Source of the DNA: Haemophilus parainfluenzae
Lineage (GTDB): Bacteria > Pseudomonadota > Gammaproteobacteria > Enterobacterales > Pasteurellaceae
NCBI RefSeq assembly: GCF_014931375.1
Contig: NZ_CP063117.1
Location: 1,178,001-1,242,000 of the forward strand
DNA: 64,000 bases
Direction: 5' to 3'
Of the stretch, positions 1-64,000 are shown in pieces. The notes beneath the pieces were generated by a model, which was not told the DNA's origin, did not search any database, and was given only the letters and a program-made list of their open reading frames with translations. The translations under genes were made by a program, and so were the position numbers. The stretch's first letter is position 1. The number at the start of each line of letters is the position of its first letter.

Positions 1-269
1 TTGTGGATTTAGGCTATAAAATTGGTGTAGGTGGTACCATTACTTATGAACGCGCGAATAAAACGCGCCAAGCGATTGCGAAGTTACCATTAGAGGCGTT
101 GGTGTTAGAAACGGATACGCCTGATATGCCCGTGTTTGGCTTTCAAGGACAACCTAATCGACCAGAGCGGATAGTTCACACCTTTGAGGCATTATGCCGT
201 TTAAGAAGTGAAAATGCTGAAGTCATTAAAGAAACGGCTTGGCAAAATAGCTTAACCTTATTCGGTTAA
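1..269 (+). CDS. TatD-family metal-dependent hydrolase, C-terminal part (cut by window start)
   Basis: Only the last 88 or so codons are present; the reading frame is open to the left edge, so the 5' part lies outside the window. The fragment carries the family's C-terminal metal-site motif (L-E-T-D-T-P-D at about residues 35-41 of the fragment) followed by the usual N-R-P-E-R helix. TatD-type proteins are metal-dependent nucleases/hydrolases of the TIM-barrel amidohydrolase fold; the sequence looks closest to the YjjV branch, but the fragment is too short to be certain. Its stop codon overlaps the stop of convergent nrdG by a few bases. Confidence 0.85.
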   Translation, partial: VDLGYKIGVGGTITYERANKTRQAIAKLPLEALVLETDTPDMPVFGFQGQPNRPERIVHTFEALCRLRSENAEVIKETAWQNSLTLFG

Positions 270-733
270 ACCTTAAAACGATAAATCACTTGATTGACTG
301 AACCACGCCAAACTAAGCTTGGGTCAGCCTGTTCTTGTATAAATTTTCCATCAATAAGCACGTCAATATAAGGCAACATTTGACGTTGATAATCATCCAG
401 TTCATCCAGTTTATAACCCGTCCACACCCAAATATCCTTATCGGGACATTCTTTTTTTACACGTTGTACAAAAGGAAGTAAGGCTTCGACATTACGTGGA
501 TGCATCGGATCCCCACCAGAAAGTGTGAGCCCTTGACGTTTAATGCGCGTATCTTTTAAATCATTGATGATTTGTTGTTCCATCGTCTGATCAAATAATA
601 CGCCATTATCAAAAGACCAGCTCTTTTGATTGTAGCAACCACGGCAACCATGCGTACAACCGCTCACGAAAAGGGTACAACGGGTGCCTTCGCCATTTAC
701 AACATCAGTAGGGTAGTATTGGAGATAGTTCAT
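266..733 (-). CDS. nrdG: Anaerobic ribonucleoside-triphosphate reductase activating protein
   Basis: Radical-SAM activase that installs the glycyl radical on NrdD. With the start at 733 the protein is 155 aa, the normal NrdG size, and the iron-sulfur ligands fall at C26, C30 and C33 (C-T-H-G-C-R-G-C), as in E. coli. The open frame extends to 832, but that extension has no family resemblance and runs towards the ffs gene, so the internal ATG is preferred. nrdG is unlinked to nrdD here (nrdD lies about 10 kb away), unlike the nrdDG operon of enterobacteria. The upstream side faces the 4.5S RNA gene; no clear NrdR box was seen in front of it. Confidence 0.95.
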   Translation of the reverse strand: MNYLQYYPTDVVNGEGTRCTLFVSGCTHGCRGCYNQKSWSFDNGVLFDQTMEQQIINDLKDTRIKRQGLTLSGGDPMHPRNVEALLPFVQRVKKECPDKDIWVWTGYKLDELDDYQRQMLPYIDVLIDGKFIQEQADPSLVWRGSVNQVIYRFKV

Positions 734-854
734 GGTTTTTGCCTTAAAAGTGCGGTTGATTTTCTCGTCAAATTCACCGAATTGATAAATTAACCTTTGC
801 AATACCGAGCCAATTCTTGCATAATAGCCCACCTAATCGCATTGCGATATCAAT

Positions 855-968
855 GGAAATCTTCTCGGTCTCTCGCAACGGTGTCCGGTTTACTCGGTCA
901 GGTTCGGAAGAAAGCAGCCAAAGTCGGAATTTCTGTGTGCCGAGAATAAGCTGGGAAGGTTTCCACCC
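855..968 (+). ncRNA. ffs: 4.5S RNA of the signal recognition particle
   Basis: The 114-nt stretch matches the architecture of E. coli 4.5S RNA. The 5' end (GGAAATCTTCTCGG) pairs with the 3' end (AAGGTTTCC). The apical SRP domain is recognisable by GGTCAGGTTCGGAAGAAAGC (near 898-917), containing the G-G-A-A-type tetraloop, and the following AGCAGCCAA. It binds Ffh to form the particle that targets membrane proteins co-translationally. Ends are set by pairing of the terminal helix; the precursor could be longer. An open frame over this stretch is not a gene. Confidence 0.92.
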
Positions 969-986
969 AACTTATCCTTTCTTATT

Positions 987-2717
987 TTACACTCGCTCTA
1001 CTAATTGTTTGAAGAACCCTTTTTCTAATTGCAATAATTCTGCATAAGTACCTTTTTCAATTAGCTTCGCTTCATCAATCACACAAAGTTCATCAAATTG
1101 CTCAATCGCCGTTAAGCGGTGAGTCACCATAATTAAGGTTTTATTCTCAGCATGGGCAAGAATCAAACGCAGAATTTGGCGTTCCGTTTCGCGATCTAAA
1201 CCTTCCGTTGGCTCATCTAATAATAAAATTGGTGCATCATTAAGCAAAATACGCGCTAAGCCCAAGCGACGTTGTTCTCCACCTGATAGTGGACGGCCGC
1301 CATCACCTAACCAAATATCTAAGCCTTGTTCTTGTTCCAACAATTTGCCTAAACCAACTTGATTTAACACCTCGATCATTTTTTCATCAGGAATATTGAC
1401 CGCACTTGCGAATTGCAGATTTTGATGAAGTGTATCGCTAAATACATGAACACGTTGCGTTAAAAAGCAGAATTGGCTGCGTAATGTATTTTCTGCATAA
1501 TCAGCAATTGGCTTGCCAGCAAGGAATAATTCTCCTTGATTGGCATCATAATTACGTACTAAAAGTTGTAATAGCGTAGATTTTCCGCTACCTGTTTTAC
1601 CTAAAATTGCGACTTTTTTACCTTTTTGAATGGTTAAATTCAAATTTTCTAAAGCACGATTTTGACGTTCAGGATAAGTAAAAGAAAGATCTTTTGCTTC
1701 AATTAATGTAGTAGCGTTTTGATCGAACTCCGCTTTGCCATTAAAAGCTACTAATGGTTGTTGTTCGATAATATCTGTCACGCGTTCAGCTGACGCAATT
1801 ACTTGCCCGATATGTAAGAATGCCGAGCCTAATGGCATTAAGATTTCAAATGAGGCTAAGGCCGCAAAAGTGAATAGCGCAATAAATGCCATACGGTATT
1901 CATCGTTACCAAACTCCGCTTGTGAGCTAAACCACAACATTGCGGCAATAATCAAGCCATTTAAGAAGAGTGAAAGTGCGGTTGAAAATCCGCTTAAATT
2001 GGCTTCTTTTTGTTGGTCTGCTTGCCAGTTAGTTTCAGTTTTAGCCATGTTATCTTTCAATTTATCTTCAGCATTAAAGAGCAATAATTCCGCTTGCGCT
2101 TGGATAAATTCTAGGAATTGTGTGCGATAAAGTGCGCGTGAATACACGAGTTTATCACCGAATTTTTTACCCAGTTGGTAGAAAACGGTTGGAATAACCA
2201 ATACCAATAAAAGCAGACTCACACCTAGACCTAAGGCTAAAGGTACATTGACGAAACTTAGGCCAATACACATAGCTAGAATCACAAAAATAGCCGTAAT
2301 AAAAGGCGCAATTAAGCGGAGATAAAGACTATCGAGGGTATCCACATCAGACACTAAGCGGTTTAATAAATCGCTGTTACGGTAGCGATTTAACACCGCA
2401 GGGCTTAATGGAATAATCTTCTCAAAAACTTGTACCCGTAATTTAGCCAAGATGCGGAAAGTCGCATCGTGAGTGACCAACTTTTCGAAATAGCGGAAAA
2501 GGGTGCGACTGATGGCAAGTCCACGCACAGAGGCAGAAGGGTAGAAGAAATTAAATAACGTGCCAAGACCTGCAATAGCCGTTGCGGCTAAAAACCAACC
2601 AGATGTGGTCAGCAAGCCTATGCTAGATGCAAGGCCTGTAATCATCAAAACTAAGCCTAAAAATAAAGGCAACTTGGCGAATTTAAATAAACGTAAAAAG
2701 GGAAGTAAAGCATGCAT
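987..2717 (-). CDS. cydC: Heterodimeric thiol reductant ABC exporter, subunit CydC
   Basis: Permease-ATPase half-transporter, 576 aa, that with CydD exports glutathione/cysteine to the periplasm and is needed for cytochrome bd assembly. The N-terminal 300 residues form six predicted membrane segments. The C-terminal ATPase has Walker A G-K-T-G-S-G-K-S-T at 373-381, signature L-S-G-G-E-Q at about 477-482, then the Walker B LLLDEPTEG. The start codon overlaps the cydD stop by one base (TAATG), so the pair is translationally coupled. Confidence 0.97.
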   Translation of the reverse strand: MHALLPFLRLFKFAKLPLFLGLVLMITGLASSIGLLTTSGWFLAATAIAGLGTLFNFFYPSASVRGLAISRTLFRYFEKLVTHDATFRILAKLRVQVFEKIIPLSPAVLNRYRNSDLLNRLVSDVDTLDSLYLRLIAPFITAIFVILAMCIGLSFVNVPLALGLGVSLLLLVLVIPTVFYQLGKKFGDKLVYSRALYRTQFLEFIQAQAELLLFNAEDKLKDNMAKTETNWQADQQKEANLSGFSTALSLFLNGLIIAAMLWFSSQAEFGNDEYRMAFIALFTFAALASFEILMPLGSAFLHIGQVIASAERVTDIIEQQPLVAFNGKAEFDQNATTLIEAKDLSFTYPERQNRALENLNLTIQKGKKVAILGKTGSGKSTLLQLLVRNYDANQGELFLAGKPIADYAENTLRSQFCFLTQRVHVFSDTLHQNLQFASAVNIPDEKMIEVLNQVGLGKLLEQEQGLDIWLGDGGRPLSGGEQRRLGLARILLNDAPILLLDEPTEGLDRETERQILRLILAHAENKTLIMVTHRLTAIEQFDELCVIDEAKLIEKGTYAELLQLEKGFFKQLVERV

Positions 2718-4477
2718 TATTGAATATCCTCTTTTCGTTGAGCCAATAATTCGGCAAAGAAGCCTTGATCTTTTAATTGGTTGAAATGGCCTTGTTGAAC
2801 AATTTCACCTTCTTGCATCACTAAAATGTTGTCGCATTGTTTTAGATCTTCAATGCGGTGTGTGATCATTAAGGTGGTTTGGTTATGGCTCATTTCTGCA
2901 AGGGCAGCAAGTACCAGATTTTCAGACTGAGCATCAAGGCTAGCCGTTGGCTCATCAAGTAATAATAAATTGCCTTTGCGTAGTAAAGCGCGAGCGATAG
3001 CTAAGCGTTGCGCTTGGCCTACGGATACCCCTATCCCACCATCTTTAATTTCACTATCTAAGCCTAATTTGTCGGTAAACTCTTTCGCTTGCGCAGAAAT
3101 CAAGGCTTGTTCAATTTGCTCATCAGTTGCTTGAATATCACCTAAAAGTAGATTTTCTTTGATGCTACCTTGTAGTAGTAATGGGTTTTGACCTACCCAC
3201 GCAATTTGTTTGCGCCAGTCGCTTAAACGGCTTTGATTAAGTTCTACACCGTTAATTTTTAAGCTACCTTCATAAGGCAAGAAACCGAGTAATACATTGA
3301 TTAAAGAGGTTTTTCCTGCGCCACTTTGGCCCACAAGTGCAATATGGCTTTCTTTCGGAATATGGAATGAAAGAGGCTTAGTTAATGGTTGACCTTGTGG
3401 AGAAAGCGCCACTAAATTTTCAGCCTGAATCTCGACCGCACTTTGTGCTGGAATTTGTTCATTTCCTTGATGTGCAATTAAATAATCCGCTTCTAAGAAA
3501 TCGACAATGGCATCAGCTGCACCAATACCAGCTGCACGATCGTGATAGTAAGTTCCGAGATCACGCAATGGTTGATAAAACTCTGGTGCAAGAATTAAGC
3601 AGAAAAAGCCGGTAAATAAGGTCAGCGTGGTGCCATAAGTACCAAATTCGACTTGACCTAAATAGCTAAAACCAAAATACACCGCCATTAAAGCAATGGA
3701 AATGGAGGTGAAAAACTCTAACACGGCAGAAGAGAGAAACGCCATTTTAAGTACTGTCATGGTCGTTTCACGGAAGTCTTCCGTTGTGTTTTCAATATGT
3801 TGAGTTTGTTCTGAAGTGCGGTTGAAAAGACGCAAGGTTTCTAAACCGCGTAAGCGATCCAAGAATTGTGCACTCAAGCGAGAAAGGGTAGCCATATTTT
3901 TTTGGCTGCTATCTGCTGCGGCAATCCCTACCAGAATCATAAAAATTGGTACAAGCGGTGCAGTGACCATCAAAATCAGTCCAGCCGCCCAGTTGAGCGG
4001 GAATACGGCAATTAAAATCACCATTGGTACAATAGCCGATAAACTTTGTTGTGGTAAGAAACGCGCATAGAAGTTATGCAGATTTTCCACTTGTTCAAGC
4101 ATGATACTTGCCCAGCTTCCGGCTGGTTTGTTATTGATGGTTGCGGGACCAACTTGATGGATTTTATCTAAAATCTTTTGACGCATGTGATTTCGTAGTA
4201 ATCGACCTGCTTTAAAACCAATTTTTTCGCGTAGCCATAAAATGATCGCACGTAAAGCAAAAGTGATGATTAATGCAATAAAATAGGGAACCAGTTCAGC
4301 GTGATCGACATGTTGCATAATGAGCTTGTCGAGCAATGTCGCAAGAAAATAGGTTTGAACCACCAGAATTAAGGAGGAAAGTGTGGCAAGGGCAATATTG
4401 GTGCGCATTAATTTTTTAACAGGTTGTTGCTGCGCACGAAGCCATTTTTGTAAATATTTTTGGCGAAGTTTGTCCAT
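2717..4477 (-). CDS. cydD: Heterodimeric thiol reductant ABC exporter, subunit CydD
   Basis: Partner of CydC, 586 aa, first gene of the pair. The membrane domain covers roughly residues 20-320. The ATPase domain has Walker A G-Q-S-G-A-G-K-T-S at 383-391 and the CydD-type variant signature S-V-G-Q-A-Q instead of LSGGQ, as in the E. coli protein. It lies directly downstream of trxB on the same strand, separated by a terminator-like hairpin, which groups thiol export with thioredoxin reduction. A 12-bp palindrome (4488-4499) covers the putative ribosome binding site. Confidence 0.97.
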   Translation of the reverse strand: MDKLRQKYLQKWLRAQQQPVKKLMRTNIALATLSSLILVVQTYFLATLLDKLIMQHVDHAELVPYFIALIITFALRAIILWLREKIGFKAGRLLRNHMRQKILDKIHQVGPATINNKPAGSWASIMLEQVENLHNFYARFLPQQSLSAIVPMVILIAVFPLNWAAGLILMVTAPLVPIFMILVGIAAADSSQKNMATLSRLSAQFLDRLRGLETLRLFNRTSEQTQHIENTTEDFRETTMTVLKMAFLSSAVLEFFTSISIALMAVYFGFSYLGQVEFGTYGTTLTLFTGFFCLILAPEFYQPLRDLGTYYHDRAAGIGAADAIVDFLEADYLIAHQGNEQIPAQSAVEIQAENLVALSPQGQPLTKPLSFHIPKESHIALVGQSGAGKTSLINVLLGFLPYEGSLKINGVELNQSRLSDWRKQIAWVGQNPLLLQGSIKENLLLGDIQATDEQIEQALISAQAKEFTDKLGLDSEIKDGGIGVSVGQAQRLAIARALLRKGNLLLLDEPTASLDAQSENLVLAALAEMSHNQTTLMITHRIEDLKQCDNILVMQEGEIVQQGHFNQLKDQGFFAELLAQRKEDIQ

Positions 4478-4545
4478 TGTTTTTATTTATCCTAGGATAG
4501 GATGAGTTGGATGGAGGATTAAAAAATCTACCTTTGAAAAATAAT

Positions 4546-4574
4546 AGGTGCGTGAAACCTTGTTTTACGCACCT
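4546..4574 (-). terminator. Terminator downstream of trxB
   Basis: Inverted repeat AGGTGCGT/ACGCACCT, eight pairs with a 13-base loop, followed on the minus strand by an AT-rich run (ATTATTTTTC). It sits between the trxB stop and the cydD start. Confidence 0.7.
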
Positions 4575-4594
4575 TACATGAGAATTTAGCGCAC

Positions 4595-5599
<1,005 letters not shown>

Positions 5600-5637
5600 T
5601 TATAAAGCCTTCATGCATAAAAAAATAGTTGATCGTA

Positions 5638-6495
5638 TTAGTAAAGCAATGAATACAGCAATCGGCGATATTTATTGGTGATAGGATCTGCATTGCCAAT
5701 GGCTGATAAAATAGATAAAAACTGTTGTTTTACTTCACCATTTTCCGCAGAAAGATCTTGTTTAAGAATGCTAAATGATAAGTCCAATGCTTCTTCGTTT
5801 CGATTGGCTTGATGTAGCTGAACTGCCAATTTCAACGCAATCTCAGGCGTTGGATTTTTCGCATAATCCGCTTGTAATTGCTGAATTTCTGGCGTATCAG
5901 CTGCTTTAATTAAAAGCTCAATCTGCGCCTGTAATCCATGCCAACGGCTGTCGCGATCCTGAATAGGAATTTGAGCTAAAATATCTGCTGCAGGCTCTGT
6001 TTTTTTCATGGCGATATAGGTTTCTGCATAAAGTAATGCCACATCGCTGTTTTTCTTATCTGAAAGCTCCCAGGCATCTTTCAGTAGTGGAAGGGCTGAG
6101 TCGTAATCTTCCACTTGTAAAAAATCTAAAGCTTTTTGGAATTTTAAATCTTCTTCTTTTGGCAAAATCGCACTCAAACGTTGCAATAAACTGGCTTCAT
6201 CTAATGCACCAGGGAATGCATCTATTGCTTGAGCCTCTTTGAAAAGATAGGTCGTAGGCAATGCTTGAATACGAAATTGAGCAGCAATCATTTGCTCTGT
6301 TTCACAATTGACTAAGCCGAGGATAAATTGCCCTTGGTGTTGTTCTGCGACACGTTGTAAGACTTTTGCAAAATCTGCCGATTCTTGATGGCTTGGTGCA
6401 TAAAAGTTAATGACAAGTGGCGTTTCAACAGAACGTTGCAACGTTTCAGTAAGATTTTGTTCGTTGAGCTCAACGAAGAAAGGTAAATCTGCCAT
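5638..6495 (-). CDS. cnoX: Thioredoxin-domain co-chaperone of the CnoX/YbbN family
   Basis: 285 aa: an N-terminal thioredoxin fold (about 1-110) followed by helical TPR-like repeats (about 115-285), the layout of E. coli CnoX, a holdase that passes substrates to GroEL and DnaK and forms mixed disulfides under hypochlorous acid. The usual CxxC position reads S-H-Q-E (35-38), so there is no cysteine at the classic active site. One cysteine (C64) is retained in the V-N-C-E-T motif where E. coli has its second redox cysteine. It sits just upstream of trxB on the same strand. Confidence 0.88.
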   Translation of the reverse strand: MADLPFFVELNEQNLTETLQRSVETPLVINFYAPSHQESADFAKVLQRVAEQHQGQFILGLVNCETEQMIAAQFRIQALPTTYLFKEAQAIDAFPGALDEASLLQRLSAILPKEEDLKFQKALDFLQVEDYDSALPLLKDAWELSDKKNSDVALLYAETYIAMKKTEPAADILAQIPIQDRDSRWHGLQAQIELLIKAADTPEIQQLQADYAKNPTPEIALKLAVQLHQANRNEEALDLSFSILKQDLSAENGEVKQQFLSILSAIGNADPITNKYRRLLYSLLY

Positions 6496-6578
6496 TTTTA
6501 TTCCTTCATAAATGGAAAATGATGCCTGATTTTAACAAAGTGCGGTCAGTTTTAGAAATGTTTTACAGGAAAAGAAAA

Positions 6579-6597
6579 GGGCAGTGTTAATCTGCCC
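6579..6597 (-). terminator. Terminator of the purine permease gene
   Basis: GGGCAG/CTGCCC hairpin followed on the minus strand by TTTTCTTTTCC, 12 bases after the stop codon. Confidence 0.75.
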
Positions 6598-6608
6598 TTA
6601 TTCGCTAT

Positions 6609-7925
6609 CTATTTTGATTCTTTTGTTTCTTCCACTTTATCTTCAGGAAGTACGAGGTTAAGAATTAAGGCAAGTAATGAACCTACGGTAATGCCTGAAC
6701 CGAGCACTTCTTTGAAAAAGTGCGGTAATTTATCAAGCAATTCTGGACGAGTCGTCACGGCTAAGCCACAGCCAATAGAAATGGCAATGATTAAACCATT
6801 GCGTTTACTACGTGCGACTTTATCCAACATTTGAATACCCGCAGCGATAATCATCGCGAACATCATTAAGCCTGCACCACCTAATACTGGTAATGGAATT
6901 GATACAATTAATGCACCGAATACAGGGAATAAGCCCGCTAGTGCTAGAAGCACACCGGTTAGCGCAACCACGTGACGACTTGCCACGCCAGTTAGAGAAA
7001 TGACTCCAATGTTTTGTGAGAATGAAGAGAATGGTGTGGTGGACATAATGGCGGCTAAAGCAGAGCCTAAACCATCGGCTAAAACCCCGCCGCGTAAATG
7101 TCTGCCGGTGATTTCGGTTTTGGTAGCATTACCTAGGGCTAAGAAGTTACCACTTGATTCAACGATCGTCACTAAATAGGCAATAGACATACCGATAATG
7201 CCTGAAATTGGGAAGGCTAAACCAAAGTGTAGTGGTTGTGGAATCGCGAAAGTTTGTGCTTGTTTTACGCCTTCAAAGCTTACCCAGCCCATAGCTAAAC
7301 AAACGATATAACCAGTCATCATCCCAATAACGATGGCGGCAGCAGAGAAAATCCCTTTACCCCATTGCACGAGAGCGACCACGATCACTAAGACAAAGCT
7401 TGCCATCATTAAATTTTCTGGCGTCGCATAATTCGCATCACCACGTTGACCACCTGCAAACCAGTCAACGGCAACTGGAATCAGGCTTAAGCCGATCATC
7501 ATAACGACAGTTCCCGTCACAAGTGGTGGGAATAATTTACGAATATAGGGCATGAAAAAGCTGCCGATAATCATCACTAATGAACCAATGAGAGAAGAGC
7601 CTAATATACCAGCGATGCCATATTCACTGAAACCAATGGCAAGTGCAGCAGCAACGAAAGTAAAACTGGTCCCCATTACACTTGGTAAACGAATACCAAT
7701 AGGCCCCAAGCCTTTACATTGGATAACGGTCACTACGCCGGAAATGAGCAGGGCCGCATTCACTAGCGTAATGGTATCTTCAGTCGGTAATTTTAAGACG
7801 TTACCAATGACTAATGGTACGGCAATAATTCCCCCTAGTGCGGCAAGTAAATGCTGTGCGGCAAGAAGTAAACTCAATCCGAAAGGTGGTTTGTCTTCCA
7901 CCGTATAAAGCAAGTTGTTATTCAT
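6609..7925 (-). CDS. Nucleobase:cation symporter-2 (NAT) family permease, probably xanthine/purine
   Basis: 438-aa membrane protein with about 14 hydrophobic segments. The NAT signature Q-N-x-G-x-x-x-x-T-G is at 304-313 (Q-N-I-G-V-I-S-L-T-G), and the conserved transport glutamate lies in V-E-S-S-G near 256. The signature followed by V-A-S-R resembles xanthine/urate carriers (XanQ, UacT) rather than uracil carriers, so a purine substrate is the best inference. A near-perfect PurR operator in its promoter supports a purine role. Monocistronic: terminators lie on both sides. Confidence 0.88.
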   Translation of the reverse strand: MNNNLLYTVEDKPPFGLSLLLAAQHLLAALGGIIAVPLVIGNVLKLPTEDTITLVNAALLISGVVTVIQCKGLGPIGIRLPSVMGTSFTFVAAALAIGFSEYGIAGILGSSLIGSLVMIIGSFFMPYIRKLFPPLVTGTVVMMIGLSLIPVAVDWFAGGQRGDANYATPENLMMASFVLVIVVALVQWGKGIFSAAAIVIGMMTGYIVCLAMGWVSFEGVKQAQTFAIPQPLHFGLAFPISGIIGMSIAYLVTIVESSGNFLALGNATKTEITGRHLRGGVLADGLGSALAAIMSTTPFSSFSQNIGVISLTGVASRHVVALTGVLLALAGLFPVFGALIVSIPLPVLGGAGLMMFAMIIAAGIQMLDKVARSKRNGLIIAISIGCGLAVTTRPELLDKLPHFFKEVLGSGITVGSLLALILNLVLPEDKVEETKESK

Positions 7926-7955
7926 TTGGTTTCCCTAAGTAAAAAAATTGTGCGA

Positions 7956-7993
7956 ATTATACGTTAATTTTTATTTCAGGCAAACGTTTGCGT
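7956..7993 (-). promoter_or_regulatory. Promoter with PurR operator for the purine permease
   Basis: AGGCAAACGTTTGCGT at 7978-7993 matches the PurR consensus ACGCAAACGTTTGCGT at 15 of 16 positions. On the minus strand a perfect TATAAT lies at 7961-7956, and the operator covers the -35 region 17 bases further upstream (TTTGCC at 7984-7979). This geometry predicts repression by PurR with hypoxanthine or guanine as co-repressor. Confidence 0.85.
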
Positions 7994-8007
7994 AAACAAA
8001 ATAAAAA

Positions 8008-8045
8008 AAGTGCGGTTAAAAATCATCTTATTTTTAACCGCACTT
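8008..8045 (-). terminator. Paired-uptake-sequence terminator after the DASS transporter
   Basis: 16-bp perfect stem, AAGTGCGGTTAAAAAT with its complement, loop of 6. Each arm contains a complete uptake signal core. On the minus strand it ends in a run of T. Confidence 0.85.
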
Positions 8046-8060
8046 ATTAGGTTTTAAAGG

Positions 8061-9458
8061 TTACATCCAGAAGAGATAAGCGATTGTCCCGATAATTAGC
8101 ATACAGGTTAAATCAATAAATTTACCCACGCGGATCATTTCGGATTGTTTAACAAAACCTGTCGAGTACACAATCGCATTTGGTGGTGTCCCGACCGGCA
8201 TCATAAAGGCACAAGACGCTCCTAGGCCGATAATCATCGCAAAACCAAGCGGTGGCATATTCAGTGCTTGTGCGATGGAAATAAAGATAGGGACAAGTAA
8301 GGCCGCACTTGCAGTGTTTGACGTAAACTCAGTTAAGCAGACAATAAAGGCTGCAACAATTAATGCCATCACATAGTAGTGACCGCCTTCAATGATGAAG
8401 ACAATACCATCTGCCATGATTTTACTTGCACCAGACTGAGTTAATACCGAGCTTAAGGTTAAACCGCCACCGAAGAGGAACAGCACGCCCCATTCTGTAT
8501 TTTCTTGTACTTGTTTCCAACTTGTGATCCCAGTTACACAAATGACAATTGCTGCGGAGAGTGCAACCATACTGTCAAAACTACCAATTGGTTTTGGTAA
8601 GCCTAATAATTGAGAAATAATAGGGTTAAGGTATCCACCAAAAATCCAAAGAATCGCTACGGTGATAAAAATGACCAAGGTTAAAACACGTTGTTTAGTC
8701 ATGTGAATTTTTTCAAATTCAGCAGCAAAATGAAGGCCTAATTTGGGTTTAAATACAAGATATAACCAACCAATAATAAGCGGGAATAAAATTAACATGA
8801 CTGGCGTGCCATACATTAACCAGTCAGCAAAGTCTAAATGGAGCTGTGAAGCGGCAATGGCATTAGGCGGGCTTCCCACAAGTGTTCCCATTCCACCGAT
8901 GGTCGCACTATAAGCGATCCCTAAAAGTACGAAGACATAAGTATTATGTTCTTCTTTTTGATCTAATTGACTCAGAATGGTCATTGAAAGCGGAATCATC
9001 ATCGCGGCAGTTGCTGTATTACTCATCCACATAGATAAAAATGCTGTAGCTAAGAAAAGGTAAAGCACCGCAACAAAGAGACGACCTTTTGCTAATTGCA
9101 TGATTTTATTAGAAATCATTTTGTCGATCTTTTGCACATTTAATGCGGTAGCAATCGCAAAACCACCAAAGAATAAGAAAATGGTAGGATCAGCAAAGGC
9201 AACAAGCGCCTCACGACTATTTACCAATCCGAGTAATACCGACAAAATAGGAACAAATAGCGCCGTGATAGTCACGTTTACCGCTTCTGTTAACCATAAA
9301 ATCGCCACGAATGCCAATAATGCTAAGCCTTTATTGGCAGCAGGCTCAAAAGGAAGAATGTTTAATAAAACAAAAAAGAGAATCACATCAGCAAGGAATA
9401 CCACTGCATTTTTATTCCAAGCTTTAGATTGCGAGTCGGTAATGGGAGTTTGTTGCAT
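8061..9458 (-). CDS. DASS/SLC13-family anion:sodium symporter
   Basis: 465 aa, strongly hydrophobic. The two S-N-T sodium/substrate motifs of the divalent anion:sodium symporter family are at 146-148 (M-S-N-T-A) and 380-382 (T-S-N-T-A). They are paired with G-S-P-P-N-A-I near 195 and G-T-P-P-N-A-I near 428, the inverted-repeat signature of VcINDY-type carriers. Substrates in this family are C4-dicarboxylates, citrate or sulfate; the sequence alone does not decide. The ribosome site AGGA lies within a tandem AT-rich repeat immediately before the ATG. Confidence 0.9.
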   Translation of the reverse strand: MQQTPITDSQSKAWNKNAVVFLADVILFFVLLNILPFEPAANKGLALLAFVAILWLTEAVNVTITALFVPILSVLLGLVNSREALVAFADPTIFLFFGGFAIATALNVQKIDKMISNKIMQLAKGRLFVAVLYLFLATAFLSMWMSNTATAAMMIPLSMTILSQLDQKEEHNTYVFVLLGIAYSATIGGMGTLVGSPPNAIAASQLHLDFADWLMYGTPVMLILFPLIIGWLYLVFKPKLGLHFAAEFEKIHMTKQRVLTLVIFITVAILWIFGGYLNPIISQLLGLPKPIGSFDSMVALSAAIVICVTGITSWKQVQENTEWGVLFLFGGGLTLSSVLTQSGASKIMADGIVFIIEGGHYYVMALIVAAFIVCLTEFTSNTASAALLVPIFISIAQALNMPPLGFAMIIGLGASCAFMMPVGTPPNAIVYSTGFVKQSEMIRVGKFIDLTCMLIIGTIAYLFWM

Positions 9459-9496
9459 ATATTTTTTCCTATATATTTTTTTCTATATATTTTAAG
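9457..9496. repeat. 14-bp tandem repeat over the leader of the DASS gene
   Basis: Three adjacent units begin ATATATTTTTTCCT, ATATATTTTTTTCT and ATATATTTTAAG on the + strand; the third is degraded. They cover the start codon, ribosome site and leader of the minus-strand gene. Confidence 0.6.
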
Positions 9497-9573
9497 AAGT
9501 TGGCGATTCTAGCATAAGTGTGTTTAATCAGAAAATAGGGAGGTACTAAAAATTGATTAGTATTAAAGCAAAG

Positions 9574-9603
9574 AGCGGTCAAAATCAGATATTTTTGACC
9601 GCT
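9574..9603 (-). terminator. Terminator of the uracil-glycosylase-like gene
   Basis: AGCGGTCAAAA/TTTTGACCGCT, 11 bp, followed on the minus strand by TTTGC and A/T sequence. The arms resemble an uptake sequence but read GAGCGGTC, so the functional core is changed. Confidence 0.65.
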
Positions 9604-9624
9604 TTTTATTCGTGGAATATTTGT

Positions 9625-10206
9625 TTAACGGGATAAAATCGCTTTCACTTGTTTTTGTAATGTTGGTACTATTTCTTGTTCAAACCACGGATTCTTCTTG
9701 AGCCAAATTTGGTTGCGTGGAGAAGGGTGAACGAGCGGAAGAAATTGAGGGAGAAAATCACGGAAATGGTGAACAGTCTCAGTGACATTAAGGTTATTTT
9801 CTGGCAAATAGTATTTTTGTGCATATTGTCCAATGAGAATCGTCAGCTCAATATTGGGTAAATTAGCAAGAATTGCTGGATGCCATTTTTCCGCGAAACC
9901 TTTGCGCGGTGGTAAATCACCCGATTTTCCTTTCCCTGGGTAATAAAAATCCATTGGGATAACTGCAAACATACCTGAATGATAAAAGGTATCGCGATCC
10001 ACATCTAGCCATTCACGTAGGCGATCACCGCTTTTATCATTCCAATATAAACGACTTTCTTGGGCTTTAATTCCGGGGGCTTGTCCGACAATATTAATAC
10101 GAGCCGTGGTTGGTGCAGCAAAAAGCGGTTCAATGCCTTGTGACGTAAAAGATTGATTGTCAGGATCTTGCATGATGGATTGAGTGATTTGTGTAAGTGT
10201 TGGCAT
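9625..10206 (-). CDS. Uracil-DNA glycosylase-superfamily protein
   Basis: 193 aa. The N-terminal active-site-like motif G-Q-A-P-G is at 41-45 and the C-terminal H-P-S-P-R-N near 157-162; these are the two hallmarks of the UDG superfamily (families 4/5-like). The protein would therefore bind DNA bases in the UDG fold and may excise uracil or a related lesion; activity is not shown by sequence. It is not Ung family 1. Flanked by terminators on both sides, so probably expressed alone. Confidence 0.82.
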   Translation of the reverse strand: MPTLTQITQSIMQDPDNQSFTSQGIEPLFAAPTTARINIVGQAPGIKAQESRLYWNDKSGDRLREWLDVDRDTFYHSGMFAVIPMDFYYPGKGKSGDLPPRKGFAEKWHPAILANLPNIELTILIGQYAQKYYLPENNLNVTETVHHFRDFLPQFLPLVHPSPRNQIWLKKNPWFEQEIVPTLQKQVKAILSR

Positions 10207-10231
10207 GATTCTTCCTTATTTATTGAAATAA

Positions 10232-10258
10232 AAATAGCTCATTTTTGATGAGCTATTT
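10232..10258 (-). terminator. nrdD terminator
   Basis: 11-bp perfect stem AAATAGCTCAT/ATGAGCTATTT with a 5-base loop and a T-rich 3' flank on the minus strand, just past the nrdD stop. Confidence 0.85.
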
Positions 10259-10280
10259 TATCATAATAACGAAACGACCA

Positions 10281-12407
10281 TTATAGATGTTTTACACGGC
10301 GTTTTACTTCTTCCTGTTTACCCGCATTGAATGGGCGAGCATCAGGACTGCCGAGATAACCGCAAACTCGTCGGGTTACAGACACTTTTGCACTGTCATG
10401 GTTGCCACATTTCGGACAAACAAAGCCTTTACTTGTGCAATTAAATTCTCCTGTGAAACCACATTCGTAACATTCATCAATTGGCGTATTAGTGCCATAA
10501 TAAGGCACGCGATCGTAGCTATAATCCCACACATCTTCGAGTGCCTTCAGATTATGTTGAATATTTGGGTATTCGCCATAACAAATAAAGCCCCCGCTTG
10601 CTAATTCAGGATAAGGCATTTCAAAGTCTAATTTATCGTATGGATTCACTTTTTTCTCTACATCTAAGTGATAGCTATTAGTGTAGTAGCCTTTATCGGT
10701 AACGCCTTCAATGACTCCAAATTGTTTGGTATCTAAACGACAGAAGCGATCGCACAAGTTTTCACTTGGTGTGGAATAAAGGCTAAATGCATAGCCAGTT
10801 TCTTTCTGCCATTGTTTGACTGCTTCACTTAAACGACGCACAATCGCGATGCCTTTTTCGCGTAGTTGTTCATCGTCAAAAATATGCCCTTGTTTATACA
10901 GTGCATTGATGGTTTCGTGAATGCCAATATAGCCTAAAGAAATTGATGCTCGGCCATTTTTGAAAATATCCGCAACCTTATCATCAGCTTTTAAGCGAAC
11001 GCCACAAGCGCCTTCCATGTAGAGAATTGGTGCGACACGGGCTTTGGTATTTTCTAAGCGAGCGATACGTGTAAGCAAGGCTTTTTTCGCAAGGGCTAAG
11101 CGTTCATCTAAAGTGCGGTAGAATTTTTCTTCGTTTCCTTGTGCTTCAAGAGCAATACGAGGAAGGTTCAAACTCACCACGCCTAGATTATTGCGACCAT
11201 CATGCACTTCATGACCGTTTTCTTCATAAGCACCCAAGAAACTACGGCAACCCATTGGGGCTTTGAATGAGCCTGTGACTTTAACCACTTGATCATAGTT
11301 TAAAATATCTGGATACATGCGTTTTGAGGCGCATTCTAATGCTAGTTTTTTAATGTCATAGTTTGGATCTTGTTCGTTTTGGTTCACACCTTTTTTAATC
11401 GTAAAGACCAGTTTTGGGAAGACTGGCGTTTTGTGATTTTTACCCAAGCCACGAATACGGTTTTTCAAGATTGATTGCTGAATTAAACGTTCTTGCCAAC
11501 TTGTACCTAAGCCAAAACCAAAGGTGACAAACGGCGTTTGGCCATTGGACGTATGGAGCGTATTAACTTCATATTCAAGGGATTGAAACGCATCAAAACA
11601 TTCTTTTTCAATTAGCGCTTTGGCATAACCTTCAGCATCCTGAATTTGCCATTGGGCGGCATTTTTCAAATGTTTTTCAAAACTGAGTTGAACATAAGGC
11701 GCAAGCACTTCATCAATGCGATTGATGGTTGTACCGCCATAAATATGGCTGGCTACTTGAGCAATAATTTGTGCGGTAACTGCTGTTGCTGTGCCGATAG
11801 ATTTAGGCGGTTCAATTTCGGCATTACCCATTTTAAAACCATGTGAAAGCATGCCTTTGAGATCAACCAGCATACAGTTAAACATCGGGAAAAATGGCGC
11901 GTAATCTAAGTCGTGATAGTGGATTTCGCCTTTTTCGTGAGCTTCCACGACATCTCTTGGCAGAATGTGACGCTTGGCATGATGTTTTGCCACAATACCT
12001 GCTAGTAAATCACGTTGGGTAGGGATCACTTTCGCATCTTTATTTGCGTTTTCATTGAGTAATTCCACGTTGCTTTGTTCAATCAGCCCTTCAATTTCTT
12101 TGGTTAATTGGCTGCGTTTTTCACGAGCAAGATCACGATCGTGACGATATTCAATATAAGCACGTGCAATTTGTGGATACTTGCTTGTCATTAAGTGATC
12201 TTCAACGATTTTTTGAATCTGGTTGATATCAATTTCATGCTGATAGTGACTAAAAATCTCGGTATTAATTCGCTGGCTCAGATCATGGATATAAATTTCA
12301 TCAACAATATTGACCGCACTTGCCGCTTTTCTGATTGCATTAGTAATACGTTGTAGGTCAAACCCAATTCGTGAACCATCACGCTTAATCACGAAGAAAG
12401 CATTCAT
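10281..12407 (-). CDS. nrdD: Anaerobic ribonucleoside-triphosphate reductase
   Basis: 708 aa class III reductase that makes dNTPs from NTPs without oxygen using formate. There is an N-terminal ATP-cone (about 1-95) for allosteric control. The catalytic barrel includes M-G-C-R-S near 380. A C-terminal zinc site with two CxxC pairs (C-Y-E-C and C-P-K-C) is followed by the glycyl-radical loop R-V-C-G-Y, the radical glycine being G683. Its activase NrdG is encoded elsewhere in the window. The upstream region has FNR, Fur and NrdR sites, described separately. Confidence 0.98.
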   Translation of the reverse strand: MNAFFVIKRDGSRIGFDLQRITNAIRKAASAVNIVDEIYIHDLSQRINTEIFSHYQHEIDINQIQKIVEDHLMTSKYPQIARAYIEYRHDRDLAREKRSQLTKEIEGLIEQSNVELLNENANKDAKVIPTQRDLLAGIVAKHHAKRHILPRDVVEAHEKGEIHYHDLDYAPFFPMFNCMLVDLKGMLSHGFKMGNAEIEPPKSIGTATAVTAQIIAQVASHIYGGTTINRIDEVLAPYVQLSFEKHLKNAAQWQIQDAEGYAKALIEKECFDAFQSLEYEVNTLHTSNGQTPFVTFGFGLGTSWQERLIQQSILKNRIRGLGKNHKTPVFPKLVFTIKKGVNQNEQDPNYDIKKLALECASKRMYPDILNYDQVVKVTGSFKAPMGCRSFLGAYEENGHEVHDGRNNLGVVSLNLPRIALEAQGNEEKFYRTLDERLALAKKALLTRIARLENTKARVAPILYMEGACGVRLKADDKVADIFKNGRASISLGYIGIHETINALYKQGHIFDDEQLREKGIAIVRRLSEAVKQWQKETGYAFSLYSTPSENLCDRFCRLDTKQFGVIEGVTDKGYYTNSYHLDVEKKVNPYDKLDFEMPYPELASGGFICYGEYPNIQHNLKALEDVWDYSYDRVPYYGTNTPIDECYECGFTGEFNCTSKGFVCPKCGNHDSAKVSVTRRVCGYLGSPDARPFNAGKQEEVKRRVKHL

Positions 12408-12446
12408 TTTATGACTCCTATATAGGCTAACTTTAAAAAAACGAAA

Positions 12447-12494
12447 GCACTATATATAGTTTTATTTAATAGATCAACACACAATATGTAGTGT
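12447..12494 (-). promoter_or_regulatory. nrdD proximal promoter with paired NrdR boxes
   Basis: Two 16-bp boxes, GCACTATATATAGTTT (12447-12462) and ACACAATATGTAGTGT (12479-12494), match the NrdR consensus ACACwATATATwGTGT. They start 32 bp apart, about three helical turns, the usual NrdR pairing. A sigma-70 promoter lies between and within them on the minus strand: TTGATC at 12477-12472, spacer 17, TATAGT at 12454-12449, so binding would occlude it. NrdR represses ribonucleotide reductase genes when dATP is abundant. Confidence 0.88.
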
Positions 12495-12565
12495 TATTTT
12501 ATGTTTTTTGATGCTTAAAATTGTGGAGGAACCTTGCTAAATCTGGAAATCAAGAGAGTTTTTTA

Positions 12566-12613
12566 TTGAGAATTATTCTCAAATTATTTTTTAATAAATT
12601 TGATCTATGTCAA
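12566..12613 (-). promoter_or_regulatory. nrdD distal promoter: FNR site plus Fur box
   Basis: TTGAT-N4-GTCAA at 12600-12613 matches the FNR consensus TTGAT-N4-ATCAA at 9 of 10 positions. If FNR acts at -41.5, the -10 element would fall at 12577-12572, where the minus strand reads AATAAT (5 of 6 to TATAAT). That -10 lies inside a perfect 17-bp palindrome TTGAGAATTATTCTCAA (12566-12582) with Fur 7-1-7 character (12 of 14 to TGATAAT-N-ATTATCA). Predicted: activation without oxygen, repression by iron-loaded Fur. The operator assignments are inference from sequence. Confidence 0.65.
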
Positions 12614-12634
12614 GATTTTTGACAATAAAAAAAA

Positions 12635-12652
12635 CGGACGAAGAATCGTCCG
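12635..12652 (-). terminator. grpE terminator
   Basis: CGGACGA/TCGTCCG hairpin with a run of eight T on the minus strand, directly after the grpE stop and before the nrdD FNR site. Confidence 0.88.
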
Positions 12653-12675
12653 CTCTTTAAGTCATAGAAAAGAAA

Positions 12676-13251
12676 TTAAGCTGCAACCATTACCATGGCT
12701 GGGCGAATCACTCGACCATTTAAGGTATAACCTTTTTGTAAAACGGTAGTGATTTGATTCGTTGCAAAGCCTTCTGCTGGTTGCATAGAGATAGCTTGGT
12801 GAAGATCCGGATTAAAGGTATCACCTACTGCACCAACAGGCTCGATACCAAAGCGAGAAACCGTTGAGAGTAACTCTTTTAAAGTCAGCTCGACACCATC
12901 GAATAGTGCTTTGATGTTTTCATCTTCCTTATTGGCTGGTGTAGCAAGCGCACGCTCTAAGTTATCAATGGTATTTAAAATGTCTTTTGAGAATTTTTCG
13001 AGCGCAAATTTATGTGCTTTTTCGATGTCTTGTTCACTGCGACGACGCATATTGTCAATTTCAGCACGCGTACGAAGCAATAAATCTTGCTCTTTTTTAG
13101 AGGTTTCTTCTACTTGTGCTTTTAATTGTTCTTCAAGTTCTTGTACACGGGCAATCGCTTCTTCTAACGGATCTTCCGTTGAGGTGGTTTCTTGCTGAAC
13201 TTCTTCAACAAGTTCTTCATTTTCATTTAAGTTTTGTGCTTGTTCTGACAT
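12676..13251 (-). CDS. grpE: Nucleotide exchange factor GrpE
   Basis: Dimeric exchange factor for DnaK. The N-terminus is an acidic tail (1-45), followed by a long coiled coil (about 46-130, E-Q-L-K-A-Q-V-E type heptads) and a C-terminal beta domain with the family motif R-V-I-R-P-A-M-V. The start is placed at the ATG at 13251 because GGAG lies seven bases upstream; the ATG at 13263 overlaps that ribosome site and is unlikely to be used. Divergent from nadK. Confidence 0.96.
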
Positions 13252-13381
13252 CTTTTTCTCCATTTATCAAAAATTAGTGCTATTTTAGCAAAACTGAATT
13301 GCTATGTAATATAATGGCTAAAATTTTAAATTCAAGTGCGGTCAAAAATCAGTAAGTCTGTACTTGGGAGCAATCATAGTT

Positions 13382-14272
13382 ATGGATGAATTAGTCAAAT
13401 CATTTAAAACCATCGCCTTGATGGGAAAACCACGTCGCGATATTAATTTGCAAATGCATAAAAACTTGTATCAATGGCTGAAAGAGCGAGGATATCAAGT
13501 TTTAGTTGAAAAAGAAGTGGGGGAAAAATTCGGTTTACCGGAAGAGGTGTTAGCAACGGTTGAAGAAATTGGAGAGCAAGCTCAACTCGTGATTGTAATC
13601 GGTGGTGATGGCAATATGCTAGGGCGTGCTCGCATTTTGGCTAAATATAATATTCCAATGATTGGTATTAACCGAGGCAACTTAGGCTTTTTGACCGATA
13701 TTGACCCGAAAAATGCTTATGCACAGCTCGAAGCGTGTTTAGAACATGGTGAATTTTTTGTAGAAGAGCGTTTTTTATTGGAAGCTAAAATTGAACGAAA
13801 CGGAGAAATTATCTCCAGTAGTAATGCCGTAAATGAGGCGGTGATTCACCCAGCTAAAATTGCGCACATGATTGATTTCCATGTTTACATCAATGATAAA
13901 TTCGCGTTTTCTCAGCGTTCAGATGGCTTGATTGTTTCCACTCCCACAGGTTCAACCGCTTATTCGCTTTCCGCAGGCGGCCCAATTTTAACGCCAAATT
14001 TAAATGCGATTGCCCTTGTGCCGATGTTCCCACATACACTTTCTTCTCGACCATTAGTAATTGATGGCGATAGCAAAATTTCAATTCGTTTTGCGGAACA
14101 TAATACTTCACAGTTGGAATTAGGCTGTGATAGTCAAATTGCGCTAGATTTTTCTCCTGATGATATCGTTCACATTGAAAAAAGCCCGCATAAACTGCGC
14201 CTATTACACCTAAAAAATTATAATTATTACAATGTATTAAGCACAAAATTAGGCTGGCTTAAAAATTTCTAA
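13382..14272 (+). CDS. nadK: NAD kinase
   Basis: 296 aa; phosphorylates NAD to NADP. It has G-G-D-G-N-M-L near 72-78, the N-E-A-V substrate loop near 150 and T-P-T-G-S-T-A-Y-S near 185, all diagnostic for the family. The ATG at 13382 is preferred: GGGAG lies 11 bases upstream, whereas the longer frame would start at a TTG at 13364 with no ribosome site. It is followed 78 bases later by recN on the same strand, the order seen in many gamma-proteobacteria, but recN has its own SOS promoter. Confidence 0.97.
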
Positions 14273-14291
14273 TCCCAAAAGTTTAAAAATC

Positions 14292-14334
14292 TCTTTACTG
14301 TATATTGTAACAGTTATAATATATGGATATACAG
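14292..14334 (+). promoter_or_regulatory. recN promoter with LexA (SOS) box
   Basis: CTG-N10-CAG at 14298-14313 (CTGTATATTGTAACAG) fits the LexA consensus CTGTATATATATACAG with few differences. It overlaps a perfect TATAAT at 14315-14320 from the upstream side. A second half-site, ATATACAGT at 14326-14334, could make a degenerate tandem operator; E. coli recN also has more than one LexA box. Confidence 0.85.
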
Positions 14335-14350
14335 TTAAGGAGATTTTTTT

Positions 14351-16027
14351 ATGCTAACCCAACTTACCATCAATAATTTTGCAATTGTTCGTCAATTAGA
14401 GATTGAATTGGCGAAAGGAATGTCTGTGATCACGGGGGAAACTGGCGCAGGAAAATCCATTGCTATTGATGCATTGGGGTTATGCTTAGGGCAACGTATT
14501 GAAACGTCTATGGTTCGAGAAGGGCAGGAAAGAGCCGAAATCTGCGCCACCTTTTTTATTGAACCAACGAACCCCGCTTATCAATGGTTGCAAGAGCAAG
14601 AATTGCAAGATCCTGATAATCCCTCTGATTGTATTTTACGCCGTGTCATTAATGCAGATGGGCGTTCTAAAGCCTTTATTAATAGCACGCCTGTATCAGC
14701 TTCTCAATTAAAAGAAATTGGTCAATATCTTATTCATATTAATGGGCAGCACGCTTCACAGTTATTATTGAAAAATGATTATCAGCTTCAGTTGATGGAT
14801 ACATTTGCACATCACCATGATTTGCTCGCACAAATGCGAGAAGATTATCGTGCGTGGAAAAATCTTCAAACGCAAGTTAAAACCTTCCAACAAAAAGTTG
14901 CTGAAAATGAAGCGAAGAAACAACTTTTACAATATCAGGTAGAAGAGTTGGATGAGTTTGCGCTTCGTCCAAATGAATATTTGGAATTGGAAGAGGATCA
15001 ACGTCGTCTATCAAATAGCGAACAGCTGACACAGTTATCACAATCAGCCTTACAGCTACTCAGTGAAAATGAGACTGTGAGTATCGATTCTATGCTTTAT
15101 CGTGCGATGCAGTACATTGATGAATTAAGCGAATTAGATCCTCGCTATGCTTCCGTTCAAACAATGTTGAATGATGCACTTATCCAAGTGCAAGAGGCGA
15201 CAAGTGAAGTCCAACATCTTGCATCTCATATTGAGCAAGATCCAATCTTGTTACAAGAGATTGAGAAGCGTTTAGGTCAAGCTTTACAACTCGCTCGCAA
15301 GCACAATGTGAAACCTGAAGAGTTGGTGGAATGGCATCAAAAATTAAAAGCAGAATTGACCGCACTTTTAGATTTTTCAGAAAGTGAAGAGCGTCTTCTT
15401 CTAGAAGAAAAAGCAGCCTTTGAGAAAATGCAACATACGGCAAAACAATTGCATGAAAGCCGTTGCCAAGCTGCAGGAAAATTAGCACAGCAGGTTACAC
15501 ATTCTATCAAAGGGCTTGCAATGGAGAATGCCGAGTTTTTCATTGAAGTGGATTCAGATTTAACTAAAGTGACGGCAAATGGGGCAGATAATATCGTCTT
15601 TACTTTACGCAGTAATCTAGGACAGCAGGCACAACCGCTAGCAAAAGTGGCATCTGGTGGTGAGCTTTCTCGTATTTCATTAGCGATTCAAGTCTTAACG
15701 TCCGATCAATCGGCGATTCCGACGTTAATTTTTGATGAAGTTGATGTTGGCATTAGCGGAAAAACGGCGAGTGTAGTGGGTAAATTATTACGTCAATTAG
15801 GCGATAAATGCCAAGTACTTTGTGTGACCCATTTACCACAAGTCGCATGTCATGGACATCATCAATTTAATGTAGAGAAATTTACCGTTGGTGATAAAAC
15901 TGAAACCAAAATGACTGCACTTTCTCAAGAAGAGAGAGTTCCAGCTCTTGCAAGATTACTGGGTGGCAGTGAAATTACAGAACTAGCCTTGGCGAATGCG
16001 CAAGAAATGTTGGATTTAGTGAAGTAA
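14351..16027 (+). CDS. recN: DNA repair protein RecN
   Basis: 558-aa SMC-like ATPase for double-strand-break repair. Walker A G-E-T-G-A-G-K-S at 29-36, long coiled coil through about 150-370, C-terminal signature (V-A-S-G-G-E-L-S-R-I near 433) and Walker B (T-L-I-F-D-E-V-D near 458). The ribosome site TAAGGAG is nine bases before the ATG. SOS regulation is expected from the LexA box in its promoter. RecN also matters for recombination of incoming DNA in competent cells. Confidence 0.97.
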   Translation: MLTQLTINNFAIVRQLEIELAKGMSVITGETGAGKSIAIDALGLCLGQRIETSMVREGQERAEICATFFIEPTNPAYQWLQEQELQDPDNPSDCILRRVINADGRSKAFINSTPVSASQLKEIGQYLIHINGQHASQLLLKNDYQLQLMDTFAHHHDLLAQMREDYRAWKNLQTQVKTFQQKVAENEAKKQLLQYQVEELDEFALRPNEYLELEEDQRRLSNSEQLTQLSQSALQLLSENETVSIDSMLYRAMQYIDELSELDPRYASVQTMLNDALIQVQEATSEVQHLASHIEQDPILLQEIEKRLGQALQLARKHNVKPEELVEWHQKLKAELTALLDFSESEERLLLEEKAAFEKMQHTAKQLHESRCQAAGKLAQQVTHSIKGLAMENAEFFIEVDSDLTKVTANGADNIVFTLRSNLGQQAQPLAKVASGGELSRISLAIQVLTSDQSAIPTLIFDEVDVGISGKTASVVGKLLRQLGDKCQVLCVTHLPQVACHGHHQFNVEKFTVGDKTETKMTALSQEERVPALARLLGGSEITELALANAQEMLDLVK

Positions 16028-16039
16028 AATCAGGTAAAT

Positions 16040-16062
16040 AAATGGGCGCTTGTCGCCCATTT
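16040..16062 (+). terminator. Possible recN terminator
   Basis: AAATGGGCG/CGCCCATTT hairpin 13 bases after the recN stop. The following T-run is poor (TTTAATG), so termination may be weak. Confidence 0.5.
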
Positions 16063-16139
16063 AATGCATTAATGAGCTGAATTTTGTCGTAAAGCTTAGA
16101 TTCTTCTTGTCACATTTTAAAAATACTTGATAGGAATGC

Positions 16140-16191
16140 TTGCTTATTAGTCAAAAAAGCGTATTATAGACGTCTATACGTCAATACATCC
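16140..16191 (+). promoter_or_regulatory. metK promoter with tandem MetJ boxes
   Basis: Three abutting 8-mers at 16168, 16176 and 16184 read AGACGTCT (8 of 8 to the met box), ATACGTCA (6 of 8) and ATACATCC (5 of 8). They lie immediately downstream of a TTGCTT-16-TATTAT promoter (16140-16145, 16162-16167). MetJ binds cooperatively to such tandem arrays with S-adenosylmethionine as co-repressor, giving end-product control of SAM synthesis. Confidence 0.85.
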
Positions 16192-16206
16192 AAAAGAAGA
16201 GAACTT

Positions 16207-17361
16207 ATGTCTAGCTATTTATTTACTTCTGAATCGGTTTCAGAAGGACATCCAGATAAGATTGCCGATCAAATTTCTGATGCGGTACTTGATGAAATTT
16301 TAAAACAAGATCCTAAAGCACGTGTGGCTTGCGAAACCTATGTAAAAACAGGGATGGCGTTAGTCGGTGGTGAAATTACTACATCAGCATGGGTTGATAT
16401 TGAAAATCTCACTCGCCAAGTCATCTGTGATATTGGTTACAAACACTCAGAAATGGGGTTTGATGGCAATTCTTGTGCGGTATTAAATGCGATTGGTAAA
16501 CAATCATCTGATATTAACCAAGGTGTGGATCGTGAGAATCCATTAGATCAAGGTGCGGGTGACCAAGGGATCATGTTTGGTTATGCGACAAATGAAACGG
16601 AAGTCTTGATGCCTGCGGCGATTACTTATGCGCATCGTTTAATGGAAAAACAAGCTGAAGTGCGTAAAAGTGGCAAATTAGCATGGTTACGCCCTGATGC
16701 GAAAAGCCAAGTGACCTTAAAATACGAAGATAACAAAATCGTGGGTGTAGATGCAGTCGTCCTTTCTACACAACATAGTGAAGAAGTGTCACAAAAAGAA
16801 ATTTATGAAGGCGTGATGGAAGAAATCATCAAGCCAATTTTGCCAAGTGAATGGTTATCTCAACAAACAAAATATTTCATCAACCCAACTGGTCGTTTTG
16901 TGATTGGTGGCCCAATGGGAGACTGTGGCTTAACAGGTCGTAAAATCATTGTCGATACATACGGTGGCGCAGCTCGTCATGGTGGTGGTGCATTTTCTGG
17001 TAAAGATCCATCAAAAGTAGACCGTTCAGCGGCTTATGCAGCACGTTATGTGGCAAAAAATATCGTTGCGGCTGGCCTTGCAGATCGTTGTGAAATTCAA
17101 CTTTCTTATGCAATTGGTGTGGCAGAGCCAACTTCTATCATGGTAGAAACCTTTGGTACAGGAAAAGTATCAAACGAAGTATTGGTTAAGTTAGTGCGTG
17201 AATTCTTTGATTTACGCCCTTATGGTTTAATTAAAATGTTAAATTTAATTCAACCAATCTATCGCCAAACTGCGGCGTATGGACACTTTGGTCGTGAACA
17301 GTTCCCATGGGAAAAAGTAGATCGCGCTGAAGAATTACGTGCGGTAGCAGGTCTAAAATAA
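16207..17361 (+). CDS. metK: S-adenosylmethionine synthetase
   Basis: 384 aa, full length. Makes SAM from methionine and ATP. Motifs: E-G-H-P-D-K near 13-18, G-A-G-D-Q-G near 117-122 (the methionine loop region), and the P-loop-like G-G-G-A-F-S-G-K-D near 259-267. The ribosome site AAGAAGAGA precedes the ATG. It is a single-gene unit with a MetJ operator in front and a strong terminator behind. Confidence 0.98.
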
Positions 17362-17381
17362 GTAAATTAAATGTATATGAT

Positions 17382-17406
17382 AAAAACCGCTAATTTAGCG
17401 GTTTTT
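17382..17406 (+). terminator. metK terminator
   Basis: AAAAACCGCTAA/TTAGCGGTTTTT with the T-tract TTTTTGTTT. Confidence 0.88.
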
Positions 17407-17417
17407 GTTTACTTAGC

Positions 17418-17933
17418 ATGATGATGTCATCTCAAACTCAGTTTCGGCATTTAAAAATGCAGGTGCAACGCAAGCTTGCAGAAACATTACAACTGGCTGA
17501 ACGTCACTTTCAACAGAAATTTCCTATTCCGACAATCAGTTATGACTTGCGAGGTGTAAAGGCCGGCGTTGCATACTTGCAGAAAAATGAGATTAAATTT
17601 AACCGCACTTTGCTACTCGAGAACTCAGATGAATTTATTCATCAGGTTGTTCCCCATGAATTAGCCCATCTTATTGTGTATCAAGTATTTGGTCGAGTGA
17701 AATCGCATGGACAGGAATGGCAAGCGGTGATGACACAGTTATTTAATCTTCCAGCTGATACTTGCCATCAATTCGATGTGGAAAGTGTACAGGGTAAAAT
17801 GTTTGCTTATCAATGCGAATGTCAGACCCATTATTTAACGATTCGTCGGCATAATCGCATTCAACGAGATAAAATTGCCTATTTATGTCGAAAATGTCAG
17901 GGAAAATTGGTTTTTCATAGTGAAAATTCATAA
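17418..17933 (+). CDS. sprT: SprT-family zinc-binding protein
   Basis: 171 aa. An H-E-L-A-H zinc-protease-type helix at 80-84 is followed by a C-terminal cysteine pair region (C-E-C near 134-136 and C-R-K-C near 158-161), the SprT-like layout. Eukaryotic relatives (SPRTN) cleave DNA-protein crosslinks; the bacterial role is not settled. The start is uncertain among three consecutive or near ATGs at 17418-17426, since no clear ribosome site precedes them. Confidence 0.85.
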
Positions 17934-17983
17934 GCAGTGTGGTATATTTCTAGTGTTTTCAATCAAATAACAGGGGTTATCCA

Positions 17984-18502
17984 ATGAAAAAATCATTATT
18001 AGCTATCGTTGTCGGTGCATTAGCGGTTGCTTCAACTGCAAATGCAGGTTTATATGCAGAAGGTGATCTTGGTCTTTCAAGAACTAAATTAACCAATGGT
18101 GGTTCAAGCAAAACTAAAATTGAGCCTCGTGTTGCAGTAGGTTACAAATTAGGTAATGTGCGTGTAGCAGGTGATTATACTCATCACGGTAACTTCCAAG
18201 GAACTAAAGTTCAAGGTTTAGGTGCGACAGTATTCTATGACTTCGATACCAACTCTCAAATTGAACCTTATGTTGGTGCTCGTCTTGCGGCAAACCGTTT
18301 CAAATTTGAAGAACGTGCGGATCAACGCTATAAAAGCTCTTCTGAAACCAAAGTGGGTTATGGTGTGGTCGCGGGTGCTAAATATAAATTAGCAGACAAA
18401 GTGTATGCAAATGGCGGTTTAGAATATAACCGTTTAGGTAGCTTTGACGATACTAAAGTGAATAACTATGGCGCTAAAGTGGGCGTAGGTTACGAATTCT
18501 AA
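17984..18502 (+). CDS. Opacity-family outer membrane beta-barrel protein
   Basis: 172 aa. A cleavable signal peptide (1-21, ending A-N-A) is followed by alternating amphipathic strands and a C-terminal aromatic Y-E-F, the signature for Bam-dependent outer membrane insertion. Size and pattern fit an eight-stranded Opa/OmpA-like barrel. In Neisseria, Opa proteins are adhesins; here the surface loops are short and no pentamer repeat is present in the signal sequence, so no phase variation of that type is expected. Monocistronic with its own terminator. Confidence 0.85.
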   Translation: MKKSLLAIVVGALAVASTANAGLYAEGDLGLSRTKLTNGGSSKTKIEPRVAVGYKLGNVRVAGDYTHHGNFQGTKVQGLGATVFYDFDTNSQIEPYVGARLAANRFKFEERADQRYKSSSETKVGYGVVAGAKYKLADKVYANGGLEYNRLGSFDDTKVNNYGAKVGVGYEF

Positions 18503-18513
18503 TTTCCCTTTTG

Positions 18514-18544
18514 AAAAGTGCGGTTGATTTTCACCGCACTTTTT
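18514..18544 (+). terminator. Paired-uptake-sequence terminator after the Opa-like gene
   Basis: AAAAGTGCGGT/ACCGCACTTTT stem, 9-base loop, then a T-run. Confidence 0.88.
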
Positions 18545-18604
18545 TTGTGGGATGTAAAAGTTTGTATCGTGTTAATCTATTTGTGATTAATTCATGTAGT
18601 AGTT

Positions 18605-18637
18605 AAAATCCTCGTTCTAAATGAAATCGAGGATTTT
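18605..18637 (+). terminator. Terminator-like hairpin in the leader of the ArsC-like gene
   Basis: 10-bp stem AAAATCCTCG/CGAGGATTTT with a 13-base loop and TTTTTTA. It lies after the Opa terminator and only about 10 bases before the ribosome site (AGAGGTGAG) of the next gene, so it may attenuate that gene or end a short upstream transcript. Confidence 0.6.
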
Positions 18638-18657
18638 TTATTTTTAGAGGTGAGAAT

Positions 18658-19002
18658 ATGATTATCGTTTATGGCATTAAAAACTGCGATACGGTGAAAA
18701 AAGCATTGAAGTGGCTAGCTGAACATAATATTGAACATAAATTGCATGATTACCGTGTAGATGGATTAGATACTCAATTCTTACAACAAGCAGAAGCCCA
18801 ATTTGGTTGGGAAAATTTAGTCAATAAACGTAGTACGACTTGGCGTAATCTTGATGAAAATGTGAAAAATACACTCTCGAAATCTACCGCACTTTCCGTA
18901 TTAGCTGAAAATCCAACGTTAATCAAACGCCCGATTATTTTGCAAGATGGTAAGGCATTGATTGGCTTCGACGAAAAAGAATATATTGCAGCATTTGCTT
19001 AA
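18658..19002 (+). CDS. ArsC/Spx-family reductase-like protein (YffB type)
   Basis: 114 aa, thioredoxin fold. N-terminal [12 protein letters not shown] with a single catalytic-type cysteine at residue 10, and the R-P family segment (K-R-P-I-I) near 92. The YffB branch is named for arsenate reductase but is thought to act as a glutathione-dependent thiol reductase. It is followed 26 bases later by dapE, an arrangement shared with enterobacteria. Confidence 0.88.
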
Positions 19003-19028
19003 AAGAACAGTATTTCTTAGGAGTTTTT

Positions 19029-20162
19029 ATGAAAGAAAAAGTGATTTCTTTAGCACAAGACCTCATTCGTCGCCCCTCTATTAGCCCAAATGATGAGGGC
19101 TGCCAGCAAATGATTGCTGAGCGTTTGGAAAAACTTGGCTTTCAAATTGAATGGATGCCTTTCAACGATACGTTAAATTTATGGGCGAAGCATGGTAGTG
19201 GTGAGCCTGTTATCGCCTTTGCAGGGCATACTGATGTAGTACCAACGGGCGATGAAACGCAGTGGACTTATCCGCCATTTTCTGCCGAAATTGTAGATGA
19301 TGTGCTTTATGGTCGTGGTGCGGCAGATATGAAAGGCTCATTAGCAGCAATGATTGTGGCGGCGGAAGAATATGTGAAAGCCAATCCGAATCATAAGGGT
19401 ACGATTGCTTTGTTGATTACTTCTGACGAAGAGGCTGCCGCGAAAGATGGCACCGTGCGTGTTGTTGAAACCTTAATGGCGCGCGGTGAGAAAATTACTT
19501 ATTGTATGGTAGGTGAGCCGTCTAGTTCGAAAATATTAGGCGATGTAGTCAAAAATGGTCGTCGAGGTTCGATTACAGGTAACCTCTATATTCAAGGTAT
19601 TCAAGGTCATGTAGCTTATCCCCATTTAGCGGAAAATCCCATTCACAAAGCAGCGCCGTTCTTACAGGAATTAACCACATATCAATGGGATAACGGTAAC
19701 GAATTTTTCCCGCCGACCAGTTTGCAAATTGCGAATATTCATGCAGGTACAGGGAGTAATAATGTCATCCCTGGTGAGCTTTATGTGCAATTCAATTTAC
19801 GTTATTGTACAGAAGTGACTGATGAAAGCATTAAGCAGAAAGTGGCAGAAATGCTCGAAAAGCATGGTTTGAAATACCGTATTGATTGGAATTTATCAGG
19901 TAAACCATTTTTAACGAAACCGGGTAAATTATTAGATGCATTAACGACGGCAATTGAGCAAACAACCGGTATTACACCACAAGCAGAAACAGGTGGTGGC
20001 ACCTCTGATGGGCGTTTTATTGCGTTAATGGGGGCTGAAGTTGTGGAATTTGGGCCACTTAATGCGACGATTCATAAAGTGAATGAATGTGTAAACGTTG
20101 ATGATCTTGCTAAGTGCGGTCAGATTTATCATCAAATGTTAGTGAATTTATTGGATAAGTAA
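19029..20162 (+). CDS. dapE: Succinyl-diaminopimelate desuccinylase
   Basis: 377 aa M20-family di-zinc enzyme of the lysine/meso-diaminopimelate pathway, releasing LL-DAP for peptidoglycan and lysine. Metal ligands are visible in A-G-H-T-D-V-V-P (H and first D near 66-69), G-R-G-A-A-D-M-K-G near 94-102 and the [11 protein letters not shown] loop near 132-142. Ribosome site TTAGGAG. Co-oriented and closely spaced with the genes on both sides. Confidence 0.97.
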
Positions 20163-20163
20163 G

Positions 20164-20844
20164 ATGAAATTAACGCCCGAAATGTTAACCGGCAAATCTC
20201 GTGAACATTTGATCAATTTGCCTACACCTCATTCTCCAAATCATTTTTTGCAAGCTGAGACAATGAAAGCGTTTCAAGGATTGCAACAAAGTGCGGTCAA
20301 AAATGGCTTTAATTTACAACCCGCGAGTAGCTTTCGTGATTTTGAACGTCAACAACTCATTTGGAACGGTAAATTTAACGGTGAACGCAAGGTTCATGAT
20401 GATGAGGGAAATCCATTAGATTTAGCGTTATTAGATGATTGGCAAAAAGCACAAGCTATTTTACGTTGGTCAGCGCTTCCGGGGGGTAGTCGTCATCATT
20501 GGGGAACAGAAATCGATATTTTTGATCCTGATCTTTTGCCTCAAGGTCAATCTTTACAACTTGAACCTTGGGAATATGAAAAGGGTGGTTATTTCTTTGA
20601 ACTTAGTGAATTTCTTACTGAAAATCTATCGCACTTTGATTTTGTTTTGCCATTTATCAGTCAGCCAGAAGGTAAAAAAATCGGTCGAGAGCCTTGGCAT
20701 ATTAGCTATTTACCGTTGGCAGAGCTAGCTTCACGATTATTTACGCCAGATGTGCTATTACAAGTTTGGCAGCATGAAACCGTAGCTGGAAAAGAAACGT
20801 TAATTACACACTTGCCTGAGATTTTTGAGCAATATGTGGTTTAA
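20164..20844 (+). CDS. M15-family carboxypeptidase-like protein (VanY/LdcB fold)
   Basis: 226 aa starting one base after the dapE stop. The M15 zinc motifs are present: S-R-H-H-W-G-T-E-I-D near 111-120 (S-x-H-x-x-G-x-x-x-D) and E-P-W-H-I-S near 181-186. Family members trim D-Ala or act on peptidoglycan peptides. There is no obvious signal peptide or membrane anchor, which is odd for a wall enzyme; the protein may act on cytoplasmic recycling peptides. The substrate is inference from fold and the dapE operon. Confidence 0.82.
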   Translation: MKLTPEMLTGKSREHLINLPTPHSPNHFLQAETMKAFQGLQQSAVKNGFNLQPASSFRDFERQQLIWNGKFNGERKVHDDEGNPLDLALLDDWQKAQAILRWSALPGGSRHHWGTEIDIFDPDLLPQGQSLQLEPWEYEKGGYFFELSEFLTENLSHFDFVLPFISQPEGKKIGREPWHISYLPLAELASRLFTPDVLLQVWQHETVAGKETLITHLPEIFEQYVV

Positions 20845-20850
20845 CAAAAA

Positions 20851-20869
20851 ACGCAGCAAGTCGCTGCGT
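20851..20869. terminator. Bidirectional terminator between the M15 gene and rapZ
   Basis: ACGCAGC/GCTGCGT with A-tract on the left and T-tract on the right, between two convergent genes. Confidence 0.88.
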
Positions 20870-20884
20870 TTTTTTATGGTTTGG

Positions 20885-21742
20885 TTAATTCTTTTTATTC
20901 TTTTCCAAGGATTTGTGCTGAATTTTCACATCCTTACCTTTAGCTTGGAAATATTCACCAATTTGTTGAGCGATATAAACAGAACGATGTTTACCGCCCG
21001 TACAACCAATGGCAATGGTTAAATAGCTTCGATTATTTTTCTCTAACATCGGTAACCACGTTTCAATGTAATTCCGCGTTTGATAGATAAAATTATTTAC
21101 TTCATCATGCGCAAGTAAAAATTGCGCAACAGGTTCATCAAGCCCCGTCATTGGGCGCAGTTCTGGATTCCAGTGCGGGTTAGGCAGAAAACGCACATCA
21201 AAAACATAATCGGCATCAAGCGGAATGCCATATTTAAAGCCAAACGACTCAACCACGATCTTAAGTTCTTTATCTGTATTACCGCGTAAAACATCTCTTA
21301 AACGTTCAGATAACGCATGAGTGGAAAGTGGCGCAGTATCAATAATAAAATTAGCATGTTGAATTAAAGGCTCAAGTTGCTGATATTCTAAATCAATCGC
21401 TGATTCAAGCGGGAGATCTTGTGCTGAAAGTGGATGAAGACGACGTGAATCGCTGTAACGACGAATAAGTGTACTACGATCGCTGTCCAGAAAGATGATT
21501 TTGACGGAATAAGTAGCTTGAATATCTGTCAGGATTTTGTCTAAGTCAGCACTTGAATGAGGAAGATTTCGAATATCGAGGCTAATGGCGACAGCCGTTT
21601 GAGTTTTGGCGAGAATATTGGTGAGTTGAGGAAGTAAATCGAGAGGAAGATTATCCACGCAATAATAGCCCATATCTTCCAAAGCTCGTAATGCGACAGA
21701 TTTTCCTGCGCCTGAGCGACCGCTGATAATAATAATTTCCAT
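20885..21742 (-). CDS. rapZ: RNase adapter protein RapZ
   Basis: 285 aa. P-loop G-R-S-G-A-G-K-S at 8-15 and the YvcJ-type motif C-V-D-N-L-P at about 28-33; the C-terminal domain contains G-C-T-G-G-K-H-R-S near 245-253. In E. coli RapZ directs RNase E to GlmZ RNA and so controls GlmS and amino-sugar synthesis. It follows ptsN, as in enterobacteria, but no npr gene comes after it; the next gene is convergent. Confidence 0.96.
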
Positions 21743-21773
21743 CTGCGTGATTCCTTATGGTTGGTAGGTTAGG

Positions 21774-22292
21774 TTATACCTCTTGAGGTTCAATATTATC
21801 TAAATTTGTGTCATCCTCAGATTCCTCTGAATGATCGGCACATTCAAAAATTTGCCAAATTTCATCCGCACTTTGTGCTGAACGAAGTTGTTTAATTAAG
21901 TTTTTATCAGTTAATTTTTCGTTGAGTTCTGCCAGAACAGGAATATATTCTTGGCGGTGATTTTCGGGTACGAGCACTGCAAAAACGATATCCACGGGTT
22001 TATTATCAGCCGCATCATATTCGATAGGCGTTTCTAATTGCATAAATACCGTTAGGATCTTATCTGAGACCGTAGCAGATAACTTGGCTTTAGGCATAGC
22101 AACACCATTGCCTAATCCTGAATTACCTAATTTTTCTCGTTCAAATAAACATTCAAAACAAGCCTGTTCACCATTTTCGCAGTGAAGTTTTTCCACAACG
22201 AACGCGGCAATAGATTCAAATAATCGTTTCTTGCTAGAAAAAGCAACCCCCTGACGAATATCATCAGGGGAGAGTAATGTCGTAAATTTCAT
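21774..22292 (-). CDS. ptsN: PTS IIA-like nitrogen-regulatory protein with His-to-Lys substitution
   Basis: 172-aa EIIA(Ntr)-type domain; most of the fold aligns with E. coli PtsN (L-G-N-G-x-A-x-P, Q-L-E-T-P-I, D-x-K-P-V-D). The phosphorylatable histidine in the P-H-G-K-L motif is replaced: the sequence reads P-K-A-K-L with Lys68 (codon at 22091-22089). The protein cannot be phosphorylated at that site in the normal way. It ends in an acidic tail (about 150-172). It begins three bases after the lptB stop, where rpoN and hpf lie in E. coli. Confidence 0.93.
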   Translation of the reverse strand: MKFTTLLSPDDIRQGVAFSSKKRLFESIAAFVVEKLHCENGEQACFECLFEREKLGNSGLGNGVAMPKAKLSATVSDKILTVFMQLETPIEYDAADNKPVDIVFAVLVPENHRQEYIPVLAELNEKLTDKNLIKQLRSAQSADEIWQIFECADHSEESEDDTNLDNIEPQEV

Positions 22293-22295
22293 AGG

Positions 22296-23021
22296 TTATA
22301 GTTTAAATTGTTCGCCTAAATAGACACGTTTAACGTGCTCATCATTCATGACTTCTTCCGGTGTGCCGGTCGCGATAATTTTCCCTTCACCAACAATGTA
22401 AGCGCGTTCACAAACATCAAGGGTTTCGCGTACGTTATGGTCAGTAATTAACACGCCTAAGCCACGATTACGGAGATCCGTGATGATTTTCTTAATATCT
22501 GTGACCGAAATAGGATCCACACCCGCAAAAGGTTCATCTAATAAAATAAATTTTGGATTTGCAGCTAAGGCGCGCGCAATTTCTACTCGACGACGTTCAC
22601 CACCAGAAAGAGATTGTCCCAGGCTATCACGAATATGACTAATATTGAACTCATCAATTAACTCATCCGCTCTCTCTCTGCGTTGTTCTGCTGTGAGATC
22701 TTTACGAATTTCTAATACTGCCATAAGATTTTCATATACGGTTAAACGACGGAAAATAGAGGCTTCTTGTGGTAAATAGCCAATTCCTCGACGTGCACGT
22801 TCATGCATAGGTAATACGCTAATATCATCGCCATCAATGGTGATTTTTCCCTGATCGTGACGCACTAAACCGACGACCATGTAGAAAGTAGTGGTTTTAC
22901 CTGCACCATTTGGACCAAGTAAGCCAACAATTTCATTGGAGTTTACGGTTAAACTCACATCAGAAACCACTTTTCGGTTTTTATAGCTTTTTGCGAGGAA
23001 TTCAGCTTGTAATACAGACAT
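22296..23021 (-). CDS. lptB: LPS export ABC transporter ATPase
   Basis: 241 aa. Walker [10 protein letters not shown] near 36-44, signature L-S-G-G-E-R-R-R near 139-146, Walker B F-I-L-L-D-E-P-F. It powers LptFG to extract lipopolysaccharide from the inner membrane and push it along the LptC-LptA bridge. It starts 3 bases after the lptA stop. Confidence 0.98.
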
Positions 23022-23024
23022 CTG

Positions 23025-23543
23025 TTATTTTTTACCTTTTTGTTGTAATTGGGTTGGAATTAAGACGGTTTGTACTCGTGATTTTCCATTACCATTGGCT
23101 TTTAACTGTTGTTTTTTCACATCATAAGTGATGCGTTCACCGTTAATTTTGCTATCTAATTGTTTTAATTCAGCATTACCGGTTAATGTTAAGAATTCTG
23201 TGCCTAAATCGTAGTGAACTTTATTGGCTTTACCATCAACAGGCTTACCATCATCAAGTTGTTGGTGGAAAGTAACAGGGCTACCAAATGCTTCAACAGT
23301 TTCTTTTTTACCTGAATTTTCTGGTGGACGAGTAATAACCACTTTATTGGCTTTAATCAAAATGGAGCCTTGTGTAATCACAACGTTATCCGTAAAGGTT
23401 ACCACGCTGTTTTCCATATCTAGAGATTGATTATCTGAGACAATATTAATCGGTTTATTGGTATCGTCTTTTAACGCAAAAGCAGATAAGGAAGTCATCA
23501 TTAACGCTGTTAAAAGCAGAATTTTATTGTTTGTTGATTTCAT
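23025..23543 (-). CDS. lptA: LPS transport periplasmic protein LptA
   Basis: 172 aa with an N-terminal signal peptide (about 1-23, ending S-A-F-A) and an OstA-type beta-jellyroll that polymerises into the periplasmic LPS bridge. Its start overlaps the end of lptC by 20 bases, consistent with coupled translation. Confidence 0.96.
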   Translation of the reverse strand: MKSTNNKILLLTALMMTSLSAFALKDDTNKPINIVSDNQSLDMENSVVTFTDNVVITQGSILIKANKVVITRPPENSGKKETVEAFGSPVTFHQQLDDGKPVDGKANKVHYDLGTEFLTLTGNAELKQLDSKINGERITYDVKKQQLKANGNGKSRVQTVLIPTQLQQKGKK

Positions 23544-24132
23544 AATATGTTTTTACCTGTTCCTTTAGAGTTGCAACTTGCTGACGTAAATTTCCGACGA
23601 GCTTCAATCCACTTGAGTTAAAGTTTAATCCGTTAATTTTTACTTGTGTATCGGAAGTAATGTCTTGTGTTTTTAAATTAATCACTGCCGCTTCGGTCTC
23701 AACACGTTGCAGGCGAGATAAAGGGTCAAGGCTCTCGGCAACCACGCCGCCTTCAAGATAGAGCATTTGATCTTTTGTTAATTTTGCCTTTTGTGCGCTA
23801 AGTTTCCAATTTTGTTTTTCTAATTGAATTTTATCGGTTTTATCTTCTTTCTCTTTATTATCTAAAGAGACATCAAAAAGATAGACTAACGGCGAAATAA
23901 AATCCGTATGACCGTCTTGTGTGTAATATTCCACTTTATCGGAAATCGCGAGATATTGCTTTTTACCTTCTGGCGAGAATACGGTAGTTTCCATTTTATT
24001 GCCGACGTATTCTGGGCTATCAGGCTTTTTAATGAGGCTTTGTAAATCGCTATGATCTTGATTAAGCGAATAATACCAGCCTAATAAAGCCAGGGCGATG
24101 AGACCTAAAATAATATTCCAACGAATATTCAT
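23524..24132 (-). CDS. lptC: LPS export protein LptC
   Basis: 202 aa bitopic inner-membrane protein: one N-terminal transmembrane helix (about 6-22) and a periplasmic jellyroll joining LptBFG to LptA. The start at 24132 (M-N-I-R-W-N) puts the helix at the N-terminus as in other LptC proteins; the frame is open to 24189 but that extra part has no family match. The only ribosome-like site (AAGGA) is about 13 bases upstream of this ATG, so the exact start is not certain. Confidence 0.93.
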   Translation of the reverse strand: MNIRWNIILGLIALALLGWYYSLNQDHSDLQSLIKKPDSPEYVGNKMETTVFSPEGKKQYLAISDKVEYYTQDGHTDFISPLVYLFDVSLDNKEKEDKTDKIQLEKQNWKLSAQKAKLTKDQMLYLEGGVVAESLDPLSRLQRVETEAAVINLKTQDITSDTQVKINGLNFNSSGLKLVGNLRQQVATLKEQVKTYYEINKQ

Positions 24133-24213
24133 AAATAACGTTCTTTCCTTCTTAAAAGGGTAACCAATCATAGCACTTTTTTGACACAAAGTGCGGTCAA
24201 AAATAGCCGTATT

Positions 24214-24750
24214 TTAGTCTTCTAAAATGAGAGTTTTTAAGATCTGATAAATCTCGCGATAAGCTTTTGACGGCTTATTTTGTTCCTTTTCTTTTTGTGC
24301 TGCACGAATCAAATTACGTAATTGTTGGCGATCTGCAGAAGGATGCTCATTTAACAAATCAGTCAGTGCCACATCACCTTTCGCAACCAACTCATCACGT
24401 AAGATTTCCAATTTATGTAACATCGCTTGCTGCTGATTATGTTTGTTTTCAATTTTTTCTAACGCTTCACGAATAGGCTCTGCATCAATTGAGCGTAAGA
24501 GCTTACCAATATATTGCAATTGGCGACGACGCGCCTCTTTTTGCAGGCGTTGTGCTAATTTAATGGCATCTTTCAAGCTATCGTCTAGTGGAACCTTAGT
24601 CAGATTTGCTTTGGTTAAGTTCACCAATTTCTCGCCGAGCTGTTTTAAATCCTCAGCGTCGCGTTTGATTTCACTTTTACTTACCCAAATAATCTCTTCT
24701 TGGTCTTCATCTTCCCAATCAAAGGCTTCTTTTTTCTTACGTTTTGCCAT
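24214..24750 (-). CDS. darP: Ribosome-associated protein DarP (YjgA)
   Basis: 178 aa, highly charged and helical, acidic at the N-terminus (D-W-E-D-E-D-Q-E-E). It has the family pattern [10 protein letters not shown] and a helical core. DarP binds pre-50S particles and helps late large-subunit assembly. It stands divergent from pmbA, a pairing (yjgA/pmbA) also found in E. coli. Confidence 0.94.
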
Positions 24751-24838
24751 TCTATTACCTTATGAAAAATTTGGTGCATTTTAGCATAAACTTTCAAAAT
24801 AAGATAAAATGGCGCAAATTTTTAATAGGATTGTCATC

Positions 24839-26194
24839 ATGAAAACAGCAGAAAATTTAACCGCACTTTTAAAATCTCAAGAGCAAACATTGCGTGATGC
24901 AGTCAGTTTTGCGATTGAAACTGCACAGAAAGCGGGGGCAACCGCTGAAGTCGGTGTGACAAAAGTGAGTGGTTTATCGGTTTCAACCCGTCTGCAAGAG
25001 ATTGAAAATGTTGAATTTACTAATGATGGGGCATTAGGTATTTCTGTTTATTTAGGCCAACAAAAAGGCAATGCGTCTACCTCAGACTTAAGCGAAGAAG
25101 CCATTAAAAATACCGTTGAAGCAGCGCTTGCTATTGCAAAATATACCTCGCCAGATGATTGTACAGGGCTAGCGGATAAAGAACTAATGGCTTTTGAAGC
25201 ACCTGACTTAGCGCTTTATCATGGGGCAAGTGTTGATGTCGAACAGGCTACGAAATTAGCTTTAGAAGCTGAAAAAGCGGCTTTGGAATACGATGATAAA
25301 ATTGTGAATAGTAACGGTGCTAGTTTTAATTCGCATACCGGTGTGCGTGTTTATGGTAATACACATGGCATGTTACAAAGTTACTTATCTAGCCGCTATT
25401 CTTTATCTTGTTCGGTGATTGGTGGTGAACTAGATCAACTTGAAAATGACTACGAATATACAGTTTCACGTGAGTTTGATGCCCTTTCTTCAGCGGATTG
25501 GGTAGGGCAGAATTGTGCGAAAAAAGTGATTGCGCGTTTAAATCCACAAAAATTAACGACACGTGAAGTGCCGGTGATTTTCTTAAATGATGTAGCAACT
25601 GGATTAATTTCTCATTTAACGGGCGCGATTAGTGGTGGCAGCTTATATCGTAAATCCAGTTTCTTGCTCGATCATCTTGGAAAACAAGTGTTGCCAGATT
25701 GGTTCCAAATTAGCGAGCGTCCGCATTTGTTAAAACGTTTAGCCTCCACGCCTTTTGATAGCGAAGGGGTACGAACACAGGATCTTGAAATTATTCAAGA
25801 TGGCATATTGCAAACCTATTTGCTCACCAGTTACAGCGGTCGAAAAATGGGCATGCAGAGTACTGGGCATGCTGGCGGTATTCACAACTGGCTCGTGAAA
25901 CCAAATTTAACGGGTGGATTGACCGCACTTTTGCGCCAAATGGGCACCGGTTTATTGGTGACAGATGTCATGGGGCAAGGCGTAAATATTGTGACGGGGG
26001 ATTATTCCCGTGGCGCAGCAGGCTTCTGGGTGGAGAATGGCGAGATCCAATATCCAGTTGCTGAAATTACCATTGCTGGTCAATTGCAGGATATGTTAAA
26101 AAATATTGTGGCAGTAGCAGATGATGTTGAACATCGTTCCAATATTCAAACAGGTTCAATCTTGTTAGATAAGATGAAAATTTCAGGAAATTAA
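24839..26194 (+). CDS. pmbA: Metalloprotease subunit TldE/PmbA
   Basis: 451 aa from the ATG at 24839, which has AGGA before it; the longer frame from 24809 has no family resemblance. TldE pairs with TldD to form a zinc protease that trims modified peptides and degrades antitoxins. The central T-x-x-Y-S-G and C-terminal [13 protein letters not shown] motifs are present. No TldD gene is in the window. Confidence 0.95.
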
Positions 26195-26209
26195 TAAATT
26201 TCTTAAAAA

Positions 26210-26252
26210 TGATAATAATTCTTATTGACATGTAATTTCTTTCTGCTACTAT
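26210..26252 (+). promoter_or_regulatory. Promoter with Fur box for a small RNA
   Basis: TTGACA at 26225-26230, a 16-base spacer, and an extended -10 TGCTACTAT (hexamer 26247-26252) make one of the best sigma-70 promoters in the window. Just upstream and overlapping the -35, TGATAATAATTCTTA (26210-26224) matches the Fur 7-1-7 consensus at 12 of 14 positions (13 of 19 to the 19-bp consensus). Iron-loaded Fur should block this promoter. Confidence 0.78.
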
Positions 26253-26257
26253 ACGCA

Positions 26258-26358
26258 CATCTGTTTAGCAGCGATTGCAGATTGCTCCAACAGGTAGAGT
26301 AGAAAGTAAATTCGTTAGGGTTAAAAAGGCTGAAGGTTTAAACTTCAGCCTTTTTTAT
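26258..26358 (+). ncRNA. Candidate Fur-repressed small RNA (HrrF-like)
   Basis: About 100 nt from the predicted start (near 26258) to the end of a strong intrinsic terminator: AAGGCTGAAG/CTTCAGCCTT (26326-26335, 26343-26352) plus TTTTTTATT. A 5' hairpin can form from CTGTT (26261-26265) with AACAG (26289-26293), extended by AGCA/TGCT; a single-stranded, purine-rich linker (26294-26322) follows. No open frame with a ribosome site is inside. Position, Fur control and size fit HrrF, an iron-responsive sRNA reported in H. influenzae; the identity is inferred from memory of that work, not from a comparison. Confidence 0.75.
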
Positions 26359-26396
26359 TGTAGAATACGCAAACGATTAAATTAAAAGGAAAGACC

Positions 26397-26936
26397 ATGA
26401 AAAAACACCACGTCGATATTTTAATTTCAGAAGTGGACGTTCGTCGCCGCATTACTGAACTTGGCGCAGAAATTACGCATTTTTATCAACAACAAGCCAT
26501 TGATAAACTGATTGTTGTTGGGCTTTTACGTGGTTCATTTATGTTCATGGCCGATCTCGTGCGTGAATTAAAATTACCGGTAGAAGTGGAGTTTATGACC
26601 ACATCAAGTTATGGCGCTGGGATGACAAGTAATCACGATGTTAAAATTTCGAAAGATCTCGAGGGCGATATTCGTAATGAACATGTGCTGATTGTTGAGG
26701 ACATCATTGATACAGGTTATACCCTCGAAAAAGTACGTGGCATTTTAAATTTACGCGATCCTGCAAGCTTGGCGATTTGTACCTTGTTAGATAAACCTTC
26801 TCGCCGAGAAGTTGAAGTGCCTGTTGAATGGATTGGTTTTTCTATTCCGGATGAATTTGTTGTCGGCTATGGTATTGATTATGCTCAACGTTATCGTAAT
26901 CTAGGCTATATTGGTAAAGTTGTTATAGACGAATAA
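26397..26936 (+). CDS. hpt: Hypoxanthine phosphoribosyltransferase
   Basis: 179 aa. PRPP-binding motif [10 protein letters not shown] near 101-110 and the R-G-S-F-M loop near 45. It salvages hypoxanthine (and guanine) to nucleotides, which matters with a purine permease elsewhere in the window. Ribosome site AAAGGAAAG. It follows the small RNA gene but is separated from it by a terminator. Confidence 0.96.
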
Positions 26937-26951
26937 TTTATTTTTCAATAA

Positions 26952-26992
26952 AAAGAGCGGTCAAAATTCACAGTGATTTTTGACCGCTCTTT
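26952..26992. terminator. Bidirectional terminator between hpt and der
   Basis: 15-bp stem AAAGAGCGGTCAAAA/TTTTGACCGCTCTTT between convergent genes. The arms are uptake-sequence-like but read GAGCGGTC instead of GTGCGGTC. Confidence 0.85.
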
Positions 26993-27003
26993 GTTTGTTA
27001 AGA

Positions 27004-28524
27004 TTAGCGTTTTGCTTTTTTGATAAACTTCATCAAGCGTTTACGTTTACGTAATTGGTTTGGTGTGAGTTTATTTTTCCTACCTGCGAATGGGTTTGAA
27101 CCTTCTTGGAATAGCAAACGAATTGGCGAACCAATAATTTTCAAACTCTTACGATAATAATTAGATAAATAACGTTTGTATGAATCCGGTAATTTATCCA
27201 TTTGGTTTCCATGCACCACGATAATTGGTGGATTATAGCCACCTGGGTGAGCATATTTTAATTTAATGCGACGTCCGCCAATCATTGGTGGTTGATGCTC
27301 ATCCGTTGCCATTTGTAAAATACGGGTGAGAAGAGACGTCGTCATTTTTTGTGTCGCGCAAGCATAAGCTTCTTTAATCGAATCAAAAAGATTACCCACG
27401 CCACTGCCGTGTAAAGCAGAAATAAAATGCACACGAGCAAAATCAATGAAATCTAAACGGCGATCTAATTCGGATTTGACGCGATCTTTCACATCTTGAT
27501 CTAAGCCATCCCATTTATTCACGACGATCACGAGCGAGCGACCTGCATTTAAGATAAAGCCAAGTAGAGAGAGATCTTGATCTGAAATGTTTTCACGCGC
27601 ATCAATTGTGAGCAATACCACGTTTGCATCTTGAATTGCTTGTAATGTTTTGATGACAGAGAATTTCTCAACGGCTAAATGCACTTTACCACGTTTACGC
27701 ACACCTGCTGTATCAATCAAGGTGTATTGCTGACCATCACGTTCCATTGGAATGTAGATACTGTCACGTGTTGTGCCTGGCATGTCGTAAACGACCACGC
27801 GATCTTCACCTAAAATACGATTGGTTAATGTCGATTTACCAACGTTTGGACGGCCTACAATCGCAATTTTGATATTTTTATCTTGTTCTTCTTCAAGCTC
27901 TTCGTCTAATGCTTCATCAATTAATGAAGTATCTTCTTCTGAATCGAAGTCAAATTCGTTATCCCATTCATCTTTTTCTTCTTCATCAGAAGTGCGGTCA
28001 TTTTCTGCTTCGTTTTCTTGTAATTTTTCCGCTAAAGGCGCAAGTACTTGCTCCATTAATTGCGTCACGCCACGGCCTTGTGATGCGGCGATTTGTTCAA
28101 TTTCACCTAAGCCTAATTGATAAAATTCCGCACAGTGTGAGTCTGCATCAATACCGTCAGTTTTATTTGCTACAACCACGGTTGTTTTATTAGTACGTTG
28201 GCGTAAGTAATTGGCAATGCCGATGTCTGCAGCCGTTAAACCTGCGCGCGCATCCACTAAGAAAAGCACTACATCGGCTTCTTCAATCGCTAATAGGGAT
28301 TGTTCTGCCATTTTTTCTTCAACGCCTTCTTCAGTGCCATCAATACCGCCGGTATCAATCACAATGAAATTATAGCCAGAAATATTGGCATGACCGTATT
28401 TACGATCTCGGGTTAAACCAGGGAAGTCAGCGACAAGCGCATCGCGGGTACGGGTTAAACGGTTGAATAGGGTGGATTTACCTACGTTTGGGCGACCCAC
28501 TAAGGCAACGACAGGAGTTGTCAT
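27004..28524 (-). CDS. der: Ribosome assembly GTPase Der (EngA)
   Basis: 506 aa with two tandem GTPase domains, each with G-R-P-N-V-G-K-S-T (near 10 and near 225), and a C-terminal KH-like domain. It acts in 50S maturation. The linker between the two GTPase domains (about 173-218) is very acidic and longer than in the 490-aa E. coli protein. The C-terminus ends in a lysine/arginine-rich tail. Confidence 0.97.
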
Positions 28525-28601
28525 AAAAATATCTCTGTAAAGTGTAAATTTGGTTAATTATAGCGAATGTTGGCTGGTAGGTAAAATTCGGGCATAAAAA
28601 A

Positions 28602-28619
28602 AAGCACCTTCTGGTGCTT
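28602..28619 (-). terminator. Terminator of the tRNA-Asp pair
   Basis: AAGCACC/GGTGCTT with TTTTTTTT on the minus strand. Confidence 0.85.
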
Positions 28620-28636
28620 CATTATCTCGGCTTAAT

Positions 28637-28713
28637 TGGCGGAATGGACGGGACTCGAACCCGCGACCCCCTGCGTGACAGGCAGGTATTCTAACCAGCT
28701 GAACTACCACTCC
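28637..28713 (-). tRNA. tRNA-Asp (GTC), copy 2 in transcription order
   Basis: 77 nt with encoded CCA. Acceptor GGAGTGG pairs with CCATTCC (one G-T pair). The anticodon loop contains GTC within C-C-T-G-T-C-A-C. Identical to the neighbouring copy upstream. Confidence 0.98.
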
Positions 28714-28740
28714 GTGAGTATATTAAGACAAGTTTTAAAT

Positions 28741-28817
28741 TGGCGGAATGGACGGGACTCGAACCCGCGACCCCCTGCGTGACAGGCAGGTATTCTAACC
28801 AGCTGAACTACCACTCC
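28741..28817 (-). tRNA. tRNA-Asp (GTC), copy 1 in transcription order
   Basis: 77 nt with encoded CCA, same sequence as the other copy, separated from it by 27 bases, so the two form one transcription unit. Confidence 0.98.
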
Positions 28818-28831
28818 GCTAAGTGCTGGGT

Positions 28832-28860
28832 ATAATAATGATGAACGTTAAAAGCGTCAA
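28832..28860 (-). promoter_or_regulatory. Promoter of the tRNA-Asp unit
   Basis: Minus strand TTGACG (28860-28855), 17-base spacer, TATTAT (28837-28832), placed about 14 bases before the mature 5' end. Confidence 0.75.
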
Positions 28861-28904
28861 TCTTTTTTTTCTTTTTTATGTTTATCTGATTAATAGATAA
28901 CCGA

Positions 28905-29666
28905 TTAATGTGAGGTTTCGTCACCCGCACGAATAGACCAAAAACATTTGCCATCGCTTTTTTTATTGACCAATTTAATGAAATCTAAATGGGCTTGGAG
29001 TTCATCATCAGTGGGTTGTAACACTTTTAAATTTTGCGAAAAATTGACCGCACTTTGAAGATCTTGCATATTGGCACCAGCCTGGATAATTGAACTATCC
29101 GCATGATCTTCATCAAATAGACTAGTTTGCCCGCCCGTCATGGACAAATAAACGTCGGCTAAAATCTCCGCATCCAGTAACGCGCCGTGGAGTGTTCGTT
29201 TGCTGTTATCAATACCTAAACGATCACACAACGCATCTAAGCTATTACGTTTGCCGGGATACATTTGGCGCGCCATTTGCAATGTATCGGTAACCAGACA
29301 AATGTCGGTCGTTTTGATATCTAACCCAAGTTTACGGAATTCATAGTCCATAAAGCCCACGTCGAAGGGTGCGTTGTGAATAAGTAGTTCCGCACCACGA
29401 ATGTATTCAATAAAGTCTTGTGCAATCGTTTTGAAATCCGGTTTATCCGCTAGCATTTCATCTGTAATACCGTGAACTTTAATGGCATCGGGATCAACCA
29501 AACGATCCGGCTTAATATAAATGTGAAAATTATTGCCCGTATATTTACGGTTGATCATTTCCACGGCACCAATTTCAATAATGCAATGTCCTTCGTAATG
29601 CGCACCAATTTGGTTCATACCGGTGGTTTCAGTATCCAGTACAATCTGGCGATCCGGATTTATCAT
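28905..29666 (-). CDS. dnaQ: DNA polymerase III epsilon subunit (proofreading exonuclease)
   Basis: 253 aa DEDDh 3'-5' exonuclease. ExoI motif D-T-E-T-T-G near 11-16, ExoII with H-N-A-P-F-D near 97-102, Exo[11 protein letters not shown] near 159-166. The C-terminal tail binds the polymerase subunit. Divergent from rnhA, the classic dnaQ/rnhA arrangement with overlapping promoters. Confidence 0.97.
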
Positions 29667-29725
29667 TGTTCTACCTATTTGTTTCCTTTAAAATACCGTC
29701 TATTTTACACAAGCTCGAATTAGTT

Positions 29726-30187
29726 ATGCAAAAACAGATTGAAATTTTTACGGATGGATCTTGCCTCGGCAATCCGGGAGCCGGTGGCATAGGGATTGTC
29801 CTGCGCTATAAACAGCATGAAAAACATATTTCAAAAGGGTATTTCAAAACCACCAATAATCGCATGGAATTACGAGCAGTGATTGAGGCTTTAAATAGCT
29901 TAAAAGAGCCTTGCCATGTGAAGCTTTATAGCGATAGCCAATATATGAAAAATGGCATCACACAATGGATTTACAATTGGAAGAAAAACAATTGGAAAGC
30001 CAGCACGGGCAAAGCAGTAAAAAATCAAGATTTATGGATTGCGTTAGATCAGGCGATTCAAACCCATAACATTGATTGGCAGTGGGTGAAAGGCCATTCT
30101 GGCCATCGTGAAAATGAAATTTGTGATGAATTAGCCAAACAAGGCGCAGAAAACCCAACTTTAGAAGATATTGGTTACGAAGGCTAG
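29726..30187 (+). CDS. rnhA: Ribonuclease HI
   Basis: 153 aa from the ATG at 29726; the longer frame from 29666 overlaps the dnaQ start and has no family match. Catalytic acidic residues are recognisable: F-T-D-G-S near 8-12, the R-M-E-L-R-A helix near 46-51, Y-S-D-S near 69-72 and the H-x-x-x-x-N-E-x-x-D loop near 123-132. It removes RNA from RNA-DNA hybrids. Confidence 0.97.
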
Positions 30188-30211
30188 TCTGCACCTGGTT
30201 TTAAAGTGCCG

Positions 30212-31072
30212 TTATTCTTGATAACGAATTAAACCTTCCTGCTGTGTGGTGGCAATTAGTGTGCCATCTGCAGCAAAAATTTGTCCTCTCGCTAAACCAC
30301 GTCCTGCAAAAGCATTGTTACTTTCAATGGCATGTAAGTGCCAATTATTTAAATTGAAAGGGCGGTGGAACCAAATACTGTGGTCGATCGTGGCTACTTT
30401 CATCCCTTTCTGTAAAAAGCCTTTCCCATGTGGGTGAAGTGCGGTCAAAATACAGTGGAAATCAGAAAAATAGGCCAAGAGACATTGTTGAGTTTGCAAA
30501 TCTAATGGTGCCTCTCCATTGGTTTTAAACCAAGCATATTGTTCGGGGGGGAGTTCTCGACCATCAAATGGATTGTTCAAATATCGGCTATGAATTTGAA
30601 ATGGTCGTTCTTGGGCAAATTTTTCACTCAAGCTTTCAGGCAAAGTTTGCGCCACTTTTAACATCATTTCGTGCTCATCAATACATTGCTCAGGGCCTGG
30701 TACTTGTGGCATGGCGGATTGATGATCGAAACCTTCTTCAGGTACTTGAAATGAGGCGGTGACGTGGCAAATCACATTTTTATGCTGAATCGCTTTTACG
30801 CGTAATGCAGAGAAGTTGCGACCTTCACGTAAGGTTTCCACATCGTAAATAATCGGGTATTGGCTGTCGCCTGGTGCTAAAAAGTAAGCATGGCAAGAAT
30901 GGAGTACGCGCTCAGGCGGGGCAACTTGCATCGCGGCAGAAAGCGATTGTGCCACGACTTGACCGCCAAACACTTGACGAAAACCTAAGTCTTCACAGGC
31001 TCCGCGAAAGATAAGATCATCAATTTTTTCTAATTTTAACAATTCGATAAGTTGATTTAATTTATCCGACAT
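30212..31072 (-). CDS. tesB: Acyl-CoA thioesterase II
   Basis: 286 aa, double-hotdog fold. Conserved segments include F-G-G-Q-V-V-A-Q-S near 33-41, H-S-C-H-A-Y-F near 58-64, and the C-terminal D-H-S-I-W-F-H near 230-236 with the catalytic aspartate region. It hydrolyses medium- and long-chain acyl-CoAs. It stands alone, convergent with rnhA. Confidence 0.95.
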   Translation of the reverse strand: MSDKLNQLIELLKLEKIDDLIFRGACEDLGFRQVFGGQVVAQSLSAAMQVAPPERVLHSCHAYFLAPGDSQYPIIYDVETLREGRNFSALRVKAIQHKNVICHVTASFQVPEEGFDHQSAMPQVPGPEQCIDEHEMMLKVAQTLPESLSEKFAQERPFQIHSRYLNNPFDGRELPPEQYAWFKTNGEAPLDLQTQQCLLAYFSDFHCILTALHPHGKGFLQKGMKVATIDHSIWFHRPFNLNNWHLHAIESNNAFAGRGLARGQIFAADGTLIATTQQEGLIRYQE

Positions 31073-31098
31073 TATTTTTTCCTTTTATAAATACAAAA

Positions 31099-31120
31099 AG
31101 ACCGCATAGTTATGCGGTCT
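31099..31120 (-). terminator. ychF terminator
   Basis: AGACCGCAT/ATGCGGTCT hairpin with TTTTTG on the minus strand. Confidence 0.85.
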
Positions 31121-31129
31121 GAAGTGTTT

Positions 31130-32221
31130 TTATACGTTAAAGCGGAAGTGCATAACATCACCATCTTGGACGATGTAGTCTTTACCTTCTAAGCGCCATT
31201 TACCCGCTTCTTTTGCACCGTTTTCACCTTTGAATTGGATGAAGTCATCGTAAGCAATCACTTCTGCACGGATGAAGCCTTTTTCAAAGTCAGTATGGAT
31301 TACAGCGGCTGCTCTAGGGGCGGTTGCACCAACTGAAACCGTCCATGCGCGCACTTCTTTCACGCCCGCAGTGAAGTAGGTTTGAAGATTTAATAAAGCA
31401 TAACCTGCACGAATTACACGGTTTAAGCCAGGTTCTTCAATGCCAAGATCTTGTAAGAATTCGATTTTTTCGTCGTCATCAAGTTCCGCAATTTCAGCTT
31501 CAATCGCTGCACATACAGGCACCACAACAGAGCCTTCTTTTTCTGCAAACTCACGTACTTTGTCTAAATACGGGTTATTTTCAAAACCGTCTTCATTTAC
31601 GTTCGCAATGTACATGGTTGGTTTTAATGTGAGGAAGTTATAGCTTTTAATCGCCAATAATTCATCTTTATCTAAAGGAACAGAACGAATCATGCCTGCT
31701 TCAGAAAGTACAGGAAGGATTTTCTCCATTACAGAAAGCTCAAATTTTGCGTCTTTATCGCCGCCTTTTGCACGTTTTTGTAAACGTTGGATTGCACGTT
31801 CGCAGCTGTCTAAGTCAGCAAGGGCTAATTCGGTATTGATGGTTTCGATATCGCTTAATGGGTCGATTTTACCCGCAACGTGCACGATGTCATCATTTTC
31901 AAAACAACGAACAACATGACCAATTGCATCAGTTTCACGGATGTTAGCTAAGAATTTATTACCTAAGCCTTCACCTTTACTTGCACCCGCAACCAAACCT
32001 GCGATATCCACAAACTCCATGGTGGTGGGTAATACTCGTTCAGGTTTAACAATTTCCGCTAACGCATCTAAACGCGGATCCGGCATTGGTACCACGCCAG
32101 TATTGGGTTCGATGGTACAGAACGGATAGTTTGCCGCTTCGATACCTGCTTTGGTTAATGCATTAAAAAGGGTAGATTTACCGACGTTTGGCAAACCAAC
32201 GATACCACATTTAAATCCCAT
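31130..32221 (-). CDS. ychF: Redox-responsive ATPase YchF
   Basis: 363 aa Obg-family P-loop protein. G-L-P-N-V-G-K-S-T near 8-16, a coiled-coil insertion (about 130-200) and a C-terminal TGS domain. YchF hydrolyses ATP rather than GTP, binds ribosomes and restrains the oxidative stress response. It lies downstream of pth, as in E. coli. Confidence 0.97.
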
Positions 32222-32244
32222 GATGTTTTCCTTATTGTGAGCGT

Positions 32245-32283
32245 AAGTGCGGTTAAAATTTATGGTGTTTTTTCACCGCACTT
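32245..32283 (-). terminator. Paired uptake sequences between pth and ychF
   Basis: AAGTGCGGT and ACCGCACTT facing each other with a 21-base loop. They can form a 9-bp stem, but the long loop and weak T-tract make termination doubtful. Confidence 0.45.
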
Positions 32284-32288
32284 TTGAG

Positions 32289-32873
32289 TTAAATTTTAAA
32301 ACTGTTTAAGCGATTGGTGGCTTTCACCATGCCTTCTTTGAAAAGCAATTCAATGCAATCGGTGGCTTCGTCTAACGCTTTATCGAGTGCTTCTCTTTCT
32401 GCAGGCGCAGGTTTGTTAAGCACAAAGCCTGAAACTAAATCACGGTGTCCAGGATGGCCAATACCAATGCGTAAACGATAAAAATTGTTGCTATTACCAA
32501 GCTGAGCCACAATATCTTTTAAACCATTGTGTCCGCCATGTCCGCCACCTTGTTTTAATTTTACGGTGCCTGGCGGTAAATCTAATTCATCGTGTAGCAC
32601 TAAAATTTCTTCTGGTTTGATGCGATAAAAATTAGCAAGTGCACCCACTGCTTTTCCGCTTAAATTCATAAACGTCGTTGGCACTAAAAAACGGACTTCT
32701 TTGCCGTTAATCAGTGTTTTTCCTACATAACCGAAGAATTTATTTTCTGCATTAAGCGAAACATTAAAGCGACGAGCCAAACGCTCAATCAACCATTCAC
32801 CTGCATTGTGGCGGGTTTCCGCATATTTATCGCCAGGGTTTCCCAGCCCCACGATGAGTTTAATTTCAGACAT
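32289..32873 (-). CDS. pth: Peptidyl-tRNA hydrolase
   Basis: 194 aa. Catalytic histidine in T-R-H-N-A-G near 21-26, F-M-N-L-S-G-K-A near 67-74, and the H-D-E-L-D-L segment near 93-98 with the catalytic aspartate. It recycles tRNA from prematurely released peptidyl-tRNA. Ahead of ychF on the same strand. Confidence 0.97.
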
Positions 32874-32933
32874 AGTTTTCTGCTTGAATAAAAATAGTGG
32901 CGTATTGTAGCGAAAAAGGGCTAATTTCTCAAT

Positions 32934-33350
32934 CTATAAGGCTAAGACTAAAACGCCTGAGAGAATTAATAGACTTCCTATCACTAATTTCATACTTAAA
33001 GGTTCGCCTAACAATACCACGCCTAAAATAATGGCAATCACGACACTGAGTTTATCTATAGGGGCAACCCAAGAGGCGGGCGCCATTTGCAACGCACGAT
33101 AATAACAAAGCCAAGATAGACCTGTAGCAATACCGGAAAGAATTAAAAAGGTGAGAGGTTTTGCCGCAATATGTTGTGGCAGTTGCCATTCGTTACGTGC
33201 GCTAATGATACCCGCTGTAACGAGTAACACCACAATTGTGCGGATAAAGGTCGCGAGATTGCTGTTAATGCCTTCAACCCCTAATTTTCCTAAAATAGCG
33301 GTAAGCCCAGCGAAAAAGGCTGAACCAATGGCAAAAAATACCCAATTCAT
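32934..33350 (-). CDS. Single-domain EamA/DMT-family membrane protein
   Basis: 138 aa with five predicted membrane helices, half the size of a standard EamA transporter, so it should act as a dimer in the manner of small multidrug-resistance-like proteins. Family features are the N-terminal A-I-G-S-A-F-F-A-G helix and the final G-E-P-L-S-x-K-L-V-I-G-S segment. Substrate unknown. Divergent from rnfH. Confidence 0.8.
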   Translation of the reverse strand: MNWVFFAIGSAFFAGLTAILGKLGVEGINSNLATFIRTIVVLLVTAGIISARNEWQLPQHIAAKPLTFLILSGIATGLSWLCYYRALQMAPASWVAPIDKLSVVIAIILGVVLLGEPLSMKLVIGSLLILSGVLVLAL

Positions 33351-33431
33351 GATGAACTCCTGATTTTATCGTTAATATTGACCGCACTTTTCCGCTATAA
33401 TAACGGAAAACTCATCAAGACAGAATAAGAC

Positions 33432-33758
33432 ATGAACCAAATTAATATTGAAATCGCCTATGCCTTACCGGATCGTTATTATTTGAAATCCTTCAAAGTG
33501 GATGAAGGCACGATGATCCAAACGGCTATTTTACAATCAGGCATTTTGCAACAGTTTACCGAGATCGATTTACGTGAAAATAAAGTGGGGATTTATTCCC
33601 GTCCAGCCAAATTAACGGATCAGTTAAAAGATGGTGATCGTATTGAAATTTATCGTCCATTGTTAGCGGATCCTAAAGAAATTCGTCGTAAACGTGCAGC
33701 AGAACAAGCCAAAGCTGCACAAGAAAAAGCCCAACAAGAAAAAAAGGAAAAGGAGTAA
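33432..33758 (+). CDS. rnfH: RnfH-family ubiquitin-fold protein
   Basis: 108 aa, beta-grasp fold with motifs A-Y-A-L-P near 9-13, V-G-I-Y-S-R near 52-57 and D-R-I-E-I-Y-R-P-L near 72-80. It ends in a lysine/glutamate/alanine-rich tail. Named after the Rnf cluster, but its function is undefined. It is followed 4 bases later by roxA. Confidence 0.85.
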   Translation: MNQINIEIAYALPDRYYLKSFKVDEGTMIQTAILQSGILQQFTEIDLRENKVGIYSRPAKLTDQLKDGDRIEIYRPLLADPKEIRRKRAAEQAKAAQEKAQQEKKEKE

Positions 33759-33762
33759 AAAA

Positions 33763-34974
33763 ATGACCGCACTTTCCAACCAATATTGTCTGCCTGATGG
33801 CATTACCCCTGAAATTTTCCTGCGTGATTATTGGCAGAAAAAACCATTGATTATTCGTAATGGTTTACCTGAAATTGTTGGCCAATTCGAGCCTGAGGAT
33901 ATTATCGAATTAGCACAAGGCGAAGAGGTGACCGCGCGTTTAGTGAAAACCTTTTCAGAGGATAATTGGAAAGTGTTTTTCAGTCCGCTATCCGAAGAAG
34001 ATTTTGCAGATGTACCCGAAAAATGGTCGGTGCTCGTACAAAATCTAGAACAATGGAGTACAGAATTAGGTCAGCTTTGGAATAAATTTGGCTTTATCCC
34101 ACAATGGCAACGCGACGATATTATGGTGTCCTATGCACCTAAGGGTGGTTCCGTAGGTAAGCATTATGACGAATATGATGTGTTCTTAGTGCAAGGCTAT
34201 GGCCATCGCCGTTGGCAGTTAGGCAAATGGTGCGATTCTTCCACTGAATTCAAACCGAATCAGCCGATTCGTATTTTCGATGATATGGGCGATTTGGTGA
34301 TTGATGAAGTGATGAATCCAGGCGATATTCTTTATATTCCGGCTCGTATGTCACATTATGGTGTGGCAGAAGATGATTGTTTGACCTTTTCTTTTGGCTT
34401 GCGTTACCCGAATTTAGCTGACATTTTTGATAACGTGAATAAAGCGTTTTGTCATCAAGATCCTGAATTGAATTTAAGCGAATTCCAATTACCGTTACGC
34501 TTAACGCAATCAGAGCAAAGTACGGGCAAATTGGCGGATGAAAATATTCAAGCAATGAAAAAGCAATTCTTAGCGAAATTGGCAGAGTCAGAAGCCTTTG
34601 ATGCCTTGTTCAAACAAGCAGTAGCAGGCACAGTGAGTTCACGTCGTTATGAAATGTTGGTATCCGATGAAATGTCCGATCCTGACGACGTGCGGTCAAT
34701 TTTAGAAGAGGAACAAGGTGTATTAATGCAGGACAATAACTGCAAATTGCTTTACACCGAAAATCCGCTCCGCATTTATGCGAATGGCGAATGGTTGGAT
34801 GAAGTAAATGTCATTGAAGCAGAAGTGTTGAAACGTCTTTCCGATGGTGAAGCGCTAGATTGGGCATTCTTAAATAATTTAGTGAATGATACGGAAGATC
34901 CTGAAAGTACAATGGAATTATTGCTCGATTCGATTTGTAACTGGCTGGATGACGGTTGGGTGTTGATTGAATAA
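33763..34974 (+). CDS. roxA: 50S ribosomal protein L16 arginine hydroxylase
   Basis: 403 aa JmjC/cupin dioxygenase using iron and 2-oxoglutarate. The H-x-D iron motif is in K-H-Y-D-E-Y-D-V-F near 125-133, with a later histidine in R-M-S-H-Y-G near 187-192. E. coli YcfD hydroxylates Arg81 of ribosomal protein L16. The start at 33763 (M-T-A-L-S) is chosen over an earlier in-frame ATG inside the rnfH tail; GGAG is eight bases upstream. An uptake sequence lies inside the first codons. Confidence 0.93.
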
Positions 34975-36293
34975 TGTCTGAAAACATTTACTCCGTTTCC
35001 CAGCTTAACAGCGCCGCTCGCCAAATGTTGGAAGGGAATTTTTCACAGATTTGGCTTACAGGGGAGATTTCTAATTTCACTCAACCGGTGTCAGGGCATT
35101 GGTACTTAACGTTGAAAGATGAAAATGCCCAAGTCCGCGGTGCGATGTTCCGCATGAAAAATTTGCGGGTGGGATTTCGTCCGCAAAATGGTATGCAGGT
35201 CTTGGTGCGGGCAAATGTCAGTTTATATGAGCCTCGTGGTGATTATCAGCTGATTATTGAATCCATGCACCCTGCTGGCGAAGGATTATTGCAACAGCAA
35301 TTTGAAGCACTAAAAATGAAATTGGCGGCTGAAGGGTTGTTTGCACAAAACTTAAAGAAAAGCTTACCGGAATTTGCTAAAGCAGTAGGTATTGTGACCT
35401 CTTCGACTGGTGCCGCGTTGCAAGATATTCTGCATATTTTGGCTCGCCGAGATCCAAGTTTAAAAGTGGTGATTTACCCAACGGCAGTGCAAGGAAAAGA
35501 AGCAACGGCTGAAATCGTCCAAATGATTGAACTCGCTAATGCGCGTCAAGAAGTGGATGTATTGATCGTCGGTCGAGGTGGTGGTTCCTTAGAAGATCTT
35601 TGGTGCTTTAATGAAGAAGAAGTGGCACGTGCGATTTTCCGTTCTAATTTACCGATTATCAGTGCAGTCGGTCATGAAACGGATGTTACCATTGCAGATT
35701 TTGTAGCTGATTTACGAGCGCCGACGCCGTCTGCAGCGGCAGAGTTAGTGAGTCGCAATCAGCAGGAATTACTTCAACAGTTAGCCTATAAACAACAGCG
35801 TTTGGAGATGGCGTTAGATCGTATTTTTAGTCATCAACAACAACGTTTACAACAGTTACGTTTACGTCTGCAAAATCAACATCCGCAAAATCAATTATTG
35901 ATGCAGAAAGCCAGAACAGAACAATTACATCATCGTTTAGTTTTGGCAATGCAACGCCAAATGGATAAAACGCAACAAAAATTGACCGCACTTTCAGCGC
36001 GCTTAAAACAAAATCCGTTGCCTTATCGCTTGCAAAAACAATCTCAATATTTAGCCCAGTTACAAGTGCGGTTAAACTTAGGGGCGAATCGTCAAGTCAC
36101 GGAACGTCAAAATAAATTAGCAACATTGTGTGGTAAGTTAGATGGATTAAGCCCATTAAAAGTATTAGCACGAGGGTATTCCATCGCAGAAGATGCCAAA
36201 GGACATGCCATTGTGAGTGTGAAGCAAGTCAAAACAGGCGATACCATTAAAACGAAAGTGGCCGATGGGGTAATTACCAGCCGCGTTTGTTAA
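34974..36293 (+). CDS. xseA: Exodeoxyribonuclease VII large subunit
   Basis: 439 aa. N-terminal OB fold (about 5-100), then the catalytic domain with [11 protein letters not shown] near 136-146 and G-R-G-G-G-S-L-E-D near 200-208, and a long glutamine-rich coiled coil (260-380). The start overlaps the roxA stop (TAATG). With XseB it degrades single-stranded DNA to oligonucleotides; xseB is not in the window. Confidence 0.97.
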
Positions 36294-36312
36294 TTCAATA
36301 GATTCTTAATGT

Positions 36313-36346
36313 AAACCTATGATGAATAAGAAATCATCATAGGTTT
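36313..36346 (+). terminator. xseA terminator
   Basis: 13-bp stem AAACCTATGATGA/TCATCATAGGTTT followed by TCTTTTTTT. Confidence 0.9.
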
Positions 36347-36424
36347 TCTTTTTTTGTGACCGGCTTCAAAGTTTCGACAAAAAAATAGAGGGTTCAGTTT
36401 TTTTTATTTTTTTAGGGGAGTATT

Positions 36425-36442
36425 ATGCGACCTCGATACTAG
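36425..36442 (+). CDS. Possible five-codon leader ORF before nudF
   Basis: ATG-CGA-CCT-CGA-TAC-TAG with a strong ribosome site AGGGGAG four bases ahead. Its stop codon overlaps the GGAGAG ribosome site of nudF. Could couple or time initiation on nudF; it could also be chance. Confidence 0.3.
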   Translation: MRPRY

Positions 36443-36449
36443 GAGAGTA

Positions 36450-37076
36450 ATGATGTCAGAAATTCAACAGTTTAGTCAGCATGATATAGAAGTTCTTAAT
36501 GAAGAAACTGTTTATAAAGGTTTTTTTACACTTAAGAAAGTACAGTTTAAACATAAGCTTTTTGCCGGTGGTGAAAGTGGTGTCGTGACAAGGGAGTTGT
36601 TGGTCAAAGGTGCCGCTTCTGCAGTGATTGCTTACGATCCGGAAGAAGATGCCGTGGTTTTAGTTGAGCAAGTACGTATTGGTGCATATCAACCTGAATC
36701 AGCTCGTTCCCCTTGGTTATTAGAATTGATCGCCGGCATGGTAGAAGAGGGTGAACAACCTGAAGAAGTCGCTTTGCGTGAAAGTGAAGAGGAAGCAGGC
36801 GTATCCGTTCAAGATCTCACACATTGTTTAAGCGTGTGGGATAGCCCAGGTGGTGTCGTCGAGCGTATTCATTTGTTTGTCGGTCGAGTAGATAGCTCGC
36901 AAGCTAAGGGACTTCATGGTTTAGCTGAAGAGAATGAAGACATTCGTGTTCATGTGGTGAAACGTGAGCAAGCCTATCAATGGATGTGTGATGGCAAAAT
37001 TGATAATGGCATTGCAGTAATGGGCTTGCAATGGCTTCAATTAAATTACGCCCAATTGCAGCAATGCTGGCAATAG
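36450..37076 (+). CDS. nudF: ADP-ribose pyrophosphatase
   Basis: 208 aa Nudix hydrolase converting ADP-ribose to AMP and ribose-5-phosphate. Nudix box G-M-V-E-E-G-E-Q-P-E-E-V-A-L-R-E-S-E-E-E-A-G-V near 95-117 fits G-x5-E-x7-R-E-x2-E-E-x-G-U. Two adjacent ATGs (36450, 36453) are both possible; the second has better spacing to GGAGAG. It is followed 7 bases later by cpdA, the same order as in E. coli. Confidence 0.95.
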   Translation: MMSEIQQFSQHDIEVLNEETVYKGFFTLKKVQFKHKLFAGGESGVVTRELLVKGAASAVIAYDPEEDAVVLVEQVRIGAYQPESARSPWLLELIAGMVEEGEQPEEVALRESEEEAGVSVQDLTHCLSVWDSPGGVVERIHLFVGRVDSSQAKGLHGLAEENEDIRVHVVKREQAYQWMCDGKIDNGIAVMGLQWLQLNYAQLQQCWQ

Positions 37077-37083
37077 GAGTCCC

Positions 37084-37908
37084 ATGAACAATAGATTTGA
37101 ATACGAACCCGCGAGTGAAGTTGTCAAATTATTACAAATCACCGATCCTCATTTATTTAAGGATACAAGCAAAGACTTATTAGGTATCAACACGCACGAA
37201 AGTTTTTCTCAGGTGTTAAAAGAAATTCAGTTGGAGCCTTTTGAGTACGATGTCGTGCTTGCAACAGGGGATTTGGTACAAGATAGTAGCGACGAGGGCT
37301 ATCTGCGATTTGTTGAAATGGTTAAACCGTTAAATAAGTCAGTATTTTGGCTTCCGGGTAACCATGATTTTCAACCCAAAATGGTCGAGCATTTAAGCCA
37401 ATCGCCGATTAATGCATCAAAACATTTACTTCTAGGCAAACATTGGCAAGTGATTTTGTTAGATAGCCAAGTATCCGGTGTGCCTCATGGTGAATTGAGC
37501 GCTTATCAGTTAGATTGGTTAAAAACAAAATTAGCTGAAAATCCAGCACGTCATAGCTTAGTCGTATTGCATCATCATTTATTACCAACGAATTCAGCAT
37601 GGCTTGATCAGCATAACTTACGTAATGCGCATGACTTTTCAGCCGTTCTTGCTCAATTCAACAATGTAAAAGGGATCTTATACGGGCATATTCATCAACA
37701 GGTTGATGGCTATTGGCAGGGGTATCAAACCATGGCAACGCCAGCGACTTGTATTCAATTTAAGTCAGATAGCAATCATTTTGCGTTAGATACCTTACAA
37801 CCAGGTTGGCGTGAAATTGAACTACACCCAGATGGACGAATTGAAACGAGAGTAAAACGAATCAAACAAAAAACATTCCTACCCAATATGGAAGAAGAAG
37901 GATACTAA
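37084..37908 (+). CDS. cpdA: 3',5'-cyclic-AMP phosphodiesterase
   Basis: 274 aa metallophosphoesterase. Metal motifs D-P-H near 21-23, G-D-L-V-Q-D near 61-66, G-N-H-D near 95-98 and G-H-I-H near 200-203. It degrades cAMP and so opposes CRP-cAMP signalling, which in Haemophilus controls competence (Icc). It is close behind nudF in an operon and ends at a paired-uptake terminator. Confidence 0.95.
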   Translation: MNNRFEYEPASEVVKLLQITDPHLFKDTSKDLLGINTHESFSQVLKEIQLEPFEYDVVLATGDLVQDSSDEGYLRFVEMVKPLNKSVFWLPGNHDFQPKMVEHLSQSPINASKHLLLGKHWQVILLDSQVSGVPHGELSAYQLDWLKTKLAENPARHSLVVLHHHLLPTNSAWLDQHNLRNAHDFSAVLAQFNNVKGILYGHIHQQVDGYWQGYQTMATPATCIQFKSDSNHFALDTLQPGWREIELHPDGRIETRVKRIKQKTFLPNMEEEGY

Positions 37909-37910
37909 AC

Positions 37911-37950
37911 AAAGTGCGGTTAAAATTTAGATGATTTTAATCGCACTTTT
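37911..37950 (+). terminator. Paired-uptake-like terminator after cpdA
   Basis: AAAGTGCGGTTAAAA pairs with TTTTAATCGCACTTT with one mismatch, then TTTTC. Confidence 0.75.
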
Positions 37951-38058
37951 TCTATACCGAAATAGGTAAAAGTCCATTTTACACTAGCCAGAATTGCCAC
38001 AAATCTGTACAATAGCCGACCGATTTTATCTTTTTACTAATCTTTATTTTTAAGCAAT

Positions 38059-39483
38059 ATGACGCAAAAATTACATATTAAAACATGGGGCTGTCAGATG
38101 AATGAGTATGATTCATCAAAAATGGCCGATCTTCTCTTAAATACACATGGTTTGGAATTAACTGATATTCCAGAAGAAGCAGATGTGTTACTTCTTAACA
38201 CCTGTTCTATCCGTGAAAAAGCACAAGAAAAAGTGTTCCATCAGCTAGGTCGTTGGAAAGAATTAAAAAAACAAAATCCAAAATTAGTGATTGGTGTGGG
38301 CGGTTGTGTGGCTTCTCAAGAAGGTGAACATATTCGCCATCGTGCGCCTTATGTGGATATCGTATTTGGTCCGCAAACTTTACATCGTTTGCCTGAAATG
38401 ATTAACCAAATTCGTGGCGGTAAAAGTTCGGTGGTGGATGTGAGTTTCCCTGAAATTGAGAAATTTGACCGTTTACCGGAACCTCGTGCAGAAGGCCCAA
38501 CCGCGTTTGTATCTATTATGGAAGGCTGTAATAAATATTGTACTTACTGCGTAGTGCCTTATACTCGTGGTGAAGAAGTCAGCCGTCCTGTTGATGATGT
38601 ATTATTTGAAATTGCGCAGTTGGCCGATCAAGGTGTACGTGAAATCAATTTATTAGGCCAAAACGTAAATGCGTATCGTGGCCCTACATTTGATGGCGGT
38701 ATCTGTACATTTGCGGAATTATTGCGCTTAGTGGCATCTATTGACGGTATCGACCGTTTACGTTTTACCACGAGCCACCCCATCGAATTTACTGACGATA
38801 TTATTGACGTGTATCGCGACACGCCTGAGTTGGTAGACTTCGTACACTTACCAGTACAAGCAGGTTCTGACCGTATTTTAACCATGATGAAACGTGGTCA
38901 TACGGCGTTAGAATATAAATCGATCATTCGTAAATTACGTGCAGTGCGTCCAAATATTCAAATCAGCTCAGATTTCATTGTGGGCTTCCCAGGTGAAACT
39001 AAGGAAGAGTTTGAACAAACCATGAATCTCATCGCACAAGTGAACTTTGATATGAGCTTCAGCTTTATCTATTCCGCACGTCCAGGCACACCTGCAGCAG
39101 ATATGCCAGATGATGTTACTGAAGAAGAGAAAAAACAACGTCTTTATCTTTTACAAGAGCGTATCAACCAACAAGCGGCACAATATAGTCGCCGTATGCT
39201 TGGTACAGAGCAACGTGTATTGGTAGAAGGTCCATCTAAGAAAGATATTATGGAATTAACAGGACGTACTGAAAACAATCGTATTGTGAATTTCCAAGGC
39301 TCACCAGATATGATTGGTAAGTTTGTCGATATCAAGATTACGGATGTTTATACTAACTCTCTACGTGGTGAAGTAGTGCGTACAGAAGATCAAATGGGAT
39401 TACGTATTGCACAATCTCCACAAGAAGTGATGAATCGTACTCGTAAAGAAGATGAATTAGGTGTAGGACGTTATCACGGATAA
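38059..39483 (+). CDS. miaB: tRNA-2-methylthio-N6-dimethylallyladenosine synthase
   Basis: 474 aa methylthiotransferase that modifies A37 of tRNAs reading UNN codons. Auxiliary-cluster cysteines C12, C49 and C83; radical-SAM cluster C157, C161, C164 (C-N-K-Y-C-T-Y-C); C-terminal TRAM domain (about 375-440). Length and motif spacing match E. coli MiaB. Stand-alone gene. Confidence 0.98.
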
Positions 39484-39507
39484 TCGTTTAAAGTGAATAT
39501 GAATAAG

Positions 39508-39529
39508 TAACCGTACGAAAGTGCGGTTA
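39508..39529 (+). terminator. miaB terminator containing an uptake core
   Basis: TAACCGTAC/GTGCGGTTA (one wobble pair) around a GAAA tetraloop, followed by TTTTTTTT. One arm carries the AAGTGCGGT core. Confidence 0.75.
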
Positions 39530-39597
39530 TTTTTTTTATGTGTTTTTTTAGAAAAGAGAGTGGGAAAGTCTTTATCTTAAATTTTAGGTATAAAAAA

Positions 39598-39613
39598 ACA
39601 CCCGTTAAGGTGC
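39598..39613 (-). terminator. Weak terminator after the tRNA cluster
   Basis: Short hairpin (CACC/GGTG) with a run of seven T on the minus strand, 11 bases past tRNA-Lys. Confidence 0.5.
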
Positions 39614-39623
39614 TGATTTAAAG

Positions 39624-39699
39624 TGGTGGGTCGTGAAGGATTCGAACCTTCGACCAACGGATTAAAAGTCCGCTGCTCTACCGACTGAGCTAACGACCC
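39624..39699 (-). tRNA. tRNA-Lys (TTT)
   Basis: 76 nt with encoded CCA. Acceptor GGGTCGT/ACGACCC, anticodon loop C-T-T-T-T-A-A giving TTT. Last of a three-tRNA unit. Confidence 0.98.
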
Positions 39700-39717
39700 A
39701 CTGGTATGATTTTAAAA

Positions 39718-39804
39718 TGGTGCCCGAAGCCAGACTTGAACTGGCACGCCTCGAAAGGCGAGGGATTTTAAATCCCTTGTGTCTACCGATTCCACCACTC
39801 GGGC
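39718..39804 (-). tRNA. tRNA-Leu (TAA)
   Basis: 87 nt with a long variable arm (class II) and encoded CCA. Acceptor GCCCGAG/TTCGGGC, anticodon TAA in the loop T-T-T-A-A-A-A. Confidence 0.97.
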
Positions 39805-39808
39805 AAAT

Positions 39809-39884
<76 letters not shown>

Positions 39885-39912
39885 ATTTGCTTGTTGCCAA
39901 ACAACGGGGCGT

Positions 39913-39940
39913 ATTTTACGGATTTATCTTATTGTGTCAA
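39913..39940 (-). promoter_or_regulatory. Promoter of the tRNA Gly-Leu-Lys unit
   Basis: Minus strand TTGACA (39940-39935), 16-base spacer, TAAAAT (39918-39913), then a GC-rich discriminator ACGCCCCG, typical of stringently controlled stable-RNA promoters. Confidence 0.82.
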
Positions 39941-39990
39941 ATAAAATTCGTAAAAAATTTTTTTGATTGGTTAAAAATAATTCAAAAACA

Positions 39991-40019
39991 AAAGGTGCGA
40001 TTAAAATAACCGCACCTTT
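39991..40019 (-). terminator. pgsA terminator
   Basis: AAAGGTGCG/CGCACCTTT hairpin with T-rich minus-strand 3' side. It looks like a paired uptake sequence with one altered position (GGTGCG). Confidence 0.7.
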
Positions 40020-40039
40020 TATTTAAAATTTAGTCAATT

Positions 40040-40597
40040 CTATAATTCAATGTTATCTAACAAGCTACCTTTCGCTGCTTTCAAGTATTGGAGCATTGAC
40101 CAAACCGTTAAAATGGCCGCTAAATAAAGCAGTACAATTGCCAGCGTTTCCATATAAACGTTATATCGCCAGAGTAATCCACCTAAAGCGAGCATTTGGG
40201 AGGTAGTTTTTACTTTTCCAAGCCATGAAACTGCTACTTTATTTCGTTCGCCTAATTCCGCCATCCATTCACGCAAAGCTGAAACAATAATTTCACGTGA
40301 AATTACAATAATAGCTGGAATGGTAATCCAGAAAGAATGTTGATATTCCACAATTAATACAAGCGCAGTAATAACCATCACTTTATCGGCAACAGGATCA
40401 AGGAAAGCACCGAAACGGGTTGTTTGTTTTAATTTTCGAGCGAGATAGCCATCAAACCAGTCGGTGACACCAGCAATAAAGAAAATAAGCGTTGTAATAA
40501 AAGGTGCTGAAGGGATGGGCAAATAAAATGCCACGACGAAGAATGGAATTAAAATCACTCGGAGAATCGTCAGGAAAATAGGAATATTATATTTCAT
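40040..40597 (-). CDS. pgsA: CDP-diacylglycerol-glycerol-3-phosphate 3-phosphatidyltransferase
   Basis: 185 aa inner-membrane enzyme of phosphatidylglycerol synthesis. The CDP-alcohol phosphotransferase motif D-G-x2-A-R-x8-G-x3-D-x3-D is intact (D-G-Y-L-A-R ... [10 protein letters not shown], near 49-71). Four or five membrane helices. Stands alone. Confidence 0.96.
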
Positions 40598-40654
40598 AAA
40601 AATAACCGCACTTTGGTTAAAGATACGTTCATTCTAAAGGATCTACAAAAATAA

Positions 40655-40679
40655 AAAAAGCCACTTAATGTGGCTTTTT
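40655..40679 (-). terminator. Peroxiredoxin gene terminator
   Basis: AAAAAGCCAC/GTGGCTTTTT, ten pairs with a 5-base loop, T-tract on the minus strand. Confidence 0.88.
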
Positions 40680-40687
40680 CTTAAAAA

Positions 40688-41290
40688 TTAAAGTTTGTCA
40701 GCGTTTTGTTTCAAGTATTTAGCAACACCTTCAGGGCTGTCTTTCATACCTTCTTTGCCTTTTTCCCATTGAGCAGGGCAAACTTCACCGTGTTCTTCGT
40801 GGAATTGTAATGCATCTACCATGCGTAACATTTCATCGATGTTACGACCTAATGGTAAGTCATTAACCACTTGGTGACGAACAATGCCGTTTTTGTCAAT
40901 TAAGAAAGAACCACGTAGTGCAACACCTTCTTCAGGGTGTTCGATACCGTATGCTTTAGCAATCTCGTGTTTAACGTCTGCAGCTAATGCATATTTAACT
41001 GCACCGATACCACCATTTTCAGTTGGGGTATTACGCCATGCATTGTGAGTGAATTCTGAGTCGATAGATACACCAACAACTTCAACACCACGTTTTTTGA
41101 ACTCTTCGTAACGGTGGTCGAATGCGATTAACTCAGATGGGCAAACGAAAGTAAAGTCTAATGGATAGAAGAATAATACTGCCGCTTTACCATTGATGTG
41201 TTTCTTGAAATTGAAGTTATTAACGATTTCCCCGTTGCCTAAAACTGCAGCGCAAGTAAAATCTGGAGCTTGACGAGTTACTAATACCAT
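40688..41290 (-). CDS. Typical 2-Cys peroxiredoxin
   Basis: 200 aa counting from the ATG at 41290 (an ATG six bases earlier, at 41296, is also possible; AGGA spacing favours the inner one). Peroxidatic cysteine C50 in F-T-F-V-C-P, resolving cysteine in G-E-V-C-P-A-Q-W near 170, and a C-terminal extension past it with Y-L-type tail (K-Y-L-K-Q) as in peroxide-sensitive Prx1/AhpC enzymes. Reduces hydrogen peroxide and organic peroxides. No ahpF neighbour, so thioredoxin is the likely reductant. Confidence 0.93.
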   Translation of the reverse strand: MVLVTRQAPDFTCAAVLGNGEIVNNFNFKKHINGKAAVLFFYPLDFTFVCPSELIAFDHRYEEFKKRGVEVVGVSIDSEFTHNAWRNTPTENGGIGAVKYALAADVKHEIAKAYGIEHPEEGVALRGSFLIDKNGIVRHQVVNDLPLGRNIDEMLRMVDALQFHEEHGEVCPAQWEKGKEGMKDSPEGVAKYLKQNADKL

Positions 41291-41431
41291 AGTCATAATT
41301 CCTATATGAAAGTGAATAAAAATTTTGCGGATGCAAAAAGTCGCCGATTATTCTAAGAAAATTAATCGCACTTTAACAGCTGTTTTTATCTATTGAATTA
41401 ATTAATATTGTCTAAGTTACAGGTGAAATAT

Positions 41432-42622
41432 ATGTCAGAACATCATACTTTATCGACCACACTGGTTCATGCAGGGCGTAAAAAACGTTTTACTCAAGGC
41501 TCAGTTAACCCCGTGGTTCAACGCGCATCTTCTTTAGTATTTGAGACCATTGCGGATAAAAAACATTGCACAAAAAATCGTTACAAAGGAGAACTTTTTT
41601 ACGGTCGTCGTGGCACGTTAACGCACTTTGCTCTTCAAGATTTAATGTGTGAAATGGAAGGCGGGACAGGTTGTTATCTTTATCCTTGTGGGGCCGCAGC
41701 CGTAACAAATGCTATTTTATCCTTTGTGGAAACAGGCGATCATGTCTTAATGACAGGTGCGGCGTATGAGCCGACACAAGATTTTTGCAATGTGATTTTG
41801 AAAAAAATGCATATTGATACGACCTATTATGATCCCATGATAGGCGCAGATGTTGCTAAACTCGTGCAGCCAAATACAAAAGTTTTATTTTTAGAGTCAC
41901 CAAGTTCTTTAACGATGGAAGTACCAGATATTCCAGCGATTGTTAAAGCGGTTCGAGAAGTAAGCCCTGAAATCGTCATTATGATCGATAATACATGGGC
42001 TGCAGGGGTATTATTTAAAGCGTTAGAGCACGGTATTGATATTTCTATTCAAGCAGGAACGAAATATTTAGTAGGGCATTCTGATATTATGATTGGTACA
42101 GCCGTGGCTAATGCACGTACTTGGGATAAATTGCGTGAGCATTCTTATTTAATGGGACAAATGGTTGACGCCGATTCTGCTTATACGACAGCACGCGGTA
42201 TTCGTACCTTAGGTGTGCGATTAAAACAACATCATGAAAGTAGTTTAAAAGTGGCCAAATGGTTAAGTGAACAACCACAAGTTAAAGCAGTGTATCATCC
42301 TGCGCTACCAAGCTGTCCAGGCCATGAAAACTTTAAACGTGACTTTACCGGCGCAAGCGGTTTATTCTCTTTTGAATTACATAAACGTTTAAACGATGAA
42401 GAGCTTTCCGCCTTTATGGATCATTTTGAGCTTTTCACAATGGCTTATTCTTGGGGCGGGTTTGAATCTCTCATTTTATGCAATCAACCAGAAGAAATTG
42501 CAAAAATTCGCCCAGGTATTGAGCGTAAATTAACAGGTTCATTAATTCGTGTGCATATTGGATTTGAAGACACGGATGAATTAATTGCTGATCTTCAAGC
42601 AGGCTTTGACCGAATCAAATAA
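41432..42622 (+). CDS. metC: Cystathionine beta-lyase
   Basis: 396 aa PLP enzyme splitting cystathionine to homocysteine. Conserved Y-G-R-R-G-T-L-T-H near 58-66, P-C-G-A-A-A-V near 85-91, and the PLP lysine in A-G-T-K-Y-L-V-G-H near 206-214. The start is the ATG at 41432 with AGGTGA upstream; the frame's earlier TTG at 41408 has no support. Gives homocysteine for methionine, linking to metK elsewhere in the window. Confidence 0.96.
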
Positions 42623-42627
42623 GAAAG

Positions 42628-42649
42628 GGGCTGTTTATGTAAACAGCCC
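42628..42649 (+). terminator. metC terminator
   Basis: GGGCTGTTT/AAACAGCCC hairpin, 4-base loop, then TTATTTACT. Confidence 0.82.
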
Positions 42650-42712
42650 TTATTTACTCAATCTTTGAGTTGATTTATCATAGTCAGCATTTTTAGTCAC
42701 TAGAGAAGAACA

Positions 42713-44068
42713 ATGAAACATATTCATATTTTAGGCATCTGCGGTACCTTTATGGGCGGCGTTGCGATGATTGCCAAACAAATGGGCTATAAAGTAACGG
42801 GTTCCGATACCAATGTTTACCCACCGATGAGCACTTTTTTACAAGAACAGGGCATTGAAATTATTCCTAATTATGATGTAGCTCAACTTCAGCCTGCGCC
42901 AGATATGGTGATTGTCGGAAATGCCATGAAACGCGGTAATCCTTGCGTGGAATATGTTTTGGATAATGCCTTGCCTTACACATCAGGACCTCAATGGTTA
43001 CACGACCATTTATTGCGTAACCGTTGGGTGTTAGCGGTTTCAGGTACACATGGTAAAACCACAACAACGGGTATGTTGACTTGGATTTTAGAACAAAATG
43101 GGTTAAAACCAGGTTTCTTAATCGGTGGGATTGCGGGGAATTTTGGCACCTCTGCTCGTTTAGGGGAAAGTGAATTCTTTGTAATTGAAGCGGATGAGTA
43201 TGATACGGCGTTCTTTGACAAGCGTTCTAAATTTGTACATTACAATCCGAAAACATTGATTATTAACAATATTAGCTTCGATCATGCTGATATCTTCGAT
43301 GATCTTCATGCGATCCAGCGTCAATTCCATCATATGATCCGAACCATTCCTTCCACAGGACGCGTTCTTTCTTTTGCAGATGAACAGAGCGTGAAAGAAA
43401 CCCTCAATATGGGTTGTTGGTCAGAACAGCAATTTATCGGTAAAGATAAAGAATGGTTTGCGGAACGTATTACCAATGATTGTTCAGAATTTGCTGTATT
43501 CCATCATGGTAAAAAAGTTGCTGAAGTGAAATGGAATATTGTCGGACAACACAATATGCACAATGCTTTAATGGCGATTGCGGCGGCTTACCATGCGGGT
43601 GTCAAAATTGAAGATGCATGTCATGCATTAGGTAGCTTTATCAATGCAAAACGTCGTTTAGAAGTGAAGGGGGAAGTAAACGATATTACGGTTTATGATG
43701 ACTTCGCTCACCATCCAGAAGCCATTCTGGCGACACTTACTGCGTTGCGTGACAAAGTAGGTGGTGGCGTACGTATTCTTGCTGTATTAGAGCCTCGTTC
43801 AAACACCATGAAAATGGGTGTGCATAAAGATGAAATTGCACCAGCACTTGGGCGAGCTGATGCGGTGTTTATGCTACAACCAGATAATATTCCATGGGAT
43901 GTAGCTGAAATTGCGGGAGCATGTGTTCAACCAGCACATTACACAGGAAATATTGATAAATTAGTGGATATGATTGTGGCTGAAGCGAAACCAACGGATC
44001 AGATTCTTGTGATGTCAAACGGTAGCTTTGGTGGCATTCATCAAAAGATTTTAGATCGATTAAAATAA
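42713..44068 (+). CDS. mpl: UDP-N-acetylmuramate:L-alanyl-gamma-D-glutamyl-meso-DAP ligase
   Basis: 451 aa Mur-ligase-family enzyme that reattaches recycled murein tripeptide to UDP-MurNAc. G-I-C-G-T-F-M-G-G near 8-16, P-loop S-G-T-H-G-K-T-T-T-T near 108-117, and the C-terminal N-T-M-K-M-G-V-H segment near 363-370. Works in peptidoglycan recycling. Ends at a paired-uptake terminator. Confidence 0.97.
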   Translation: MKHIHILGICGTFMGGVAMIAKQMGYKVTGSDTNVYPPMSTFLQEQGIEIIPNYDVAQLQPAPDMVIVGNAMKRGNPCVEYVLDNALPYTSGPQWLHDHLLRNRWVLAVSGTHGKTTTTGMLTWILEQNGLKPGFLIGGIAGNFGTSARLGESEFFVIEADEYDTAFFDKRSKFVHYNPKTLIINNISFDHADIFDDLHAIQRQFHHMIRTIPSTGRVLSFADEQSVKETLNMGCWSEQQFIGKDKEWFAERITNDCSEFAVFHHGKKVAEVKWNIVGQHNMHNALMAIAAAYHAGVKIEDACHALGSFINAKRRLEVKGEVNDITVYDDFAHHPEAILATLTALRDKVGGGVRILAVLEPRSNTMKMGVHKDEIAPALGRADAVFMLQPDNIPWDVAEIAGACVQPAHYTGNIDKLVDMIVAEAKPTDQILVMSNGSFGGIHQKILDRLK

Positions 44069-44077
44069 TCTCAATGC

Positions 44078-44117
44078 AAAGTGCGGTCAAAAATGAGAGT
44101 GTTTTTGACCGCACTTT
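44078..44117 (+). terminator. Paired-uptake-sequence terminator after mpl
   Basis: 16-bp perfect stem AAAGTGCGGTCAAAAA with its complement; each arm holds a full uptake core; TTTTTA follows. Confidence 0.88.
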
Positions 44118-44142
44118 TTATCATCAAAAATAAGGAAATAGC

Positions 44143-44649
44143 ATGGCTGATCCACATATTGAATCTCCAATGGATGTTTGGGATAAACTCACCGTCATTA
44201 TTTATCGCACAGGCTTTGTGATTGCGGCATTTAGCATCTTGGCTTTAACTTGGTATCCTCAACAGGCTCAAATTGGCGTATTGATTGCAGCAACTTGTTG
44301 TGCATCATCGCTTCATATTTATTTAAAGCATTTCCGCTTAACATTTCAATTTGCCACGTGGCTTGCACTCTTATGTGCGCTTTTAGGTTGGCATGAATTA
44401 GCGTTAGGTGGTGCATTAGTCACACTGGGCGGTTTATGTTTTAAAGAATACTTCTGTTTTAGAGTACCGCTATTAAATTTACAACCTGCATTTGTCGCCG
44501 CACTTTGGTTTGCTTGGGTATTTGAGAGTGGTTGGATTGCTCGAATTTTATCGTTGATTGTCGGCGGATTATTATTAATTCTTGCTGTTCAAAAATGGCG
44601 AATGCCATTGCATTTTGATATCGGTGATAAGACAAAGTATCAAATCTAA
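44143..44649 (+). CDS. DUF2301-family integral membrane protein
   Basis: 168 aa, five or so hydrophobic segments, with the family pattern L-T-V-I-I-Y-R-T-G-F near 15-24 and G-G-L-C-F-K-E-Y-F-C-F-R near 98-109. Function unknown. The C-terminus is hydrophilic. No operon partner is obvious: a terminator stands before it and a tRNA gene on the other strand after it. Confidence 0.75.
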   Translation: MADPHIESPMDVWDKLTVIIYRTGFVIAAFSILALTWYPQQAQIGVLIAATCCASSLHIYLKHFRLTFQFATWLALLCALLGWHELALGGALVTLGGLCFKEYFCFRVPLLNLQPAFVAALWFAWVFESGWIARILSLIVGGLLLILAVQKWRMPLHFDIGDKTKYQI

Positions 44650-44736
44650 TAAGATTGATAGATAAAGGCATAATGTTTCAGGAGGTTGTGCCTTTTTATT
44701 TCGATTCAATTTTATCTTTATCTAAAAACGAAAAAA

Positions 44737-44754
44737 GCACCGAAATTTCGGTGC
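44737..44754 (-). terminator. tRNA-fMet terminator
   Basis: Perfect 9-bp palindrome GCACCGAAA/TTTCGGTGC with TTTTTTCG on the minus strand. Confidence 0.88.
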
Positions 44755-44763
44755 TTTGTAATT

Positions 44764-44840
44764 TGGTTGCGGGGGCCGGATTTGAACCGACGGCCTTCGG
44801 GTTATGAGCCCGACGAGCTACCAAGCTGCTCCACCCCGCG
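44764..44840 (-). tRNA. Initiator tRNA-fMet (CAT)
   Basis: 77 nt with encoded CCA. The C1-A72 acceptor mismatch and the three G-C pairs of the anticodon stem (GGG/CCC) that mark the initiator are present; anticodon CAT. Nearly identical to E. coli tRNA-fMet. Confidence 0.98.
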
Positions 44841-44853
44841 TCTGATGGCGCGT

Positions 44854-44881
44854 AATATACTCGTTTCAAAAATTATTGCAA
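44854..44881 (-). promoter_or_regulatory. Promoter of tRNA-fMet
   Basis: Minus strand TTGCAA (44881-44876), 16-base spacer, TATATT (44859-44854), and a GC-rich discriminator ACGCGCC. Confidence 0.75.
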
Positions 44882-45031
44882 GATTTAAACTGAATTTGAC
44901 TTTCCGTTTGTTAAGAAAATAAACAATGTGAATATTAATTAATCATTTTATGAAATAGTGCTAGTCCTAAAAGGGAATTTTTGATAGCGTATGCAACTTT
45001 GTATTAGTTAGTTTAATTTAGGAAAATGAGA

Positions 45032-46159
45032 ATGAAATTTCGTCAAAATCTCGCCGTAAAAATACTCTCTGTAATGGCGGCAGTTTCGGTGCTTGCGTCA
45101 TGTGGTTCAGCACCAAGTAAAGTCTCTTCAAAAAATAATTCTAGCTTGCCGCGTACTGCGACAGGCGATGATCCACAAAAATTTGGGGCAAAGTATAGTG
45201 GACGTAATTATCAACAAGCTATTTTAAGCCCAGTGGCATCCGTGGAGAACAAAGGTGCGGTTGTAAACCAAGGTGATTTTTTAACGCAGTTGACGAATGT
45301 TCGTGATTATTCAAGTTCATTAACAAATCGCTTTGCTGCTAATTATGGCAAAATCACTAACTGGGTACTTGCAGGAGCCAATGTGAATGAATTAGCACAA
45401 TACGGCATTAACCCACAGATTATGAAAGGTTTTGATGGTTATCAAAACGTGTTAATGACAGGTTATTATTCACCTGTGATTCATGCACGCCGTACTGCAC
45501 AAGGTCAATATCAACACCCAATTTATGCGATGCCAAGCTATAAACGTTATAGCCGAGCAGAAATTTATAATGGTGCATTGGCAGGACAAGGCTTAGAGCT
45601 CGCTTACAGTGATTCAATGATGGATAACTTCTTATTAGGCGTGCAGGGTAGTGGCTATGTTGATTACGGTGATGGCAATTTAAATTATTTAGCCTATGCT
45701 GGCCAAAATGGCTATAAATATCAAGCTGTTGGGCGTTTGTTGGTAGAAGATGGTGAAATTCCAAAAGAAAAAATGTCTATCCAAGCGATTCGTGAATGGG
45801 GGAAAGCAAACCCATCTCGAGTACGAGAATTGTTAGAACGTAATCCATCTTATGTTTTCTTTAAAAACGATCCAACAGGTGAAGTGAAAGGTTCTGCAGG
45901 CGTGCCTTTAGTACCTATGGCAGCAGTTGCTTCTGATCGCAATGTCATTCCTTCTGGTACCGTATTATTGGTTGAAGTGCCAGATATTGATAATGATGGT
46001 AACTGGATGGGCACGCACAAATTACACTTAATGGTGGCACTTGATGTGGGCGGCGCGGTAAATGGTCACCACTTTGACTTATATCGTGGTATTGGTGATC
46101 AAGCAGGCCATATCGCGGGTTTATCAAAACACTATGGACGCGTTTGGGTACTACAATAA
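45032..46159 (+). CDS. mltA: Membrane-bound lytic murein transglycosylase A
   Basis: 375 aa lipoprotein. Signal peptide with lipobox L-A-S-C (Cys about 24), MltA barrel domain, then the C-terminal 3D domain with D-V-G-G-A-V near 337-342 and conserved aspartates. It cleaves murein with 1,6-anhydro product formation. Start at 45032 is preferred over 45026 because AGGA stands eight bases before it. Stop overlaps the tcdA start. Confidence 0.94.
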   Translation: MKFRQNLAVKILSVMAAVSVLASCGSAPSKVSSKNNSSLPRTATGDDPQKFGAKYSGRNYQQAILSPVASVENKGAVVNQGDFLTQLTNVRDYSSSLTNRFAANYGKITNWVLAGANVNELAQYGINPQIMKGFDGYQNVLMTGYYSPVIHARRTAQGQYQHPIYAMPSYKRYSRAEIYNGALAGQGLELAYSDSMMDNFLLGVQGSGYVDYGDGNLNYLAYAGQNGYKYQAVGRLLVEDGEIPKEKMSIQAIREWGKANPSRVRELLERNPSYVFFKNDPTGEVKGSAGVPLVPMAAVASDRNVIPSGTVLLVEVPDIDNDGNWMGTHKLHLMVALDVGGAVNGHHFDLYRGIGDQAGHIAGLSKHYGRVWVLQ

Positions 46160-46920
46160 TGGCTCGTGTCGATAACTACGAACAACGTTTTGGCGGCATT
46201 GGTCGCCTTTATACCCCAGAAGGCTTGGCGCGTTTGCGTCAGACTCATGTGTGCGTTATTGGTATTGGCGGCGTAGGTTCGTGGGTAGTGGAAGCGCTTG
46301 CGCGAAGTGGCGTAGGGCAGATCACCATGATTGATATGGATGATATTTGTGTCACCAATATTAATCGTCAGCTTCCTGCATTAAGCGGCAATATTGGCAA
46401 GCTTAAAACGGAAGTAATGGCAGAGCGCGTTAAGCTGATTAACCCAGAATGTGCGGTGAATATTATCGATGATTTCATTTCACCGGATAATCAAGCAGAG
46501 TATTTAAATCGCGGTTATGATTATGTCATTGATGCCATTGATAATGTGAAAATCAAAGCGGCGATGATTGCCTATTGCAAACGTAATAAAATCAAGATTA
46601 TCACTATTGGTGGCGCAGGTGGTCAGACAGATCCATCCAAAATCCAAATTGCTGATTTAAGCAAAACGATCCAAGATCCATTATTGGCGAAAGTGCGGTC
46701 AGTTTTACGTAAGGATTTTAATTTTAGCCAAAATCCACAACGTAAGTTCGCAGTTGATGCTGTGTTTTCCAGTCAGCCTCTGATTTTCCCTAAAATGGGC
46801 GAGGGCTGTGAAGTATCAGCCACCATGAATTGTGCAAATGGCTTTGGTGCAGCAACCATGATAACTGCAACTTTTGGATTTTTTGCCGTTTCCAGGGTAA
46901 TAGACAAGTTATTAAAATAA
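46159..46920 (+). CDS. tcdA: tRNA threonylcarbamoyladenosine dehydratase
   Basis: 253 aa E1-like ATP-dependent enzyme that cyclises t6A to ct6A in tRNAs reading ANN codons. Nucleotide motif G-I-G-G-V-G-S-W near 33-40, the T-N-I-N-R-Q-L segment near 66-72 and D-A-I-D-N near 127-131. The ATG at 46159 overlaps the mltA stop (TAATG); the earlier ATG in frame lies inside mltA. Confidence 0.95.
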   Translation: MARVDNYEQRFGGIGRLYTPEGLARLRQTHVCVIGIGGVGSWVVEALARSGVGQITMIDMDDICVTNINRQLPALSGNIGKLKTEVMAERVKLINPECAVNIIDDFISPDNQAEYLNRGYDYVIDAIDNVKIKAAMIAYCKRNKIKIITIGGAGGQTDPSKIQIADLSKTIQDPLLAKVRSVLRKDFNFSQNPQRKFAVDAVFSSQPLIFPKMGEGCEVSATMNCANGFGAATMITATFGFFAVSRVIDKLLK

Positions 46921-46927
46921 AGAAATG

Positions 46928-46949
46928 AAGCAACGTGAAAACGTTGCTT
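46928..46949 (+). terminator. tcdA terminator
   Basis: AAGCAACGT/ACGTTGCTT with GAAA tetraloop and TTTTTC. Confidence 0.9.
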
Positions 46950-47009
46950 TTTCTTTATGAATAAAAGTATTCAATAAGATGAAGAAATATCACTTCATTT
47001 TTTTAATTT

Positions 47010-47069
47010 GAAATGTTGCAATTTTATCAAAAAGGCGTAGTCTATGTTGGCTTTGAGAATAATTCCCAA
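47010..47069 (+). promoter_or_regulatory. znuA upstream region with possible Zur half-site and Fur-like palindrome
   Basis: GAAATGTTG at 47010-47018 matches the left half of the Zur consensus GAAATGTTATA; the right half is poor. TTGAGAATAATTCCCAA at 47053-47069 is a near-palindrome of the Fur type, one base away from perfect symmetry and very like the box at nrdD. It lies in the leader, 20 bases before the start codon. Which regulator uses it cannot be decided from sequence. Confidence 0.45.
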
Positions 47070-47088
47070 TAAAAGTAAGGAAACAAAA

Positions 47089-48075
47089 ATGAAACAAGTA
47101 TTAAAAATGAGTGCAATTTCTACCGCACTTTTAACGCTTCCAATGATGGCAAATGCAGATGTATTGGCATCCGTGAAACCCCTCGGTTTTATTACATCGT
47201 CTATTGCTAATGGTGTAACAGATACGCAAATTTTAGTGCCAGCAGGTGCTTCTCCACATGATTACAGCTTAAAGCTTTCAGATGTGCAAAAAGTGAAATC
47301 GGCGGATTTAGTGGTTTGGGTTGGTGAAGATATTGATGCTTTCTTAGCAAAACCAATTAGCCAAATTGATAGCAAAAAAATCATCAATATTTCTGAGATT
47401 CCAGAAATTAAACCGCTTTTAAGCAAGGTCCATCATGAACATTATCATGAAGGCGATGAAGATGAGCACGGGCATGATCATAAGCATGGACACGATCATA
47501 AGCACGAGCATGGCCATGACCATGAGCATCACCACCACGATGTAGATGAAAATGGGTTAAGCGTGAACTGGCACTTATGGTATTCACCAGCCATCAGCCA
47601 AATTGTGGCACAAAAAGTGGCGGATAAATTAACGGAACAATATCCGGATAAAAAAGAGCTCATCGCGAAAAACTTAGCCGATTTTAACCGCACTTTGACC
47701 GAGCAAAGCGATAAGATCAAAGCGCAATTAGCCCCACTCAAAGATAAAGGCTTCTTTGTATTCCATGATGCTTATAGCTATTTCAACGATGCTTATGGTT
47801 TAAATCAAACCGGTTATTTCACCATTAATCCATTAGTGGCACCTGGTGCAAAAACCATTGCTCACATCAAAGAAGAAATTGAAGAACATCGTGTAAATTG
47901 TCTTTTTGCGGAGCCTCAATTCACACCAAAAGTGATTGATACGCTTGCGCAAAGTACAAAAGTTAATGTTGGTCGTTTAGATCCTATTGGTGATAACGTA
48001 CAGCTTGGTCCAAATTCCTATGCGAATTTCCTTCAAGCCACCGCTGATAGCTATGCTCAATGTTTAAGTAAATAA
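47089..48075 (+). CDS. znuA: Zinc ABC transporter substrate-binding protein
   Basis: 328 aa. Signal peptide (about 1-23, ending A-N-A). The domain order is that of cluster 9 metal receptors: H-D-Y-S near 60, a histidine/aspartate-rich loop (about 113-150 with repeated H-D-H-K-H-x), H-L-W near 156-158, and H-D-A-Y near 222-225. The ATG at 47089 follows AAGG. It captures periplasmic zinc for ZnuBC, which are not next to it here. Confidence 0.95.
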   Translation: MKQVLKMSAISTALLTLPMMANADVLASVKPLGFITSSIANGVTDTQILVPAGASPHDYSLKLSDVQKVKSADLVVWVGEDIDAFLAKPISQIDSKKIINISEIPEIKPLLSKVHHEHYHEGDEDEHGHDHKHGHDHKHEHGHDHEHHHHDVDENGLSVNWHLWYSPAISQIVAQKVADKLTEQYPDKKELIAKNLADFNRTLTEQSDKIKAQLAPLKDKGFFVFHDAYSYFNDAYGLNQTGYFTINPLVAPGAKTIAHIKEEIEEHRVNCLFAEPQFTPKVIDTLAQSTKVNVGRLDPIGDNVQLGPNSYANFLQATADSYAQCLSK

Positions 48076-48093
48076 TCAAAAATCTCCCCCTTA

Positions 48094-48116
48094 CCCCCTC
48101 TTTATAAAAGAGGGGG
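48094..48116. repeat. Inverted repeat after znuA
   Basis: CCCCCTCTTT/AAAGAGGGGG, 10 perfect pairs around ATA. There is no T-tract, so it may be a weak terminator or an mRNA 3' stabiliser. An extra C-run (TCCCCC at 48085-48090) lies beside it. Confidence 0.6.
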
Positions 48117-48194
48117 AATATTCTTGAAATATCCCCAAATTTAACCGCACTTTCGTGCTATAATTCGCCCAATTTTTCCCTATCGAGAAAACAC

Positions 48195-50330
48195 ATGAAA
48201 CAACTATTTGCCACAACTGCCCGTGGTTTTGAAGAACTATTAAAAGTCGAACTCACAGAGCTTGGTGCAACGGAATGTAAAATTGCACAAGGCGGCGTAC
48301 ATTTTCAGGCTGATGATGAAACACTTTATCGCAGCTTATTATGGTCACGTTTGTCTTCGCGTATTTTGTTACCGATTGTAAATGGAAAGGTATATAGTGA
48401 TTTAGACTTGTATTCAATTGTGACAGGGCAGGATTGGTTAAGTTATTTTGATGAGAAAGCCACATTTTTTGTTGATTTCAATGGGACAAACCAAGAAATT
48501 CGTCACACCCAATTTGGTGCGATGCGAGTGAAAGATGCCATTGTGGATTATTTTGAACGCCAAGGGAAAGCGCGTCCAAATGTGGATAAAGACTATCCAG
48601 ATGTGCGAATTCATGCTTATTTAAATAAAGAAGAACTCGTCGTTTCACTCGATTTAAGTGGCGAAGCATTGCATTTACGTGGCTATCGTGAAGATACAGG
48701 CCAAGCGCCTTTACGTGAAACCTTAGCCGCTGCGATAGTGCTTCGTTCAGGTTGGAAAAAAGGGACACCATTAGTGGATCCAATGTGCGGTTCGGGTACT
48801 TTGTTAATCGAAGCTGCACAAATGGAAGCACAAATTGCACCGCAATTACATCGTTTACATTGGGGCTTTGATTGCTGGAAAGGGCATAATCAAGATGCTT
48901 GGGATGAGGTGAAAGCAGAAGCGGTACAGCAAGCTGAAGCTTATTTTAATCAAAATCTAAAACCGCATTTTTATGGCTTCGATCTCGATCATCGCGTTCT
49001 GAAAAAAGCGCAAAAGAACGCACAAAATGCAGGCGTAGCACACTTAATTCACTGGAAACAAGGTGATGTCGCCGCATTAAAAAATCCAAGTCCAGATGAA
49101 GTGGGAACAGTGATTTGTAACCCACCTTACGGTGAGCGTTTAGGTACAACTCCTGCTTTGATTGCACTATATTCAGTCTTTGGGCAACGTCTTAAAAATG
49201 AATTTGGTGGTTGGAATGCGTCGATTTTCAGTAGTGAATCTACGTTGCTTGATTGTTTGCGTATGCGTTCACATCGTCAATTTAAAGCAAAAAACGGTCC
49301 GTTAGATTGTGTTCAGAAGAATTATCAAATTTCAGAACGTAAAGAAAGTGTGGCTGAAAATCCGCTTGAATTTGACCGCACTTCAACGGTAGCGGTGGAT
49401 TTTGCGAATCGTTTGCAGAAAAATATCAAGAAAATTGAAAAATGGGCGAAGCAGCAAGGTCTTGATGCGTATCGTTTATATGATGCCGATTTACCGGAAT
49501 ATAACGTGGCAGTGGATCGTTATGGTGATCATATTGTGGTGCAAGAGTATGCCGCACCCAAAAATATTGATGAAAATAAAGCGCGTCAACGTTTATTAGA
49601 TGCAGTGACTGCAACCTTGCAAGTCACTGGTATTGAAACCAATAAACTGATTTTGAAAGTGCGTCAAAAACAAAAAGGTACGAATCAATATGAAAAATTG
49701 GCCAATAAAGGCGAATATTTCTATGTGAATGAATACGGCGCTCAGCTTTGGGTGAATTTGACGGATTACTTGGATACAGGATTATTTTTAGATCATCGCT
49801 TAACCCGTAAAATGCTTGGCGAAATGGCAAAAGGCAAAGATTTCCTCAATCTTTTTGCTTATACCGGTTCCGCAACAGTGCATACGGCATTAGGCGGGGC
49901 AAAATCGACGACGACCGTGGATATGTCTAACACCTATTTAAACTGGGCAGAACAAAACCTGATTTTAAATGATATTGAAGGCAAGCAGCACAAGCTCATA
50001 CAAGCAGATTGTTTGCAGTGGTTAGAGAAATGTGATCGCCAGTTTGATTTAATTTTCGTGGATCCGCCAACATTCTCGAATTCTAAACGTATGGAAGATA
50101 GTTGGGATGTACAACGTGATCACATCAAATTGATGCGTAATCTTAAACGTATTTTACGCTCTAACGGCACCATCGTGTTCTCGAACAATAAACGTGGTTT
50201 TAAAATGGATTTTGAGGCGTTAGATGAATTGGGATTAAGTGCGGTCGAAATTTCAGCTAAAACCTTACCGCTTGATTTTGAGCGTAATAAACAAATCCAT
50301 AATTGCTGGTTTGTGACAATGAAAGCTTAA
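48195..50330 (+). CDS. rlmL: Bifunctional 23S rRNA methyltransferase RlmKL
   Basis: 711 aa. THUMP domain (about 45-155), then an N-terminal methyltransferase (m2G2445) with N-P-P-Y-G-E near 307-312, and a C-terminal methyltransferase (m7G2069) with D-P-P-T-F near 625-629. Both catalytic motifs are intact, so the fusion is functional as in E. coli. Monocistronic. Confidence 0.96.
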
Positions 50331-50364
50331 AAAAAAGCCCGATAATGATTTATCGGGCTTTTTT
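50331..50364. terminator. Bidirectional terminator between rlmL and the Kef gene
   Basis: AAAAAAGCCCGATAA/TTATCGGGCTTTTTT between convergent genes. Confidence 0.9.
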
Positions 50365-50365
50365 A

Positions 50366-52270
50366 TTATTCAACTTCTTTTTGTTTCTCTGTTTCTGAAT
50401 CATCATGAAGAAGGATTTCAACCACTGCTTCGTCATTGGTGTCATCTTCTTTTTCTAAGATCTCAGCCGTTTCTTCATTGAGTGCTTCAGCATCAGAATG
50501 TGGTTTAACGAAAGGTTTTGGCATCCAATATTTTCGAATGATGTCTGTAGAAAAACCATGTAAAACTTCTTCATTCAATCGTTCTTGATCTAAGTAACGA
50601 ACTTCAGCAATGACCTCATCAGCTTCAATTTTATTGATACCTAATTGCATTAGTGTTGCACGACTGAGCGTCAATGCAGATTCAAAGGTTTCACGCACGA
50701 TAAAGTCTACATCTTGCTTAATAAGACTCACGGTTGTTTGGCGGTCATAAGTTCGCGCCAAAATTGGGAGTTTCGGATAAGCATCTTTCAAATTCTGAAC
50801 GATGTTTTCAATACGTTGTGTATCGTTAATCCCGATGACAACACATTTGGCTTTTTCGATACCCGCTGCACGTAAAACATCAAGGCGAACACCGTCACCG
50901 TAATAAACTTTAAAACCGAATTTCGCTGCCGCACGGATGTTTTCGATGTTACGGTCAATCACCGAGACGTTAATGCCACGAACCAGAAGCGATTGACACA
51001 CGATTTGGCTGAAACGACCAAAACCAATCACGAGCACGCTATCTTCTAAATCCACAATTGGATCAAGATCGCTAGTATCGACTTTTTCCTCTTGATTCGC
51101 TGATTTGCGTTGGTTAATTTTACGCATCAATAAACCAATCAATGGGGAGAATAGCATCGAAATAATGACAGCTGCAGTAAAAGTCGCATTTTGATCTTTT
51201 GTCATCACGCCTGCAGTCGTCGCAGCAGAGAAGAGTACGAATGCAAATTCACCACCGTGCGCCATAATGGTCATTCGCCCAACTGATTCGGTGCGGTCTA
51301 GTTTTGTAATACGTGCCACGGTATAAACGGCTAAGGCTTTGCCGACGATGTAAAGGCATACAATACCTAACAACCAAACCGCATCATTGAAGACTAAACT
51401 GAGGTCAAGCGACATTCCCACGCCCATAAAGAAGAGACCAAGCAATAAACCACGGAATGGTTCAATATCGGCTTCTAATTGGTGGCGGAATGCGGATTCT
51501 GAAAGCATTACACCCGCAACGAATGCGCCCATCGCCATTGAAAGGCCACTCGCTTCCATGGCTAATGCAGCACCTAACACCACAAGTAAGGCGGCAGCTG
51601 TCATCATTTCGCGAATATGAGCTTTGGAAATCAAACGGAAAATTGGGTTCATTAACCATTTACCCGCAACCACTAAACCGACAACGGCACCGAGTGCAAT
51701 AGCAATAGATGTCCAGTTTGTGTGATGTTCAATATGTTTGGTTTCAGGCGTTAAAAAGGCAATAGAAGCCAATAATGGCACAATGGATAAATCTTCAAAA
51801 ATTAAGGTAGAAATAACGCGTTGGCCTTTTGGTGTATTCGTAATCCCGCGTTCTTCTAATACCTGCATAACAATAGCGGTGGAAGAAAGGGTAAAGCCCA
51901 TACCCGCAATAAATGCGACCTCTTTAGGAAGATTTAAAATATAGATACCAGCAAAGGTAAGCAGAACACCACATAGCCCGACTTGTAAAAGACCTCGCCC
52001 GAAAATAGCTTTTCGCATTGCCCATAATCGTTCGGGGTGCATTTCTAAGCCGATAATAAATAAGAACATGACTACGCCGAGTTCTGCCATATGTAGCACT
52101 GATTCCGCATCTTTAATAAAACTAAATACGGAAGGTCCAATTAAACAGCCTGCCACTAAATAACCCAACACGCTACCTAAGCCAATACGCTTAAAAAGTG
52201 GCACGATAGTGACACTGGTAGCAAGCAGGACAACAGTTTTAATTAATTCAGGGCTGACGACATTCGACAT
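50366..52270 (-). CDS. CPA2-family K+/H+ antiporter (KefB/KefC-like)
   Basis: 634 aa. N-terminal sodium/proton exchanger domain with about 12 helices (1-380), including I-I-G-L-E-M near 72-77. A cytoplasmic TrkA-N nucleotide-binding domain follows (about 408-530, V-I-G-F-G-R-F), and an acidic C-terminal tail (580-634). Such systems release potassium to acidify the cytoplasm during electrophile stress and are gated by glutathione. KefB versus KefC cannot be told from this sequence; no kefF/kefG partner gene is adjacent. Confidence 0.9.
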   Translation of the reverse strand: MSNVVSPELIKTVVLLATSVTIVPLFKRIGLGSVLGYLVAGCLIGPSVFSFIKDAESVLHMAELGVVMFLFIIGLEMHPERLWAMRKAIFGRGLLQVGLCGVLLTFAGIYILNLPKEVAFIAGMGFTLSSTAIVMQVLEERGITNTPKGQRVISTLIFEDLSIVPLLASIAFLTPETKHIEHHTNWTSIAIALGAVVGLVVAGKWLMNPIFRLISKAHIREMMTAAALLVVLGAALAMEASGLSMAMGAFVAGVMLSESAFRHQLEADIEPFRGLLLGLFFMGVGMSLDLSLVFNDAVWLLGIVCLYIVGKALAVYTVARITKLDRTESVGRMTIMAHGGEFAFVLFSAATTAGVMTKDQNATFTAAVIISMLFSPLIGLLMRKINQRKSANQEEKVDTSDLDPIVDLEDSVLVIGFGRFSQIVCQSLLVRGINVSVIDRNIENIRAAAKFGFKVYYGDGVRLDVLRAAGIEKAKCVVIGINDTQRIENIVQNLKDAYPKLPILARTYDRQTTVSLIKQDVDFIVRETFESALTLSRATLMQLGINKIEADEVIAEVRYLDQERLNEEVLHGFSTDIIRKYWMPKPFVKPHSDAEALNEETAEILEKEDDTNDEAVVEILLHDDSETEKQKEVE

Positions 52271-52421
52271 AGGGCAAAAAACCTTAGTAAAAACAGGGAG
52301 TATGAGAAGAAAGTTGAGTTGTATTCTAGCCTTTTTTCACTAAATAAAAAACACAGAAAAGCAAGAAATTGGTATAATTTACAAAAACTTTACACGCATA
52401 AAAATGGTCAGTTTTTTATTC

Positions 52422-52476
52422 ACAAGCTCACTCGTTCGCTTGTTCACCCCTTGTGGGGCCGTTGGCAAAGCCAACG
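52422..52476. repeat. Three consecutive hairpins in the kef/DUF441 intergenic region
   Basis: ACAAGC/GCTTGT (52422-52427, 52438-52443), CCCC/GGGG (52447-52450, 52455-52458) and CGTTGGC/GCCAACG (52460-52466, 52470-52476) follow one another with short gaps. The local GC content is higher than in the flanks, and an uptake core follows at about 52500. Could be a structured leader of the DUF441 gene or a small repeat element. Confidence 0.5.
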
Positions 52477-52518
52477 TTGAAAAACCTACGTTTTTTTTGA
52501 CCGCACTTTAGAGGTATT

Positions 52519-52971
52519 ATGACATTACAATTCAATATGGTCGCGTTGCTATTGGTTTTCTTAATTGTTTTAGGTTTAATTAGCCAAAATAGCGCGATTA
52601 CCATCTCAGCCGCTGTGCTGTTAATTATGCAGCAAACCTTATTATCCAAATACATTCCTATACTCGAACAATACGGTGTCAAAATTGGGATCATCATTTT
52701 AACGATTGGTGTTCTTGCACCGTTAGTGTCGGGAAAAATTCAGTTTCCAGATTTAAGTTCATTTTTAAACTGGAAAATGGGGGTGTCGATTGCAACGGGA
52801 ATATTAGTCGCATGGCTCGCGGGGAAAGGCGTGCCATTAATGAGTGAACAACCTGTTTTAGTCACAGGGTTATTAATTGGTACGATTATTGGTGTATCTT
52901 TCTTAGGCGGTATTCCGGTGGGACCTCTCATCGCTGCAGGGATTTTATCGGTATTAATAGGAAAATTTTAA
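52519..52971 (+). CDS. DUF441-family membrane protein (YeaL type)
   Basis: 150 aa with four or five membrane helices and the family features G-V-L-A-P near 72-76 and [16 protein letters not shown] near 120-135. Function unknown. Start codon has AGAGGT upstream. The next gene starts on the base after its stop codon. Confidence 0.85.
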
Positions 52972-53361
52972 ATGAAAAACAAATGGTTATTTATCGCGGG
53001 ATTAAGCGGTTTTTTGTGTGTGGCGATTGGTGCTTTTGCGGCACATGGATTAAGCAAGGTTTTAGAACCTAAAGAATTAGCCTGGATTGAAACGGGTGTG
53101 AAATATCAAATGTTCCACACCATTGCGATTTTAGCGATTGGCATTTTGCAATTATGCCGTGAATCATTGGTTGTAAATAAAATGGCTAATTTCGCTGCAG
53201 GGGCTTGGGCGTACGGCATTCTTCTTTTTAGTGGCAGCCTTTATGCACTTGCACTTGGTGCAGGCAAATTCCTCGTTTGGGTGACACCGATTGGAGGCAC
53301 GCTCTTTTTAATTGGTTGGCTTTGCTTGGCTTACGGTGGTTTTAAAAGTAAATCAGTATGA
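52972..53361 (+). CDS. DUF423-family membrane protein (YgdD type)
   Basis: 129 aa with an N-terminal signal-like helix (G-L-S-G-F-L-C-V-A-I-G-A-F-A-A-H-G), three further helices, and P-I-G-G-T near 104-108. Function unknown. The start directly abuts the previous stop, and the end overlaps the hrpA start (ATGA), so the three genes form one operon. Confidence 0.88.
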   Translation: MKNKWLFIAGLSGFLCVAIGAFAAHGLSKVLEPKELAWIETGVKYQMFHTIAILAIGILQLCRESLVVNKMANFAAGAWAYGILLFSGSLYALALGAGKFLVWVTPIGGTLFLIGWLCLAYGGFKSKSV

Positions 53362-56300
53362 AGAACAAATCAGTCAAACGTGAATTAAATCCGATACAAC
53401 AATCTCTCTTTTCGAAACTAAACGATATTATGCTGGTGGATCAACGTCGTTTATCTGCCCGCATTCATGGTATTGGAAAAATTAAAAGCCCAGAGGCACA
53501 ACAAGCCGTTGCCGCAGAAATCCAGCTGCAGATTGAACAGGCTCAATTACGTGTAGAAAATCGTAAAAGTGCGGTGCAAAATCCCATCATTTTTCCAGAG
53601 AGTTTGCCCGTTAGCCAACGCAAAGCAGAAATTCAAAAACTGCTTTCTGAACATCAGGTTATTGTGGTGGCAGGGGAAACGGGGTCGGGTAAAACCACCC
53701 AATTGCCGAAAATGTGTTTGGAATTAGGTTTCGGCAATTTGGGCATGATTGGTCATACCCAGCCACGCCGTATTGCTGCTCGTTCGGTGGCGGCACGTAT
53801 TGCGGAAGAGCTGGAAACGGAACTTGGCGGTTTAGTCGGTTATAAGGTTCGTTTTAACGATCAAATCAGTGATGATACACAAATCAAATTGATGACCGAC
53901 GGGATCCTGCTAGCAGAAATTCAAAACGATCGTTTTCTCAATCAATATTCTTGTTTGATTATCGATGAAGCCCACGAACGTAGCCTAAATAACGATTTTA
54001 TTCTCGGTTATCTGAAACAGCTTTTACCACGTCGTCGTGATTTAAAACTTATCATCACATCCGCGACTATTGATGTGGAACGTTTTTCTAAACACTTTAA
54101 CAATGCCCCGATTATTGAAGTCTCGGGCAGAACCTACCCTGTTGAAGTACGTTATCGACCCGTAGTGGAAGAAGACGATCAAGATCAGCTACAAGGCATT
54201 CTTAACGCGGTGGATGAACTGCAAGCAGAAGGTCGGGGCGATATCTTGATCTTTATGAACGGTGAGCGTGAAATTCGCGATACCGCCGAAGCTTTACAAA
54301 AACAAAATCTAAAACACACGGAAATTCTACCGCTCTTTGCACGCTTGTCTGCGCAAGAACAAAATAAAATCTTCCATCCGAGCGGATTAAATCGCATCGT
54401 GTTGGCGACCAACGTCGCAGAAACCTCATTGACCGTGCCGGGCATTAAATATGTGATTGACCCAGGTACTGCACGAATTTCCCGTTATAGTTATCGCACC
54501 AAAGTACAACGTTTACCGATTGAACCTATTTCACAGGCATCTGCTAATCAGCGTAAAGGTCGTTGTGGTCGTGTGAGCGAAGGGATTTGTATTCGTTTAT
54601 ATTCGGAAGAGGATTTTAATTCTCGTCCAGAGTTTACCGATCCTGAAATTTTACGTACCAATTTAGCCTCCGTTATTTTACAAATGACAGCGTTGGGTTT
54701 GGATGATATTGAAGCGTTCCCATTTGTTGATGCACCGGATAAACGCCATATTCAAGATGGTATAAAACTGTTGGAAGAATTAGGTGCGTTTGAACTGGTT
54801 CGCACCAAAGCGGGCGAGAAACGTCAATTAACGGCTGCAGGTCGTCAATTATCTCAACTCCCTGTGGATCCACGTTTAGCGAAAATGTTGCTGAGCGCAG
54901 TCTCACAAGGTGCGTTACATGAAGTGATGATTATTGTTGCCGCGTTATCCATTCAAGATCCGCGCGAGCGTCCACAAGAAAAACAGCAAGCTTCCGATGA
55001 AAAACATCGTCGTTTTGCGGATAAAAAATCAGATTTCTTGGCTTTCCTCAATCTTTGGCGTTATCTACAAGAACAACAAAAAGAATTGAGTAAAAACCAA
55101 TTCCGTCGCCAATGCCAAAAGGATTTCTTAAATTATTTACGTATTCGTGAATGGCAGGATATTTATCATCAAATTCGTTTAACTGTGCGTGAAATGGGCT
55201 TGCCGATTAATTCCGAAAAAGCAGAATATCAGCAAATTCATACCGCACTTTTAAGTGGTTTGCTTTCTCATATCGGTTTAAAAGAAGCGGAGAAACAACA
55301 ATATCTTGGCGCACGTAATGCCCATTTTGCAATTTTCCCCAATTCTGTGCTTTTCAAAAAACAACCGAAATGGGTGATGGCGGCAGAGTTAGTGGAAACC
55401 TCCAAACTTTGGGGGCGTATGGTGGCGGAAATCGAGCCAGAATGGATTGAGCCACTTGCCGAGCATTTAATAAAAAAATCCTATTCAGAACCGCGTTGGT
55501 CAAAATCTCGTGGCACTGTGATTGCTGATGAAAAAGTCACGCTTTACGGTGTGCCGATTGTGGCAGCACGACCAGTGAATTACGGTGCTATTGATCCAAC
55601 GGTAAGCCGTGAGATCTTTATTCAATCTGCCTTAGTGGAAGGGGATTGGAATACCAAACATAAATTCTTCAAAGAAAATCAACGACTCGTTCGAGAAGTA
55701 GAAGAGTTAGAACATAAAAGCCGCCGCCGCGATATTTTGGTGGATGATCGCACGCTTTTTGAATTTTACGATCAGCGTATTGGTACGGAAGTGGTTTCCC
55801 AAAAACATTTTGATACCTGGTGGAAAAAGGCGCAGCAAAAAGATCCGGAATTGCTTAATTTTGAACGTTCATTCTTGATTAATGATGATGCGGAACAAGT
55901 GAGCAAGCTGGATTTCCCGAATTTCTGGCATCAAGGCAATTTGAAACTCAAACTGACGTATCAATTTGAACCGGGTACCGATGCAGATGGTGTGACCGTG
56001 CATATTCCATTGCCATTGCTCAACCAAGTGGAAATGACAGGCTTTGACTGGCAAATTCCAGGTTTGCGTGAAGAATTGGTGATTGCGCTGATTAAATCTC
56101 TGCCGAAATCTTATCGCCGTAATTTTGTGCCGGCACCTAATTATGCCCAAGCTTTTTTAAGTCGCGCCGTGCCGTTGGAAAAACCGTTATTAGATACGCT
56201 GATTTATGAATTACGTCGTATGACGGGCGTTACCGTAGAAGCGGAACATTGGAATTGGGAACAAATTCCAAGCCATTTGAAAATGACTTTCCGTGTGGTG

Positions 56301-57272
56301 GATGAGAACGGCAAGAAAATTGCCGAATCCATGAATTTGGATGAGCTAAAATTCAACTTAAAAGATCGAGTGCAGGAAAGTATTTCTGCTGTGGCAGATG
56401 ATGGCATTGAGCAAAGCGGGCTGCATATTTGGAGCTTTGCAGATTTACCACAATGCTACGAACAAAAACAACGTGGTTTCAGCGTCAAAGCGTTCCCAGC
56501 CATCGTAGATGAAAAAGATGCGGTAGGCATTAAACTGTTTGAAACAGAATTTGAGCAAGCGGTGGCGATGCAACAAGGTTTACGCCGTTTGTTATTGCTC
56601 AATGTTCCGTCACCAATTAAATATCTGCATGAAAAATTGCCGAATAAGGCTAAATTAGGTCTGTATTTTACCCCGTTCGGTCGTGTGTTGGATTTGATTG
56701 ATGACTGTATCGCTTGTGCGGTGGATAAACTGATTGCCGATTTTGGCGGGTTTGTTTGGGATGAAGCAGGCTTTGAAAAACTACGTGATTTCGTGCGAGA
56801 AAACCTTAATGAAGTGACCGTGGATATCGCACAGAAAGTGGAGCAAATCCTCTCTCTCAATCATGCCTTAAACCAACGTTTAAAAGGTAAAATGGATTTC
56901 ACCATGGCCTTTGCGTTTTCTGATATTAAGGCGCAATTAAGCGGGCTGATTTACCCAGGTTTTGTGCAAAAGAGCGGTTATGATCGCCTACCAGATTTAC
57001 AGCGCTATCTGCAAGCCGTTGATAAACGTATTGATAAACTGGCTCAAGATATAAATCGAGACCGTGCGGCTATGCTACGCGTAGAACAAGTACAACAAGC
57101 TTACCAACAATTGCTGGCTAAACTGCCGAAATCTAAACCAATTTCCGATGAAGTCGCGGAAATTCGCTATATGATTGAGGAATTGCGTGTGAGTTTATTT
57201 GCGCAGCAATTAGGCACAAAGTATCAGGTGTCGGATAAGCGGATTTTGAATTTGATTGAACAGTTCAAATAG
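53358..57272 (+). CDS. hrpA: ATP-dependent RNA helicase HrpA
   Basis: 1304 aa, full length. DEAH-box helicase: G-E-T-G-S-G-K-T-T near 110-118, D-E-A-H near 202-205, S-A-T near 234-236, and Q-R-K-G-R-C-G-R near 394-401, then HA2, OB-fold (DUF1605-type) and the long DUF3418 C-terminal region (about 700-1290). In E. coli HrpA resolves stalled/collided ribosomes and processes fimbrial mRNA. Confidence 0.97.
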   Translation: MKNKSVKRELNPIQQSLFSKLNDIMLVDQRRLSARIHGIGKIKSPEAQQAVAAEIQLQIEQAQLRVENRKSAVQNPIIFPESLPVSQRKAEIQKLLSEHQVIVVAGETGSGKTTQLPKMCLELGFGNLGMIGHTQPRRIAARSVAARIAEELETELGGLVGYKVRFNDQISDDTQIKLMTDGILLAEIQNDRFLNQYSCLIIDEAHERSLNNDFILGYLKQLLPRRRDLKLIITSATIDVERFSKHFNNAPIIEVSGRTYPVEVRYRPVVEEDDQDQLQGILNAVDELQAEGRGDILIFMNGEREIRDTAEALQKQNLKHTEILPLFARLSAQEQNKIFHPSGLNRIVLATNVAETSLTVPGIKYVIDPGTARISRYSYRTKVQRLPIEPISQASANQRKGRCGRVSEGICIRLYSEEDFNSRPEFTDPEILRTNLASVILQMTALGLDDIEAFPFVDAPDKRHIQDGIKLLEELGAFELVRTKAGEKRQLTAAGRQLSQLPVDPRLAKMLLSAVSQGALHEVMIIVAALSIQDPRERPQEKQQASDEKHRRFADKKSDFLAFLNLWRYLQEQQKELSKNQFRRQCQKDFLNYLRIREWQDIYHQIRLTVREMGLPINSEKAEYQQIHTALLSGLLSHIGLKEAEKQQYLGARNAHFAIFPNSVLFKKQPKWVMAAELVETSKLWGRMVAEIEPEWIEPLAEHLIKKSYSEPRWSKSRGTVIADEKVTLYGVPIVAARPVNYGAIDPTVSREIFIQSALVEGDWNTKHKFFKENQRLVREVEELEHKSRRRDILVDDRTLFEFYDQRIGTEVVSQKHFDTWWKKAQQKDPELLNFERSFLINDDAEQVSKLDFPNFWHQGNLKLKLTYQFEPGTDADGVTVHIPLPLLNQVEMTGFDWQIPGLREELVIALIKSLPKSYRRNFVPAPNYAQAFLSRAVPLEKPLLDTLIYELRRMTGVTVEAEHWNWEQIPSHLKMTFRVVDENGKKIAESMNLDELKFNLKDRVQESISAVADDGIEQSGLHIWSFADLPQCYEQKQRGFSVKAFPAIVDEKDAVGIKLFETEFEQAVAMQQGLRRLLLLNVPSPIKYLHEKLPNKAKLGLYFTPFGRVLDLIDDCIACAVDKLIADFGGFVWDEAGFEKLRDFVRENLNEVTVDIAQKVEQILSLNHALNQRLKGKMDFTMAFAFSDIKAQLSGLIYPGFVQKSGYDRLPDLQRYLQAVDKRIDKLAQDINRDRAAMLRVEQVQQAYQQLLAKLPKSKPISDEVAEIRYMIEELRVSLFAQQLGTKYQVSDKRILNLIEQFK

Positions 57273-57287
57273 AATAACGCCATAGTG

Positions 57288-57319
57288 ATGATAGCGTAAA
57301 GTTGTACTTACGCTATCAT
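57288..57319 (+). terminator. hrpA terminator
   Basis: 12-bp stem ATGATAGCGTAA/TTACGCTATCAT followed by TTTTTC. Confidence 0.9.
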
Positions 57320-57397
57320 TTTTCTTTTGAAAGCATTACTATTTTTCAGATTTAAAACATTTCCAAAACCAACCGCACTTTCTCCCAAAAATCTTTT

Positions 57398-57459
57398 TGT
57401 GATCTACCTCAAATTTTCGTATTGAACTGATTTACAACTGCCAATTCAATCGCTATCTT
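57398..57459 (+). promoter_or_regulatory. dcuC promoter with CRP/FNR-like site
   Basis: TGTGATCTACCTCAAA at 57398-57413 matches CRP (TGTGA-N6-TCACA, 9 of 10) and partly FNR (GTGAT-N4-CTCAA, 8 of 10). A promoter TTTACA (57431-57436), spacer 17, TATCTT (57454-57459) puts the site centre at about -60.5, the class I position. Confidence 0.68.
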
Positions 57460-57492
57460 GCTGATATTATTATTTTAATAAAGAGGTAAATT

Positions 57493-58851
57493 ATGGATCT
57501 GATTATAGGTTTGATTGCCATTGTCTTGGTGGCATATTATATCGTGAAAGGCTATTCAGCGACCGGCGTATTGATGTTCGGTGGCTTGGTATTGTTATTC
57601 ATTTCAGTGCTGATGGGACATTCGATTTTACCGGAAGGCGTGAAAAGCACCGGTTCCACCTATTTTGATATTTTAGAATATGTGAAATATCTACTCGGTA
57701 ATCGTGGCGGCGGCTTAGGCTTGATGATTATGGTGTTATGTGGTTTCTCCGTGTACATGACTCATCTTGGCGCGAACGATGTGGTGGTGAAATTGGTGTC
57801 AAAACCACTGAAAAATATCCGTTCACCTTATATTTTAATGGTGTTTGCTTACTTTCTTGCATGTTTGATGTCTTTTGCCGTGTCATCTGCAACAGGTTTA
57901 GGCGTGTTATTAATGGCGACATTATTCCCTGTGATGGTCAACGTGGGGATTTCTCGTGGGGCTGCGGCAGCAATCTGTGCGTCACCAATTTCCATTATTC
58001 TTTCCCCAACATCAGGCGACGTGGTGCTTTCGGCTGAAATTTCCAAAATTCCTTTAGGTGAATTTGCATTTGGCACCGCATTGCCGGTTTCGATTTTTGC
58101 GATTTTAGGGATTGCTGTAGCACACTTCTTCTGGCAGCGTTATTTAGATAAAAAAGAAGGTGTGCAAGTAGAACGCATTAATGCAGATGACATTAAAACT
58201 ACAGCACCAAACTACTACGCGATTTTGCCATTATTACCCATTATTGGCGTGTTGATTTTTGACGGTAAATGGGGTTTACCAAATTTACACATTGTTACCG
58301 TGATGGTGCTTTGTTTTATCATTACTGCTACGGTAGATTTTTTACGTAGCTTTAACGCAAAACAAACCTTCGATAATCTCATTGTGGCATATCGCGGTAT
58401 GGCAGATGCCTTTGCGGGCGTGGTAATGCTTTTAGTGGCGGCTGGCGTATTTGCGCAAAGTTTAAGTACTATCGGCTTTATCACTAATTTAATCGCCTCT
58501 GCACAATCATTCGGTGGTTCAGCGTTCTTTATGATGTTAGTGCTTGCGGTGATTACCATTTTAGCCACTATGGCGACAGGTTCTGGTAACGCGGCGTTCT
58601 ATGCTTTTGCAGAATTAATTCCAAAATTAGCCACTCAAATGGGCGTCAACCCAGCGTTCTTAACCATTCCAATGTTACAAGCTTCTAACTTAGGTCGTGG
58701 TTTATCACCGGTTTCTGGTGTGGTTGTAGCGGTATCCGGTATGGGAAAAATCTCACCATTTGAAATCGTAAAACGTATGTCTGTCCCAATGTTGGTTGGT
58801 TTTATTTGTGTGATTATCGGCACTGAAATCTTTGTTTCCGTTGCCGCCTAA
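57493..58851 (+). CDS. dcuC: Anaerobic C4-dicarboxylate transporter DcuC
   Basis: 452 aa, about 12 helices. Conserved pattern L-I-I-G-L-I-A-I at the start, S-A-T-G-L-G-V near 134-140, G-S-G-N-A-A-F-Y near 362-369 and L-G-R-G-L-S-P-V-S-G near 396-405, all like E. coli DcuC, a succinate exporter in fermentation. Ribosome site AGAGG. Anaerobic and carbon-source control is expected from the upstream site. Confidence 0.93.
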   Translation: MDLIIGLIAIVLVAYYIVKGYSATGVLMFGGLVLLFISVLMGHSILPEGVKSTGSTYFDILEYVKYLLGNRGGGLGLMIMVLCGFSVYMTHLGANDVVVKLVSKPLKNIRSPYILMVFAYFLACLMSFAVSSATGLGVLLMATLFPVMVNVGISRGAAAAICASPISIILSPTSGDVVLSAEISKIPLGEFAFGTALPVSIFAILGIAVAHFFWQRYLDKKEGVQVERINADDIKTTAPNYYAILPLLPIIGVLIFDGKWGLPNLHIVTVMVLCFIITATVDFLRSFNAKQTFDNLIVAYRGMADAFAGVVMLLVAAGVFAQSLSTIGFITNLIASAQSFGGSAFFMMLVLAVITILATMATGSGNAAFYAFAELIPKLATQMGVNPAFLTIPMLQASNLGRGLSPVSGVVVAVSGMGKISPFEIVKRMSVPMLVGFICVIIGTEIFVSVAA

Positions 58852-58868
58852 TTTGATAGGTAAAAAAG

Positions 58869-58895
58869 AAGGGCTGATAGTGAATATCAGCCCTT
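58869..58895. terminator. Bidirectional terminator between dcuC and folK
   Basis: AAGGGCTGATA/TATCAGCCCTT, 11 pairs, loop of 5, T-tract TTTTG rightward and TTCTTTTTT leftward. Confidence 0.88.
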
Positions 58896-58905
58896 TTGTT
58901 TTGAG

Positions 58906-59409
58906 TTAAGTGCGGTCAATTTTCTCGCTGTTTTTGATTTTATGCATATGATGATGTTCAAAGGCTTTCACCAAATCTGCGACTTTTTCGCCTTCCGGTA
59001 AAACCAAATCTTGTGCGATATCATTAAGCGGCACAATCACGAATTCGCGATTTTTCATATCGTAATGAGGCACGGTTAAGCGTTCATTTTGAATGATTTG
59101 ATCACCATAAAGCAGAATATCCAAATCCAGTGTACGCTCACCCCAACGACGTAAACGCACGCGACCTTGTTCATTTTCGATACGTTGCAATTCATCGAGC
59201 AAAGCTAAAGGTGGGCGAGTGGTTTCGATCATCGCCACCGCATTCACATAATCCGGTTGATCTTGCGGGCCTAATGGTTTACTTTGATAAAATCCGCTGA
59301 CCGATTTTAATTCGGTATTAGACAGCGAAGAAATTGCCTCTAATGCGGAATTTAATTGTTCTGTCGGCGTATTTAAATTGCTGCCAAGGGCGATATATAC
59401 TTGAACCAT
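58906..59409 (-). CDS. folK: 6-hydroxymethyl-7,8-dihydropterin pyrophosphokinase
   Basis: 167 aa. Folate pathway enzyme with A-L-G-S-N-L near 7-12, G-P-Q-D-Q-P-D-Y-V-N near 47-56 and the diagnostic R-W-G-E-R-T-L-D-L-D near 88-97. The start overlaps the pcnB stop by one base, the same pcnB-folK order as in E. coli. Confidence 0.96.
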   Translation of the reverse strand: MVQVYIALGSNLNTPTEQLNSALEAISSLSNTELKSVSGFYQSKPLGPQDQPDYVNAVAMIETTRPPLALLDELQRIENEQGRVRLRRWGERTLDLDILLYGDQIIQNERLTVPHYDMKNREFVIVPLNDIAQDLVLPEGEKVADLVKAFEHHHMHKIKNSEKIDRT

Positions 59410-60905
59410 TAGTTAGCCGCCTTAGGTTTACGTCTGCGGTAATATTTTTTCTTTGGCGCTGGATGCAATTTTTGTTGCTCTTGAACCAATTGGCGACGTT
59501 GTTCTTGATTGCTGAGTTGGTACTCATGCCACCATTTTGCGAGTTCAACGGTTTCGCCACCTTCCACTTCAGCACGCATCGCCAATAAATCAAAGGCTGC
59601 ACGGAATTTTTGATGTTCCATCGTGCGAGCAGGGTGAGAACCGGTACGTTTAAGCAGTTGTAATTGCAACATCCAAATATCACGAATGACGGATGTATGA
59701 CGACGAGGTGCGGCTAATGATCGGCATAATTGGTCAAGCACTTCATTTCCCGCAAGGGCATAAGCATCGTGATTGTTTAAGCCACCTTCATTTTTCAACA
59801 CATCCACTTTTTCGCGTAATGGATACCAGAAGAAGGCCGCAAATAAAAAGGCTGGATTAATGCGTAATTTATCGGCAATACGTTCATCCGTTGAATTTAA
59901 TGAAGTTAAAATCATGCGTTCCGCAAGGCTGTCTTCTTTTTCGGTGAAATAAGGCGTTAAGCTTGGGAAAAGCTGTTCAAATAAGCCATATTGGCGAAGT
60001 AATTTGTAGGTTTTTACGCCATTGCCAGACTGCAATAATTTTAAGCTTTCATCGAATAAACGCGCTGGTGGAATATTTTTAAGCAATGGCGCAAGCTCAC
60101 GAATTGGCTGTTCACTTGGTTTTTCCAAGAACATATCCAATTTCGCCATAAAGCGCACAGAGCGTAGCATACGCACAGGATCTTCTTGATAACGGGTTAC
60201 AGGATCGCCAATCAGACGTAATTTTCCGTTTTTCAGGTCATCAATTCCGTTGAAGTAATCACGCAACGTATTATCTTGCGGGTTGTAGTAAAGGGCGTTT
60301 ACGGTAAAGTCACGACGCTCCGCATCTTGTTCAATGGTGCCATACACGTTATCACGTAATAACATCCCTTCATCACTTTGTTTCGCTTGATTTTCGCTGC
60401 GCGCATCCGAATGGCTAGCACGGAATGTGGCTACTTCGATCACATCGCGTCCAAACATAATATGAGCAAGACGGAAACGACGACCAACTAAACGGCATTG
60501 ACGTTGGAATACCGCTTGAATTTGGTCGGGACGTGCATTGGTTGCCACATCAAAATCTTTTGGGTGTTTACCTAACAATAAATCACGCAAACAACCACCA
60601 ACGATATAAGCATCATAACCTTGACGTTGCAATTTTTCTACCACGGTAATGGCATTACGGCTAAACATGCGTGGGTTAATACCAAAATGAGAGGCTTTAA
60701 CGATATGTTTGTCGTGACGATGCACTTGGGTGTGCGTTTTTTTGTGGTGAGAAGAGGACGGGGCGATCTTGGGTTGTGAACGCTCTGCTTTTGAAACCTT
60801 TGGTTTTTCAGTTTTTGGCGCCGTTTTTGGGACAGGCGAATTTATATTGGTTTCAGTTTCTTTTTTAGTTTTTTTACCAAATAAATTTTTTATATAAGTA
60901 AGAAT
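59409..60905 (-). CDS. pcnB: Poly(A) polymerase I, probably with AUU start
   Basis: Adds poly(A) tails to RNA. Nucleotidyltransferase core with V-G-G-C-L-R-D-L-L-L-G and D-F-D-V-A-T-N, then R-R-F-R-L-A-H, and a basic C-terminal tail. The only standard starts are a GTG at 60725 and later ATGs, none with a ribosome site. The frame continues upstream for 60 codons to a stop at 60911-60909. At 60905 an ATT stands six bases after GGAG (60915-60912), giving 498 aa; E. coli pcnB is also known to start at AUU. The extra N-terminal part is rich in Lys, Pro, Thr and Ser. Confidence 0.88.
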   Translation of the reverse strand: MLTYIKNLFGKKTKKETETNINSPVPKTAPKTEKPKVSKAERSQPKIAPSSSHHKKTHTQVHRHDKHIVKASHFGINPRMFSRNAITVVEKLQRQGYDAYIVGGCLRDLLLGKHPKDFDVATNARPDQIQAVFQRQCRLVGRRFRLAHIMFGRDVIEVATFRASHSDARSENQAKQSDEGMLLRDNVYGTIEQDAERRDFTVNALYYNPQDNTLRDYFNGIDDLKNGKLRLIGDPVTRYQEDPVRMLRSVRFMAKLDMFLEKPSEQPIRELAPLLKNIPPARLFDESLKLLQSGNGVKTYKLLRQYGLFEQLFPSLTPYFTEKEDSLAERMILTSLNSTDERIADKLRINPAFLFAAFFWYPLREKVDVLKNEGGLNNHDAYALAGNEVLDQLCRSLAAPRRHTSVIRDIWMLQLQLLKRTGSHPARTMEHQKFRAAFDLLAMRAEVEGGETVELAKWWHEYQLSNQEQRRQLVQEQQKLHPAPKKKYYRRRKPKAAN

Positions 60906-60951
60906 AATTTACTCCATTCTCTGTGTTAAATGCACATTTGATAAAAACACG

Positions 60952-60981
60952 AAAAGTGCGGTTGTTTTTGACCGCACTTTT
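60952..60981 (-). terminator. Paired-uptake-sequence terminator after dksA
   Basis: AAAAGTGCGGT/ACCGCACTTTT, 11 pairs, loop of 8, T-tract on the minus strand. Confidence 0.88.
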
Positions 60982-61002
60982 TCATTGGGTTATTTGAATC
61001 AA

Positions 61003-61440
61003 TTAACCTGCGACTTGTTTTTCACGAATTTCAGCAAGGGTTTTGCAATCGATACAAAGATCAGCAGTAGGGCGAGCTTCTAAACGACGAATGCCAATTT
61101 CTTCCCCACAAGAATCGCAATAACCGAAATCATCGGTGTCCAATTTTTTCAATGTGTATTCAATCTTTTTCATTAATTTACGCTCGCGATCGCGGTTACG
61201 TAATTCAAGACTGAATTCTTCTTCTTGGGTCGCACGGTCAGCTGGATCCGGGAAGTTTGACGCTTCATCTTGCATATGAGCAACAGTTCTTGATGCTTCT
61301 TCCACAATTTGCTCGTGCCATGCAGTTAAAATTTTTCTGAAATGAAGAATTTGATCTTCATTCATGTATTCTTCACCTTTCTTTGGTTGATAAGGTGTAA
61401 CACCGGCTAAATCCAGCAAACTTAGAGATGCCTTAGACAT
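61003..61440 (-). CDS. dksA: RNA polymerase-binding transcription factor DksA
   Basis: 145 aa. The coiled-coil tip acts through the RNA polymerase secondary channel with ppGpp; catalytic aspartates D65 and D68 (D-P-A-D) are at the tip. The four-cysteine zinc finger is intact: C108, C111, C129, C132. dksA lies upstream of pcnB-folK, an arrangement close to enterobacteria (where gluQ lies between). Divergent from comEC. Confidence 0.98.
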
Positions 61441-61605
61441 TGATAACTCCTAATGTAGTAAAGATTTTAACGACTTCCTGTCTTGTTGTTTTGATTGATT
61501 CTTATCGGCTAAAAAATAGCTGACATAAGAACCCTGTTTTTTAAGGGCGATATAAATAGCAGAACTTCACCTATTTAGCAAATAAATTTAGCTTAGAAAT
61601 TTCAA

Positions 61606-61627
61606 ATTTGCGATCGTGATCGCAAAA
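61606..61627 (+). promoter_or_regulatory. Competence regulatory element (CRP-S site) of comEC
   Basis: TGCGATCGTGATCGCA at 61609-61624, a near-perfect palindrome flanked by TTT and AAA. The C at the sixth core position (GCGA instead of GTGA) defines CRP-S sites that need the co-activator Sxy as well as CRP-cAMP. Centre is 86 bases before the comEC start codon. No confident -10 was assigned. Confidence 0.88.
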
Positions 61628-61702
61628 AACAGTATGTTTATTTGCTTATCTGTGAGGTTAAGGCTAGTTTGCCTTACTTTCTCGCTATAAATCATACTTA
61701 AC

Positions 61703-64000
61703 ATGAAAATCACGCTATTTCAGCTGTGCATGATGCTCATTGTCTCAGCCTTATCCTTGCTTGTTGTGCCAGATTTTTTACTGGTCACTTGGCAACAGGC
61801 AGGGTTGAGCATTTTAATGTTGGTTATGACCGCACTTTGTTTCCATTGGTTCAATTATTTTAAAGCCAGAAATTTTTGCATGAGCACTATCTTGTTTGTG
61901 ATTACTTTGGCTTATGCGCATTCACCAGCTTTATCGTTATTGGGACAAGCAGAGAGAATTTCAAGTTTACCGAATAAAATCACTTTAGATCTTCACATTT
62001 CAGAAATTCTTCATCAGCAAGATTATCAAACATTGGTTGCAATAACGTCTTTATTTGATGGAAAAGCACAACAAATTTTTATTAATTGGAAAGCGCTAGA
62101 AAAGCCACAACTAGGCGAAGTTTGGCGAGCAGATGTAAAGCTTCGTCCTATTTCGGCGAGATTAAATCATGGAGGATTTGATCGACAGCAATGGTATTTT
62201 TCCAAAAGAATTATTGCCGTAGGGAATGTGAAAAGTGCGGTCAAAATTGGAGACGATTTTTCTTTCCGCACACATTTTTTACAGAATAGCCTCAAGCAGA
62301 CGGAAGGTCTTTCTTTACAAGGTTTACTTATCGCATTGGCATTTGGCGAGCGGGCTTGGCTGGATAATAAAACGTGGCTGATTTACCAACAAACGAATAC
62401 AGCACATTTAATTGCTATTTCAGGGTTACATATCGGTTTAGCAATGGGGATAGGCTTTTTCTTTGCTCGATTATTGCAAATACTCTTACCAACACGCTTT
62501 ATTTCGCCATGGTTTCCGCTTTGCTTTGGCGTGTTGATTGCCTTAGGTTACGCCTATTTAGCCGGATTTAGTTTACCGACATTTCGTGCAATGATGGCAT
62601 TGCTTTTTATTGCCATCCTTCAATGTTCTCGACGATACTACGCGCCTTCGCAAATGCTGTGTTTGGTAGTGGCATTTTTGTTGTTTTGCGATCCGCTTAT
62701 GCCACTTTCGGTGAGCTTTTGGCTTTCAGTTGGTGCTGTTACCTGTTTGATTGTATGGTACCGATATGTTCCCTTATCAATAATAGAGTGGCAACATAAA
62801 AAATTATCCAGCAAAGTGCGGTGGATTTTTGGCTTGTTTCATTTGCAGCTTGGGCTGCTGGTTTTATTTACGCCCATTCAGCTTTTCTTTTTTAATGGTT
62901 TGGCATTAAATGGGTTCTTAGCAAATTTAATTGCTGTGCCCTTGTATAGTTTCTTACTTGTGCCATTGATTCTCTTTGCTGTATTAACCCATGGTGCATT
63001 TTCTTCTTGGCATCTTGCAAATGTGATTGCTCAAGGTATTACACAATGCCTCAGTTTTTTCCAAGGCTCGTATGTTCCGATTTCGATTAATTTATCTCTT
63101 ATTCTGACCGCACTTTTAAGCCTTGTTTTTGGCGGAGTGTTATATGGATTGTATTTTGCATCTCAAGGGAAAACAAAAAATACACTGTTAAAATCGAGTC
63201 GATTTTTCACGTTAAACAGCACAAAAATCTTATCACCAGAAGAGTATAAACAAGCGCTTCGTAGTGTCATTTTTATTTTTTGTTTTTGTATTGGCACGCT
63301 TGGGTATCGATATATCACGAAACCCAAATGGCAGTTAGATACGTTAGATGTGGGACAAGGTTTAGCAACATTAATTGTGAAAGAGAGGAAAGGTGTGTTG
63401 TATGACACTGGCCCCGCTTGGCAGAGTGGAATAGGTAGCTCTTCTATGGCGGAATTAGAAATATTGCCTTATCTTCAACGAGAAGGTATTGAACTTGAAA
63501 CCTTGATTTTAAGCCATGATGATAACGATCATTCAGGCGGCGCTAAAGCGATTTTAGCCGCCTATCCAGAGATTGAACTGATTACACCTTCTCGTAAAAA
63601 CTATGGCGAAATGCACCGCACTTTTTGTCTTCAGGGGAAACAATGGCAGTGGCGAGGGCTTGATTTTAAAGTTCTTTCACCAACGCAAATAACAGATAGG
63701 GCGGAGAATCCCCAATCTTGCGTGATTTTATTCACGGATGGACAGTATCAGATTCTGTTAACCGGTGATGCGGATGTGGCAACAGAAAGATCTTTTGCTG
63801 AAAACCTCGGCAAAATTAACGTGTTACAGGTAGGACATCATGGTAGTAAAACTTCAACTGGAGAAATTTTACTAGCACAGACAAAACCGGATATAGCCTT
63901 AATTTCAAGTGGACGATGGAATGCGTGGAATTTTCCTCATCCAACCGTGATTGAACGATTAAATCGTTATCAAAGTGCGGTCGAAAATACGGCTATTTCA
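61703..64000 (+). CDS. comEC: DNA internalisation competence protein ComEC/Rec2 (cut by window end)
   Basis: 766 codons are in the window, with no stop; the 3' end is missing. Domain order: N-terminal membrane/OB-like part (DUF4131), the multi-helix Competence domain with A-I-S-G-L-H-I-G near 237-244, and a beta-lactamase-like domain with S-H-D-D-N-D-H-S-G-G near 604-613. It forms the inner-membrane channel for single-stranded transforming DNA. Six uptake sequence cores lie inside the gene portion seen. Weak ribosome site before the ATG. Confidence 0.95.
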   Translation, partial: MKITLFQLCMMLIVSALSLLVVPDFLLVTWQQAGLSILMLVMTALCFHWFNYFKARNFCMSTILFVITLAYAHSPALSLLGQAERISSLPNKITLDLHISEILHQQDYQTLVAITSLFDGKAQQIFINWKALEKPQLGEVWRADVKLRPISARLNHGGFDRQQWYFSKRIIAVGNVKSAVKIGDDFSFRTHFLQNSLKQTEGLSLQGLLIALAFGERAWLDNKTWLIYQQTNTAHLIAISGLHIGLAMGIGFFFARLLQILLPTRFISPWFPLCFGVLIALGYAYLAGFSLPTFRAMMALLFIAILQCSRRYYAPSQMLCLVVAFLLFCDPLMPLSVSFWLSVGAVTCLIVWYRYVPLSIIEWQHKKLSSKVRWIFGLFHLQLGLLVLFTPIQLFFFNGLALNGFLANLIAVPLYSFLLVPLILFAVLTHGAFSSWHLANVIAQGITQCLSFFQGSYVPISINLSLILTALLSLVFGGVLYGLYFASQGKTKNTLLKSSRFFTLNSTKILSPEEYKQALRSVIFIFCFCIGTLGYRYITKPKWQLDTLDVGQGLATLIVKERKGVLYDTGPAWQSGIGSSSMAELEILPYLQREGIELETLILSHDDNDHSGGAKAILAAYPEIELITPSRKNYGEMHRTFCLQGKQWQWRGLDFKVLSPTQITDRAENPQSCVILFTDGQYQILLTGDADVATERSFAENLGKINVLQVGHHGSKTSTGEILLAQTKPDIALISSGRWNAWNFPHPTVIERLNRYQSAVENTAIS

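Follow-up and report, generated by a model that had tools for sequence, protein, structure and literature searches.

The interval between pmbA and hpt in the window, that is, the whole 64,000-nucleotide stretch of Haemophilus parainfluenzae DNA analysed here, almost certainly carries the hrrF gene: judged from its sequence, the segment 26257-26356 would encode a discrete, Fur-controlled small RNA. When the entire 64-kb window was searched with Rfam, the HrrF family (RF02728) gave a covariance match at 26257-26356 (+) with 114.7 bits (cut-off 77) and an E-value of 3.1e-20, covering model positions 1-116 of 116. HrrF at this place is an orthologue of an already known RNA, since its control by Fur and iron has been demonstrated before (PMC4144887), and its presence here was expected; according to its legend, the published 12-species HrrF alignment already includes H. 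parainfluenzae (PMC4144887). A published iron-response RNA is thus placed in a further genome, the genera that lack HrrF are marked, and one testable candidate target is put forward. Our general picture of small RNAs is unaffected by the finding.

The upstream neighbour, pmbA (24809-26194, +), was identified by NCBIfam NF008268 PmbA (712 bits, cut-off 438), and the downstream neighbour, hpt (26397-26936, +), by TIGR01203 (225.8 bits, cut-off 150); the Hpt protein is 99% identical to that of genome G076. The interval between them, 26195-26396, holds the Fur box, the promoter and the folded transcript. In nontypeable H. influenzae, hrrF also lies between pmbA and hpt, and its start was placed 63 nt (primer extension) or 65 nt (RACE) after the pmbA stop (PMC4144887). 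Carried over to this strain, the published start would fall at 26257 or 26259, which by sequence is 5-7 nt past the -10. Nucleotides 29-64 of HrrF are described as conserved (PMC4144887); counted from 26257 they correspond to 26285-26320, overlapping the core at 26294-26321. The initial annotation had suggested an equivalent of HrrF, and the Rfam match, the position between pmbA and hpt, the start and Fur coordinates and the conservation of the linker all agree on it. The unit had further been described as having no protein. That description stands, as the forward-strand open reading frames across it are just 25 and 36 amino acids long, both from TTG. A small-protein reading was rejected, since relatives vary in 5' length and show one-base gaps in the core, and coding therefore does not fit.

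A putative Fur box, TGATAATAATTCTTA (26210-26224, +), agrees with the 7-1-7 consensus at 12 of 14 positions. It is followed by a predicted sigma-70 type promoter (26225-26252, +), TTGACA-16-TACTAT, that scores 10/12 and has a TG before the -10; the promoter, with this extended -10, is as good as had been claimed. The 12/14 score of the box was likewise reproduced, but its proposed overlap with the -35 was not: the 7-1-7 box stops at the base just ahead of the -35 (TTGACA, 26225-26230), which it adjoins. The best 19-mer register (26205-26223, 14/19, with five such sites in the window) also leaves the -35 free, and only two registers of 13/19 each, 26208-26226 and 26211-26229, overlap it. Three Fur-like sites of 12/14 occur in the 64-kb window and none scores higher, so that the Fur box alone is weak evidence. 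In H. influenzae, Fur control acts via a predicted 41-bp stretch beginning 11 bp after the pmbA stop (PMC4144887), which, with the coordinates carried over, would occupy 26205-26245 (+) here. Scrambling of the first Fur box disrupted the control of HrrF by Fur in that species, and HrrF expression rose at low iron and without Fur (PMC4144887).

When the relatives were examined, a Fur box of at least 10/14 was found in 94 of the 95 genomes that bear the HrrF core, in 91 at most 30 nt from the pmbA stop; the sole genome under 10/14 was G086 (8/14). The score in a single genome was often only modestly above that of shuffled sequences (p 0 to 0.35; 0.97 for G086), and it is the fixed place of the putative box, rather than its score, that is telling. 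A -35 of the TTGACA or TTTACA type was present in 93 of the 95.

The transcript folded with a minimum free energy of -30.8 kcal/mol, compared with -19.1 kcal/mol for shuffled sequences (z -4.06; 1 of 200 shuffles was equally good). The predicted fold begins with a 5' hairpin (26259-26295, +), formed by an outer stem (26259-26265/26289-26295) and an inner stem (26270-26276/26280-26286). A largely single-stranded core of 28 nt follows (26294-26321, +), which on the basis of its conservation and unpaired probability is the proposed target-binding part. An intrinsic terminator (26323-26356, +) closes the unit, with a 13-bp stem (26323-26355), a 7-nt loop and a T-run, seen in both the fold and the family model. 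In this strain the unpaired probability of the linker was 0.71, against 0.28 for the rest of the unit. The proposed transcript of about 100 nt, with a 5' hairpin and an open, purine-rich linker, is well matched by these values, and the proposed intrinsic terminator was recovered too. A simple terminator scan of 25900-26700 reported none, we think because the T-run lies mostly within the stem.

Pairing was also compared across 96 units, the window's own and those of the 95 core-bearing relatives. The core stretch was less paired than the rest in 94 of them, the mean unpaired probability being 0.66 versus 0.33. The outer stem reads CUGUU/AACAG in 44 of the 96 and UUGUU/AACAA in 10, a change on both sides. 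Some 5' stem of at least 5 pairs is possible in 89, with a different stem in several genera (e.g., g2, g17, g40), and a terminator stem of at least 6 was found in 95, with 48 distinct arms. The predicted pairing in the outer stem and the terminator is therefore kept through two-sided changes. RNAalifold returned no consensus pairs for 24 genus representatives, we think because the 5' part is too variable in length to be aligned; pairing was counted helix by helix instead.

A covariance search over Pasteurellaceae had been proposed as a check, and when it was carried out with the RF02728 model, 97 of 140 genomes matched at E ≤ 0.001, 62 of them over the cut-off. No match was obtained in 14 control genomes; the whole search was run with stricter filters, by which some weak matches are lost. 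The stretch after pmbA was read in 136 of the 140 (G006, with no true pmbA match, and G132, G083 and G105 were left out), and a core-bearing unit was found there in 95 genomes from 24 genera. These comprise 94 of the 97 matched by RF02728, with the core just after pmbA, together with G133, which is unmatched by the model. The 28-nt core, which coincides with the linker singled out earlier (26294-26322), was identical in 61 of the 95 relatives, from 17 genera, and AGTAAATTCGTTAG was kept in 82; hpt lay at most 400 nt away in 79. Among the 35 matches under the Rfam cut-off, 32 belonged to genomes that carry the core downstream of pmbA. The cut-off thus misses about a third of the orthologues among these genomes, 32 of the 95 being below it and one missed altogether. 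Another match under the cut-off, in G132, represents a complete unit, Fur box and promoter included, situated elsewhere than after pmbA. For the matches in G083 and G105 no Fur-type promoter was seen, and they were judged terminator-driven and not HrrF. The second match in G082 (36.6 bits) consisted of a coding-sequence end plus a terminator, with no Fur box seen, and was likewise set aside.

HrrF was unrecognised after pmbA in 39 of the 136 genomes, and in G014 and G097 the Fur box and promoter are in place and the core has diverged. The core pattern, with 2 mismatches allowed, was searched in 46 genomes (the 43 unmatched by RF02728 plus G105, G083 and G132); matches appeared in 6, compared with 14 for the reversed control. 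Within genus g14, G042 and G044 keep pmbA and hpt 100-108 nt apart, with what looks like the remnant of a terminator in G042 at least, and full HrrF is kept in G046 and G047. Loss of HrrF within this genus is therefore likely. In G061 and G059 the distance between HrrF and hpt is about 9.5-9.7 kb, a gap reminiscent of the pilus cluster insertion that has reportedly been published for H. influenzae biogroup aegyptius.

Outside the family, 295 genomes of the order were searched, 24 of which belong to Pasteurellaceae by our own count of the listed rows. None of the other 271 passed the RF02728 cut-off; 18 gave weak matches. The best of these (G344, 47.7 bits) was rejected, the stretch containing no pmbA tail and no visible Fur box. 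In the collection of named genomes, 46 contigs contained a 22-nt core pattern, only one of them titled outside Pasteurellaceae; the other 45 we take, by record title, to belong to genera of this family. The exception, CABDVE010000001.1, carries the HrrF core and is labelled Pseudomonas stutzeri NCTC11607. It agrees in length with a contig of the Pasteurellaceae genome G129 and is probably mislabelled. A 20-nt core pattern was not found in viral contigs.

The sequence, predicted structure, position and conservation of HrrF are established in this strain; its start, Fur binding, iron response and Hfq-independent stability were demonstrated in H. influenzae 86-028NP (PMC4144887). Because the parts of HrrF are conserved, we infer that the same control by Fur and iron applies here. 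On the model of H. influenzae, Fur-Fe(II) would sit on the box beside the -35 and block hrrF transcription when iron is plentiful. When iron falls, Fur would leave, and RNA polymerase would make a discrete RNA, about 98-100 nt long, ending at the terminator ahead of hpt. The 28-nt purine-rich core, being both exposed and conserved, would then pair with messages and alter their stability or translation.

In H. influenzae, modABC is lowered and asnA, asnC and nrdB are raised with HrrF (PMC4144887); this regulon does not duplicate RyhB-type iron sparing. No later HrrF target study was found after the 2014 paper in the full-text literature, the coverage of which leaves out most subscription papers. 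Target prediction with the exposed linker, which the initial annotation had recommended, gave one lead, the ydiJ leader, with no signal for modA and no general surplus of sites. Three 16-nt stretches of the core complement were searched with up to 2 mismatches on both strands of the 11 genomes of the nearest genus. Once the HrrF gene itself was excluded, long complementary sites numbered 51, 16 and 19, whereas the reversed patterns yielded 49, 76 and 14; there is therefore no general enrichment, and only the third stretch was slightly above its control. The gene modA is the most strongly regulated HrrF gene in print, yet at 29 loci from 4 genera core pairing with its leader was not above shuffles, with ranks of 6-90 among 100. 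The set had 30 loci, G080 being left out for wrong orientation, and the modA start was set at the first start codon, apparently too early in several g5 genomes. A ykgE/lutA-like gene with strong complementarity at codons 4-9 was rejected as a target, because a conserved peptide is coded there and the complementarity was nearly as strong in the HrrF-less G136 (28 versus at most 30.5). In the only 30 genomes in which this gene was read, the native core was reached by 5 of 400 shuffles over 9 HrrF-bearing genera and by 24 of 400 over 4 HrrF-less ones.

That the HrrF core pairs with the ydiJ leader and directly represses ydiJ in the H. parainfluenzae group is a tentative proposal that we consider rather unlikely. 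Were it true, repression of ydiJ, which encodes a FAD and iron-sulfur enzyme, would add classic iron sparing to the published regulon. The label comes from NCBIfam NF049975 (D-2-hydroxyglutarate dehydrogenase YdiJ), the 492-aa query being partial and below the full-length cut-off; 90 leaders were read, out of 137 genomes with ydiJ. In the nearest genus, a site some 37-49 nt ahead of the start matches 14/16 of the core complement in 8 of the 11 genomes and 15/16 in 1, and the best site beat 60 shuffles at 0.02 or better in 10 of the 11. Over the 24 HrrF-bearing genera, 9 of 400 shuffled cores reached the native value, as against 192 of 400 over the 18 HrrF-less genera. A run of 300 shuffles gave 4 and 128, respectively, and Fisher's combination over genera gave 0.035 and 0.65. 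Shuffles were beaten at 0.05 by 18 of 64 leaders from HrrF-bearing genomes and by 0 of 26 from HrrF-less ones, kin genomes not being independent.

However, ydiJ was noticed through the nearest genus, and without that genus 27 of 400 shuffled cores equalled the native one; ydiJ is therefore only a lead. Genus medians showed no significant difference between HrrF-bearing and HrrF-less genera (p 0.17), and at 0.05 the single genera that passed were 3 of 24 and 1 of 18. The site is lacking in G080 and in 8 of 10 H. influenzae-group genomes, and the whole-genome excess of long complementary sites over the reversed control was, as stated, wanting overall. The gene is also absent from the HrrF regulon as published (PMC4144887). 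In E. coli, ydiJ has been listed among the targets of a different sRNA, GcvB (PMC8534726). In a wider and equally speculative form, HrrF might be an ancestral, lineage-restricted iron-sparing RNA. In some members of the family (the H. parainfluenzae group and scattered genera), its invariant core may directly silence iron-sulfur enzymes, YdiJ among them; other genera would have lost the RNA as well as the leader site. On that view, the core would be conserved because of several targets of this kind that the single published regulon did not capture.

For the locus itself, the Fur box and promoter might serve hpt, the RNA being merely a leader or read-through product. The gene hpt is indeed on the same strand and starts 40 nt past the terminator, but that terminator, a strong one, stands between the two, the core persists in 15 core-bearing genomes with no hpt in the stretch read, and Northern blots in H. 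influenzae detected a discrete transcript about 97 nt long (PMC4144887), so we regard this explanation as very improbable. That Fur-like, promoter-like and hairpin sequences came together by chance, a reading to which the three 12/14 Fur-like sites in the window might lend some colour, is already refuted by the conservation in relatives (95 of 136 genomes), alongside the family match (E 3.1e-20) and the fold (z -4.06), and its likelihood is negligible. A discrete, Fur-controlled HrrF remains by far the best explanation of the unit.

Other elements of the window were recorded as well. An 11/14 Fur- or Zur-like site (47054-47068) lies at the start of the ORF 47044-48075 (+), which looks to us like znuA. 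A Fur-like palindrome, TGAGAATTATTCTCA (12567-12581, 12/14), is located between the ORFs 12676-13263 (-) and 10281-12407 (-), presumably grpE and nrdD (anaerobic ribonucleotide reductase), respectively. Beside this nrdD-like ORF it may be noted that nrdB belongs to the regulon published for HrrF (PMC4144887). A match to Rfam RF02902, AaHKsRNA22 (Aggregatibacter sRNA 22), with 63.3 bits (cut-off 39.8) was found at 52404-52506 (-); it is flanked by divergently oriented ORFs, whose starts are at 52270 (-) and 52519 (+).

RyhB of Enterobacteriaceae is a Fur-repressed sRNA that is produced when iron is scarce and has a terminator as well as an exposed stretch for pairing, and HrrF would be like it in all of these. 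The description of the unit as RyhB-like logic without RyhB sequence was borne out, the RyhB family giving no gathering-level match in the window and none at E ≤ 1 in 26150-26450. Unlike RyhB, HrrF of H. influenzae is stable without Hfq, and its known targets, as published, are not the classic iron-sparing ones (PMC4144887). With NrrF of Neisseria and PrrF of Pseudomonas it would share indirect positive control by Fur, although it is reported to have no sequence similarity to them (PMC4144887); families named NrrF or PrrF gave no match in the window or around the HrrF site. HrrF of H. influenzae is about 97 nt long, has a half-life of about 7 min and is not Hfq-dependent (PMC4144887). Its expression has been reported for H. 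influenzae on epithelial cells (PMC12306180), and it is also mentioned in PMC4986893 and PMC8895709. For a long form, HrrFL, a second terminator is required (PMC4144887); none is visible in the 40 nt between the terminator and hpt, so that here, unlike in H. influenzae, we see room for the short form only. The RNA of this strain is like HrrF of H. influenzae 86-028NP in its family model, neighbours, start distance, Fur region, core and length.
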